Shown here: piece by piece, positions 1 through 64,000 of the stretch
Layout: every line of letters begins with the position of its first letter
How positions within the stretch are numbered: position 1 is the stretch's first letter
DNA from: Syncephalis fuscata
Taxonomy: Eukaryota; Zoopagomycota; Zoopagomycetes; Zoopagales; Piptocephalidaceae
Assembly: GCA_025786725.1 (NCBI GenBank)
Contig: JAHLTZ010000024.1
Location: 248,001 to 312,000, forward strand
Reading direction: 5' to 3'
Length of the DNA stretch: 64,000 nucleotides
Position numbers and translations under genes: made by a program
The notes under the pieces: model-generated
Told to the model about the DNA's origin: nothing
Seen by the model: only the letters and a program-made list of their open reading frames with translations
The model's database searches: none

Positions 1-460
1 TATCGGGACCAGGCACCATATGGCTTACATGTACCTCGCGATAAGCTTCACATACATCGTCATCGTAGGTACGGCCAAAAAGTTGTTTTAAATCACGGAA
101 AGTATTTGCTGGATAGCGTGTAGCCTATAATTATTATTATTATTATATGACACAACAAAATGATTAATTATAAGATACTAGCACAAATACAACTACTATT
201 TTTACACGTACAAGATTAAGAGCATCGGTACCATAGCTACGTTCACCGTTACGCAGGGTTAGTACACTCGCCGTTTTGCGTTTAGAATCACGGTTAAGCA
301 CAAGATCAAGTGGTACACCACGCTTTACCAAGGCTACTTTGTACCATTCCTGGCCATAATCAATGCCTACTATGCCAGCAGCGGCCACACTTTCAAGAAG
401 GGTCGTGGTTGCCGTCAGACCGGCCAGCAGCATAGACAACGACCTTTTATTCAGTCGCAT
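1..460 (-). CDS. LHS1: ER-lumenal Hsp70 of the GRP170 type (LHS1/HYOU1), 5' end only
   Basis: ATP-dependent chaperone / nucleotide-exchange factor of the ER lumen. Exon 1 (460-212) encodes a signal peptide (MRLNKRSLSMLLAGLTATT...) followed by the first strands of the Hsp70 ATPase fold: GIVGIDYGQEWYKVALV is the phosphate-1 loop region in the form typical of HYOU1/Lhs1 (IDYG..W.K) rather than the IDLGTT of cytosolic Hsp70s. It continues through NRDSKRKTASVL and GTDALNL. A short AT-rich intron (211-125, GTACGT...TATAG) follows. Exon 2 reads ATRYPANTFRDLKQLFG, matching the same family, and runs off the left edge, so most of the protein is missing. No KDEL can be checked. It is divergently transcribed from TFB4. 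The identification is good from the N-terminal motifs alone. Confidence 0.88.
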
Positions 461-805
461 CGTTGTCGCTAATCAAATGGGTGTTATTCACCAGTCAGTA
501 GCGCACCAGATAGCGCAGCTAGAATAATAGCGATAGAATAAACGTCAACTAACAGCAAACGCTTATAGTTGTCAATAATTGACAAGAAATAAAGCTATCA
601 AGCAAGATGACCTTATATGCGCGTGTCTTTTGTAACAGTAGTATAGGTGGATAGAAGAATAGGCGCTACAACGTCGATGTATTGTGAATATCGTCATTTA
701 AATTAGCGGGACTTGGAATCGTGTTTGGTGATCAACGTGGCCAACATCGATTCGACCACTGCATTCCGGATAAACCACGTATTTTTTGCCTTTACTAAAT
801 ACACC
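461..805. promoter_or_regulatory. Divergent intergenic region between LHS1 and TFB4
   Basis: 345 bp between two divergently transcribed starts, so it must contain both promoters. I see no clear TATA box or known operator in it and cannot locate an ER-stress element with confidence. Confidence 0.4.
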
Positions 806-2329
806 ATGACCGCATTAACCAACGGTAAATATACTGGACTACATTTTGTGTATAATACATGTTGTAACCAACTATGATTGTATTAAGAGGAGCCAAGTTT
901 GTTGGCGGTTATTATAGATACAAATCCATTGGGTTGGAGTCGACTTGGTCACGGAGATGGCCAAAAGAATAGTAATGGCAATAGTAGTGGCGATAGTGGC
1001 GTAGCTATGTTTACTAAAGCACTACGCCAAATATTGGTATTTTTAAACTCATTTGTGGCACTTGATACGCGTAATCGTTTATTAGTATTGGCTGCACATC
1101 CTGGACATAGGTAAATTGTAAAGAATGGAGAAAGTAAGGAATCTAGTTACTGAATCTCGATTATAGTAGCGTTCTCTATGATAGTAATGCACCATCAACT
1201 TCGGCTGCTGCTACCACTGCCACTGCCACTACTAATGAACCAGTAACGGATATTGTTATGATGGAAGTTGATGGAGAGAATAAAGACCAGCAACAAGATA
1301 GAATCTATCCACAATTTAATGAGATGAACCAGCAGATTTGGTCGCATATGCAAAAGCTATTTACTGAATCTGAGACAACAGAATTTGCTTCAAATAATGG
1401 TAACAGTTATATAAATAGCTATTAATTAACTAATATTTATTAATATTTATTAATATTCTATTATAGGTCCTTCTATTGCTGGTGCTTTATCTATGGTGCT
1501 TTGTTGTAAGTTAATAGTCATTGATAGCGGTATTAATGTAACCAATAATTAATTAGACACCAATCGAGTACTTAAGGATCATGCAGCTATTCGCTGGCAG
1601 CCCCGTGCTCTTATTATATCGGCCTCAGAAGATGTACCATCACAGTATACGCCATTAATGAATTGTATATTTTCAGCTCAAAGATCAGTAAGTCATTTAT
1701 TATTTAATACTAACATTTAGTAACTATAATACTGAATAGAGTGTATCAGTTGATGTATGTAAAATACACCGTGGACGAGGTGTATTTCTACGTCAAGCTG
1801 CGCATATTACTGGTGGATTGCATTTTACTATTCAACGCCCTAATGCATTGTTACAATACTTATTGGTATGTTATACACATTTATATATACATTTACATAT
1901 GTATATATATATATAATAGATACTTTTATTTACTAATTATATTAGAGTGCATTTCTACCGGATGTTAAACTACGCGAAAGTTTATGTCTACCTAATCGCG
2001 AAGAAGTTGATTTTCGAGCCGCATGTTTCTGTCATCGCCGTATTATCAATATCGGCTATGTCTGCTCTGTTTGTCTATCCAGTAAGTCATAATTATTACT
2101 AATAGTTACATTAAATAAATAATAACGATGATTAATTTAGTTTTCTGTGATACTATGGATATATGTACTACATGTCGGTAAGTAGAATATGAATGGATAT
2201 ATATAATATTCATTAACGCTCATATCTTTCACTATTATCCTATATACATTATATATCTATAGCACTCCATTTTCAACTAAACCCATTATTACATCACAAC
2301 ATGGTGTAGCATCGGATAAGGTTACATAA
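806..2329 (+). CDS. TFB4: TFIIH subunit TFB4 (p34/GTF2H3)
   Basis: Non-catalytic subunit of the TFIIH core, acting in RNA polymerase II initiation and nucleotide excision repair; von Willebrand-A-like fold plus a C-terminal zinc-binding domain. The start is a tiny exon (806-824) splicing over a 63-nt intron to 888, which restores [20 protein letters not shown], the family's opening. Then come [13 protein letters not shown], an acidic/Thr-rich linker, [34 protein letters not shown], a Gly-rich ITGGLH segment and Cys pairs [17 protein letters not shown] and [11 protein letters not shown], the zinc-finger end of TFB4. There are eight or more exons with 45-90 nt introns and no frame break. The 3' end faces MRPL31 80 bp away (convergent). 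Confidence 0.9.
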
Positions 2330-2408
2330 ACTACCATTACTAATAAATATAAACGCTTTTGTCTAAACTATAATGATGTATATTTAAGTAGTAGCATGTA
2401 ATAAACCT

Positions 2409-2838
2409 TTAGAAACCCTTGGGAGTTGTACGAGGAATAGTTGTTTTGGTAAACTTTGGTACTTTGTGTACACTTTTACGATAACCACTACTGGTGCGTG
2501 AAAATACACTATACTTGTCACGAGCGGTCATTTCATGTTCCTTTGGTAGTCCTTTGGCCTGTTCCTATAATATCGACTATAAGCACCACTCTATACTATA
2601 TAGTTTCTATAACTACCAGTGCTTTGCATTCGACACCTGTCTCGGATAGAACGCGAATAACTTCATCCACCGCACGAAGTCGCTTGCGCACATTAGCTTT
2701 ACGCGTTTGTGACATACGGAAAGGCGATTTCCTATTACCAATCTCTCATCAGTATACGCTACCACTTCAGTATCTGGATCTCACCCACCATAAAAGACCG
2801 CTACTGGCCACAAGACTGCCACGGAATGCACCAAACAT
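2409..2838 (-). CDS. MRPL31: Mitochondrial ribosomal protein L31 (mL60, fungal)
   Basis: Fungal-specific protein of the mitochondrial large ribosomal subunit. Three exons: MFGAFRGSLVASSGLL, then W/KSPFRMSQTRKANVRKRL with RAVDEVIRVLSE, then EQAKGLPKEHEMTARDKYSVF ending in PRTTPKGF. The GGLLWK-PWRMS-TRKA-RKRLR-VD core and the terminal NPKGF-like motif are diagnostic. Intron 1 uses GTGGGT and splits the Trp codon; intron 2 is phase 0. The predicted length of about 105 residues is normal for this family. It is convergent with TFB4 and lies just downstream of MTHFS on the same strand. Confidence 0.85.
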
Positions 2839-2993
2839 GATTGTAGAAAAAGAATAAATGCTATGGAATCTAGATCTCATTCTCAAACATATTTAATAGT
2901 TTTAGATTAACAGTTTTTATACACAGAACTGAAATACACATACAATAGTTATAATGGTCAATAGTTCAATTTAATGATTTAAACACGTAATAA

Positions 2994-3963
2994 TTAGTCT
3001 TTTACCGGAATAATTATATCTGTTGGTGTTAATATACAGTCAGGCTGTCTATCAAAATGATCACAAGGAAGTCGATCATCGACAATTTGTGCCGATAAAG
3101 CAAGAGCCACTAAAACAATCTATAAACACGACTGGTCTAATAGTATTACTATACATACCTGTACGTGGCATTGGTTGACCCGATTGTTTACTTAATATTT
3201 CACACTGTTCAATATATCGATCATAATAACTATAATACAATTAATAACTCATACTCATATATATATATACTCATCTAGATGGCTTACCCTTTACCGTGGC
3301 CTAATCGATTACCGTATCGATCAAATGCTAATCCTGTAAATAGCAGCCCCTATTAGTATCATTCATCGTATTTATTATATGGCTGATTACCAGGCATTAC
3401 TAGTAGGTCCAATCCACCCGTCTCGAGTGCTATTTAATTAACTATTAATAACTATAATATTTAAAAGATGAATAGTATACCATTTTCACGTATTTCATCA
3501 TGTAATGGTTCTGGTATATTCCACGCATTTAACGGTAAAGATGTAAAATCCTCCATTGACTTCAATAATACCATTTCCATAACATCACCTTGCCAACGTG
3601 GAATATAACAAGATCTGCCTATTATTTGTATTATGTTATACTATTACATCGTTATTGTTGCTATTCAATCCTTATTTACCCGTAGATAGAATATTCTCAA
3701 TAATAGAACGCGTCTCTATCTCGCCCTGCATACTAATAAAAATACTAATACGCTGACTTGTTTGATACACAGGTAGTTGTAGTAGTTTAGTCACAACATG
3801 GTTTGCTGTAATAATAAATTAAAAAACACTATTACTTTACAAGAAACTAGTCCCAACACGGCTACTCACACTCGGTGGCTGTCACTGTAGGTGAAAGTAA
3901 TCTTAAACGACTACGCAGTTCTTTGCGCAAACCTCGTTTTATAGACTGAATAGAGTTATTCAT
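2994..3963 (-). CDS. FAU1: 5-formyltetrahydrofolate cyclo-ligase (MTHFS / FAU1)
   Basis: ATP-dependent conversion of 5-formyl-THF to 5,10-methenyl-THF in one-carbon metabolism. The start codon gives MNNSIQSIKRGLRKELRSRL, the usual N-terminal helix. After splicing: NHVVTKLLQLPVYQTSQRI-SIFISMQGEIETRSII, then CYIPRWQGDVMEMVLL, ALETGGLDLLVMPG, LAFDRYGNRLGHGKGYYDRYI (the family's GxGRLGxGxGYYDR substrate/ATP motif) and VALALSAQIVDDRLPCDHFD. There are seven exons; the last intron ends at TTTTAG before TGGCTC, because using the earlier TATAG breaks the frame. It is complete and without frame breaks. Divergent from BCKDK (271 bp). Confidence 0.9.
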
Positions 3964-4234
3964 AGTTAAATAGTGGTGGTGGTTGATTGCCGTGCCGTTA
4001 ATAATAGTTGAAAATAAAAATGGTCGGTAATATATTTTTATTTTATTAATTAATCTATTATCAATCTACTATCAGCAATCTATGATTAATCTGTGATTAA
4101 CCGGTTATTTATTATTATTATTATTATTCAGTAACTTTAATTGATTATTGTCGCCAACCTGTATCTGTTACCAACTCATTACCCACGCTTGAATTGCTTT
4201 ATTTCAATTGGCCTTGTGAGGTCAATAATATACG

Positions 4235-5686
4235 ATGAAGCCTTTAATCCATACTAGACAGCTACATAGACATACCCCGTTGGTGGGACGACTCTTATAC
4301 CGCCAATACAATGTATTAGCTGTCAAACAAGTAAGTTATTTATTTATTTACTAAATAGTGGTATATTAAACGATGGCTATCCACTTGACTATAGTATGCT
4401 ATGAAGGAGTGTGCACCAGTAAGCTTAAGAGAACTACTGCAATTTGGTCGACCTCCTTTAGATGACGCGTCATTTGTACGGGTGGCTCAATTTGTTCAAA
4501 AAGAACTACCTGTACGTATGGCCAGACGAGTGGTAGCCTTTCAGCGTCTACCATTTATTGTCGGTACCAATCCCTATATCCATCAAGTACATCAACTCTA
4601 TTATGATTCATTTGAAAAGTTACGGGTTCTACCACCAATGGAGAGCCGTGCTGACGATGAAGCATTTACCGGTATGTTACTTGATTTAACAGAAAAACAC
4701 GCCGATGCTATTCCTACACTCGCTCGAGGTCAGTAAACAAAAAACCATGACCATTAATACATTTTGTTATTAATACAGATTTAGGTTTTCTTGAATCAAA
4801 ACAGTATCTTAGTCATTCTGAAGTCAAAGACTTTTTAGATGATATGATTCATGCTCGTATTAGTATTCGTCTTATTGCCGAGCATTATATTGCTTTACAT
4901 CGACAGAATGCCGGCTATATTGGTATTATTGATACACAATTACAGCCTGCTCAGATGCTTGATCGATGCGCCAAATTGTTAAAGGCCTATGTGAGATCAA
5001 TTACGGGTCGGCACCCGAGCATATTTTAGATGGCCAAACGGATATTTCATTCCAATATGTGCCGGTCCACCTTGAATATATTGCCTGTGAACTACTAAAG
5101 AATGCTTATAGAGCGACGGTTGAGCATAGCGAACGTATTGGTCGGGCAGATCATCCGCCTATTCAAATCACCGTAAGTAGAGATGCTAATGATATTGGTA
5201 TCCGTGTACGTGATCAAGGTGGCGGCATTCCTGGTAATCAACTAGCCAATGTATTTGAATATTCATATACTACCGTTGAACCTGATGGGCCAGAAGAGAA
5301 CACAGCCCTTGACAATATATTCACTACACAGACCCGATTAGCCATGCAAGCAGGTGTGGGTGGTCCCATGGGAAGTACATTATAGCATAGGACGCTATTA
5401 ATTATTGATTACTAATTAACCAACTATTTATTTAACTATTTATTTAACTTTTATTAGCTGGATTGGGATTTGGTATGTATTTTATAGATAATTAACCATC
5501 TACATACTTATATCTATCTATCTATTATTTATTTATCTACTTTTATTTATAGGTTTGCCTATGACACTAATCTATGCCAGATATTTTGGTGGCAACCTTA
5601 AACTACTATCATTGCCTAGCTATGGCTGTGATGTCTTTCTTCGACTTAAAAGCATTGATTCTCACTTGGATCAAACTACTATTTAG
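4235..5686 (+). CDS. BCKDK: Branched-chain alpha-ketoacid dehydrogenase kinase, with one frame break
   Basis: Mitochondrial protein kinase of the PDK/BCKDK family that inhibits the branched-chain ketoacid dehydrogenase. Exon 1 (from 4235) encodes a basic targeting peptide. The alpha-helical regulatory domain contains SLRELLQFGRPP, QKELPVRMARRV and LPFIVGTNPYIHQVHQLY, closest in form to BCKDK rather than PDK. The GHKL ATPase domain has the N-box ELLKNAYRA, G1 DQGGGIP and G2 GLGFGLP, followed by YARYFGGNLKL. Between about 4965 and 4985 the frame must change by -1 (one base appears missing near AAATTGTTAAAGG); on either side the sequence matches the family and the residue count between LxP and LCE (13) is exactly that of human BCKDK. 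An assembly deletion is likeliest. Confidence 0.85.
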
Positions 5687-5759
5687 TAAACTTTACACTA
5701 TATCATCATTGTAGACGTTAAACATAAGCGCAATTATAGTATCTATTTTAATAAATGAA

Positions 5760-8700
5760 TTAGGCAAAGGCGATAGCTTGTCGCTCAATCGTCGAGTGTT
5801 GGCTATTAAAGAGTCGATAAGTACTTTAACAGTAAAGCGGTATTTACTTACTTGACATCTTTAAATACCCGCCAGTAGTAGTCGGCCAGTTCTGATTTAC
5901 CCAATAGCTGCATGAATTCTTCATCGTGTGTAATAATAATTAATTGAAAGTTTTGTTGCTTTCGTCTAGTTCGTACAATACTATGCGTTGTAATAAATAA
6001 ATATGATAAATAGTACAGAGAATGAGTCTAGGTGTATATCCATAGTTATACAATAACGATTACCTAGCAAGACTTTCTGCTAAACTTTCAATATTCTCTC
6101 TATCCAGATTCGTCGTCGGTTCATCCAGGGCAATAATACCACAATCAAGACAGAATGACTCGGCCAATGCCAATCGAATAATTAATGAAGTAAGTACTTT
6201 CTGTCCAGCACTGCACCGTCCACGCATATCAAGTTCTGTACTGCCCTTTAACATGACCACCTAATAACCCCGTATTAATTAACCACTATTATTGGTGGTG
6301 GTAGTAGTAGTAGTCTATACTTACTCGATAATTGTAGGATCGATTACCACGGGCTGCTTCATGATCAGAACGTATTTCAATAGTATCAATATCTTTAACC
6401 AGTATTAGTATTTATCCAATTCAATACTATTCCACTTACCATTGCCTTGATATGTATTAATCCATAACTCGCGGATGATTTTATTGACTTCTTTCATCTT
6501 GGCCGAGTGATATCGCATAATGGCTCTATATAGTAGTTGGATTATTATTCATAATCAATTACAGTCACTACTTACTGATCCAGTGCTTTACTATAAGTTT
6601 CCATATCTTTAACAGCCAACTCTGTAGTCTATATGCATATATATATACATATATACATATATATATTAGATAAAGCTATAATGTTATTAATGAATACATA
6701 CCTTAACCTTAACAAATTGTCGTTTATGATTATCTTCAATATCCTTGTAATCGCTATTCAGTTCATGTCGCATGCGTACTACTTGATCTTGCATTTGCTT
6801 CACTTCACCTTCTAATCCAGCTCTCTATATTATAATAACAATAGTAGTAGTAACATTCAATACACTATTTCTATGTACATAGGTATATATAGTTATTTTA
6901 CCTCTCTATTTAGCTTGGACTGCTTCTCTTTAAGCTCTTGTTGTCGTTGTGAATAAGATGATGAATCATAGGTGCCACATTCTTGTCTTAATGCCTGTAT
7001 ACGTAGTTGACGTGCTCCATGTTCATCGGTTAACTTTCTATATCGCATATTGTCATTGATATTCCGCTCAATCTTGCCCATCTCCGCTGATTGTTTATCA
7101 ATCGTATGTATTTCTCGTGTTACATCATTGATTTGCTCTTCTACTTGTCGAATCCGTGTCTCCAGTGTTGTAATCTCTTTCTCACAATCTTGTATCTGTG
7201 ACTGACCTCCTTCCACCGAATATCTATACGGTATTAGTGATACAGTTCATTTAATACTACTGTTTGCTCATTCACTACCTGTCCAAGCTTTCTACAATAC
7301 TGCGAACCCGTGTTGATCCATTCTGTAACATATCCAAATCTTTCTGTATATCTCTTTCTCGTGCCTCTCTTTCCACTGCATTATTGTTAATCTGGCTATT
7401 TAATTCTTCACGTTTTGGTACAATATCTCGTAATTGTGCTTCACAGCGCTATTCATCTTATAATAAGTAGCTATTACACTTGTATAATATAGACTACCTA
7501 CATCAATATCTTGCTGGAACTTTCGTGATTCTGTTTGCTGTTCTTCGACCATTAAATCCAACTGGCGATGCCGCTCAATATTATGTCTTAATTGCTGTAC
7601 TTGTGCTCGTTCCTTGTGAACTGTATCCATTTGGAATTGAAGTTCATCTTTACGAGTCATTTTCTGTTGCATCATACGATCTCGTTGACGACGTATTGTT
7701 TTCCTAAATAAACTATTAGCTATCTATTGCAAATAACAAGTGTCGTGTATATTACAGTTCATCAGAAAGCTTTTCTCGTTCCTTTTGACACTCATCAACT
7801 GTCTTTGTACTGCCAGATACACGCAGTTCCTCTTCAATCTTGACAACGACATGATCCAATTCGGCAATTTCCTGTTGTAGTCGCGTTGTTTCCTCTTTCT
7901 TACGTTGTAAAAGACGTGCCGTCTCCTGTTGTAGATTAACTGAATCTCGCTTGGTCTTTAACTATTTTACTTAATGAATACCACTATATATATACATACA
8001 CTATTAACAATACTAATAATACTTACGCGATCTAATGCTGCCACCGCTGATGTGCGTTCGCTTTGATCAAGTTTGTTTTGTTGTTCCAATTCAGGTATTT
8101 CTACACTGCGTAGTCGAACAACATCATCCCAGAGAGATGACATGGCACGTAATGCTACCCGACTAGTTTCCATTCGTTCCAGTTCTGCTTCAGCTGTTGC
8201 CAGTACGTGTGGTGCTTTGGCCTGTCGTTCTCGCAACTATATAATAACGATTGATTGATTAATTAGCAAGATAAATATACCTTTTTCTTATAAACTTACG
8301 GATGCTATAAATTGCTCTTCACTATCTACTTCTGCAAAATCACGCGAACATAATGGACAACAATGGCTCTTTTCAGCTCTAGTAATAAACATCTTGTACA
8401 TCTCAGTGGCTGCTCGAAGCTGTGCTACATGTCTATAATATGACACATTATTAACTATACTATACTATACTATACTATACTATATATCCACTAATGATGA
8501 CTTACTCCATTTGATCAGCATAATTATGATCAAGTAATTGTAATGCAGTCGGCAAGTCTTCATTGCCACATGCCGATTGAACTTTTGTTTGTTTTTCTAT
8601 TAAATTGTCTATTAGTATTACATTAATAATATTAATTGTATTATATTACCATCAAGTTCACTCTGTTTGAATTCCTGTGTAGATTTATTACCGATAGTCT

Positions 8701-11178
8701 TGCCTCAATAGCTGCAAGTTTCTTTGCTGCTTCAGAATAGTCATTTTCTGCCACTTGCACTCGCTGTCCACATTGAAGTTGGAATAATTCAATTTCCTTT
8801 TCTACTTCGTCCATTGGAGGTGCTTTGTCTAATTCTTTCGATAATCCACGTTGTAACTCAATTCGTCTAATAATATGTTAGATAGCAAATATATACTTAT
8901 GTATTACTGTTACCTATTCTCATGTTCTGCCCTTTCTCGCGTACTTCACGGCGTTTTAATGCCAGTTCAGCCCGTCGCTCTCCCGAATGACCAAGTGTAA
9001 CAATTTCATCGTCAACAGTAGAAATATTCAGTTCTATCTCTCGCACTTTTTGATCCAATTCTCGTTCTTGGTTATCCAAATCCTCTGTTTGGTACGTGTT
9101 ACGAGTATCTTCTAATTTGGCTTCCTATAAATAGGGTACAATTACGTATTAATGCATAACATTAGAATGTATTCTAAATAATGTTACCTCTTCTGCTAAA
9201 CGACGTTCTTTCAGACGTAGCTGTGCTTCAGCTCCTGATAAACCATCCATTTCTGCCATATATTCGGCAATCTTGCGATTAGCTGCATCCTATATCTAAT
9301 GGTAAGTCTATTTGTATCTATATACTATTTAATCTGCTTACGATATTTCTATTGGCAGCTTGTTTCTGAGCATTGGCTGAGGCAATTGTTTCTTCTATTT
9401 TCTGTCGCTTATTACTATAGTCTGTCTCTTGGTGTCGATAGGTAGTCTAATAAACTGTGTTAATATGATGGTATCATTTTTGTAATATACAGTGTAATAC
9501 CTTTAACTCTTCCATGCTATTTAATTTCTGATCAGTCATTTCACAAAGTGTACCAATAAATGCCTCAATGGTCTCATGATTAAGTGTATCATTTTCTGAT
9601 ATTTGATTTATATTCATATCTTGGTCCAGTGCACGTATAATCTCTTCACAGACATGCAAATTACCAATATATGTCTAAAGTATTACATATAAGCCTATAC
9701 CATTTATTCTATACTGATATGACTGACCTCATAGGCTGCATTGAGTGCACCGAGCTTTGTATTCAGCTTACTCTTTTGATTTCGCTGTGATTCAATTTCT
9801 TGTTCTAGCTTCTTCTTAGTATTTTCGAATGTTTTCATGGTATCTGCTCTATTAGAGAAGCTTTCACGTAACTCTTGCAACATTTCTTCTAAGCGCTCTT
9901 GACTATCTACTCTACATACATATGATTATTCTGTACTGAATCAATGATTGTATTGATCACTTGCCTGGTAGTTCAGTCATTGTACTTTGAATACGGTCAA
10001 GTTCAGACTGGGCCTGTTGTTGTTCACTGCGCATAACATCCAGCTGTGATGCTTTGTGTTGATACTCTTGCATCTTATCCATAGAAGATTCAATTTCCCT
10101 ATTAATAATACCCAATTCATGTTCCAATTCAGATATTCTCTTTGTAAACTGATCAACATCACGTCGTGTATGTACTACCATGCCTTCAATCTATTCAACA
10201 TAAGTATCTCGTTGTTATATCAATTAATCGTGTACCTTTTTGGCCTTTTCGTGATCTACTTCAATAAACTCTAGTCGTTGTTTATCCATCTTTAAATCAA
10301 CACCCTTTTCTTTTCTAATGCCTTTAATAGAATCCAGTGCTTTGGTATATCTAATATATTATTATTATTGTTAGCTGGTATGAATATACAAAATAATAAT
10401 TTGTTTACCTTGTAGCAGCAAATATTTCATCAAACTTCTTTTTTAAAATACCTGGTTCAGATAGTGGCCTGTTATGCGATGTTAATTAGATTACTTATTA
10501 GTTAAATACTACCCAATATTGCATACCAATTTGATTCTTCTTGGTGACAAAATACAACATTATCTAGAATTGCTTTGGAAATACCGAGTTGCATTGGCAT
10601 ATCGGCATCTAGATCGGCACATCTAGAACTTAGACTCACTTGCTGTATGGATACAAGACATATTAGAACAACTAGTTACAGCCCACATATACACCTACTT
10701 CTCCTGTCTCGGGATCTTTTGTGAGCAGCACACCTTCGAGTGTTTTTTGCGATACAGTTGCTTTCTTTTGTGTTAACATCATACTTCGTGTGCACACCAT
10801 GGAGCGTCCGTTGACATTCCGAAATTTCAACTTAATTTGCGCCTTTACTTCGGCTTCACGCGCCACCTAACCTCCAATCAGTACTACAACCCTTTTGTTA
10901 GCTACTAACAACTTACTTTGGGGTCATTGATAAATGCACCACCTTTACTATTGGGCGGTAGATCGCCTGTAGTAATATACTTTAAACATTCAATAATGGT
11001 CTAATACTACGCGTTAATAACTGCGCCGGCAATAACCGTATTAAAGTCGACTTGCCGTTTTACCCGCGCCATTATGTCCAACGATAATAGTTAACGGTTT
11101 GTAGAACTCGATAACGTTGGTTCCTTGCGGGTCAAAGGATCGAATTCCCCGAATTAAGAGCTTTTCAATGCACGACAT
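5760..11178 (-). CDS. RAD50: DNA double-strand-break repair ATPase RAD50
   Basis: SMC-like ATPase of the MRE11-RAD50-NBS1/XRS2 complex (end tethering, ATM/Tel1 activation). Start [19 protein letters not shown]; Walker A GHNGAGKT; then [25 protein letters not shown]-loop region QKTLEGVLL, and [11 protein letters not shown]. Long heptad coiled coils fill about 7-10.4 kb. The zinc hook CPLC occurs near 8360 ([11 protein letters not shown]). The C-terminal lobe has the ABC signature RCSAGQKVL, Walker [15 protein letters not shown], the H-loop IITHDEEFM and the end [18 protein letters not shown]. More than twenty short introns; the first has a GC donor (GCAAGT). No frame breaks seen. Its 3' end lies 73 bp from the convergent BCKDK. 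Confidence 0.95.
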
Positions 11179-11797
11179 GGAATGTATTAAGTGGAAAAAC
11201 GACGTAACAAATAAAATATTAGTTAATATTACTTAGACATCACACCGTTATAAAGATAGCGATTATCACACTGAGTCATGTTAATGGTGAATACAGTTTA
11301 TGATGCACAAGTATGACCAATACTATATACACTTATACATTCGTGTTATTATGTGGTAATAGTCTTTCATTTTAGCTACTTGATTCAATATCAACGTGTT
11401 TTTGGTGGATCAAGCATTAATAGAAATCAAGTAAACAAATTGTGTTTATTGTACCTGACTATTAATAGGTAAAAAAAAGTAGTTGTGTAAAATACAAAGG
11501 GGGTAAAGTGGAATTATTAACAAAATTAATATTATTTAATAATTATTTAACACTTTTTATTATATTTTACAATGGATCATTTAAACACCACATTTTGAAT
11601 AATCGCGTATAATAAACCGTTCTTGTTATTTACAATACATTTTTTACTCAAGTACATGTGGATAATCTAAGTAGACTATAGAATAAGCGTAAAAGGAGGT
11701 ATAGAACCTATTATTAATGTTAAATTTAAATGAATTAGATTGTTAATTGCCAGGTACGACGGGACCGGACAAACTTTAAGCATAATCCTTGCGCACA
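11179..11797. other. Intergenic, RAD50 upstream region
   Basis: AT-rich DNA between the RAD50 start and tRNA-Ser. It should contain the RAD50 promoter; no open frame or repeat stands out. Confidence 0.4.
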
Positions 11798-11879
11798 GAC
11801 AGTTTGGCCGAGCGGTTAAGGCGGCGCCCTGCTAAGGCGTTTCCCTTTGGGAGCGCAGGTTCGAATCCTGCAGCTGTCG
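11798..11879 (+). tRNA. tRNA-Ser (anticodon GCU)
   Basis: Type II tRNA. Acceptor GACAGTT pairs with AGCTGTC (one G-T pair), discriminator G. The D-arm contains TGGCCGAG/GGTTAAGGC (A box), the anticodon loop is CTGCTAA giving anticodon GCT, followed by an extended variable arm (TTTCCCTTTGGGAG) and T-arm GCAGGTTCGAATCCTGC (B box). The variable arm and anticodon fix it as serine (AGC/AGU codons). There is no intron. A TTTTT run at 11886-11890 is a plausible Pol III terminator. Confidence 0.95.
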
Positions 11880-13160
11880 TTCTATCTTTTTGCCGAAATT
11901 ACATAGCGAAATAAGCAAGTCACGGTTTGACAATGTCAGCAGTAAGTTTTTGCACATCTGAACGAAGTGACGAGTAAAAAAGTGTTATTTTTGCCATTTA
12001 TTGGCTACGATTGGCATTTTAGCACTCTGTGATTGAAAGCAATTTGGATTAAAGTTTTATATTGTTATTTGGTTAAATAATTATAGATATACGCCATGAT
12101 GTCATTACTAATATGCTTATTGTACATTAGAGTGCAATATGATTAATACGTAGTAAGGATAATAAGTAAGCTTATTAGTAATTTGCACATAATTCTAGTT
12201 TGAATATGACGTAAAATAGTATATCTGATATATTTGAATAGGTAATCGAAATACATTGCAGTTATATTTTTAGATCATATATGAATTACTAGTATTACCA
12301 CATGGATTTATTTAAGTATTAATCCACTTTATTACAACAGATAATAATAACCTTTTAGCACCATTATGCTATTGTCGAATATTTGATATGCTGTTAAATG
12401 AATAAGACGTGTTTTTCTGTTGTTGTCATTTACACTAATATTACTAGTAAAAAACCAGTAGATTACTAAATGTATTATAAAGCATATTCCAGTATTCAAA
12501 CGCTTGTTATGCTTTGTTGCTATTATTATTATCAGTTAATATAGTTATAAACATGGTATATACCTGTTGTTGTTTTGTTAAATTCGGTACTACATTTGAT
12601 TTCAAATTAACATAGTACTAGTTTTTAAACTGCCTTATTAATGCCAAATGGCAGTTACCAATTTATACTAACTTTCTTATATTTAGTATATTTATGCTAT
12701 TATACAATACCTTTGTTAAAACAACTTGTTTACACGGCTGATTCACCAAATCATTTGAACCTACTTGTTTTTCATTATAATAAACATTATCTATAATGCG
12801 CAATGGTATAACGTTATTAGTAAATCAGTAGTAATTTCGTCATTTAAATTATAGGTATGAATATAAATAGAATGTCGATATCTACCAGCATAAAATCACG
12901 CATGAGTCTACACCATGTGGGTTACACAGATTCCAGCTTTTGCTTCAATCAATTGGTTCTCCAAGGCCATTGCCGAACCAAAAGACATTGAAATCGTTAC
13001 TTTACCATTTTCACCTTGTATCCCAGCGTGTGTGTTCGTTTTTCATAATAGTTACAATTGTATCGATCGCTTCAGTATATAGTCTATAAATTAATTACAC
13101 AGTAGAATAGTACAAATTACATATAAAAACACTCTTAATTGCTTTCAAAGACTGCTCAAC
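11880..13160. other. Intergenic, no convincing gene
   Basis: AT-rich. The only coding-like stretch is a minus-strand frame near 13030-12905 (about 42 codons, ending in a stop, no ATG start, no family recognised), which could be a decayed 3' exon. Confidence 0.35.
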
Positions 13161-14051
13161 ATGAGACGGTGTTCTAGTCGTTTAGTTTTGGTTATCGCAA
13201 CCATAATGCTGAGTGTGATGCTCGGTACACTAGATCCTTTTTTTAGGCGTAGTGATACTGCTCTAGTTCATGGTTTGCCACAAGCAACCCCACCTTCTGG
13301 CGCGAATAAAGGATCATCATCGGCACCTCCAACATCTGCGCCACCTCCACCGTCTTCGCCGCCACCAACGTCTTCACCATCTTCATCTTTAGTGCCTTCG
13401 CCGTCCTCGCCACCACCAACATCTTCACCGCCATCGACATCTTCACCGCCTTCAACATCTTCACCACCATCGACATCTTCACCGCCTTCCACGTCTTCAC
13501 CACCTTCGACATCTACTTCCGAGCATGGATCATCATCATCATCATCATCATCTCGTCCACATACAGTTACCGTAACTTCTAAGCCACCAGCTTCAACTAT
13601 ATTCCTGCCACAACCAACTCAAACAATTACAAAGCCCATCACAACTACTGTAACCAGCACGTCTACCGATAAGGAAGGCAACACGCTGACGCTTACAATC
13701 ACTGCTTCGGCAAACGCAGGTGATACCAGTTTTACGGCTTTCAGTACCGATGCATCGGCTCCTACCGCACTAAGTTTAAACCAGTGTAATGCTGGTCAAG
13801 AAACATGCAAGGAGGTTGTTTGCCCCGGGCGTAAGACCAATTTCAAGTGTACTATGTCAATGCAGTGCAGCTGCCTCCAGTCTGCTGATGACGAGTCAAA
13901 CATGGCATTTGGACTGCTGCGCTCTACGCTATTCAATAAGTTGATAGGCGAACATGGTGGTAATTTTGATTACACAATTACCGCAGTTACCTTTATGCTT
14001 GGTGGTGTATTGGCCGCAATGTTGGCGACAGAAGGCGTGCTTTTATCTTAA
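13161..14051 (+). CDS. Ser/Thr/Pro-rich cell-surface protein, possibly GPI-anchored
   Basis: Intronless, 296 residues. A basic N-terminus then a hydrophobic segment (LVLVIATIMLSVMLGTL, about residues 8-25) acts as signal peptide or anchor. Residues about 45-135 are a mucin-like tract built on SSPPST/SPPPTS repeats (13320-13520), followed by poly-Ser and a Thr/Val-rich region (TVTVTSKPP, TITKPITTTVT), expected to be heavily O-mannosylated. A Cys cluster (CNAGQETCKEVVCPGR...CTMSMQCSC) precedes a hydrophobic C-terminus (AVTFMLGGVLAAML) resembling a GPI-attachment or membrane segment. No enzymatic domain seen. Probably a cell-wall or adhesin-like protein; function not determinable. Confidence 0.75.
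   Translation: MRRCSSRLVLVIATIMLSVMLGTLDPFFRRSDTALVHGLPQATPPSGANKGSSSAPPTSAPPPPSSPPPTSSPSSSLVPSPSSPPPTSSPPSTSSPPSTSSPPSTSSPPSTSSPPSTSTSEHGSSSSSSSSRPHTVTVTSKPPASTIFLPQPTQTITKPITTTVTSTSTDKEGNTLTLTITASANAGDTSFTAFSTDASAPTALSLNQCNAGQETCKEVVCPGRKTNFKCTMSMQCSCLQSADDESNMAFGLLRSTLFNKLIGEHGGNFDYTITAVTFMLGGVLAAMLATEGVLLS
13376..13515 (+). repeat. In-frame tandem repeat encoding SSPPST units
   Basis: Imperfect tandem copies of an 18-bp unit (tcttcaccRccWtcRacA) encoding SSPPST, about five near-perfect copies plus diverged ones upstream. Low-complexity repeats of this kind change copy number readily in fungal surface proteins. Confidence 0.7.
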
Positions 14052-14553
14052 TAGAGGATCGATATATTGCTATAAAGTATTAAAAATTATATAGCTGCAA
14101 AGCTATTCGTTTTCATGTTATACTGTCACAGAAGCATGTTTATTAACCAGCTATAATAACGACAGTAAATCCTATTTTATTACTCTTATTCCAAACCGAT
14201 TAATAAATTATCTGCTATTTAAAAATACAGCGAGTAACTAGTGCGTGTGTTTGATTATTTTATATTTATATTTAGTATGACTTTGTCTTTATTTAAACAA
14301 CACCTAACACAACTTTTACAATCAATTGAGCTTGTAATAACAAATAACAAAATAAAGAATAGTATTTTTTGTACTATTGTTTGATTTAATTATTATGACA
14401 ACTTTTGACTAATCAAGTATCAAGTAACTGATCATCATTATAACAATAACAAAGTGCTGTTTATTTTCTATGCTATTTACTTTATGGTACTATTATGATT
14501 GTCTTTGCTGCCATTATCATGGATACTTTGGGTGTATATCAGCTCTATCCAGC
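14052..14553. other. Convergent 3' intergenic region
   Basis: AT-rich 3' flanks of the surface-protein gene and the LYR-protein gene; nothing else recognised. Confidence 0.4.
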
Positions 14554-15573
14554 TTAGTCGGAGGATTGTTGACGCATTAGTGCCTCTTCCAATTGCTGCC
14601 TGTGCTTGCGTGATCGATTCAGTTCTTCGGTAATTGCTTTATCTATTTTGATATTAGTATAACTAAAACACAGGTACATTCACATACCCCAGCCATAATC
14701 TTTAATACCAAGACTGCGCATCATTTGCTCTTCTGTAGATAGCCATGATCTCCATTCCTCCATGCGACGGCCATTCTCCACACGAAAGACCGCTTGTTGT
14801 GCCCGTCGTTTCAGCATCATCGATAGCCAATGCGGTTGAACCATTGGCTTATAACGGCGGAATATATATCCTAGACTGGTGCTGGTAACATGGCAGCGAG
14901 TTTGAAGAGGCTTACGCGATGATCGACCGGACTTTTTAGTATTCGCGCATGTCTTTTCCTTGTTGGCTGGCAATATACCTGCTTTTTCATATAGTTCTAG
15001 CGGCCATGGAAAACGATACCGTTTGTGCGGATCTTGCTTTCGTGCTTTTTTAGAACGTATGTCATTGATATAGCGAGATGGTGTCGACTACATTTGTGTT
15101 AATTACAATATTGTGCTCTAATCTACCTACTCTTTGATGTAGCTGGATCTAATCGACACAACATGATAAATCAATTGAATATACAACAATTTAGCAAAAC
15201 TTACTTTTGTTAAAACTTGATAAAGACGTCCCGTTTTTGCTTGTGCATGATTGTCAAGCCAGCGCATTGTCTCCACTTCTCCTAATGATGCTTGTTTAAG
15301 TTTATCGTATACCTTAATGATGTACATATAAGTAACCTAATATTTCTACATATACTGTAAAAGTATTACCAAGTTTGCTTCCGCTAATAACTGCTTTGTC
15401 TGTTGCAGTGAAGTAGAATGCTGATGGTAGCGGAATCGTTCACGGATTTCATAATAAAGATACCGTTTATGTAGCGAACTATCAAATTGCGTAGCTAGCC
15501 GCTGCAGGCTCCGATAACTGGAAAGTACAGCATGCCGATGGGCTTGCTCACGCCAAAACGGAAGATTTGGCAT
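14554..15573 (-). CDS. LYR-motif mitochondrial protein (fungal, uncharacterised)
   Basis: Exon 1 reads MPNLPFWREQAHRHAVLSSY-RSLQRLATQF...IRERFRYHQHST, the Complex1_LYR arrangement (aliphatic-Y-R near the N-terminus, then a R..F-R pair), so the protein is probably mitochondrial and may bind acyl carrier protein. The second exon includes VETMRWLDNHA. Third exon: SRYINDIRSKKARKQDPHK, YRFPWPLELYEKAGILP, then a basic region with YIFRRYKPMVQPHWL and MLKRRAQQA, close to fungal LYR proteins of unknown role. The final exon gives DKAITEELNRSRKHRQQLEE. The exon 1/2 junction is uncertain (two possible acceptors around 15319-15340). Four exons; no frame break seen. Confidence 0.65.
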
Positions 15574-17008
15574 AAGGAAGCCAGGTTAATGCTGTGCAAG
15601 ACGTGTGCTGTATAAGAAAAACAAAAAATGACTATATTTTGAAAGCTATTAAACTTTTGCATTTTATTTACTTATTTCATCTCATATTCTTAATACTTTT
15701 AGTTACAATTAAACACCATCCATTGCTATAACATGTATAATACTGCATCCAACATTAATTAATTTATGTGTAATTATTAGTACAATAATGTAATTAATTA
15801 GCTATCTTTATTATTACTTTAATACATACATTGTCATTATGATATTAATTGTTCAAAATGCCATTTATTTAGTCAAATTGGCCATAGGGAAAGTGGCTGT
15901 TTAATAAATAGCTTTTATAATAATTATATTAATCTTGCTCTTACATTACAAATATGTTGAAAATGAAATACTAGAACATTAGAACATATAAGAGATAATT
16001 TAGATGCAATAATCCATGTTGTACATAGATGCAACAGCAATTAATGTGCAATGATATGAAATCGTAATCAATGGTTTCTATTAATATTCGATCAATCTTT
16101 CTACACATGGCCAGCAACAACAATGATCAACCTAAAACGTTTCAATGAAATCAAATAGTATGTTGCATTATTTATTTAAATCAATTTATTAACATCATTT
16201 CAATAGAAAGTAATATAATTGTGTTGTGTTTAACAGCGCGACTTCAATTAGAACGAATTTTACTTTAGGAATCCAAAATATAAGAGTCAAAATCAAATTA
16301 AACAGTTGTCGGATTTGAGTTTCACAGCTATGTAAAACTCGAACCTACTAGTTATTTTGCTATACTTTAGATAAATAGGATATAAACGGTAAAAACTGCT
16401 AATTTTGCACATTCATTGATGTATTATCACAGCCATACATCACAATGCAATACAGCAACACTATACTTTGTCAATAGTCATGTATGTATATGTCGTGCAC
16501 ACATATGCAAACTATCAATCAAATGCTTATTTTTACATAATGTTATACATCATATTATCAACGGTTTACTAATTAAATTATTGCTATATTTTTTATTTAC
16601 ATTTCGCTAAACTTTACCATCTATTTACGTCAAAATCACTTTTTTAAGATTTCTGCATACTTTGCTAGCACTGAAGCAGCAGTTTCACGTTTAGACTTGT
16701 AAAAATAATGCTCTATCAATATTTTAAGGTATTTTAAAGAAAAACAGGAATTTTGACTGCAACAATAGCTATTAAATATAAAAGCTTAAAATAAATACAA
16801 GTTTAATTGTGTAGTATTTTGATTTGTTTATATTGAAATAAAACTAAAATATTAGGATAACACATTTACGGCTATATCTCATAGATTACACTTTAGTGCA
16901 AGTATATAATACATAATCAATTATTAAATTGACAACTATAGCTATTTTTAATATTTTATTGCGCTATTAATTAAACACTTAATAAAAATTAGACAAATAG
17001 CTAACGGT
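15574..17008. other. Gene-free AT-rich region
   Basis: Very AT-rich, with short frames only on both strands. No RNA gene or repeat recognised. It includes the promoter of the LYR-protein gene near 15.6-15.8 kb. Confidence 0.4.
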
Positions 17009-18331
17009 TTAATTTAAATGCTGTTGAAGCGCTTTCATTACAGTAGCGTGTGCATCACGATGAGCCACGACAATACCTCGATTATTGGACAGAAAACGAC
17101 CGCAACCAAACTGAAGTGGCTTATTGTCAGCATCAGTAATACGAGCGCCTGCTTCTTCAACTATTAAGGCACCTGCCGCATGATCCTAAATAGCATGCCA
17201 TTATATTGATATACTAATAGCAATTGCAATTACAACTTACCCAAATCTTTTCGACATAATCAGGCCGTGTAGGCAACCGAAGATAGATATCTGCTTCGCC
17301 ACGAGCTACTACGCCGTATTTACATTGACTATCAAGACGAGCGGACCGGCCCTTAATGCCAAGTGCTGACATCACCTTTTCATTCGTGCCATGATCTGAA
17401 TGTGCTGCCTCCCACGATTCACACAATCTTGCATTAGTAAAATCAACACTGCCATCTTTACTATTATCCAATGCCTTTAATTGAATTGGTTTCTCATCTG
17501 CTTCTCCCCATGTTCTCTAATCAATAGTTGTAGTTAGTTAATTAATTAAACACTTTTACATATTATAGCCATTATTACCTGGAAAGCACCGCCACCTCGT
17601 GTGGCCACAAATAATATACCACGCTGGCCAATACCATCACTTGATTCACTTGTACCAATACTCTCGGCCGCTTCATACAGATGTCCACGCTCTACCGGTA
17701 GATTTGGACAGCCAAGTACACCTAGTTCCACTTGGCCATTATTGATCAGCGCAAGACACACGGCATATTGTCCACCGCGTACAAATCCCTTTGTACCATC
17801 AATTGGATCAAGTGTCCAATGCTGACCGTGTGGCCCACCTTCATAGCAGCCTCGATCAATGGCTGCAAGTAACTTGATAGCATCCAATTGGCTTTGATTA
17901 ATAAATATAAACTAGTTTCGAACACGCCAACTTACCTGCTCGGTGGTGCGTGGTGGTTCCAATACGCTATTAGCCAGCGCCGTAATACGTTCACGTAAAT
18001 GAACTACGTGTGGCAAATGCGTGTCGCGTAAACTACCAGCATCTTCCTCGCCAACTACTTTTATGTTTGGAAATGCTTCTGAGAGTATGGTATTGACAAC
18101 TGCTTGAGCTGCGTAATCAGCCACAGTTACTGGCGATGCATCTGATTTGTATTCAGTATCGTCAGAACGCAATTGGCAGTAGACTTGTCGGCAAACTACC
18201 ATAGCTTTTTGAACAGCATCAAGAGCCACAGCTCGTTCTTTAACCAGCATTCCTATCAGTATGTGTTACTAGTTGTTCTTGTTGTTAATTAATGGTAATT
18301 CACGCTTACCAACAGCAGCACTAGACGACAT
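17009..18331 (-). CDS. MET22: 3'(2'),5'-bisphosphate nucleotidase (HAL2/MET22)
   Basis: Mg2+-dependent, Li+/Na+-sensitive phosphatase hydrolysing PAP/PAPS by-products in sulfate assimilation. MSSSAAV then GMLVKERAVALDAVQKAMVV; SPVTVADYAAQAVV (PVTVAD); VVGEEDAGSLR (GEED metal motif); WTLDPIDGTKGFVRGGQYAV (DPIDGTKGF catalytic motif); YVEKIWDHAAGALIVEEAGA (WDHAAG, third metal ligand). Five or more exons. The C-terminus QQHLN is followed by TAA. All catalytic motifs are intact and the length is about normal. Divergent from the PDK gene. Confidence 0.95.
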
Positions 18332-18855
18332 GACGTAGTAGAATAGTAATATAGATATCTAAAAATAGGCAATCTGAGGCAATGAAGATGCCATACAATG
18401 GTTGTCAGGTTTGTATCACGTGTTGAATAAATCAACTATAATAGTAAGCCGATGATGCTGCTGCAGGCAATGATAATCTTTTAATCTCGTATTTTATCCT
18501 CACATTCATATTATTGCTTCTGCGTGTAATAGGACGACGGAAAAAACAAGTCGACTGTCCTTGACATACATACGCACATTTACGCAGCACGCGTACTCGT
18601 AACACGGCACTGCAATAATATATCCGGTTCTTTTTATTTCCTTGCAGTGTTGGCGCGCAGCGTCTACATTACACGCGCTTCTTTCTCAATACGTCTGTCT
18701 GTTTGTTTGTCTGCTTGTTCGCCATACAAATACAAGTCAACTTACTCATTTCATTTTTATCGTCATCACAGACTTATTTTATTCTTATTGTAACAACAAC
18801 AGCAGCTGCTGCTAGCATTGGTAACGGTCTACCTAATTGACTTGCGTTTTGAATC
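18332..18855. promoter_or_regulatory. Divergent promoter region, MET22 / PDK
   Basis: 524 bp between divergent starts. It contains a pyrimidine-rich stretch (about 18640-18730) upstream of the PDK start, typical of a fungal 5' leader. No specific binding site assigned. Confidence 0.4.
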
Positions 18856-20882
18856 ATGCTGCGAATACCACCAAGTCTCTATGACAAAATTAAATATTTT
18901 GCCACGTTCCCGCAAACGGGCGTATCTCTACGGCAGATGGTTAAATTTGGTAGGCTATCCGCATAACTGTAAATAGCATTGGCAGTAACAATACCTATGT
19001 GTTATTCGGCATCTTATAGGACAACAGCCGTCGCCAGGCACACTGTTTAGAGCTGGTCAATTTGTAGCCGGTAAGTGGTACAAGGATGAGTTGATTAAAA
19101 GCCTTGCCAATTAACACTGTCACGTGCAACACAGATGAATTGCCCATTCGACTGGCTCATCGAGTAGTTGAATTGGACAATTTACCCAATCATCTTAGTG
19201 AAATGCCTTCGGTCGTCAAGGTAAAGCACTGGTATGCACAATCGTTCAAGGTAGGTATTGCGTAACTATGTTCATGTCTATAGCACATGCACACGATTAA
19301 TTACTATGTATTACCGCTACTATTGACGAATAGGAATTGGTGGAGTTTCCTCGACCAGAGCTACCTACACAGTTACGTGATAAAATACGGGCTTCAATGG
19401 CCGCTGGCCAAGCAGTCCATCTTCCTGAGGCTCAGCCAAATCCGGCCGTTGAAAAATACATACAAAACCATAATAACAATGGCGGTAATGGCCCATCCTT
19501 GACCAATGGACAGCAGCGGCATGTTCATTCTCGAGGTGCCACTCGAGAAGCTAGCCAAGGTCATGCAGCTCTTAATAAGAGCTCAAGTAATGGACATACA
19601 GCACGTACATCTGTTTCATTATCTCATAGGTAAGCTACAATGTTGATTAGTAATACAATAACAGATGCAAACGAATGATACAATTAGATACTATGCACGA
19701 TTAGATGATGTTGATTTGCCTAAAGATATTATGAAGTACAGTAATGATTTTGTTCGTTTAATTGGAGCCATTAAAAGGCGCCACGATCCAGTTGTTACTA
19801 CTATGGTAAGTAAATTGACGTATGGCTATTAATAATACTAATATTCTAATGCAGGGTAAGCTATTCACAATTATAGGCATTTGTATGGTCTATCTAACTG
19901 ATTGGCATTTAAAGCACAAGGCATTCAAGAGTATAAAGATACAATTGGTAACCAGCCAATTGATACCGATGTACAACTATTTCTAGATCGATTTTATCTA
20001 TCTCGTATTGGTATCCGTATGTTAATTGGTAAGACTATTTAATATTTGAGTGATAATAGCCAACATTGCGTTAATAGGCCAGCATATTGCACTACACCAA
20101 TCAACACAAGACTCGGATTATGTTGGCATTATTTGCACTCGTACAAATATATCACAAATTGTACAGGAAGCAATCGATAATGCACGGTTCATTTGTGAAG
20201 ATTACTATGGCCTATTTACTGCACCTGAAATTCAATTACATTGTCCCAAAGAACTGGAATTTATGTATGTACCTAGTCATTTACATCATATGCTGTTTGA
20301 GTTGTTGAAGAACTCATTGCGTGCGGTCGTTGAGACAGTTGGACCAGACAATGACGATAACTTTCCAGTTATCAAGATTATTATTGCTGAAGGCAAAGAG
20401 GTAGTTTATTCATAATAACCAACCAGTCGATAGAAGTATTAAATACAATATTTATTGTCTATAGGATATTACTATAAAGGTATCTGATGAAGGTGGCGGT
20501 ATTCCACGTAGTGGTATGCCTATGGTATGGACTTATATGTATACAACGGCACAAACACCTTCACTCGATCCTGATTACAATAAATCGGACTTTAAGGCTC
20601 CTATGGCAGGATTTGGCTATGGCTTACCGCTAAGTCGTTTGGTAAGTAATATTACGCCTTGTTATCTAATAATAATAGCAATAATAACAATCATGTCAAT
20701 ACTATTAATTAGTATGCACGCTATTTTGGTGGCGATCTTAAACTTATATCAATGGAAAAGTAAGTAATATATTAAACTGTTAATTGATCTATTAATAATG
20801 CTCTAATTGCTATTATAGTTATGGCACTGATGCATATCTTCATCTTCGTCGACTAAGCGACAGTGAAGAACCGTTGCCGTAA
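18856..20882 (+). CDS. PDK: Pyruvate dehydrogenase kinase with a low-complexity insertion
   Basis: Mitochondrial kinase that phosphorylates and inactivates pyruvate dehydrogenase E1. [69 protein letters not shown] are standard. There follows a non-standard insertion of roughly 80-90 residues (Asn/Gly/Ser/His-rich, 19430-19630) before [14 protein letters not shown] and [15 protein letters not shown]. ATPase motifs: N-box [10 protein letters not shown]1 DEGGGIP, G2 [19 protein letters not shown]. No frame breaks. About ten exons. It is the second member of the mitochondrial PDK/BCKDK family in the window, but the sequence differs too much from BCKDK to be a recent duplicate. Confidence 0.92.
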
Positions 20883-21361
20883 ACTACACCTTTATTTTAG
20901 TCACGCTCCATTTTCTCTTCTATATCATTTTTACGCTGTATCTTTTCATGAACTGCCGGTTGCTGTATTGTAAATGACTCATATCACAAAATTGGAAGCG
21001 CCAATGTAATTCAGTTCTACAAAACATTAAAAAATATTTGTCCAATGATGTCACCGATCGATTAGTAGAATTTATACGATTGGTTCTGACTCAGCTGATT
21101 TTTGTCATTTTTGTTTTTTATTGGTAAAAACCTCTCAACAATACGCACTATTACTTGCTTTCTTCTGATTCTTTACTTGGCCATTGACTTGTTCATCTTT
21201 ATTAAAGCACGCACATACTAGTGCTAAAGGTGTTCTATCGCCCCTATTGACCTTGATAACCTGCTCATTTGTGTGGTAGTGCCAAACAGCGTCTATTATT
21301 TGTTTGGTTGTTATTACAGCTACACTTGGTTGAGCGAGTGTTTTTCTTTTGACGATATACT
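20883..21361. other. Intergenic, PDK 3' flank and ZNF277 promoter
   Basis: No further gene seen. Genes on both sides are on the plus strand, so this holds a terminator and a promoter. Confidence 0.35.
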
Positions 21362-23785
21362 ATGGCCGACAGTGAAGGCTGGACCACGGTGAGCGGGCCA
21401 AAGCATCGCCAGCGCACCAATTCCTCTGCTGATCTTCCAGTCAATGGCCAGTCTTCTGCCAATGCTGGTACAAAAGTGGATGGAGAATCAAGTGGACAGG
21501 CTAGAAACAAAAGTGCTGGAACCACTTCGACCAAATCAGCACGCCGTTCTCGTACTACTGGCCATGGTCGATCTGGTTCTGGAACAGGCAGTGCCAATGC
21601 GACTGATCCATCGGCACGCAGCAGTGGCTATCGAGGTCGAGCACGTCTAACACGTCCATCGCCACGTCCTGGAACTCAATCACCGGCCAAACGTCGTGGT
21701 GATGCCACCAATCGATCTACTGTTAATAAAAGCAAGTCTGCATCAGCCCGTACTGCATTGCATAAATCAGCAGTGGCAACAACAACATCAAAATCATCCA
21801 TGGCCGCCCAACACTCCCACAGAATGCCAATCCATTCCTAGCACTTCATACGGAACAGAATAGTAATACAGCAACTGCTGATATAGATGGTGATTTGGAA
21901 GAAGTATCCAAACATGCAGCTACAAATATTCAAGTGCAACAACCAGTAACGAATAATAAAGAAGAAGTAAAAGTAGATGATGATAATGAAGGTGATGAAG
22001 ATGAAGATGATAGCCAATATGATGGATCTTCTTCAGATGGAGAATCAGAGAATGGTGTAGAACCACCGCCAGAATCATTTGATGCGCCAGTAATGGTATT
22101 GTGTCCATTCCCAGGCTGTACCAACAATTCTACCAGCCATAAAGATGAACAAACTACTGTGGAATTGCCGCACCGTTTACTAAACCAAGACCGTTAATGG
22201 CCCATTTGGAAACAGTCCATGGATTACATGTTCGTAATCTGCACCATATGTACTTTTCACTACAATGCTACTTGGATCGATATGCTGCTATGATGCGCGC
22301 CAATAGTGATGGTAAATTGGTGGCTGATGGCATTAAAGTTGAAACAAGAGATGGTAAGTTAAATAAAATACATTTAATAAGTGTATATTGATTGCTAATA
22401 GCTATAATGATTTAATAGATCGTTTAGTATGGACTATTGATCCGGAACAATATCCAGATGATCTTACATTCCGTCGTGAACTACAACGGGAAAAATTGAA
22501 TGAAATATTACAAGTACAGGAGAAGGAGCGACGTGAAGATGGCAATGTACCACGTAAATGTCTATTCTGCAAAGTAATTCCAGAGAATCGGTTAGTAAAT
22601 TATAGCATATTAATCAGTGTGTTTGCTAATTGTTATATTTATTGTTTACTAATAGACAGACGCTATTTAAACATATGTTCCAAGAGCATGGTTTTAACAT
22701 TGGCTTGCCCGACAACTTGGTTGAAGTAGAGGAATTTCTTAATTTACTAGAGAGTAAATTGGCCAAGTAAGTAGTTGTACGAAATAACTAGATGTGTTTT
22801 AAAGCTTAAATGTTATACAGTCGCCAGTGTTTGTATTGTGAAAAAATATTTACAACACCAGCTGTACTTCGTAAACATATGCGTAAGAAGAAGCACTTTA
22901 AGATTAGTGCTCGTAACCGTATCTACGACAAGTATTATGTCATTAACTATTTGGTAAGTGTAAAACTAATAATATTATACCACTGGATCTAATACTAATT
23001 AATGAACTAGGAACCGGGTCTGAACTGGGAAACACTTGAGTATGAGAAATATGAAAGCGATGAAGAACATCGTGGCGATGAGTAAGTTGATATTAGTAAT
23101 AATATTAAAAGCAATAGTAACATTAATAACACTGATGATAATATTAGTAATTGGGATGATTGGGATGAAGCGGATTTAGAGCCTACACAATGTCTTTTCT
23201 GTGATGCAGTGACCAGTTCTCCCGAACAGATTATAGAACACATGAGCGAGAAGCATCAATTTGATTTGGTGGCCATTCGAGAAAGTCATGGTAATAGATG
23301 AGCCATTGCTAATAATTAAATGTAATATAATTACTGAATTACTGATATGACTCTACATTAGATTTGGACTTCTACAAGACGGTTACTTTGATCAATTTTA
23401 TACGCGAACGATCAACCCACTGCACATGTATGGCTTGCGCAACACCATTCGATACATTAGAGGCTATGGCCGTACATATGCAGGAGAATAGCTGCTTTGT
23501 AAAGATTCCGAAACAAGATAGCGATATTTGGAAAGATCCAAAGTAAGTAATGAAGTATTCATTATGGTTTATACTAATCAATACACATGTACATTAAATA
23601 GATATTTATTCCCAACTGTGGAAAATGATCCGCTGTTGATGTGGGTCGACGATGCCGATGAAACAGAAGAAATGCCTGAGACACCAGCAACTGCAATTCC
23701 TTTACAAGAATACGAAGAGGAAGATGAAAGTGAAAGTGACGATGAGGATGACACTGAAGGAATTACACTATGTCTTAAAGATTAA
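21362..23785 (+). CDS. ZNF277: ZNF277-type C2H2 zinc-finger protein, two apparent frame breaks
   Basis: The conserved part follows animal/fungal ZNF277 order: CPFPGC...HLETVHGL, KCLFCK...FKHMFQEHGFNIGLPDNLV, QCLYCEKIFTT...LRKHMRKKKHFKI, YDKYYVINYLEPGLNWE, WDDWDEADLEPTQCLFCD, HMSEKHQFDL, FYKTVTLINFIRE with CTCMACATPFDT, and YLFPTVENDPLLMWVDD, then an acidic C-terminus. The N-terminus (MADSEGWTTVSG) is a long Ser/Thr/Arg-rich extension. Two places need one missing base to keep the frame: 21810-21823 (at CTCCCAC) and 22164-22175 (at TTGCCGCA). Everything after them is a good family match, so the protein is probably intact in the organism. In animals ZNF277 binds ribosomal protein uS5; that role here is inferred. 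Confidence 0.85.
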
Positions 23786-25174
23786 GTGCGCTATTTGTTT
23801 GTAAACAACCATTCGCTAGTTTCAATTGCATATGACTACTCGTAAACACATTTATAACTAGTAAAGCAAATACTTCACTTGTCTCTACTATGTTTATTAT
23901 TTTACTCCAAGCAGAATAGTAATAATATGTTATCATATATCTTATTTAGTTTATTAATTAATTAACTAAATAATAAATAGACACATTAGAGTTAGCTACA
24001 TTTAATACAGCTACATTGACGCTGTTCATTTCAACAATAGTACCAGTATGTAAATATCCACCATTTGCTTATATCATTCTCATTCTGTCCCACACTACTA
24101 TGTATTATTCTACGATGTATTGAATACATTCTATTGTTTATATACACCAATACACTTCACTCATTCCCCTCAGTACTCTGTATGCGCTATAGCTTTGACA
24201 TTATTTATCATAAACTTTTACTGTATATTTATTCTATTCTATATCATTCTATACTCGCCTAATCTTCCTGTATCCAGTGCTATTGTTATTTTTGTTCCAG
24301 CTTTATTATTAATAAATGTCAATTAATGTCAGTCATCTGCTCATACATATATGCTCAATAACTTCAACATTGCTAATCGCCACTCCATATCACATATTCC
24401 TTATATTATAACTGCCTTATTTTCTAATAACTAATGTCTATCTATTGCAGCTATTCTTTTTGCTTTAGCTCTATTACTAACAAAATTCGATTAAGCTCAC
24501 TTAGCTTGCTCATTAGACTCTATGTATTTATTTAAAACTTATAGCAAACAGAATGTATTCAATATGTCATAGAATGATACTAATAGTATGGAATAGACTG
24601 GAAATGATATAGGTAGATGGAGGATATATGCTATCAAGTGTGAAGAAAGAGAAAGAGAAGTGATGACGTAGATTGTGAGATGTGAGCCTGTCAGTCAATA
24701 TTTATAAACAGCCGAGTTTAATTAATAAATGGAGTGTAAATAATAAAAGTCAATTTACCCAACATATCAGTACATCATAGAACAGATTAGTAGTAAATGC
24801 ATTAAAAACAAGTCATTTACTATCAAAACTATTCATTATCATAGAACATAACAGCCTTTAACACAGTATAGAAGATGGAACAGTGTACCTGGGTCCCATT
24901 TTATTTGATTAAACGCTGGTGGTACATAGCCTTTGAAACAAAGATGTTGGCCTTTGCGATAATCTTTGCATCCTGATTATGCGCAAACATCTATAAAGAA
25001 TAATTCGGAAGCTAATACGCTTGCTCAGCATTAACAAAAACCGCTTATAAATAAAATATATCAAATGTTTTATTAAATACATTTATTCAAACGGCACAAT
25101 CAATGTATCAATGATACATTCCTGCACTTTCCATTGCGTTTTATTTCATTTGAAATAACTTTGTAACATCAATG
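23786..25174. other. Intergenic; contains one copy of a dispersed repeat
   Basis: AT-rich. 24625-24690 resembles 36080-36145 (shared TATCAAGTGTGAAGAAA and GTGATGACGTA blocks), and a further short block near 24830-24845 (CATTATCATAGA) recurs at 36190-36201. No gene recognised. Confidence 0.45.
24625..24690. repeat. Dispersed repeat, copy 1
   Basis: Shares blocks in the same order and strand with 36080-36145. Diverged, purine-rich; no terminal repeats or ORF seen, so its nature is unknown. Confidence 0.5.
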
Positions 25175-26125
25175 TTATTTTTTTTCGATATTGGCGCAAG
25201 CAATGCGATCTCCACTTGGGTTGTGAACGACGATCGAACGACCAAGAATGCCATTTTCACCTTTGTCCAGCGTAATGGTGGGATCTACATATGTCACCCA
25301 TTTATAGTCGTTTTTTTGTGTGCTTCCAAATTTGACTTTGCCAAATTTGCCGCTCAAATCACCTAGTTCACAATCGTTCAGCGTTTGCTTCGTGCACTTG
25401 GCTCCTTTCTTTCCGTAAGGGTCGAAATGGCCACCTGTAGCAGTGCAGTTGCCATCCGCTGGCACTGGCTTTTCATGAACATGATATGCATATTCACCGA
25501 CAACAGGAATTTTGCCGCCAATCGTGCCAACAATGCTTATACCCGCACCCGGCGCCATTGGTGTGATAAAAAAGAAAGCTTCAAATCCATTTTTCTTGGC
25601 TGCAACAAAGCTATGCTTGACTGAATTTACGTTATCAGGTTTCTTGGCAGTTTCAGCTGGGAGAGCTGTTACGGTCAAGCTGGTGAAAGCAAGTGCAAGC
25701 ATGCAAGCGTGGAATACATTCTTGAGGCCCATCATTTTAAATATGCGTGTTGACTGGAAATAGACAGAGGCTATCAATGGAAAATGCAGACAATGGAGTA
25801 TGCAAAATGCTAAAATGTGTTGCTGTAGAAGCTAGGAGTGCAGATGAAAGGATACTGCGCTAACATTGCTGCTGACAAGGCCAGATATTTAAGCAGCGTG
25901 GTGTAGTACACATACGTCATACATGAACAAAAAATCCCATGCCTACTCTATGTACTGCTGAGGCCTGGCATCACTGCCTTTGTAGTCTAAAAATAGAATG
26001 CGCAATTTATTGTCTAAAATTCGCGCATGTCATTCATCACACTAATTTAATAGAATGATCAGCTTACTAAATAAATCACTAGCTTTCCATTCTCTATTAA
26101 TAACTAAAGCTAGTAGTGTTACAAA
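25060..26125. repeat. Segmental duplication carrying SOD paralog A
   Basis: Similarity to 29985-31050 extends beyond the coding sequence into about 330 bp of promoter (e.g. shared CAAAATGCTAAAATGTGTTG and GATATTTAAGCAGCGTGG) and into the 3' flank (ACATTTATTCAAAC). Same orientation in both copies. Confidence 0.8.
25175..25777 (-). CDS. Secreted Cu-only superoxide dismutase, paralog A
   Basis: Intronless. Met-15 (25735) is the likelier start, because MMGLKNVFHACMLALAFTSL...ALPAE is a clean signal peptide; the upstream 14 codons are conserved in the paralog but may be leader. SOD fold: EYAYHVHEKPVPADGNC supplies two Cu-binding His (HVH), ATGGHFDPYG the third, GRSIVVHNPSGDRIAC the fourth plus the active-site Arg region. 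Where Cu/Zn SOD has two further zinc His before the Asp there is a Cys-containing loop (CTKQTLNDCELGDLSGKFG), the pattern of fungal Cu-only SODs that act outside the cell. Paralog B lies at 30075. Confidence 0.88.
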   Translation of the reverse strand: MIASVYFQSTRIFKMMGLKNVFHACMLALAFTSLTVTALPAETAKKPDNVNSVKHSFVAAKKNGFEAFFFITPMAPGAGISIVGTIGGKIPVVGEYAYHVHEKPVPADGNCTATGGHFDPYGKKGAKCTKQTLNDCELGDLSGKFGKVKFGSTQKNDYKWVTYVDPTITLDKGENGILGRSIVVHNPSGDRIACANIEKK

Positions 26126-26282
26126 ATCATACGCTGTTATAACAATGTAACAATGGTTAAAGAGCTAACATGTTTGCTTAACTGAAATAAAAATATATCG
26201 TAAATAACTTGACATAAATTAGAATGTTGAGGGAGTAAAAATGATAATGTTTACCTAATATAAATGTCAAAATGTTTGTATA

Positions 26283-26815
26283 TTGTAATGACTAGCAACT
26301 TAACAGCTATTCCCTTGTTGATGCTTACTTCTATCACCTAAGCACTAGCGACTACTAATTAATTGCTTATATTAATATAACATGAACCTGATGCTATTAT
26401 AAAATAAACAATAATGATTCTCCTTTTAATTATCAACTACCACAGTTAAGCTTTTAATAGCCGAATAGCATTTTTAATTAAAGTAGAGAAAATAATATAA
26501 ACCAAATATATAGATATGTTTACTATAATTCCAATAAAGCTAGTTATTTATAGTAAATACTATTGTTAATGGAACTTGAGCCTTGTTCATATGACTGATC
26601 ATGTGTCAGTAAACAACAAGTATTTACTGGTTATGTCTTTAGATAGCTGTTTGTTTATGATTGTTAGTGCAAGTATTTAGTATATTGCTGTTGTAGCTAT
26701 TCACATGTTACCATCGGCATGTTGTTTGATTACATGGTGGATGTCATGGATCATCGTATGATAGATAATTATGTGACCATAATACCGTAATTCAATACCG
26801 TAACAACATCCTGTC
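26283..26815 (+). repeat. Duplicated non-coding segment, copy 1
   Basis: Nearly identical for about 530 bp to 29315-29832 in direct orientation (from GACTAGCAACTTAA through ATAATACCGTAAT). No ORF of note inside, so conservation reflects recent duplication rather than coding. Confidence 0.85.
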
Positions 26816-28221
26816 ATTTTTATTGTCAAGTGAATTAAACAGATGCTGGCATTATAGCAACTAAACTGATATCTTATTAGTACAATATCTGATATTAAAT
26901 CACTACAAATTTACACATAATATAAACTACATATTTATAGTTGAAAATGGTGCTAATACTACTTTACAATATACTTTAGTTGTATATGCTTTTATGAAAC
27001 AAATGGCCGACATAAATGATTCTGAGTACACATTTCGATTTAATAGATGGATATTTTCTTTTTTCTTGTTTAATAACTTACAACACTATGAAATCATTGT
27101 TTATGATATGTAACTATATTAATCCTTATTTTAACCAATCAATGCCCTCATGAGTAGCTATTTGTTGACAATATTATCCACTATTGTCTGCTTTCTTCTC
27201 AAGTACATCTTATACAATCAAAACATAACAGTACGTGTGTATTTTGCAGTTTTATTAAATCTATGTACAATGCTATTGCTTTAATGCGTTACTTTCGTTT
27301 AGCGCTATTGCTCTAGCTGCATCATCAACAGTTGGGTCGTTGATAAACTCAGTCTAACATTGTATGACAATAATAGTTTGCTATAAGCTAAACCAGTAAG
27401 CCTTTGAGCTGTTAATTGTTTTCCATTGGTTTCTGCTTTGGCTTGTTCTTTTACATTCTATCTTGCTTAACTTGTCAGAAGTGGTTTCAGAAATGTGGAC
27501 AGCACTTAGGTTTTGGATGATTACCGGTTAGTATACGATCCACAGCCATTATGCACTCGAATTGCTGGTAATTGGCCAGAGCTTTTTATTGTGTCTAGTC
27601 TAGTGTCTACATATTGTATTGCATATAATTTATGTAATGCAATTTAGTCTACAGCTGAAAAACTGATAAAAGTGATTTGTTGGGATGTTCCATTACTCAA
27701 AATGCCGTGATGCATCACCCTACAAATAGTACTTATTGTATAGTCGATTTCAAATAATTAGGATTAGCCGCCATGTGAATGATGGTAGTTGCACAACATA
27801 TAGCATGATATCCTTGAATGTGATGGATTTGTGAATTCGAAACAACGATTACCCCATAGCAATGGGCATAGTGTCAAATGAAATGTATACATGTACTAAT
27901 CAATGCACTTTCTAATTTAAAAATTACAATTGATTTATATATAGCAGTAAAAACTTGTATAAAGTATCAGTTTGATACATTAAACTTGTTTTTTGCATCA
28001 ACATTGTGTGTTATTTTGTATGTATGCAGATATTGAAGCCAAAGCAATGGAAGTGACAGCAAAGGCATTATTGCCCCATTTACAAAGCTAAACAATACAT
28101 TTGTTTTACGAAATAGTTAAATCGTGTAACAAAAATACAGACTAATATGTTTATTTCTATCACACATGTGCTGGATTGGTAGTGTTGCCCCATTATTCGT
28201 GCGAATGACTAGCAACTTGGA
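26816..28221. other. Gene-free region between duplicated segments
   Basis: AT-rich; no convincing coding exon or RNA gene on either strand. Confidence 0.35.
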
Positions 28222-28342
28222 GTATAGACTGGTCAGGTTGAAGTAAAAATCAAGCAGATTGAAATAAAGACCGGGCAGGTTAAAATCAGGACTGGGCAGG
28301 TTAAAATCAGGACCGAGCAGGTTAAAATCAAGGCTGAGAAGC
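28222..28342. repeat. 21-bp tandem repeat upstream of the six-Cys peptide gene
   Basis: About five to six imperfect copies of a unit like GGGCAGGTTAAAATCAGGACT. The unit is a multiple of 3, so one minus-strand frame reads it as DFNLPGP-like heptads, but no supporting gene structure exists. It begins just after another GACTAGCAACTT block, the same sequence that begins the 26283 and 29315 duplicated segments. Confidence 0.7.
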
Positions 28343-28473
28343 ATATCACACCCTGAATCTATTGGTACATGTGCACCTCAAACCATTGTTTGGATTGTTT
28401 TATTGGTTCATATTACACATCAATTGTATATCTCGTATACTACAGTATGCTGGCATCTCAGCATAGCCGCAAG

Positions 28474-28483
28474 TTTAAATAGC
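28474..28483 (+). promoter_or_regulatory. TATA-like element of the six-Cys peptide gene
   Basis: TTTAAATAGC, 147 bp before the ATG. The identical element sits 144 bp before the ATG of the micro-exon gene (57033), in promoters alignable over about 200 bp, including ACACAACCAAC and the CTACT...ACTACT leader. Confidence 0.55.
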
Positions 28484-28620
28484 TTACAAAATATACACAA
28501 CCAACCAACTGCGATATCATCATCACATTCTACTTCTTGCTATACACACTACTATACACTTTATATCAAGCACATTCTATCGCATCTTTTAGTTGTTTTT
28601 CTTACCAAATCAACATCACC

Positions 28621-28830
28621 ATGAAGCTTTCTATTGCTGTCGTTTGCACCGTCGTTGTGGCTTTGATAGCCGCTACAGCCATGGTGGATGCTAAACCAGA
28701 CTCGGTTCATCATATACCCAAGGATCCTTCTAAATGTGCGGCATGCATTAAGCAATGCAAAGATTTCCCTAAAGCTGATACTAGAGGACGTTGTAATAAG
28801 CATGGCAAATGCAAGATAGCATGCAAATAA
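28621..28830 (+). CDS. Secreted six-cysteine mini-protein
   Basis: Intronless, 69 residues. Signal peptide MKLSIAVVCTVVVALIAATA with MVDA just before the mature part. The mature region (about 44 residues) is Lys-rich with six Cys spaced C-x2-C-x3-C ... C-x5-C-x3-C, compatible with a disulfide-stabilised antimicrobial- or effector-like fold; I do not recognise the family. Start chosen at the in-frame ATG with CACC before it. The leader and promoter are clearly paralogous to the gene at 57177, but the mature regions are unrelated. Confidence 0.8.
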   Translation: MKLSIAVVCTVVVALIAATAMVDAKPDSVHHIPKDPSKCAACIKQCKDFPKADTRGRCNKHGKCKIACK

Positions 28831-29314
28831 TCGACGGTTTTAAGACATTAACATTGGTAGTGCAATCAAACCATTTGACAACTACGCCGTCCAGTCTATT
28901 TATATATCAAGTTCTGGCCAATGCTCCGGTTTATCCAGTCATTAACCAGTGGATCATTATTTTACCAATAACCTTGCATCTAGTTGCTCCTATTCAACTG
29001 TGCAAGCTTATAGTAATAAACTTATAGTTCCATCTTAACTATATCTATAAGCATGTTATATTTGCATTCAATGATTAACTATTAATTAAATAGTTAAATT
29101 AACAAAAGACATGTACAATTATATTGTATTAGCTATAAGCATAAGCTGATGTAAATATATCAATGTTAAATGTGGATACTGTAGTGAGGTATATTGGCAA
29201 TAAAATTAACTGTGCTTATTTGTAGATATATCATGAATACTAACAAATCTATCATTATAATAAAATGATATGATATTATACTGGTATAAATACTATTTTA
29301 AGAAAAGACTACCG
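28831..29314. other. Intergenic
   Basis: 3' flank of the peptide gene; AT-rich; nothing recognised. Confidence 0.35.
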
Positions 29315-29832
29315 CAACGACTAGCAACTTAATGGCTACCGTCTTGCATACACTTACTTCTATCACCTAAGCACTAGCGACTACTAATTAATTGCTTATA
29401 TTAATATAACATGAACCTGATGCTATTATAAAATAAACAATAATGATTCTCCTTTTAATTATCAATTACCACAGTTAAGCTTTTAATAGCCGAATAGCAT
29501 TTTTAATTAAAGTAGATAAAATAATATATAACCAAATATATAGATATGTTTATTATAATTCCAATAAAGCTAGTTGTTTATAGTGAATACCATTGTTAAT
29601 GGAACTTGATCCTTGTTCATATGACTGATCATGTGTCAGTAAATACTTGTTATTTACTGGTTATGTCTTTGGATAGCTGTTTGTTTATGCTTGTTAGTAC
29701 TAGTATTTAGTATATTGCTGCTGTGACTATTCACATGTTACCATCGGCATGTTGTTTGATTACATGGTGGATGTCATGGATCATCGTATAGTAGATGATT
29801 ACATGATCATAATACCGTAATTTGATACTACA
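29315..29832 (+). repeat. Duplicated non-coding segment, copy 2
   Basis: Direct copy of 26283-26815 with scattered substitutions. In copy 1 the segment lies to the right of SOD-A; here it lies to the left of SOD-B, so the arrangement is not a simple two-copy tandem duplication of one unit. Confidence 0.85.
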
Positions 29833-29984
29833 ACGATATTAGACATGAAGATTTATAATTATGTATATTACAATGTAATATATAGATAGAGAGCGCGTAT
29901 TATTACACACTATACATATAGTGCAATGTAATAACATTTACACACATATATATGTTACATTAACATTAACAAAATTCGATTGTG

Positions 29985-31050
29985 CATAAAATTTAAAATA
30001 TTTTACTACATACATTTATTCAAACAGCACAAGTAATGCGTCATTGATACACTCCTGCACTTTCCATGGCGCTTTTATTTCTTCTGGAACTTCGTTTGAG
30101 CGTCAATCTGGATTTTTTCAATATTGCCGCAGGCAATACGAGCACCAGATGGATCGTGAACAACGATTGAACGACCAAGAACACTATGTTCGCCATCGCT
30201 TAGAGCAATGGTGGGATCTAGATAGGCTATGTTTTCAAACTGCACCTTTTCAGTGCTCTCAAACTTAATTTTGCCAAATTTGCCGCTCATATCGCCTAGC
30301 TCGCACTTGTTCATTGTTGACATTGTGCACTGGGCTCCTTTCATCTTGTATGGGTCAAAATGGCCCCCTGTGGCAGTGCAGTTGCCATTTGCTGGTACCG
30401 GATTCTCGTGGACATGATAGGCATATTCACCGACAACAGGAATTTTGCCGCCCATCGCGCCATAAAAGGCTACACCCGCACCCGACTTCCATGGCCTAAT
30501 GAAAAAGAAAGCTTCAAATTCATTTGCCTTAGCGCTAACATAGGCATGCTGGAATGGAGTCATGTCCTCGGTTGTTTCGGCTGGGAGAGCTGTCACGGTC
30601 AAGCTGGTGAAAGCAAGTGCAAGCATGCAAGCGTGGAATACATTCTTGAGGCCCATCATTTTAAATATGCGTATTGACTGGAAATAGGCAGAGGCTATCA
30701 ATGGAAAATGCAGACAATGGGATATGCAAAATGCTAAAATGTGTTGCTGTAGAAGCTAGGAGTGCAGATGAAAGGATACTGCGCTAACATCACCGCTGAC
30801 AAGGCCGGATATTTAAGCAGCGTGGCGTAGTACACACATTTCACGCATGAACAAAGAGATATCGTGTTTATTCTGTGCTGCTAAGGCCTGGCTTTATTAT
30901 CTTTGTTTATTTAAAAATAGAATGCACAGCTCATTGTTCAAAATTCGCGCATGCTATCCATCACACTAATTTGGTAGAACAATCAACTTACTGAATAAAT
31001 CATTAACTTTCTATTTTCTATTGATAACTAAAGGCTAGTAGAACAAAAAA
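29985..31050. repeat. Segmental duplication carrying SOD paralog B
   Basis: Partner of 25060-26125; similarity includes the promoter and 3' flank. Confidence 0.8.
30075..30701 (-). CDS. Secreted Cu-only superoxide dismutase, paralog B
   Basis: Intronless paralog of the 25175 gene. The signal peptide is virtually identical (MMGLKNVFHACMLALAFTSL; likely start Met-15 at 30659). Copper ligands are kept in EYAYHVHENPVPANGNC, TGGHFDPY and GRSIVVHDPSGARIAC; the zinc-loop His are absent (CTMSTMNKCELGDMSGKFG). The N-terminal mature part and the loop before HVH differ most, and the C-terminus is about ten residues longer (IQIDAQTKFQKK). Conserved active site with diverged surface suggests both copies are functional. 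Confidence 0.88.
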   Translation of the reverse strand: MIASAYFQSIRIFKMMGLKNVFHACMLALAFTSLTVTALPAETTEDMTPFQHAYVSAKANEFEAFFFIRPWKSGAGVAFYGAMGGKIPVVGEYAYHVHENPVPANGNCTATGGHFDPYKMKGAQCTMSTMNKCELGDMSGKFGKIKFESTEKVQFENIAYLDPTIALSDGEHSVLGRSIVVHDPSGARIACGNIEKIQIDAQTKFQKK

Positions 31051-31679
31051 AGGCAAATGATACAGTTATGATGTCAATTTTATTTGTATAATCCATATAC
31101 ATTCAAAATCTGACTTATTGTAACAAAATGAGCGTTCCATAACCATCAGCCACAGCTCCGCTTTTCCAAATGGCGGTTGAATTACTATCGTTCATAGTAA
31201 AATTTAGTTGCTGTTGCTGCTTTTAATTCTTCTTCTACTTTTGTTTATTTCCCATTTCTTTATTGCCTTTTATTACTTTCTTATATTTAAATTTACGCAA
31301 TAGCTCCGATTAGCATATACAAAATTATACATGCCTTCATAATTAATAAAAAGCATTATCCAGTTCTAAATATTTATTTGCTATTTTACATTACTCAAAT
31401 TTAAGTAATTGCAGTAGTCTTCTATATCTCTTGGTTACAATTACATCTCATTAGCGGATAAATAGTTATGTCATATTTTATTACCTGCATACTAATCCGT
31501 CCATTTTATACTGCGTTTTAAATTATTTGTCTAAATATGGATGATTAACGGCGTTTTAAGCTGTCGCCATAAAAGTTGTTTTCAACATGTTCCATCTTTT
31601 CTTTTTCCTTCTCAAACCTTTAGAAAATTATCTTTGAATAAATACAGTTAAACCAGCGTATTGCTCGTTTTTTACAACA
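30702..31679. other. Intergenic, SOD-B promoter and subtilase upstream region
   Basis: The left 350 bp are the duplicated SOD promoter (a TATA-like TTAAATAT near 30812 on the minus strand). The rest is AT-rich, with no gene seen. Confidence 0.4.
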
Positions 31680-33842
31680 ATGCATTGTCCTGCAGCTATT
31701 TTAACACTACTAGCTTTAGTGTTTCAATCCAATGCAGCACAAAACATTACAGAACAACTTTTAACAGCAACTACCGTACAACATAGCAAAATTGATTCAT
31801 CAGCAGATGTATCAGCCATTTTTGAAAGCCAAACCAATAGAAGATTACATTCCCGTTCTATCCAGCATTTACAACGAAGAGACTCTTCAAGCAATTACAA
31901 AATTAATAACCTTGGCTCCGGTCCGCTTTTACAATATTTACCTACTAAGGAACTAATTAAACCAATGTCACCACATTCTGCCACTGGAGTAAGCAAGATG
32001 CACAGTCAACAAATAACTGGAGAAGGTATAAGGATAGGCATTATAGATAGTGGCGTTGATTATGAACACCCAGCACTTGGTGGTAGATTTTGTCCTACCT
32101 GTAAAGTTGCTCACGGTTACGACTTTGTCGGCGATAGATATGACAATGAGCATCCACCAGTTGAAAGTATATATCCCAAAGATTGCGAAGGGCATGGCAC
32201 ACTAGTAGCAGGTATTATTGGAGCCCAGACGTCCACATTTGTTGGTGTAGCTTATAAAGCTACTCTTGGCGCTTATCGTATATTTGGATGTGGAGATGTG
32301 GCTATTGAGTTCAGCATTTTAAGAAGGGCTCTTGAGAAAGCGCATAATGACAAAATGCACATTGTCAACTTCTCCATTGGTGTGCCTCCAGGTGAATTTG
32401 GATGGGCCATAAATGATTTGATAGAAGAATACAAGGACAAGGGAATGCTTATAGTTGCCGCTGCAGGCAACATTGGCGAAGGCATGGATATGTTGTGGAC
32501 TTCCCAAATACCATCTATCTCTTCACCAGTATTGTCCGTTGGTTCGATGAACATACCTTACAGTTTCGTAAACACTTTTGAAGTTGTTGGTCAAGGCATA
32601 AATCATATACCTTATGTAGATATTTGTACTAGTCATAAACAATCTATTCAATTGATTGATACTACTGTTGCTTCCCCACCAACAAATCAGCAAGTTTGTT
32701 CAGCTACTGGTAGTGTAAAAGGGAAAATGGTTTTAATACCATTTGGTCGCTGCAATGTCGAGCACACTATTGCGCACATGAAAGAACTTGGTGCTGCCGG
32801 CGTCATATTGCCAAATAGCAACACCTATTATAAGCAATGTTCCTTTCCTATTCTTTCTATAAATCTCGAATATGCAACTATTATCGAAAGAATGAGTAGA
32901 AGCAATATAGCTATTACTCTTGGCTTTTATCACTCCAGAATTGAGGTCCCTTCCCCTCAAAGAATGTTTGGTTCTACTTATACAACATGGGGCCCATCGT
33001 TAGATCTCACAATGAATCCAGAAATCATGGCGCCGGGTGACATGATGTTCACTACTGCACATGACGGTGTCAAGTACGCCATTGAACACGGTACATCTTT
33101 TGCAGCGCCCTATGTAGCCGGTGCTGCCGCACTTTATCTACACGCCAAGGCTTTAGAGACTGGCACCATTCCAAAGATTAATTCAGCAAATTTTAAAGCC
33201 ATTCTTCAACGCACCGCAATACCTTATAAAATACCAGGCAGCCTACTGGCTGGATCAGTAGCTCAACAAGGTGCTGGATTAATTCATGTCGATAGAGCTT
33301 TTTCAACTTCGTTTGGCGTATCTCCTTTAGTAGTTGAACTTGGTGCTGAACCGAAAAAACCTCAAGGTCAGCTTATAAAAACAACGAAAATATCCATTCA
33401 AAACACAAACAACGTCCCAAGATCTTTTCTTGTTACTCATTTACCTGCACCTTCCATGTATGGATACATGAGAAACAACAGAACCAGTGATCCTCCAAAA
33501 ACCGTTAATACTCATGCACAAGTTCTATTTCCGGTTACTACGCAAGCGCAACCAGGTCTAAAAGTGCTTTTTACACAGGTTATAGTCCAGAAAATGTCGT
33601 CCGTACAAATACCCGTTGAATTCCATATTCCAGCTACACTTGAATATAAAGATCACTGGGTGTACTCTGGTTACATTGTTGTTGATCCAACTCCTGGTCC
33701 AAATGGTGCTCATTCAGAGCAAGCTATCTACGTTCCATATTTTGGGCTTAATGGTAGTATAGAGGCCATTAATGATTTGTTTGAGTTCGATGATCCTAAC
33801 GCTTCGATTTTTGGTGATGATCCTATGGATGAAACGAATTGA
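31680..33842 (+). CDS. Secreted subtilisin-like serine protease (S8) with PA-domain insert
   Basis: Intronless, 720 residues. Signal peptide MHCPAAILTLLALVFQSNAA and a propeptide to about residue 100. Catalytic triad: Asp about 122 (IGIIDSGVDYEHP), His about 171 (CEGHGTLVAGIIGA), Ser about 473 (HGTSFAAPYVAGAAALYLHA); oxyanion-hole Asn in VAAAGNIGEG. Between His and Ser sits a protease-associated insert (ATGSVKGKMVLIPFGRCNVEH...GAAGVILPNS). The C-terminal 170 residues form a beta-rich Fn3-like domain. All catalytic residues are present, so it is likely an active extracellular protease. Lack of introns contrasts with the intron-rich housekeeping genes. Confidence 0.93.
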   Translation: MHCPAAILTLLALVFQSNAAQNITEQLLTATTVQHSKIDSSADVSAIFESQTNRRLHSRSIQHLQRRDSSSNYKINNLGSGPLLQYLPTKELIKPMSPHSATGVSKMHSQQITGEGIRIGIIDSGVDYEHPALGGRFCPTCKVAHGYDFVGDRYDNEHPPVESIYPKDCEGHGTLVAGIIGAQTSTFVGVAYKATLGAYRIFGCGDVAIEFSILRRALEKAHNDKMHIVNFSIGVPPGEFGWAINDLIEEYKDKGMLIVAAAGNIGEGMDMLWTSQIPSISSPVLSVGSMNIPYSFVNTFEVVGQGINHIPYVDICTSHKQSIQLIDTTVASPPTNQQVCSATGSVKGKMVLIPFGRCNVEHTIAHMKELGAAGVILPNSNTYYKQCSFPILSINLEYATIIERMSRSNIAITLGFYHSRIEVPSPQRMFGSTYTTWGPSLDLTMNPEIMAPGDMMFTTAHDGVKYAIEHGTSFAAPYVAGAAALYLHAKALETGTIPKINSANFKAILQRTAIPYKIPGSLLAGSVAQQGAGLIHVDRAFSTSFGVSPLVVELGAEPKKPQGQLIKTTKISIQNTNNVPRSFLVTHLPAPSMYGYMRNNRTSDPPKTVNTHAQVLFPVTTQAQPGLKVLFTQVIVQKMSSVQIPVEFHIPATLEYKDHWVYSGYIVVDPTPGPNGAHSEQAIYVPYFGLNGSIEAINDLFEFDDPNASIFGDDPMDETN

Positions 33843-34831
33843 TAACACTATTATAAATATATACCTTTATCAATCCATGTTAGATATCTACATATAAAAT
33901 TTGCATGGATAATGAAACAATTTATAGCAATAGCACTCCAACATGTATAGTAATAATCTGTATGTAACAATTAATATTGCTGATTTACGGCAATGCTATA
34001 GTTATTAAAAGATGTTGAACAATGCTAACAAACCATGTTTCAACACTTTATTATACTGTTAAATAATAGTTATATGTTTAAACAGCACAATTGATATGTA
34101 GTAAGCTTGTCATTTAGCAGTTGACAGTTACATTTATCTAAACACAAGCCATACGTTAAATTTATTTATAAGCTATTTATACCTGCAGTAATTTATTTTT
34201 AGCATATCATATTTATTTACACTTGGGTGTTTATAACATAACATACAATAACGATTATAGATATATTTCTATGATATAATCATTTATTAACTATGCATTT
34301 ATAAATAAACATATTGTAATATATATAGTCTGTTTGCATGTAATATAACCGGATGCACTGTCCAAATAATAGTCCCTAGCTGTGCACTAATATTAATTGT
34401 TACTGTATACTGATATGAATATTAGTATAAATGTGTATAAAATGAACTTATACTTACTGCTATGATTGCTGTATTATTGACATGCATCTATTATTATCAT
34501 GCATATATTTTCAGTTAATAGACCTTATTGCATAATATTTTCCCATCCCTTCATGTAGCTCCTTTAGCTGCAATAAATTAAATTTTGTTTAACTAGAATG
34601 GTTGTACACTTTATTTACTTTAAATATTTAAATAAATTTATATTTACGTTTATTTTTATAAAACTAAAAAAATATTATTTAATATATAGTAATTAAAGTA
34701 CTTTTATAAATAAAATAACGCTAGAAGTTACGCCATTACAAAACAATGTTAAAAAGCAACGTATATTTGGTAGTTCTAAAAAAATAGGTATAAATAACTA
34801 ATTTTACTATAATTTTTATAGCTAGTAGCAC
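33843..34831. other. Intergenic, AT-rich
   Basis: No gene seen between the subtilase and tRNA-His. Confidence 0.4.
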
Positions 34832-34902
34832 GCCATGGTAGTGTAGTGGCATCACAAGACGTTGTGGCCGTCTTAACCCTGGTTCGATTCCAGGCCATGG
34901 CA
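34832..34902 (+). tRNA. tRNA-His (anticodon GUG)
   Basis: Acceptor GCCATGG pairs perfectly with CCATGGC; discriminator A. Anticodon stem AGACG/CGTCT with loop TTGTGGC gives GTG. T-arm CCTGGTTCGATTCCAGG contains the B box. No intron. G-1 is not encoded, as normal for eukaryotes. Terminator: TTTTTT at 34905-34910. Confidence 0.95.
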
Positions 34903-36453
34903 TATTTTTTGCTACAGTAATGTGCATTATTTTTTTGGTAATAGCAAGTAGCACGCTTGTGTTTACTTTATTTTATACATGAATGATGTGCGTTAATTCA
35001 CATATCACTTTTAGCACGCTATTTTATCTTTTTGAGTATTACTTTTACATATCAGTAATGTACCAAATAGAATTTATTACTGTTAACACGTTGCGTTGTT
35101 TACATATTCTTTCACACTTATTTTAACTAAAGGTGAAGTGCTAACCATTGCACATCATTGAAGTGTTTGTCGGCGGAGTAACGATTGTCATAGTGCAATA
35201 GTTAAACAATTTATTGATCAATTAGCCGACTGCATTGCTATTAATGTGTTACGTAGCCAAGTATTGCTATAGTCATTCAAATACTTATTTTCATTTTTTA
35301 TATTTATTAAAAAACAAACACTAGCCTACGCAACGTATCTATATATTGCGCTATCTTATATAGTAATTTATATTTATTATTTTACCTGCATAAGTGTAAT
35401 AGTTTAATTATTCGTAAGAATTACACACCCACATCCACTTCTATTTTTGTCCTTGCATGCTACAGCTTCATACTAGCTAGAGAGCAAGACAATAATATCA
35501 TGGTATATAATAGCTAATAAATTATATTTACGCTAAATACAACTAGTGATAAACGAGCAGTTTTTATTAATAGTATGTAACCGGTGGACAGTACATTAAT
35601 AGACAATACAATAAATGAATATAGTCCAATTGAAAAAATGAGAATATATGATAGAATGGCATTACCATGGTAAATAGAATGTAGAATACAAGTATAATGA
35701 TTATATGATATTGCTTAGTATTTCTTCTAAAAATGCTTTATTGTTTGAATAAGTTATAGCAACACGAATACAGTCAATAATATTAATATTCTACCTTTAA
35801 ATCTATACGACATAATATCTATAAAAATAGTAATTGAACAAAATGCAAATAGTTTGGGGCAGGAAATAAAATTTCATTATTCGGCAATAGTCATGCAAAA
35901 TAATAATTTGCTGTTAGTTGCCAGTGTTATCATCAAGTAGTTGAATAAGAAACTATTATAATCAATTTAATGATGATGTATGAAAGATTTTCTGACATGT
36001 ATGCTATAAATGCATAGTAACTTTTATAGAATCGTTTTATAATTGCTGAAAGTATGCGTATTTAAATAACATATAGTGATATATGTTATCAAGTGTGAAG
36101 AAAAAGAGAGGGAGAATGTGATGACGTAAATTGTATATCGTGTTGCTGAGCGTATTAAATAATGATGCCAGTTGACACTAGAACTACCCATTATCATAGA
36201 GCATGTTTATCAGTATTAAGCAGTGTATTAAAGTACTTGCATATAATAAAGTTATTTTATCTAAAAGGCAAGTGTAATAATAATGTTGTTAGTAAAATAG
36301 CAAATGTGGCGCAGTTAAAATAACAAGTAATTTATTGTTCAAGTTTATTATCCTATCTAAAATAGCAAATTCAAATTCAAACTTTTTATAATATTTTAAG
36401 TAAATTTTAATTCTGTTTTTTATTTACTGCTGGTAACGAATAGTAAAGCAACT
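34903..36453. other. Intergenic; second copy of the dispersed repeat
   Basis: AT-rich with no gene recognised; 36080-36145 matches 24625-24690. It ends in the MAU2 promoter. Confidence 0.4.
36080..36145. repeat. Dispersed repeat, copy 2
   Basis: Counterpart of 24625-24690 with shared TATCAAGTGTGAAGAAA and GTGATGACGTA. Confidence 0.5.
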
Positions 36454-38993
36454 ATGGCGTTACCAGCACCGCACAAAACACTTTGGCAGCTGGCTAACGG
36501 GTGTTTGGATCACGCTAAGCAGCTTGCTCCTTTTCTAGTCACTCATGGCGAATCGGCCCTTAATGAGTATAGACGGGACATTATAGCGGCCATTGCGCTT
36601 TTTAGAGCGGTACTTGTAAACAGTACTGACCACAAGACAACGGCCAATGGGCCGGTTAAACAACAGCAACAATTAGCCTCTATTCAGACTATACCGTCGC
36701 TTTGTAATTCGCCTCTTGATAGTGGACTTTCCATTGGAGTTGAGGCTAAAACAAGATACATGCTTGCACGGGTTCTTCTAGAGCATACTGACAACGATAA
36801 TGAAGCAATCACACAGGCTAGAAAAGTGGTAATATACCGATATAATCATTTGTCAGTCATACTAACGCTTTACAATAGATTCATCTTACTCAACGTGTAA
36901 GTAGACCGATGAAAATGCAAATGTGATAGGTCGTTGAACGCTGGATATAGACATTAGGCATGAAGAGTATTCGTATGGGCGCGTATGAAATTCAAATTCA
37001 AATTCAAATACGTATGGGCCAGTTTCGAGTAGCCAGAGCGTCGCTTAAAGATGCGCAAAACGAAGCAGAACGGCAAGTGTTGCTGAGTGCAATTAACTGA
37101 GGTACTGACAATCTATTATAGCTTAAAGCTACACGGCTGGTATTATCATTTTATTATGCAACAACTGAAATTATTACGCAGTGATATGCTAGCCAGAAAT
37201 AAGCCAACGTTTACAGCCCAACTTGCTATTCTTTTGGATACAATTGAGTATGCACGGGAAAATAAACATGAGGATGTTCAAGTAAACGATACGCGTTGAA
37301 TAATAGCCAATAGCTAACGTTTATCATAAACAGATTTGTTTCTTATTGCTAAGGGCACAATATGCCTTACTAGCTAACGATTCATCAACTGTAAAACAAT
37401 CGCTTCTTGGCGCTGAAAACTGTTTAGCAGGCTGGCAATATGTAGATGTATACCTCGAGCTATCAAATGACGTACAGGTGGCCCGGCCTAATGTTGGAAC
37501 GTCCATACTCCATGCGCGTTACCATTTATTGCATGTATTAAATGGTTTACATTATGGCAATACACAGTCTGCATTCACTTCTTTCCATCAGCTTCAAGAT
37601 ATTCTTAGCTGGTGGACATTAGTGGACACTGAGCTGACAGGACAGAATAAATATACCAATTATATGATATCTAATGAGGTAAGTACGTGTAATATATACT
37701 ATATTCTAGCTAATTTTTTAATGGCTAGGACGTAATGCAGCATGTGCGTATACAATGGTTATCTAGACGACAGATAGCGTCAATCAGCATCTACTTGTTT
37801 GCAACTGTCTACCACAGACAAATGAGTACAGTGACCACTCGGGAGCTAACATTAGATGGAATCAAGCAATTAATAAGTATGCACAGTATGCTATATGTAT
37901 TGATGTATTTCTAATCTTTGCCAATGTGCAGTTATGTCAAATGGTATTCAAGGTATGAGCTTATTTACAATGTGGATATAACATGTATAACTGTATAATA
38001 ACTAGATTCCAATGCTACAAGTATGCGTCAATCTGTGGCATGGTATGATCAGATGAGAGCACGATATTGGCTATTGTTGGTGGATACGTATTTAGCAAGT
38101 AATGACATCGAGCAGGCCAGTATTGTACGTAAATGTAATCTAAACAAAAAAATACAAAGGCTCTAAGCACGTTATAACAGGCTTGGGAGGCTGTGACACT
38201 CTGGTGTCGTTCTCGGAACATTTGGACATTGTTTATTGAAGACTTGGTATTACGGCACGCATGGATAATGCAACTATCTGGTCAATCAGCCGAAGCCAAA
38301 AAATGCTACAAAATACTGGTAAGTAAATTTTATGTTGTTAAATAATTAATAATAAGCCATTATTTCATACAAAAATGGCCAAAGATGCAACATGATCATC
38401 ATGCTATTACTGCTACAATTGGCCTTTCTACGTTAGAGCTAGAGAAAGAAGATACCGATGAAGTTGAATCGAGATTAGATTTAGATGCTTCATCGTTAAC
38501 ATTAGTTCAAGATATGGCAGCCAATTTACTTGCTAGCTTTCAGAATCTATCTCGTCAAGAGAAAAAGTAAAGTAAAAAAAGATTTGATTAAAATAGACTA
38601 ATTTAATTGTATGTACAGACAACGATTATCAAATGCACTACGGCTGGCCAATAGAGCAGAAAACGGTCAACTGCACCGATTCATACTGGCTCGACTTGCC
38701 GAAATATACTATTCTGTGGCGGATGAACAATGTGAGATCATGCTCGATACTGCCTATCATCTAGCGCGAGAAATAAATGATCACTTCTTGGCCATAGTTG
38801 TAGGAGGTCGATTGGCCGGTAAGCGATAATATAATTATATAATTGAAATTATTGTACAATTAATATAAACATTATTCTTATTATTAATCTAGATCTCTAT
38901 CGTCGTCATGGTCGAAAGGAAATGGCAGATCATTTGTATAAAGAAGTGAATACACTCAAACAGCGTGCATATCAACCAATAACAGATGTATAA
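36454..38993 (+). CDS. MAU2: Cohesin loader subunit MAU2/SCC4, one apparent frame break
   Basis: TPR-repeat partner of SCC2/NIPBL that loads cohesin onto chromatin. Start MALPAPHKTLWQLANGCLDH; TPR-like helices with KTRYMLARVLLEHTDNDNEA, QIRMGQFRVARASLKDAQ, LKLLRSDMLARNKPTFTAQL, LRAQYALLANDSSTVKQSL, and SILHARYHLLHVLNGLHYG match the order of MAU2. The 3' exons give ARYWLLLVDTYLASNDIEQA, FILARLAEIYYS and DLYRRHGRKEMADHLY. About ten exons. Between 37078 and 37095 the frame must shift by +1 (one extra base, or two missing) with no usable splice pair. Family assignment rests on overall TPR layout, so it is less secure than for the enzymes. Convergent with the CENP-A gene, 102 bp away. Confidence 0.7.
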
Positions 38994-39095
38994 TGAAAAT
39001 AAATTGTTTATAAAAGTCCATATTCTTGATCAAAAAACCACGCTTAATACGTGTTAAAGCCACGTAAAACTGAATCTACTGAATAATGACCAGTA

Positions 39096-39748
<653 letters not shown>

Positions 39749-41463
39749 GATAGTAAGTTAGATAGGATGAAAATACTAAGTAAGAATTGCGACTATTAAT
39801 CAAAATACAGCTACAGTGGTAACAACAATGATTGCAATCAAGTTGCCGTCACAATAGATTTGTTTACATCGATGTTATAATTCAATTAGGTGTGCTATTT
39901 TTACTATATTTAATAATGTTTTACGACCAATACTCGTACTCAATGATGATTTTGCGTTTAACTATTTGCAATTATACGTAGATTGGTTTATGATATGTTT
40001 ATATAGTAACATTAGTATTTAGAAATATGTTCAGTCAAATAGCTGATAAAATAATACATAGATGATTAAGCATTTATGATTATTTAATAAATCTATATTA
40101 TACCTGTAGCTATATGAATGCCAGCCATTATTTCGGTATTATATTGTTTATTAATGTCAGCTGGTTTATTTATCATTCAATTAATGCAAATAGTATATGA
40201 AGTCAATATATAAATCTATAAATAAATAGCACAATAATCGAGCTACAAAGAAGTAGTAAAATAATAATTAAATCATTTGAATCTTTTTTATGCAAATCTA
40301 TCTAGTATAAAATAACCACTTTTATGATAGTTAATTGTATAAATAACATTCATGTTTAACGTAACAAAAATACTTTTACTAATTGTTATTGTTAAATTAA
40401 TTAATAATAAACATGATCGTTACTATTTGACCATTAATACTAAGCATCTATTGATCTTTTAACAATGATAATATGTACAAATAAGCCGCAATTAATTGCT
40501 TAGTAATAAATGGATCATTTAGTCATGCTTTCTTTTCAATGTCTAGCATATTGATAGTGCACGTGAGGACTATTCCACTCAATCGTTTGTAAATCCGGCT
40601 TGTCCAAAGCTGTTATGACTTCATGGGAGCAATGCACGCGCCGACTCTTGCACATATCGCGGCAAGTTGTTGTCTCATGAGCAGTTTGATAAATACCTGC
40701 AGCAAACGGGCCATATCGCCTTTCTGAGGCTAAAGTCGCCTATTTGAGTCTACAGTTTGTATTCTAGCCGCTATTACTTTCTCTTTCGTACCACCGTAAC
40801 TTTACCAAGTAAAACTTCTTTCAAGTCACCGTCGTCATTGTCATTGTCGTAGCCATCACTATTTTTTATTCTTTTCCTTTCGTTTTGTGCAACCATTTTC
40901 TACTAAACGAGTTCCTTACTTGTTATTATTAGCACTATTACACTGTTTTCATTGTTCAGCGTTTGAGGCATTTTTACCGAGATTACTTATTATAGCTTTA
41001 GTTCCTTACTTTTAAGCTCCGCTTTAGCACGCGCATCTTTGAACTAGTCTGTTAGTAGAGTATTATTAGCGGATGTTCTGTTCGGTAGCTGGTTTGCCAA
41101 GACGCACCTTTTCTTTTTTACATTCTGCAATTGCAGCTATATTTGGTATTGTCGTTGTAGTGTGTTCATCATCTTTACTGCTGGACTATTAGTGCCAGCG
41201 TAAGCTTTTATTTAGAGTGCAGTTGCATAGTTAAAGATACGCGTCTTTCTACTGTATCCGTTGGTACTCACGTTTATAAACAGCGGTAGAATTCGACCAA
41301 CGTGAATACCAAACTTTAAGTTTATAGTCTAATTGGCCGGGTTTATACCGACTACATACATTTATTGGTGCCTTTACTACTACTTTCGTTTGACTTTTGA
41401 ATTGTTTTATTTACAGTAGCTGTTGGATACGCACTGCAATAATATATAGTGATTTAGTACACT
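39749..41463. promoter_or_regulatory. Long divergent upstream region, CSE4 / kelch gene
   Basis: 1.7 kb without a coding exon I can support. 40.55-41.46 kb is less AT-rich and may be the long 5' leader/promoter of the kelch gene. Confidence 0.35.
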
Positions 41464-44400
41464 ATGCAACATACATCTGGCTATCATTACAACACTGCTA
41501 GTAACAATAACCATACCAGAAATAATAGCAACAACAGCAACAGCAACAACAACATTAACATTAATAGCAAAACAGGGCATGGTTCTTTGAAAGATCCAGC
41601 ATCTTCAGCAGTACAAACTAATCCATCTACTGCCACGTCCGCTTCAATGCCGCAAAACTATGCCTACAATGCTACTAATAATGGGACGAGCCTGCAGCAA
41701 CATCGTGCACGGGCCCAATCCGTCGAACAGCATACAAGAGTAGAGGAGCAGGTGCAGTCACCGCTATTTCCTGCAGCATATGTATCACCATTACCGCCAC
41801 CAATTGAAGGCGAGGAAATGCATGGCTATCCTTATAATCCGCATAGAAATCCACGGCCACGATCTATGACCGGTCCACAGGCATCTGCAAGGCAAGGGAC
41901 TGCTGCTCAGTCTCCGCGCATGTATCCAGAAAGGCTACGTTATGTGGGTGCAGCTGCTGCGGCCACAGCTGTTGCAGCAGAGGTACAAGCTTCTGGAAAC
42001 AATGCTATACTTGCTAATACTACTGGCTACAATCACAGTCAAAATCATAACTATTTACAACATCATCCAACACCATGGATAAACGTGCCATGTCTGCAGA
42101 ATCGGCCATTAGTGTACCGCTTAATGGCCGTCGTGGATCTGGCAGTAACGGGGTAAATTCGCGTACACAATCAGTAAGCACTGCTGGTAATAGTGCTTAT
42201 TCGTCACATTTACCCTCGCCACTTTCACCTACCGTTATTACAGGCGGGTCACCACGGGGTGAACGACGCTGGCGTGAACGACGCAACAGTAACGGCAACA
42301 CGCGTATGCCCAGAGTCCAGATAATCACTTATACGATATGTCAATCACATCGACACTGCAACATATGTCACCTAGTGAAATGGAACGACCACGTGGCTAT
42401 TTCTCATCTGCTCATCCAAGCAATTCGCCAACACCGCTGCGCAGAAGTTTAGACTCGAGTCATGAACGAGAAAATATGAATAATTTAATACTGCAAACAA
42501 ACAATGCCACTTTTAATACATCGACACAAACAAAGTCATCTTCAGCACCACATCCATCGCCGGCTGACTCGCTTTCGCGTATGTCACATGGCGAACAAGA
42601 ACGTCGACATCATCACCAACAGCATCAACATCGTGGGTCAGGTCCAGAACATTCTATGGCTGATGCCGACATGAATGGCACAAGTTATGCTATTGGCGAA
42701 GGCCATGTATCGCGTGCTCCTTCATTACGAGCAGTAGCTGGTATCAGTAATGGTGTGGCACCTGGAACCGTAACTTATATGCCTGTCAGATCGCCACCAA
42801 TACCTTCACGTAGGCCGTCTATTAAGACCGAATCACCTGTTGCCGGCCAATCTCCAATTAATCATGTTAGACAACTATCATTAGTACAGTTTGAAAAGAG
42901 TATTGAATATGATGAATCACTTTCCAAGTCACTGTCGGATTTAACACGTAAGTACTAATCGCGTGTGTGTATTTGTGTGTGTATTTGTGTGTGTATTTGT
43001 TTATATGTGTGAGTGGGTGGTGTAAAGCTGGCTAAATGGGTGCCAGTAAGAATAATAATTAAAAGGTGTTATTATTTTTATTGGCACCTATTAAGCCAGC
43101 TTTACACACACAGCAAATATGGTGGGTGCGTGTGTATGTGTGTCCTTGTACTTTGTGACATGGAGCTTCTCTCTTTCCTGTCTCTTGATATTCAGAAAGT
43201 TTCAATTGTCATCTCTAGTCGTTATTGTTGTTGACTTGTTACCATAGCCGATCTTTTTTCCTTTCCTTCTCTTTTCTGCGTCTGTACTGGGTGTATTCCT
43301 ATTATTTGATTCCACCTCAGTAGCCGATTGGTTAATACTCATTTGTTCTCAGGCGCTAAGAGACAGGGAGGTGCTTGGTAAGCGTTTGCTACAATATACT
43401 GTTGGGTTGCATGGCTGTATTCTCTTTTCTTCTTCTTCTTGGATACGTTGTATCTAATACCTAGTTTTACTACTGGCCTGGATGACAAGCATTTGGCTAG
43501 TAACTGACCAGATTTATTTATATAAATAGAATTGCGCGGTATGGCAAGCCAAGGAAGTACTGCTGGCTCGCCAAGTAATATTGGCCAAGGAGGAGGCAGT
43601 GGCGCCAACAGTAGCAGTAGTGGCGTCAACAGCGCCAATGCTACTCCATATGCTAATCGCCGTACTTCATGGAAAAGCGGGCCGGCCGGTCCTGTATTAG
43701 GACGTAAGGGTAGCGAATCGAGCGAATTTAGCGCCCATTCAACTGCGCCCACACTTGGTAATACCATGGAGTCTGTGACAGCCGTTAATGGTAATGGTGG
43801 CACAAGCAGCACCACCTTGACCAATAACACAAATAATGGATATGGTACGCCTACTAGTGCTAGTAGAGATAATGCTAACACATCCGTGATGACGGTGGGA
43901 ACAAATATAACATCAACAACTGCCGCTACTACAAATAATACCAACACACTTAATGGCTACGCGACGGGATATGTGCATAATATAGGTGCCAACGGAGTAA
44001 TTGGTGCAGGCTCTACACCGGCACCAGCACCCGTACCGGCACTTTATTGGAGTAAAGCAAGTACATTTGGCAAATCGCCACCAAAAGCATTACGTGCACA
44101 TACAGTTACAGTGGTCGGAGAACGTTTGTTTGTATTTGGCGGCTGTGATGCCCGAATATGCTTCCACGATTTATACATTTTTGACGCGGATACAATGTAC
44201 TGGTCGCGTCCACAGACACGTGGTGATCTGCCACGTAATTGCCGTGCCCATTCAGCCACATTAGTAGGACGGCAGTTATTCGTATTTGGCGGTGGTGACG
44301 GCCCCAACTATTTTAATCATCTTTATTTGCTTGATACGGGTAAGTATTAAATAATTATTAATTAAATCGATTTGTATTAATTGTTATTTATTAATGTAGA

Positions 44401-45079
44401 GACTTTAACTTGGCAACTTGCCCAGCAAAAGGGCGACATACCAGGTCCACGTCGTGCACATACCACTTGTTACTTTGATGGCTATTTATATCTGTTTGGC
44501 GGAGGAGATGGTGTTCGTGCGCTAAACGACGTCTATCGACTGAATACACGCGATTTAACAAATTTACAATGGACACAGCTTCATCCTAGTGGCGAGCCGC
44601 CTATTGCCCGTGGATATCATACAGCAACACATGTCGGTAGTAAGTTGGTAGTATTTGGCGGATCAGATGGACACGAGTGCTTTAGCGATGCACATGTGCT
44701 TGATTTTGTAACATGCACATGGTCTTCTTTATCGTTAAATGAAGCAATACCACGTCTATCGCACACTACTACACTCGTGGGGTCTTATCTATTTGTTATT
44801 GGCGGCCACGACGGAGCAAAATATTGTAATGACGTGCTTTTACTTAATCTGGTTACCATGAACTGGGAAAGACGGCGAGTATACGGTCGACAGCCATCAG
44901 GGCGTGGCTACCATACCTGTGTTTTATATGATTCGCGGCTTTTTGTCTATGGCGGCTACGATGGCCAGTCGGTATTTGATGAGGTATGGATACTGGAATT
45001 ATCGGCCAGTGCATATCTACCACAGATTAAGAACTTTGAAATTACCGAGGTGAGCGGTTTAACCAACGAAAATATGTAA
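41464..45079 (+). CDS. Kelch-repeat protein with long disordered N-terminus
   Basis: The C-terminal half forms a kelch beta-propeller of about six blades: LRAHTVTVVGERLFVFGGCD, RAHSATLVGRQLFVFGGGDG, RRAHTTCYFDGYLYLFGGGDG, RGYHTATHVGSKLVVFGGSDG, LSHTTTLVGSYLFVIGGHDG, RGYHTCVLYDSRLFVYGGYDG, each with the paired Gly. The N-terminal ~700 residues are Asn/Ser/Gln-rich and probably disordered. Resembles fungal kelch polarity/signalling proteins, but the exact ortholog is not clear. Exon 1 (41464-42947) needs one missing base at 42055-42078 and another at 42308-42316 (CCCAGAG). Intron 1 is 582 nt (42948-43529), far longer than others here, and contains a hairpin; intron 2 is short. Confidence 0.82.
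42961..43020. repeat. GT-rich simple repeat in kelch intron
   Basis: GTGTGTGTATTT units repeated about three times just after the donor; a second GT-rich patch lies at 43123-43142. Confidence 0.6.
43020..43107 (+). ncRNA. Predicted intronic hairpin (pre-miRNA-like)
   Basis: Arms 43020-43060 and 43067-43107 are inverted repeats: over the first 39 positions 35 pairs are Watson-Crick, three are G-U in the plus-strand transcript and one is an A-A mismatch, closed by a loop of about 10 nt. Located in the long first intron of the kelch gene, sense strand. Could be a small-RNA precursor, a structure shortening the intron, or a miniature transposon remnant; no expression evidence. Confidence 0.55.
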
Positions 45080-45746
45080 TATATTACATATTATTGATAT
45101 TTTAAATCAAGCTATATTTTATCAATGACTTTTCGACAACACTTGCTACTTATAAATGGCCGGCAATTGGCATTCTGGATTGATACTAGCGCAGCCATTT
45201 GTTGTTCATGCCTTACATTTCTTTCTCTGCGGCTTGCTTATTTACTTTGTTGTTACTCTTTATTGCAATTAATTATCCCGTGACAGTCTATCAAGATTGG
45301 CATTAATTATATAAAAACGTTAATGTAGCACCTTTTAATCAATGACAAAATCCTCAACATTTAATTAAATGATTATTTGCAAATGATGCATCGACATGCT
45401 AGTATCTGCACTCCAATATTGGTGTTTAAATTGATGTTTCAGAATTGCTTACAACATACGAAAGTTGGAATAAATAATGAATCTTTGATACTGCATATCT
45501 ACACGATCGACATGTATGACTCAATCGATCTGTAGATCCTTTATTTAATTATAATTAGCAAACAATTAGAGTGTATGGCCCCTTTGACGATACTCCTGCA
45601 AATCAGCCGCGCCCCTGCATCGGCTCCTTTAGCAAAATAAACAATCGACGACCCTGTTGCGCCGATTAAATATCGCATGCAATGTAGCTTTGCAAATTAA
45701 AATCATTTAGTTGAATATATATCTATATACATTAGCTACTTACAAT
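45080..45746. other. Intergenic, kelch 3' flank and chitin-deacetylase promoter
   Basis: No gene recognised. Confidence 0.35.
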
Positions 45747-47047
45747 ATGTCACTTTTATTTAGTCGTATCAGTTATTCTACTGTGTTTACAGTAGGCTTA
45801 GCGCTTTCACTCGTATCACATTCATTAATAGCTACAGCTAATAGTGTTAAAGTGACATCGCTCAACACTAATACTAATCAGCATCATCACCACCAGCATA
45901 GTAATCACCATGTTCAGAAAACAAATCTATTAGTAACACCACGAGCTTTATCGTCCTCTATTGCACTGGACCGACGACAAGTTGCACCAGGACAGCGGTG
46001 TGGTGGCGATAATCATAACCAAAGTTGTCCTTTCGGCCAGTGCTGTTCTCAATATGGCTGGTAAGTAGTAATTATTACCTAGTGCTATTCAGTAGAGTGT
46101 GCTGTATGGATTAGTTTGGCTATTGTATTTACATATGCTTCCTTATTAGGTGTGGCGTGACCACAAAGCATTGTAGTACTGGATGCCAAAATGAATTTGG
46201 CAAATGTAATGACGGCGGCCCCCGAGAACCGCGCAAGACCACTAATCCACGAAACGGTGACACGGATAACCGCGCGAATACTGCGGATGAGGAAGGCAAC
46301 GACAATCCTGGCCTTATTCTCTACACGTGTAAGGTACCTCGTTCATTTGCCATGACATTTGACGATGGACCAGGCATGGTAAGTAAACAATAGTGACAAT
46401 AATGCATTACTAAATACAACGACACTTTAATGTAATGATAATAATAATTAAACACTTTATAGTTATTTGACAAAGTACTCGAGACATTGGCTCGGTTAAA
46501 TGTTAAAGCGACTTTTTTCATTAATGGTAATAATGTGGCCAATCTTAACGAACCAACCGATGCCCAAAAAGTGTTACGCGCCTTCCGAGCTGGTCATCAA
46601 ATCGCGTCACACACTTACTCGCACGCCGATCTTGACCAACTCAACGATGCTGGTATCCGTGACGAAATGGGTCGACTCGATCGCATACTCGTCCGTATTA
46701 TTGGACGCCGACCCGTTTACATGCGACCACCCTTTGGTAATGCCAACACCAATACGCAACGTACACTAAATACGCTTGGATACCGCATCATCAACTGGAA
46801 TATTGATACACTTGACTGGCAGCACCCTAATGACGCGCAAGCCTCATTAAAGGCTTACCGTGAAGCACTAGATCGCGTACCTACTGCAAGTCAACGCGTG
46901 TCATTCATCTCACTTCAGCATGATATCCAACCATCTACAGCAACCAACCTCATTGAGGATGCCGTACGCTTGGTGCGACAACGTGGATTCCGACTAATGC
47001 GTGTCGACGAATGTATGGGTGATGCAGGCGGTGCCTATAGAGATTAA
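45747..47047 (+). CDS. Secreted chitin deacetylase with chitin-binding domain (CBM18 + CE4)
   Basis: Converts cell-wall chitin to chitosan. Start MSLLFSRISYSTVFTVGLAL with signal peptide; a His-rich linker (HHHHQHSNHH); hevein-like CBM18 (QRCGGDNHNQSCPFGQCCSQ / YGWCGVTTKHC) split by an intron; then the NodB domain: motif 1 AMTFDDGPG (catalytic base Asp, metal Asp), motif 2 HQIASHTYSHADL (metal His pair), motif 3 RPPFG, motif 4 NWNIDTLDW, motif 5 FISLQHDI (catalytic His). All metal and catalytic residues are present. Three exons. Intact and likely active at the cell wall. Confidence 0.94.
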
Positions 47048-48455
47048 TGAGAGTAAAATAGGCTATGGTCTAGTCTACTCCATAGACAATAGTAGTCACA
47101 CAAACACAAACACGCACACAAGCACAAAGAAAGAAAGAAAGAAAGAGTGTAAACACAAATGTTAAAGGACCATAGGAAAGTTCTTTATGATTATTTGATG
47201 ACACATTAGAATAAATGGACTTTACTTCTTTATTCTGTGTACTAATCGTGTCCTTTCATAACTAGGTATTGTTTGTTAAGCGGACTAATAAACCGGCCTA
47301 TACTAAACAAAAAATAAAGATTTACGGACAGATATCTAGCCTATTGTAAATAAAATACCGCGCTATCTGTTATAGTAATTTCTATTCCTAATCCCCACCA
47401 ACGTGCTATTATTAGTACAACAGCTAAAAAAGGCCCGTCTATTATTATACTAAAACCAGTGCTATCAAGGCTAGATTGAACAAACGGAGTAGCCATTGCT
47501 AAGAAAAGCCACGGATGCTAGCATAGATTTGTTTCTATCTTTCTTCCTTTGGTTGTGCTGATTATTCCGGTGTTATGGCATTGTTTTCGCGCCTGCATTG
47601 TACACATGGATAAAACGCCAACACGGAGTGCAGGGACTGTATCCATTGACTTGTCAACTAAGTGGATCCTTGCATGGCACTGTTTTCTTTTATTTTTGCA
47701 TTTTATTTTTGCATTTTATTAGACAAATGACGCATTGTAATAACTGTGTTGTTAATAATAATGATCGTCATAAATATAATGGTCATTGATACACACGCAC
47801 ACACCATACATAAGGTGTGCTTCCATTTCAAGTATTTTTCTGGAATAATCATGAATGGCACAAATAAAGAGCGAATTATCAACGCTTTGGCCAAAGTGAA
47901 GTTCTTAATGTTCAACACGTGCAACAGACAATCATTTTTACTTGTTTGAACGTACAAGTAATAAAACCCAGCAAGCCTCGCCTATTCTGTCAGCCGCCAC
48001 GTTTTAATTATATCATTTGGTGCATAAATCTATTTATTCACCTCTTTTCTTTATTTTCACCATACTGAACCTCTCTAACGAACCTTATGATATTGATTTA
48101 TGTTTAAGCCTGTTTTACAACAACAAAGTGGTATTTAACCTCAATACGCCAATCTTTTATCCAAACGATTACGCTTGCTTATTTGTATTCGACTTTTTAC
48201 GCTTTCTATCTATACGCCCACTCACACTCACCCGCTTGCACACACACACACACACTAGTTGGCTTGGTGTTTTACACTACTGACAACAAGTACCAAAGCT
48301 GTTAACGTCACGCCACGCCACCGTCACATACTTGGATATCTTTTGCAGGCACGAAGGTATTGTCGCCTGCTACTGGATTAGCATATTTCGACAACTTTTA
48401 GATATCCGTTACCATCGTTACTGCGCATATTCCCCACTACGCACAACTAGCCATT
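47048..48455. other. Intergenic region with simple repeats
   Basis: Contains GAAA repeats (47127-47144) and a CA repeat (about 48238-48253). Short frames on both strands show no family match. The last part is the promoter of the next gene. Confidence 0.4.
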
Positions 48456-49472
48456 ATGCCAATTCCTACGCTTTCTGTGCATCCGGCTGATATGTCACCC
48501 GATAATAGCCCAATGCGTCCCTTTTCTCGTTCTATCACGGCTGAAAATATGTCACGTTCCCCAACAGCCACAACCTCTACTGCACCGAACAATATGTCCA
48601 CCACATCACATCGATTTGAAAACGATGCATCGACTATCTATAGTCGATCGTCACATGACGGTAATTGGGCTTCGCGATTTGATGTCATGCTTTCTTCTTC
48701 GCCCAATGATAATACACTTCGTGATACTACTACAGCAGCTCACCTTGAGCGTCTTCATTGTCGCCGCCCTTCTGATGTTCCCCTGGCCATGCCTATCGCA
48801 GCATATACTGCTGCACCCACAGCGGACCGTACCAGTGATGAAAACAGCTGTCGTGCTGTTTCAGGTGACCCCGGCGCTGCCAGTATTAGTGAATTGCGAC
48901 GCCAACTAAGCGAAGCTGAGGCAGCGCTTATTGAAAATGTCTCGCAATGGAAATTCCATTGGCACGAGATGGCTGAGGTCGAACGGCTACGTCGATTGGT
49001 TCGTGAGGGAGAAAAGCAGCTTGTCCTACAAAAGGAGAATAGCTTGTCATCTGCCAAATCAGCTGGTAGAAATTCGTCATCCAACACGGCTGCAGCTGCT
49101 GTAGCACGTCGTCGTTCTAGCAGTTACACCCAGGCACGTGTGCCAGTTGTCGGCTGTTTGCCATTAAATTTTGCATCCGGTTTCCGTCGCAGTGTTGATC
49201 GGACCTTTTCTAATCAGCGTCGTCCATTGGAGAATACGGTCGTATCCACACCATCACCACCACCACCACCTTCTCCAGTACCAGTATCTCAGTATAACGA
49301 TAGCGACTATTGTGACATTACTAACGACTCTTTGAATGTTACATTTCATCATGCACGACGTGCCTCGTGGTCGTCTTGCGATAGCTCTGGACGCAAACGT
49401 GCCAATGCCATTTCTGAGTCACGTCCGGCATCACCACAAGTACAGCCACAGACCCATCATTACCAACAATAA
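48456..49472 (+). CDS. Ser-rich hypothetical protein with a short coiled coil
   Basis: Intronless, 338 residues, no family recognised. N-terminal 140 residues are Ser/Thr/Pro-rich; a charged helix about residues 147-195 (SELRRQLSEAEAALIE, EMAEVERLRRLVREGEKQL) is coiled-coil-like; then basic/Ser-rich and a proline run (PSPPPPPSPVPVSQYNDSDY), and RRASWSSC, a possible kinase site. Probably a disordered cytosolic regulator or scaffold. The start is the first ATG of the open frame. Confidence 0.65.
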   Translation: MPIPTLSVHPADMSPDNSPMRPFSRSITAENMSRSPTATTSTAPNNMSTTSHRFENDASTIYSRSSHDGNWASRFDVMLSSSPNDNTLRDTTTAAHLERLHCRRPSDVPLAMPIAAYTAAPTADRTSDENSCRAVSGDPGAASISELRRQLSEAEAALIENVSQWKFHWHEMAEVERLRRLVREGEKQLVLQKENSLSSAKSAGRNSSSNTAAAAVARRRSSSYTQARVPVVGCLPLNFASGFRRSVDRTFSNQRRPLENTVVSTPSPPPPPSPVPVSQYNDSDYCDITNDSLNVTFHHARRASWSSCDSSGRKRANAISESRPASPQVQPQTHHYQQ

Positions 49473-50003
49473 CTTCGTTTTTATTTTTAATTTGACAAAG
49501 TTATAAATGCTGTGTTTCTATATTTAGCGTATCCGTATATATATATATGTGCGTTATCAAAGCGATAACGATAGAGAAGTAGTGATGATTTAAAAAGTTT
49601 AAAGTTATATTAGTATTATTATTATTATTAAAATATTAGCATATTAGAATATTGTTACAACTCTGATTTTAAAAACTGTAAATTAGATGATCAATAATAC
49701 AGTGGAGTGGCTGCTTCATATTGATTTAATAATAAATTTATTTTTTATTAACCATTAAACAACACAACTTGATTATATTGTATTTATTGATATTAAATAA
49801 AACATGCTAGTTACGATACTTGAACAATTTGAATATTATTTACTAGATAATTTTAAGAAGGTGAATGTGTAATCAGTTGCATTACGGAGAGGAAGAATGA
49901 TTGGCTGGTTTCACGTCTGAATTCAATCGGACTTTTGTTATTTCTTGTTTTGTGTGTGAAAACATTATGTATATATATATTGCTACCATTACATTACGGT
50001 TCT
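49473..50003. other. Intergenic, AT-rich
   Basis: Nothing recognised; leads into an inverted repeat. Confidence 0.35.
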
Positions 50004-50376
50004 ATATTATACCACAAGTTTGGCATTTGGGCACAACATGTATTTTACGCTTTAATCCAATAGTTGTCATGTTTTCCAATGTTTTATTTTTAAATTTGTT
50101 ACAAACTTGGTTTGTTGAATACTCATCAACGTAAATAAACTCAATATTCAGCGCACCAATGAAAGACAAGCTATCTGTTCATATGCGACGAATCATTGCA
50201 ACTATCAAGTAATTAGCCAATAGTTCTAATAGTTTGTTGAATTTATTTAAGTTGCTAAGTTTAGGACAAGTCAAGTTTGTAACAAATTTAAAAATAAAAC
50301 ATCGAAAATATGACAGCTATTGGATTAAAGCGTAAAATACATGTTGTGCCCAAATGCCAAACTTGTGGTATAATAT
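50004..50376. repeat. Foldback element: 106-bp inverted repeat with 162-bp spacer
   Basis: Arm 50004-50109 is, with a handful of differences, the reverse complement of 50272-50376 (landmarks CACAAGTTTGGCATTTGGGC and its complement). The short plus-strand frame across the left arm (49901-50134) is not a gene. May be a miniature foldback transposon or a source of hairpin RNA. Confidence 0.75.
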
Positions 50377-50698
50377 GGACCATAATGTTATAGCTACTAA
50401 AAATATATAGCACGTTTTATTCAAAAATATTTAACATTCATTCATGCATTACTCAAAATGGAAGGTTTTATCAAGTGGGAGGATATATATGTATCATAAC
50501 TGGTTAAACGCATCTTAATAAGTAATGACAGCATGGTCTATTTTAAGTGGTGACATAAATGAGCCAAAGAATAAAACTGCAAAAAAGACATAAAATGCAG
50601 TATGTTCATTACAATTACTCATTATTTTGCACGATAAATACACTGTTCTTTGCTCTTACTTTTTCTACGTATTTTTTTAAAAACGAATTATAGATACG

Positions 50699-52267
50699 AT
50701 GACAATCATAAAGTGGAATCAACTTACAATGCTAAGCAGTGTCTTAGCATTGTTATTGATTGTTCAACCTATATATACTATACCGCGTAAAGTTGAAATG
50801 GCCGGATGTAAGTTATTATGTCAGGTACTGCATTCATTTATACTAATAACATCAATGCATAGTAAATCGGATAGCTAATCCACTGCAAGTAGGCAACGGC
50901 CTTAATATACCTGCTGAATTTGATCAGGATGACGAGATATCATGGGATCAACAATTAAATGGCAGAAATGTGGAGATTATATGTCGTGTACGAACTAATC
51001 TTAATAACCAATTTCTGTTTTTACAGGTACTTGTTAAATATTACCAATAATACAACCAATTATTAATCACAACATTTCAGGACCTTCAACGCAATCAAGC
51101 ATTATTACAAAATGATCCTGGGCACCAATATGTTTTACATCCATACGCATCGCTCATTCTTCGAGGCAAACTCTGCTTTATTATGCCTCAGTCATCTGAT
51201 AACAGCTTAAAAATAGCCATGCACCTACTTGCATCTCCTGATGACGATTTCGATTCACTCAGGGAAACACTATCATCTTCTGATAAAGCCAGAGCAACAT
51301 TACCATTTTTTATTAAAATAATACAAAGTAGGGCTAATCAGTATATTATGAACATACAAAATACTAAGTAACATGCAATTAATAGGTATTAATTATATTC
51401 ACAAAGTTGGATGGAGTGGTATTACTTCCGGCGTTTTTGGTAAGAACATACCACGTTAACATTTAAAAATACTACTAACTAGATATCATAGGTGCCGTTA
51501 TATTGAATTCTAACATAAAACCGATTATCAATGTCATGGAAATGCAACCAAAACGCATTGAATTTAGAAACAATGCCGTGGTATTGGTAAATCCACCTAA
51601 ACCAACCATTCTGTATTCTCCTGAATGGATCACAAATACTAAGATCGATCCGCGTAAAGCTGATCTATGGGAAATTGGCGAATTTCTTTATCTGAATAAA
51701 TACAGCAAGTATTATCTTAGCCCAAACGGTCATCCGGAACGAACAATAAGAGGCGCCTTTCCTAAGATATCAGATATACAACCGAACACTGGTGATATAA
51801 AAGAACAATTCAAAAAATTCATGCCTCATTTCAAGAAATTTATTGAAGAAAGCTATAGAAATGCTGTTAGAGTGGACAATAACAATCGAGCTGTTTTACT
51901 AAATACAAATACTGGCCTTCCAACAAATATCATTGCTACATCGCCATCGCCACTCAAACATATCCCTTTAACGCCAGAAATACTGAAATTACTAGAGCAT
52001 ATGCCGGATGATTTTCATGAAAATTCCCCTCTTACGACACATTCACGATTTTTAGCTAATGGATTTTTCCAATTGGGAATATATTGTAAAGTTACCAGCG
52101 AGTATATACAATATCCCAATGAATATGGGGCCATATTAGACATGATAAATAAGCTACTGCCAGTCAATGTTGAAGAACGGTTAACGCCAGAGCAATACTT
52201 GAGTCAGATTAATAGCAATGCAAATGCTAATCGTTTGAATCCATCTGGTCAACAATCTTCATCATAA
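50699..52267 (+). CDS. Secreted protein of unknown family
   Basis: Signal peptide MTIIKWNQLTMLSSVLALLL...YTIPRKVEMAG in exon 1. Following exons give NRIANPLQVGNGLNIPAEFD, WDQQLNGRNVEIICRVRTNL, DPGHQYVLHPYASLILRGKL and, after a 58-nt intron using GTAGGG, INYIHKVGWSGITSGVFGAV. The large last exon (51492-52267) reads YSPEWITNTKIDPRKADLWE, MPDDFHENSPLTTHSRFLAN and a Ser/Gln-rich end. Five exons, few cysteines, no recognised domain. A soluble secreted protein; role unknown. Confidence 0.7.
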
Positions 52268-53181
52268 ACGATTACTTTTAGTAATAAATATTGATATTGA
52301 TATTCAATTTTTTGGCATGCTAGTATACTGTATAAAATGTGTTTTTTTAGTACAATAATTAACACTAAATGGTACTGTAGAATATTATTCAGCATTTTAA
52401 CATCCGTTCATTCATGCTGGTTAAATAAAAATACAACAGTTCTTATTTTGATTTGGAAATTAACAATCATCTTTAGTTTGATATGCATCAATTAAAGAGG
52501 TCAATCGCTTATTTACCACATTTAATTATTTCAAATGTCAAATATAATACTTAGTATAGTTGTAAAACAAGCAATAGTTTAAATGTAAAGTCGTTTTTGT
52601 TGTTTATAATACCATGTTATAACATGTGCCGTTTTATACAGCTGTGTTGGTATTTATAATGCTGAAATACATCATCAAAAGGCATAATGTGCCAACAAAA
52701 CTACATGTAATCTTATGACACTTTGCAAGTTTACCAACATATTACTTCATTAACAGGCTGATATTTACAAACTGTAAGTTTTAAGCAGTTACCACTTGAC
52801 AAATAGTTTTCCAAGCTGTTTTCTTGAATGAATATCATTAATTTGATTACAAATTTTATAAATGTTTGGCAATTCTATAAATGCAAAATTGATTTACTTG
52901 GTATATATAGCACCTTTTATATAATAATCATAAATAACATTAGCTTGGATGAAAAGATATTATTCAATAAATATAATAAACAATTATATTATTTACACTA
53001 AAACTAATTGCAGTTTGCATGCTAACTATCACATATCTTTTTATATAATTCACTTGGTAATATAAATTATTAATATGAACATTATTTACAAGTTAAAGCA
53101 ATTAATTATATTTAACACAAGATAATCAAGCGTCTATGTTTACAGCCGGATAACATGTGATCCCGCCATGCTTCCTGAGAA
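52268..53181. other. Intergenic, AT-rich
   Basis: Convergent 3' flanks; no gene seen. Confidence 0.4.
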
Positions 53182-53823
53182 TTAACGATCTTTGTGCATA
53201 TACCAATCGATGGCTGCCGAGAAGGCCGCAAAGCCAGCACAGCCACCTACAACCATCTTGGGCCCACCTAATTATTACTATTCAGTTGTGCTGTTAATTA
53301 TAATTTGGCTATTAAACCTACCCTTGGCAGCAAGAATACCACCAGTAATACATCCAGCTGATACACTATTGTATAAATCATTGGTTGCACGATACTAAGG
53401 TTTATACAGTAAGCAATTCTGTAATCAAATAAACAAGCTATTGACACATACTGATTTGATATAACATTCCACGCCTGTATAAATAGCAGCTACTACCGCA
53501 AAATTTTTAGCAGATGAATAGCTTCGTTTGCCCATATCCTTGAAAACATCCTTCACTTGCTCCTTCAATTTTGGTTCCGGTCGATTCAAGTGCTGTTCAG
53601 GTGTGGAAAAGTCCAAACCCGCCATAAATAGACCAAATAACGCGCCGAGACCAAAACCTACACGCGTCATTACGTGCTAAGTAGTTGTCAATTTAACACG
53701 GCTATTAAACACTTACCGGCACCTCCACTGAATACTGTTTTAGCAGCACAAGATTCCATCACTTGATGTGCAATCTTTTGCTGGTCCGCTGTTGGCGGGT
53801 TTGAAAAATGAAAAAAACGACAT
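53182..53823 (-). CDS. TIM22: Mitochondrial inner-membrane translocase subunit TIM22
   Basis: Channel subunit of the TIM22 carrier translocase, inner membrane. AHQVMESCAAKTVFSG, GFGLGALFGLFMAGLDFSTP, DMGKRSYSSAKNFAVVAAIY, GVECYIKSYRATNDLYNS, AGCITGGILAAKGGPKMVVG and GCAGFAAFSAAIDWY are the Tim17/22/23 fold with the conserved MESC and G-x3-G helices. Four exons; the first intron ends at CGTGTAG. Starting at ATG 53823 gives MSFF, but the frame to MESC then needs one base fewer in the T7 run (53811-53817); otherwise translation would begin at 53759 (MESCAAK). Complete 3' end (MHKDR). Confidence 0.88.
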
Positions 53824-54441
53824 GGCCAATGAATGCTCAGTTAAACGGAGGGAAACGAAATAAAAGTATTTTTAGCATAAATTTTAATCTAATACGATAA
53901 CTATTATAATTAAATTCTAGTTATAATACTTACTGGTAATTATTCGATGCTTTAATAAATCTACTGAATTAAATAATTTCTAATAGAATTACGATTAAAA
54001 TGTACAAACTACGCTTAGTTAAATCTAGGTAGGATGAGGAATTTGCCATATTAACTTTTTAGTTAAAGTTAAACTTAAGGCATCGACTAATATAATGATT
54101 TGTAGTGAAGTATAGTACAATTAATAAACTACATGTACATTGTTCTAGAAAGGAGTAACCATAAGCGGTATTAATGGGTTACATCAATAATCCTTGGACT
54201 TGCTACTGTAATTCTTTGTAAACAACTGATATTCTCCTTGTTTTTAAACATACTTTATTAGCCACAGCTGTTGTTATTATTATTTTAGTATAGTCATCTA
54301 TATACAATATGATTACTGAAAAACTATGGAATCGCATGCAGCGACAAAGCGTATACTGAATAAAGCTTACGCAATACTGCCCTGGTTAAGGTAGTGTTGA
54401 CTGTTGAGTGGTTCATTGAACGTGTTGGGCTTATTCGCTCT
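53824..54441. promoter_or_regulatory. Divergent region, TIM22 / GAA1-like
   Basis: AT-rich upstream DNA for both genes. The true 5' end of the GAA1-like sequence may lie within 54.38-54.44 kb: the frame is open from 54376 but has no ATG there. Confidence 0.35.
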
Positions 54442-55218
54442 ATGGCCTATAGATATGTATCGCTTGTTGTAGGCATTGTGTGGTTTTTTGTTTTGCCGGT
54501 GCCTGAATACTCGCGAAATACATACATCTCTGAAAGTGCACTATTGCCAGGACTGGTAAGATGACCTGAGAGTGTATGAGTACAAATACGCTACAAATAC
54601 TTGCTACTGTCTATTAACTGAACTGTTATTGACAGCCATATACACGCTTCAGAAGCGAGAATGCAGATTGGGTAGTTGATTTACAGCTGAATTGGACACA
54701 TTACTGCAACAGAATAAAGGCGCTGAGTAAGTAATAGACGCGTAACAGTATTTACTACTAATATGTTAAATTATTAGTGCCATTAAGCGAGTCTACAATG
54801 AATTTAATCAATTGGGATTTACTACTGCGAACAGCATGTGGATCCACGTTCTTCGAGTGATTATTTACACCAGCCAGCTGTCAATGTCTATGGAATTCTC
54901 GATGGACAGCGTGCTGATCATGCAGAGGCACTTGTGTTGGCAGCACCTTGGTTTTCGATTACTGGTCGATGTAAGTCGATAGATGTACAGTATGAGTAAC
55001 TGATTTAGTCACTAACATACTATATAGCAAATGCCCGTGGTATTGCTATGATGCTAGCAATTGCCAAAGTATTCAAAGGTCGGTCATCATTAATGATACT
55101 GCGTTTGAATGACTAACACACATAGACTTGACAATGTGGGCCAAGGATGTGGTATTTGTTATACCAGCTGGAGAACAAGGCCAGATTGACTGGCTTAGTG
55201 CCTATCATAATACGACAG
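54442..55218 (+). pseudogene. GAA1: GPI transamidase subunit GAA1, 5' part only, two frame breaks
   Basis: GAA1 is a multi-span ER membrane subunit of the GPI transamidase. Recognisable: the first TM segment YVSLVVGIVWFFVLPVPEYS, NTYISESALLPGL, AELDTLLQQNKGAE, QPAVNVYGILDGQRADHAEA followed by LVLAAPWF, RGIAMMLAIAKVF and WAKDVVFVIPAGEQGQIDWL with SAYHNTT, in five exons (ends 54555, 54726, 54970, 55078, 55218). Frame breaks (one base short each) at 54678-54684 and 54826-54834. After 55218 no exon continues the family: the remaining lumenal domain (over 100 residues) and C-terminal membrane spans are absent. Probably a truncated, decaying copy; alternatively a misassembled functional gene. Confidence 0.65.
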
Positions 55219-56615
55219 GTAAGTCAATTGGAATATATTGATTGTAAATAGTAAAAGTAACTGAAATAAGCGTGACAGCCATTGAAAGCTAACACATATG
55301 CTGCTGTTTGACAGATATGAGATTGGTGCTGTAACTATATCATTCGCAAAATGTCAGATGGTTGGGGAGTTGATTAGAGACTATTTAATTTGTAAGTAAT
55401 TGAAGCAAGGATAAATGTTAAATGTATTAACTATATGAATAGTAACTCTGTCGATGGTTACAGCTTTATAGAATTAGCACTTAAAAGATTTAATAAGAAA
55501 CCAGCCGATTTAGCAGTTTTGTTTATATTTATTAAATGTATGTTGAGTGATATCATTACACTTGCTATCCTGTCATCTCAAACGCAATCCACAGCTGATG
55601 ACTCAGATGTAAGTGAATTAGTATGTTAATTTGTTATCTTTGTATGGGCACATTGTCCAAATAAAATATAAATATTATGGTGATATGGCTGCTTGTACAA
55701 TTGCATACATCGGCATGCATGTGTTTGTGTTTCTGTGTGCATGTTTAAAGTCTTTTGGGCACTATAATAATTGCATCAGTATGATCATTCAAATAAAATG
55801 TTAATTAGAATGCATATTTAATGTTTAATGTATATATCATGCATTGAATAGTGCTTTTAGCCACTAATACAATAGCTATACATAATTTATAAAGTAGATA
55901 ATATAACATTAAGCAAATTAACAAACTATTATTAATTAATGAAAATATTAGCATCTATGTATATAGAATATTGCAGTAACGAATAAACAATGATGCACGG
56001 ATATGGGCATAATAATATATTCAGATGCAGTGCCAATACTGACTAGTAAGCGTAATGGATAGCCATTGGTTATAGATACTGTTCAGTAGTTATGATGACT
56101 ATTTGTAAATATATACACTGTATTACTGAACAAATAAGTTATATTTGAATATTATCTGTTTCTGTGTTGTCTAGTAAATTGCATTTGATGTACACAATTA
56201 TAACAAAATGCAGACAATAAACGGTATTTCTAATGGATAATATTGCTAAAATAGCCACAACTTGTTTAATGCATCATTGATTTTAAATTGCAAGACATAA
56301 AAACACAGCCTGAATACATAATGTATAACTGCAATTTCAAACCTATTATTCTATTCAGATTATTGCCATATAAATCATTTGCGCAACAGGGCTCTGGCTG
56401 ATTAATATGCCACGAACTGTTACTGTGCATTCAGCTTTGAGCATATCTGACTAGAGCAGTCTGATAAACATGGTTCAACATTTTGACATATAGCTACATG
56501 CCATTTAATAGCATTGCAATGAAAACAAACGGTTTATTTCTGTAATCAGATTACAATGTCAAATTAACTGTACATGCAAACCAGTCGGTCCATTTTAGTA
56601 ACTTTAAAAGTAAAA
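55219..56615. other. Degenerate / gene-free region after GAA1 fragment
   Basis: Two open stretches (about 55310-55390; 55435-55629, hydrophobic middle LAVLFIFIKCMLSDIITLAI) could be relic exons but do not join in frame by any splice pair I could find. The rest is AT-rich. Confidence 0.3.
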
Positions 56616-56631
56616 GTTTACTACACTAGTA

Positions 56632-56826
56632 TTACTGTTGCATTGGTGCCCCACGCCATTTTGGATGCATGAAAAGGTTGGGAATTGAGTTTGCTGGTGA
56701 AAACGACAATAAAGACACAGAATGTGCCATCATTGTTTCTGTAGAACCGATGTATTTAGTCAGCATCACGCGGTCAAAATGCATATCAGCACTGTAAAGG
56801 TTGATAGATGTATTTATACTGTACAT
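56632..56826 (-). other. Possible orphan 3' exon
   Basis: A minus-strand frame ending in a stop reads ADMHFDRVMLTKYIGSTETM...HPKWRGAPMQQ after a good acceptor (CTTTACAG). Composition is protein-like, but no upstream exon or family is recognised. Low confidence. Confidence 0.25.
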
Positions 56827-57032
56827 GTATTGAATGGTTGAAATTGCTACATTATTTGCACAAATGCTGAACAGGTTGAAGTGAGGCTATGGTTACACAA
56901 TACTATACCATCAATATGTTTGTATGCATATGATTCAAGCCCTCACATAAATGACCAGTTATAGTTTCATATTGCACATTAATGGTGTAGTTCATGCAGT
57001 ACAACATGTTGCCATCTCGGCATAACCATAGA

Positions 57033-57042
57033 TTTAAATAGC
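57033..57042 (+). promoter_or_regulatory. TATA-like element of the micro-exon gene
   Basis: TTTAAATAGC 144 bp before the ATG, in a promoter paralogous to that at 28410-28620. Confidence 0.55.
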
Positions 57043-57176
57043 CCACAAGATACACACAACCAACTAGTAGTTTATCATCGCACTCTACTTTCTGCTAAAT
57101 ACTCACTACTACCCACTCTATATCGTCACACTCTATTGTTCATTTTACTTGTTTGTTCTAACAAATCAATATTATC

Positions 57177-59190
57177 ATGAAGCTTTCTATTGCCGTTATC
57201 TGCGCCATTATTGGCGCTTTTGTGGCTACTACAGCCATGGTAGATGCTATGCCAACCCATGTCCGTCGTGGTATGCTGAAATCACAATAACTAGCTATCC
57301 ATTTAATCTACTACTGCTTATGTCGCCAATCTAACTTTTCTAGATGGCAAGCAATTTCATATATCAATTAACTATATGCTAATAACATGCCATACACCAC
57401 GTGTATCCAATGACATGTAGCAATAGAACGTGAGGAACAATATATATTAACTAGCTAAATACCAATCATATATCATCCACTGTGTGTATTCAATAAATTG
57501 CATTAATAGTTGGTAAGTGGAACTGTATATTGACCAGCTATATATCAGTCATATGCTATCTATTGTAGATTTAATAGTTGTGTTAATAGAATGTAAGTAA
57601 CATTGCATATCAATCATCATATACGCATCATGCGTCATTCATTACGTGTATTTGATAATTCCTATTAATAGCTCGTAAGTATTATTGTATATCAATGAGC
57701 TATATACTAACCATATGTCATAATTTTGTACTTTTGATAACTTGCACTGATAGTTGGTAAGTTCAGCTATCTATTAGCCAACTACGTATTAATGATATGC
57801 CATTAATTATGTGTATTTAATAACTTGTATTAATAGAGGGTAAGTAGCATTACATATCAACTAGATTCTTTATTAATTGTATGGCATTCGTCGTGCGTAT
57901 TTAATAAATTGCATTGATAGCTCGTAAGTAGTATTGCATTAAGCAACTATGCACTAATCGTATGCTACATGCTGTGTGTATTTAACAATCTGACGCTAAC
58001 AGCTCGTAAGTGGTATTGTATAGCAGTTAGTTATGAGCTAATTAAATACTGTGCGTTATGTGTGCTTGATAACTTATATTAATAGAGGGTAAGTACATTG
58101 TATATTAACCATATACTAAAATATGTTGGACACTGTATTTAACAATTTGTATTAATAGCTAGTAAGTGGCATTGCATATTAATCAGATATATAATAACCA
58201 TACATCATTTATCATGGCACTTGATAATTTATTAATAGAACGTAAGTGACATTTATACTAACTTGTATTCTGTGTATGTTTAATGACTTTTATTAATAGC
58301 TCGTAAGCGACATTATATAGTAATAATTATACATTAATTATATGACATGTAACGTGTTTCCAACAACGTTTACTGATAGTTAGTAAGTGGAGCTTTATAC
58401 CAACTAGCTATGGAATAATCATATGACATGTATCGTGTTTGCTTACTAACTTTTATTGATAGTCAGTGAGTGGCATTGTACATTAACTAGCTATATACCA
58501 ATTATATACATTTACTATATGTATTTAATAACTTGCATTGATAGTTCGTAAGTGACATTATATAGTAATTGACTACATACTACTGATTATGTGCATCTAC
58601 TAAATTACACTAATAGATAGTGGGTGGTATTGTAGATTGACTGGCTATATACTAACCATATGCCATGTACGCTTCGTATTTGATAAATTATATTAATAGC
58701 TAGTAAGTGGTATTTTATATCACCTAAATACATACTGAGTACATGATATACACTATTTGTACTTGATTATTATATTAATAGGACGTAAGTGGCATTGTAT
58801 GCTAATCAGCTACATACTAGACATATGCTATGTACTGTGTTTATTCAATACACGCGTTAATAGAAGGTAGGTGAAATTGTACATTAAATAGCTATGCACT
58901 AATCGTACGCCATGTATCGTATGTGTTTAATGCCTTGTATGAATAGGAAGTAGGTGCCATTTTATATTAACCAATTGCATACTAATCCTATATCATCTAT
59001 CATTTACACTTACTAACTTGCATTAATAGAAGGTACATTGCATCCATATTAATCAATTACATACTAAGCATATGATATACATTGTGCGCGTTTAATAACC
59101 TGTATTAATAGATGGTTAGTTATATTACATATTCCTGCATTATGTGCCAACTATACGACATGTGGTATATCATTTATAACTATAGAATAA
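57177..59190 (+). CDS. Secreted-peptide gene with 23 consecutive 3-nt micro-exons
   Basis: Exon 1 (57177-57270) encodes a signal peptide (MKLSIAVICAIIGAFVATTA, then MVDAMPTHVRR) and ends in phase 1 before GTATGC. Micro-exons of exactly 3 nt start at 57344, 57427, 57510, 57590, 57672, 57754, 57837, 57921, 58003, 58086, 58159, 58239, 58300, 58380, 58463, 58545, 58617, 58700, 58782, 58864, 58947, 59030, 59112; the last exon starts at 59186. The 24 introns are 58-81 nt, homologous to one another, all ending AG, all starting GT except one GC (57347). The spliced frame adds 24 sense codons (Asp-Glu-Leu-Glu ... Gly-Lys-Asp-Glu), then TAA at 59188: 55 residues. The mature part is hydrophilic and Cys-free. 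Function unknown; splicing is predicted, not observed. Confidence 0.7.
57271..59185 (+). repeat. Tandem array of 24 homologous introns
   Basis: Unit consensus about 80 nt: GTAAGTGGCATTGTATAT..., then ACTAGCTATATACTAATCAT, ATGCCATGTA..GTGTATTT, and AATAACTTGCATTAATAG. The TACTAAY block in mid-unit resembles a branch-point sequence. Splice-site ends are conserved whereas the intervening triplets vary freely, the opposite of an ordinary minisatellite. Donors are mostly GTAAGT for the first sixteen micro-exons and weaken over the last seven (GTGGGT, GTAGGT twice, GTACAT, GTTAGT). Confidence 0.85.
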
Positions 59191-59799
59191 TTACTAGTTT
59201 CAAGGAGCTGGTATTGGGTGTGCAATTGGCTGTTAGCTCAATATGATTTAAATATATATTCAGCAAAAAGCAAGACAGCTCGACAATTATGCCGTTTAGT
59301 TCATTCAAGTTTCAAGTTATAACCAGCAATCCGGTTTATTTTCTCTTTAATTAATAATACCATCATATTATTACCTTCTATGATTGGTTATTTCTATCCA
59401 ACTATACAGACATGTAGTAATGAAATATGATTCTATTTAATTATGTACAATCAAACTATTATGAGCATGTTCATATTCTACCTGCATTTGAAATCAGCAA
59501 ATTGCAATCAAGTAAACACGCTAACAGTGTATTTATACAAATATGCTGTATTAGTGTCCAAAGTAGATTGATATTGCTTATAGCATTATTATTATTATTA
59601 TTTAGATTGTGTTATTTAAACACTAACTTATAATCAATAATTGAAAGAGGCTATTTATTGTTTACTTTTTAACAATGTCTGGTTTATGTTGTATTTAGGT
59701 AAGCAGTTATTTTATTTAGTCACTAACGCTTATGAGATACAAGCATGAGCAAAATAGTAGTCATTTAAGCGGGAGTGGTTATAGCACGCATTTTTCTCT
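59191..59799. other. Convergent 3' intergenic region
   Basis: 3' flank of the micro-exon gene and ABCE1; one unremarkable short frame (59427-59633). Nothing else seen. Confidence 0.4.
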
Positions 59800-62288
59800 C
59801 TAGTCATCCATGAAAAAATAGTTGCCAGATGACTTTTGTTCTGTATCCTTAAGCGAATTCATCTTGTTAATACGAGGTCTATAGTTTGTTGGATCGCGAC
59901 GGAATGTGATTTCCAATGAAGCCAAGAACTTGTTCATGCCGCTCACCAATGTTTGTGGTCTAGAATTGGCAATAAGGACAACGACAGTGGTTATATCGTT
60001 AGCGGTATTAGTCTATTCATTCTTTGCGTTGCGTTACTTACCGGTTAGCCACGGCATTCACCGAGGGTGTACCATCATAGACAATAACACGATCAGCCAA
60101 GTAAGTAGCCATAATAAAATCGTGTTCAACAATAAAGGCTGTCTTTTTAGCATGAAGAATGAATCTAACAGTAATTTATATATTTATATATTATTATATA
60201 TTGTATAAATATAAATATATTTACTTACCGTTTAATCACCTTGGAGGCAATAATACGTTGTTCAGAGTCAAGATAGGCGCTAGGCTCGTCAATTAGGTAA
60301 ATATCGGCTGGTTGGCCAAGACATAGCACAAGAGCCACACGTTGCAATTCGCCACCAGACAAATGAGCCACTTGTTGGTCAACAATCGATTCAATTTGCA
60401 TTGGCTTGACCACGTCTGTTTGGAACTGTGGATGAAGGAATGCACTCTTGATCTTCTTTAAGAACAACATACGAACCGTTCCCGGAAACTTGGGATTAAT
60501 CTTTTGGGGCTTGTAACTGACATGCATTTCAGGAATTTTCTCATTGCCATCTGGTTGGAGTGCACCAGCCAACATACGCACAAACGTTGTTTTGCCTGTG
60601 CCATTCTCACCCAACATAACAAGAATTTCTGAATCTGTAAATTCACCTCCTTCCACCTTCAAGTGGAAATCACCTAGTTAATAATGATATAAATGGTCAG
60701 TTATAAATACTATATTATATATTAATATTTACCCAATTGCTTTTCCATAGTGGGGTATTTGTAATGGCATAGACGCTTAATTTCCTCTGGATTTTCGGCA
60801 ACTTCGCCAATACGGAAGGATAAAGACTCTTCTCGGAATCGCAAATTCTCCGTTGGTACTTTACCGTCTAAGAAGATGTTGATGCCTATTCAATAGTTAC
60901 ATGTTAGTTATCTTTAATATCCAGCTAGATGGCATGTATTCTACCTTCACGAACACTGAATGGCAGTGTGACAACACCATAGGCACTAGGCATGCCATAC
61001 AATACACACACGAAATCGGATAGATAATCAAGTACCGACAAATCGTGTTCTACAACCACTACATAGCTATATGGATATATAGTTGTTAAATGTATGTATA
61101 ATAGAGTGTCATTCAACTTACACGTTGTCACGCAACATACTGCGAATGGTTCGGGCGGCATTCAAACGTTGCTTAACATCCAAATAACTCGATGGCTCGT
61201 CAAACATGAATCTAAATGTACCAGCTATTATTAACTATTACTTCTAGGTTACAATAACGACCTACACATCGCATTCTTGAATGCACACAATAGCAATGGC
61301 AAATCGTTGCAATTCACCACCTGACAACTGAGCAACATCACGATCCAATAGATCAAGCAAATCTAATGTGTACACAGTATGTATAGATTGGCACAATTAA
61401 TAACTTACAATTAACGCAATAAATGCATATAACTTACCAAGTGTAGATAGAATGTCTTCACGATTGTCACGTTCCATCTTAGCATCAATAAGCTCGCCAA
61501 TCTTGCCTTTAACGGCTTTGGGCAAATGGTCTACATATTGTGGTTTGATAATAGCCTATACTTTAAATTAATAATATGTTACTATAATATAGATTATATT
61601 ACCTTTAAATTATCTTCCAAAATCTTGGTAAAGAAATTTTGCAGTTCAGAACCACGGAAATAACGAAGAATATCCTGCCAATCTGGTGGATCCTATTATA
61701 TAGCAATCAGCATAGTAATCAACATTATATATAAGATCTATAAATGGTTTATTTTATTGTACTTACATCGTATTTACCAAGATTGGGCTTCAATTTACCA
61801 GCTAAAATCTTTAAAGCGGTACTTTTACCAATACCGTTGGTACCAACCAAACCAAGAACCTGGCCTGGTCGTGGCGTGGGCAAACGATGCAACTTGAACG
61901 AATTAGCACTATAACGATGGGTCGTATCTTTTTCCAAGTTGGTTGGCAGATTGACAATATGGATCGCTTCAAATGGACACTTTTTCGGACAGATACCACA
62001 ACCAATACAGAGTGTTTCTGAGATGAAAGCAATCTTGGCCTCGGGCGTCACCTCAATACAGAGTTTGCCTATTATTCTGATTAGAATGTTTCGCAGATCA
62101 AGCGACATAGATACGCGTCTATGTTGACGTAGATTGACAGCCAGCCAGCTGACAAGTCGTCACCAGCCATATTGGCTCCACTTACCCATACGTACGACCG
62201 GACAACTCTTTTTGCACTCTTGCCGACATTTCTTTGGCTTACACTTGTCGGAACTGACAAGTGCAATACGCGTAAGCTTTTCCGCCAT
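59800..62288 (-). CDS. RLI1: ABCE1/RLI1 ribosome-recycling ATPase
   Basis: Splits post-termination ribosomes and acts in initiation. The N-terminal Fe-S domain has [17 protein letters not shown] and [20 protein letters not shown] (eight Cys). NBD1: [17 protein letters not shown] (Walker A), [13 protein letters not shown] (signature), [15 protein letters not shown] (Walker B); NBD2: [59 protein letters not shown]; the hinge and YKPQKI are present. Start ATG 62288 ([19 protein letters not shown]). About nine exons; no frame break. Among the best conserved proteins known; assignment secure. Divergent from TAF12. Confidence 0.97.
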
Positions 62289-62660
62289 GCTGTTGTTAGC
62301 AGTGATTTAATGACGAGAGGGCAAGAGGATAGAAAAGATCAGAAAAAGATTAGAAAAACTATTTACTTTTATTGTTCTTTATCTGTAGTCAATTTGTGCA
62401 AACAATAAAATTGACAATTCTGCGCTATTTATACAACTTGGCTACAAATAGAATGAACACCACACATTCGTATTATTATTACAATGATTACAATTAATGG
62501 ATTGACTAACTCGCTATTTATTTACACACACACACGCACCCATGCAGTTACAGTCAGTTGGTGTCAGTCAGCCATCTATCCCTTTTTTGTAGGTAGCCGT
62601 TTAACTACTAGCGATCGTATTTTCGTGTTCCATTAAATATTTCTATTTATTCCTATAGCC
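62289..62660. promoter_or_regulatory. Divergent promoter region, RLI1 / TAF12
   Basis: 372 bp between starts; contains a CA repeat (62525-62537). No specific site assigned. Confidence 0.4.
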
Positions 62661-64000
62661 ATGTCACAACCACCGACCGGACAACGTGATCGTGTCGGTG
62701 ATGCCTCGAATCCAGCACGATCTAACCTGCAACCAGCCGGCAGTGGTAACGTGAGTTCTGTAGGTGGCTCGCCGTCACCTACCTTAGGAACAGGATATAC
62801 ACAGGAACAGTTGCAGCTACAACAACAGCTGCTAAATCAACGGGCGCAACAACAACGACAGCAATTGATTGCGACGGCTGTTGCTGTTGCCGGTGGACCA
62901 GGTAAGCAGTATTGGCCTACAAGTACACAGCATAAACTTGTAGGCTAATCTTATCGCTAAACAACAACAGCACAATACTTATTATTGCTTATATTAACTA
63001 TTAGGCGTCATACCGGCTGGCGTGATGGCAACACCTGGTGCTGTTATCAATATACTCCAGCAAGGTATACTTGCTCTACGGGATCCTATTCTTAATGCCC
63101 AGCAAGTATTGTGTCAATCTAATCTACCGGAGGAAATACGGCAGCAGGCGCGTCGTATTTTCCAAGATAATAAGTTATATTCACAGCTGATGGAGCGTAA
63201 ATTAAGCGATTTACAACGCGTAGCACAGGTGCGTTCTCCAGCACCGCAACCAACACAACCAACGCTACAACAAGCACAACAGAACACATTATCATTGCCG
63301 CCACAAGCAGGTACGGCCACTGGCATTATTGCTGCACCAGGAGGACAATCGCCAAACACTACATTTGCCGCCGCACCACCTAATCCATCAAGTGTAGCAA
63401 ATACTACAGCAAATACACCTAGCGGCGCACCATCAACGAATATTGCGGCCAATACAGCGGCTACCGCTACAACACAACTATCAAAGGCAAAACCTGCTTC
63501 AAAGGGCAAAAAGGCAGCAGCAGCAACAACAACACCAGTTGCACCATTACCTATGACTACTACACCGAATGCATCATCTAAAGCAGGTAAGTTGTATACA
63601 TCACTATGGTTCATAGTGTATTAATTGGTATAGGACGACCTGTGATAAAACCACCAGCTATGTCGATGCAACGTATGGGATCTACAGGCAGCACTGGTGG
63701 TATGATGTCCGCTGGTTTATTGCCATCAAGTCAACCGACAACACCAGGATTAGGTATTAGATCACAAAGTGGCAACGGTATGGCCGGCCACTCGACAACA
63801 ACGGCAGCGACGGTCAATGATGTAGCCAGTGCTAATATGGCATCTATTCTTCCTAAACGAAAGTTACAAGAATTAATGACACAAGTTGATCCCAATGAAC
63901 GATTGGCACCAGAAGTTGAAGATGTAAATAGAGTAGTTTATTAATTAATCAGTAGTATTAATATTATTATCAATAATAATATAGATATTATTAGAGGTAG
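62661..64000 (+). CDS. TAF12: TFIID/SAGA subunit TAF12, 3' end beyond the window
   Basis: MSQPPTGQRDRVGDASNPAR start; a Gln-rich helix (QEQLQLQQQLLNQRAQQQ) in exon 1; exon 2 with GVINIL-like GAVINILQQGILALRDPILN and EEIRQQARRIFQDNKLYSQL, then Ala/Thr/Pro-rich linkers; exon 3 (from 63634) ends in ASILPKRKLQELMTQVDPNE followed by RLAPEVEDV, the start of the TAF12 histone fold (KRKLQEL..QVDP.E.L..EVED). The frame continues through an intron starting at GTAAAT near 63926; the rest of the histone fold is off the right edge. Complete 5' end, partial gene. Confidence 0.88.

Follow-up and report, generated by a model that had tools for sequence, protein, structure and literature searches.

The window analysed here, a 64,000-nt stretch of DNA, corresponds to C157:248001–312000 in the 28.95 Mb assembly of Syncephalis fuscata. 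Its forward strand carries, at 57177–59190, a gene whose first exon (57177..57270, 94 nt) encodes a signal peptide, judged by eye, and a prosegment ending in RR. The open frame of this exon, MKLSIAVICAIIGAFVATTAMVDAMPTHVRR, is followed by the first base of the next codon, leaving the gene in phase 1. After a first intron of 73 nt (57271..57343, GTATGC...CTAG), 23 exons of 3 nt each can be read on the same strand, separated by introns of 58–81 nt: ATG (57344..57346, followed by a GC donor, GCAAGC), AAC (57427..57429), TTG (57510..57512), AAT (57590..57592), CTC (57672..57674), TTG (57754..57756), AGG (57837..57839), CTC (57921..57923), CTC (58003..58005), AGG (58086..58088), CTA (58159..58161), AAC (58239..58241), CTC (58300..58302), TTA (58380..58382), TCA (58463..58465), TTC (58545..58547), ATA (58617..58619), CTA (58700..58702), GAC (58782..58784), AAG (58864..58866), GAA (58947..58949), AAG (59030..59032) and ATG (59112..59114). 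The last intron (59115..59185, 71 nt, GTTAGT...ACTATAG) leads into a last exon (59186..59372, forward strand) whose first two bases finish a GAA codon and are followed by TAA at 59188–59190 and the 3'UTR.

The earlier note had described this gene as 23 consecutive micro-exons of 3 nt behind a signal-peptide exon, and all 23 triplets are indeed present. Its statement that exactly 3 nt lie between each AG and the next GT is accurate for the spacing in every gap and needs amending for the dinucleotide, as the donor is GT in 22 of 23 cases and GC at the first. The frame that it proposed, from exon 1 in phase 1 through 24 sense codons to TAA, was reproduced. The predicted product, from 94 + 69 coding nt plus the last exon, has 55 amino acids (MKLSIAVICAIIGAFVATTAMVDAMPTHVRR-DELESLEAPQAKPLIIHTRQGKDE-stop), with 24 codons after the RR, and reads ...RRDELESLEAPQAKPLIIHTRQGKDE*. 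The triplets of this gene taken alone are also open in phase 0, so its freedom from stops is no proof of the frame, which the family supplies. ATAGNNNGTRRGT occurs 17 times in the window, each time within the array; 0.68 occurrences were expected, and the largest count in 100 shuffles was 4.

A near-identical second copy of the gene lies at C168:183900–186150 (L066). The two differ by 16 substitutions, none of them outside introns and acceptor regions, and by one 1-base indel in an intron. Exon 1 (0/94), the triplets (0/69), the donors (0/138) and the last exon (0/187) are unchanged, with 3/184 changes in acceptors and 13/1523 in intron interiors. The end of the last exon at 59372 marks where this comparison stops, not a mapped transcript end. 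Elsewhere in the window, an open frame of 734 codons without a stop (31638–33842) encodes a subtilase (Peptidase_S8), and an 18/54-nt tandem repeat (13332–13514) lies within a long Pro/Ser-rich open frame (13095–14051).

The window gene belongs to a large set. Genome-wide, the pattern ATTAATAG-NNN-GTAAGT has 3437 matches with at most one mismatch, compared with 50 for the reversed control (1536 + 1901 for ATTAATAGNNNGTAAGT and 22 + 28 for its reverse). When the gap was left free at 0–30 nt, there were 857 + 961 = 1818 exact matches, against 15 + 20 in the reversed control. Only 8 of these have a gap of 0–2 nt (control 3) and 83 a gap of 4–30 nt (control 32), which by subtraction leaves about 1727 of the 1818 at exactly 3 nt. 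The loci that we fetched hold 38 arrays with 636 junctions. In these loci, the next GTRAGT lies exactly 3 nt beyond 275 of 453 TTAATAG sites; 166 have no GTRAGT within 70 nt, and 12 have a different gap. A chain parse with separate scores for acceptors and donors and equal weight on exon lengths of 1–30 nt returned 3 nt for 410 of 413 internal exons, paralogous copies included, the exceptions being one exon each of 2, 6 and 29 nt. The earlier note had held that a spacing other than a multiple of 3 in related genomes would count against its reading; among paralogues of the same genome, this parse bears the reading out. Since the site models of the parser were trained on junctions with 3-nt gaps, we take the genome-wide gap count as the independent check.

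The size of the family can be estimated roughly. As 291 of 448 parsed junctions match ATTAATAGNNNGTAAGT with at most one mismatch, the genome would contain about 5,000 one-codon exons (3437/0.65), near-identical copies counted. The motif at the exon 1/first-donor boundary, CGNCGTGGTATGTT, has 209 matches with at most one mismatch (reversed control 53) and at least 100 exact ones, although at one locus (L028) a site of this type does not lead into an array. A search for the signal exon gave 150 scored matches out of 292 candidates; in 81 of the 150, the open frame does not exceed 47 amino acids, as in many array genes, while some array genes (for example, L036–L038) have longer frames. Array genes probably number about 100 or more. 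Many array parses contain gaps of 140–330 nt, which are probably missed or decayed units, and several array peptides are incomplete for that reason. Some arrays may be dead: at position 1501, L026 and L027 have GTA where the start ATG is expected, together with a possible in-frame stop, and are possibly dead copies. In two arrays, the same repeat, with a stretch that looks tRNA-like by eye, follows the last parsed unit (after 4495 in L009 and after 3682 in L018) and seems to interrupt them; L009 has a further GCT unit at 5083.

In 456 internal array introns of at most 90 nt, the donor is GTAAGT, with positions +1 to +6 each at 92–100%, and the acceptor is mostly TTAATAG. The ends are GT in 97%, GC in 2% and AG in 100%, the GT/GC and AG being imposed by the parse, which also favoured consensus splice sites and left gaps longer than 90 nt out of the intron set. 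First introns form a type of their own in this family, most of them beginning GTATGTT, and 6 of 22 contain TACTAAC (counted by eye). TACTAA occurs 141 times in the 456 internal introns, at mixed positions. For comparison, the one ordinary intron of S. fuscata that we read by eye, in a kelch gene, runs GTAAGT...TTAATGTAG. The last base of the triplet is G in 30% of cases; since it shows no G bias, coding appears not to be restricted on the exon side of the donor.

Evidence that the triplets are codons comes from the family as a whole. In every array in which the donor of exon 1 was found, this exon measures 94, 97 or 115 nt and leaves one base; in one array (L021), the donor was sought and not found. 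Across the 38 arrays, phase 1 has no stop in 532 adjacent junction pairs, compared with 21.4 ± 3.75 in shuffles, the count being confined to pairs at most 105 nt apart because a unit might have been missed between wider ones. The omitted wider pairs include one stop-forming pair each in L026 and L027, which are duplicates without an ATG, and a single stop in the coarse parse of L015 disappeared once a missed exon was found. The refined parse contains one TGA triplet in L009 and one in L010. Restricting the count to 15 non-duplicate arrays gave 0 stops in 267 pairs against 10.3 expected, and the lowest of 20,000 shuffles had 2. Phase 2, with 44 stops in 532 pairs against 43.7 expected, was ruled out by this rate. 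In 9 of 10 arrays read, a phase-1 stop lies 0–5 codons inside the last exon; for L015 and L022 the acceptor of that exon is uncertain, and in the remaining array, L009, no last exon could be recognised.

Base composition points to the same phase. In six intronless bodies, codon positions 1, 2 and 3 have compositions like those of the third, first and second triplet bases, the likeness being clearest at position 3. In the order A/C/G/T, the third base is used at 25/24/30/21% (codon position 1, 35/16/34/15%), the first base at 28/25/30/17% (codon position 2, 31/24/26/19%) and the second base at 18/21/10/51% (codon position 3, 19/29/9/42%). The codon likelihood of the triplets is likewise highest in phase 1. 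Among the 313 residues read in phase 1, 34 are cysteine; phase 2 gives 13 in 313, and phase 0 a single one in 342. C-x3-C, alone among 15 spacings tested, is in excess in phase 1 (8 against 2.53; p = 0.0013, uncorrected for the 15 spacings). One array, L015, spells a stretch, ERLKNLEKQVEEINSHLTVL, that appears heptad-like by eye. Phase 0 also has few stops (1/636, against 13.9 expected with independent columns), which we explain by the rarity of TA and TG at the first two triplet positions, codon positions 2–3 of phase 1. With this rarity allowed for, about 4.5 phase-0 stops would be expected. Phase 0 was rejected since it misfits the exon 1 boundary, has a worse codon fit and yields almost no cysteine.

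Chance or a simple satellite as the source of the arrays was ruled out by the stop avoidance, the codon-position composition and the clustering of ATAGNNNGTRRGT. The near back-to-back placement of acceptor and donor recalls the ratchet points of Drosophila (PMC8605326), and each array might accordingly be one long intron removed stepwise, or a non-coding satellite, with the triplets lost from the mRNA. Non-coding triplets should not, however, avoid phase-1 stops (0 against 21.4), nor should they resemble codon positions or spell peptides with CxxxC, and joining exon 1 directly to the last exon would remove nearly all of the mature peptide; we regard a non-coding array as very improbable. That the arrays are an assembly artefact or a misread tandem repeat has a negligible chance of being right. 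Tandem repeats of about 80 nt are hard to assemble, but there are 38 arrays in the fetched loci, the junctions are spread across many contigs, paralogous copies occupy separate loci and the units within 13 arrays differ by 11.5–32.5% on average.

Some members of the family carry their body in one piece. About 28 kb from the window array gene, an intronless paralogue at 28621..28830 on the forward strand encodes 69 amino acids, with the same type of signal exon and a six-cysteine mature peptide; its structure prediction is weak (mean pLDDT 58.5), and a 21-nt tandem repeat (28254–28332) lies upstream of it. Its 3'UTR is 85% identical over 280 nt to the last exon of array L010 and weakly similar to that of the window array (score 36; shuffle maximum 31, n = 50), and the 5' flanks of this paralogue and of the window array align over 209 nt with 78.5% identity. 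With related ends around both forms, an array and a plain frame can fill the same place. At five further loci (L029, L030, L033, L040 and L045), a signal exon of the array kind is followed by an ordinary frame and by a 3'UTR that is related by eye. One of these, L029, shares its signal peptide at 1501, a near-identical exon 1 and upstream DNA with L028. In L028, an array-type donor is present with no recognisable array downstream, and L029 has a plain frame instead, as would follow from a swap of the 3' part.

A framework of the C-x-x-C-hydrophobic-x-x-C type is partly common to array and intronless peptides. We compared eight array bodies with 12 intronless bodies, 11 of them distinct (L065 = L074) and two, L071 and L073, incomplete because they extend past the fetched stretch. 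Two of the eight array bodies, L010 (p = 0.002, 500 shuffles) and L011 (p = 0.024), beat shuffles on the body alone; L016, L050, L048 (p = 0.07), L035 and L015 did not rise above them, nor did the window peptide (p = 0.40). Searches that included the signal peptide found intronless paralogues matching past exon 1, for example with 60% identity over residues 1–65 of 65, a figure dominated by the signal peptide. A first-look search for contiguous copies of array bodies produced no candidates, which is a weak negative, and we do not claim that the intronless genes are retrocopies of particular arrays. Together with the absence of in-frame stops in 532 pairs, the codon-position composition and the cysteine spacing, the intronless paralogues uphold the interpretation of the triplets as one-codon exons.

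Comparison of 12 paralogue pairs indicates which parts of these genes are constrained. The donors are the most conserved sites (8/1388 changes), followed by exon 1 (11/1131), acceptors (24/1753), intron interiors (424/15512) and triplets (49/656). Large indels between paralogues include 79, 82, 83, 244 and 397 nt, sizes near 1, 3 or 5 units, and small indels inside introns are also seen. Within arrays, triplets differ by 35–52% where the flanking introns differ by 4–8% (17 and 144 unit pairs). Over the 12 pairs, the triplets have pN 0.078 and pS 0.039 with an intron value of 0.027 (N versus intron, p = 4e-8; N versus S, p = 0.19). Of 48 triplet changes, 39 sit in the pairs L043/L044, L049/L053 and L032/L047, two of which are low-complexity, and six of the remaining nine pairs have no triplet change. 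These values are no more than suggestive of diversifying selection on the triplets, and shuffling of near-identical units could mimic it.

The introns of the arrays are related to one another. In 13 arrays, the mean divergence is 0.235 between neighbours, 0.282 between introns at least 12 units apart and 0.30 between arrays, compared with 0.394 for shuffled sequences; the rise with unit distance fits tandem duplication. This relatedness within and between arrays (0.235–0.30), along with the runs of identical triplets that occur in them, would also be expected if the arrays were of selfish or neutral origin, produced by an introner-like or tandemly duplicating intron unit, with the codon exons being merely what the frame tolerates. 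Independent insertions are unlikely to fall 3 nt apart and in one phase, which tandem duplication of a unit explains better, and the triplets look coding by their stops, composition and cysteines. We consider such an origin unlikely; it concerns how the arrays arose and is compatible with their coding for peptides.

We conclude that these genes very likely encode secreted peptides that would be assembled by splicing, one codon per exon, in a large gene family. The 3-nt quantum, the phase, the coding constraint, the conserved splice sites, the gains and losses of nearly whole units and the intronless paralogues can all be read from the DNA itself. In this architecture, exon 1 would provide the signal peptide and a prosegment; the RR at the end of the latter is a likely Kex2-type cleavage site, where the product would probably be trimmed, and cysteine-rich members are predicted to be disulfide-folded. 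Nearly the whole mature peptide would be encoded by tandem units, each consisting of one codon-length exon and one intron, mostly of 57–90 nt, and the last exon would supply the stop and the 3'UTR. Because all one-codon exons are in phase 1, any number of units keeps the frame. A 3-nt exon has no room for donor and acceptor complexes together, so the introns are probably removed successively and by intron definition. We infer that the spliceosome would remove the units in ordered steps of recursive splicing, each step joining exon 1 to the next triplet, re-creating a donor (NNN|GTAAGT) and leaving one codon behind. The arrays may grow by tandem duplication of the unit, which changes peptide length by whole codons without frameshift and would suit a rapidly evolving set of secreted peptides directed against host fungi or competitors.

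As the exons are symmetric (3 nt, phase 1), every subset of them is in frame, and combinatorial skipping and inclusion could yield many in-frame peptide variants per gene; the micro-exon genes of schistosomes, which have a similar layout, are described as alternatively spliced (PMC10526429). Optional codon exons of this kind are possible, though on balance unlikely, in that the donors are uniformly near consensus (92–100%, a range favoured by the parse) and look constitutive, and the cysteine spacing suits a defined product. More tentatively, and with somewhat less than even confidence, we propose a codon-by-codon architecture in its fullest form, in which up to 20–40 successive recursive splicing steps would contribute one amino acid each, and the peptides would vary by whole codons in evolution through unit duplication and possibly within one cell through codon skipping; this would involve roughly 5,000 one-codon exons at about 100 or more loci.

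The family has so far been found only in S. fuscata. All 8 matches in a protein search with one member and all 11 in a search with a 14-member alignment belong to this species, at the database and sensitivity used. No Pfam family scored above the cut-off for the four members scanned, and the protein database yielded no candidate for the spliced window peptide. In one public model, P0003 (BDF19DRAFT_422765), exon 1 appears to be spliced to the first triplet of L042, after which the frame runs on through the donor and a truncated protein results. The arrays that were checked are absent from the public gene models, and the family may be widely misannotated. Syncephalis, which is placed in Zoopagomycotina, is mycoparasitic (PMC10386755); neither "exon" nor "intron" occurs in the available part of that article. 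The open-licence portion of PubMed Central returned nothing on single-codon exon arrays or fungal micro-exon effectors and nothing on point for Syncephalis gene structure. From the lifestyle and the secreted, variable nature of the peptides, we would guess at a role in contact with host fungi.

If spliced as read here, these would be the most finely cut genes known to us, and the spliceosome would handle thousands of 3-nt exons too short for exon definition. A single organism would then allow direct tests of how small an exon can be and in what order introns are removed. Such genes would also offer a route for protein evolution in which exactly one codon is gained or lost and the frame is never endangered; the family concerned resembles the secreted interaction peptides of a mycoparasite. 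The public models suggest that ordinary gene prediction misses or truncates genes of this kind, and similar arrays may therefore hide in other genomes.

Among known systems, the micro-exon genes (MEGs) of schistosomes share with the S. fuscata arrays a layout of many short symmetric exons behind a signal peptide; they, too, give secreted, variable products in a parasite (PMC10526429). The 35 MEGs described there have exons of 6–81 bp (3–81 in the abstract), mostly 15 bp, and introns of 0.1–5 kb (PMC10526429), whereas 410 of 413 internal exons in S. fuscata are 3 nt, its introns are mostly 57–90 nt and its array genes, in a fungus, probably number about 100 or more. No MEG relative appeared among the protein-search matches, which were confined to S. 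fuscata, and the four members scanned had no Pfam family.

The bicycle genes of aphids differ in that their exons are longer than one codon and the family belongs to insects, whereas the S. fuscata exon is a single codon. They likewise form a large putative-effector family, in which genes average about 17 exons; many of the internal ones are small, nearly all begin at codon position 2, and a conserved relative contains over 100 microexons (PMC9168663). In S. fuscata, exon 1 leaves one base, which puts the start of each triplet at that codon position too. No sequence link to bicycle proteins was present among the protein-search matches, all of which are from S. fuscata.

Introners are related intron sequences that have multiplied in one genome, inserted at scattered gene positions; the S. 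fuscata units differ from them in being tandem, 3 nt apart and confined to one gene family. The ratchet points and RS-exons of Drosophila resemble the arrays in that acceptor and donor are adjacent and splicing re-creates a donor, but ratchet points are features of long introns and as a rule leave no nucleotides behind (PMC8605326). In S. fuscata, there would be 10–40 successive steps at intervals of about 80 nt, with one codon left at each. The polyubiquitin gene UBC has a comparable tandem array of dual-specific acceptor/donor sites, in step with a coding repeat. Its repeat unit is an entire ubiquitin monomer and its site AGGT (PMC10809524), whereas here one codon stands between a separate AG and GT. 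The nearest designs, as far as the available parts of these articles go, are the schistosome MEGs and the aphid bicycle genes, and the nearest mechanism is recursive splicing; single-codon exon arrays are not described in those parts of the MEG, bicycle and recursive-splicing literature. On a stricter view, the S. fuscata arrays could be seen as an extreme variant of the micro-exon gene. What sets them apart is that the exon is quantised at exactly one codon, in well over 1000 exact cases.
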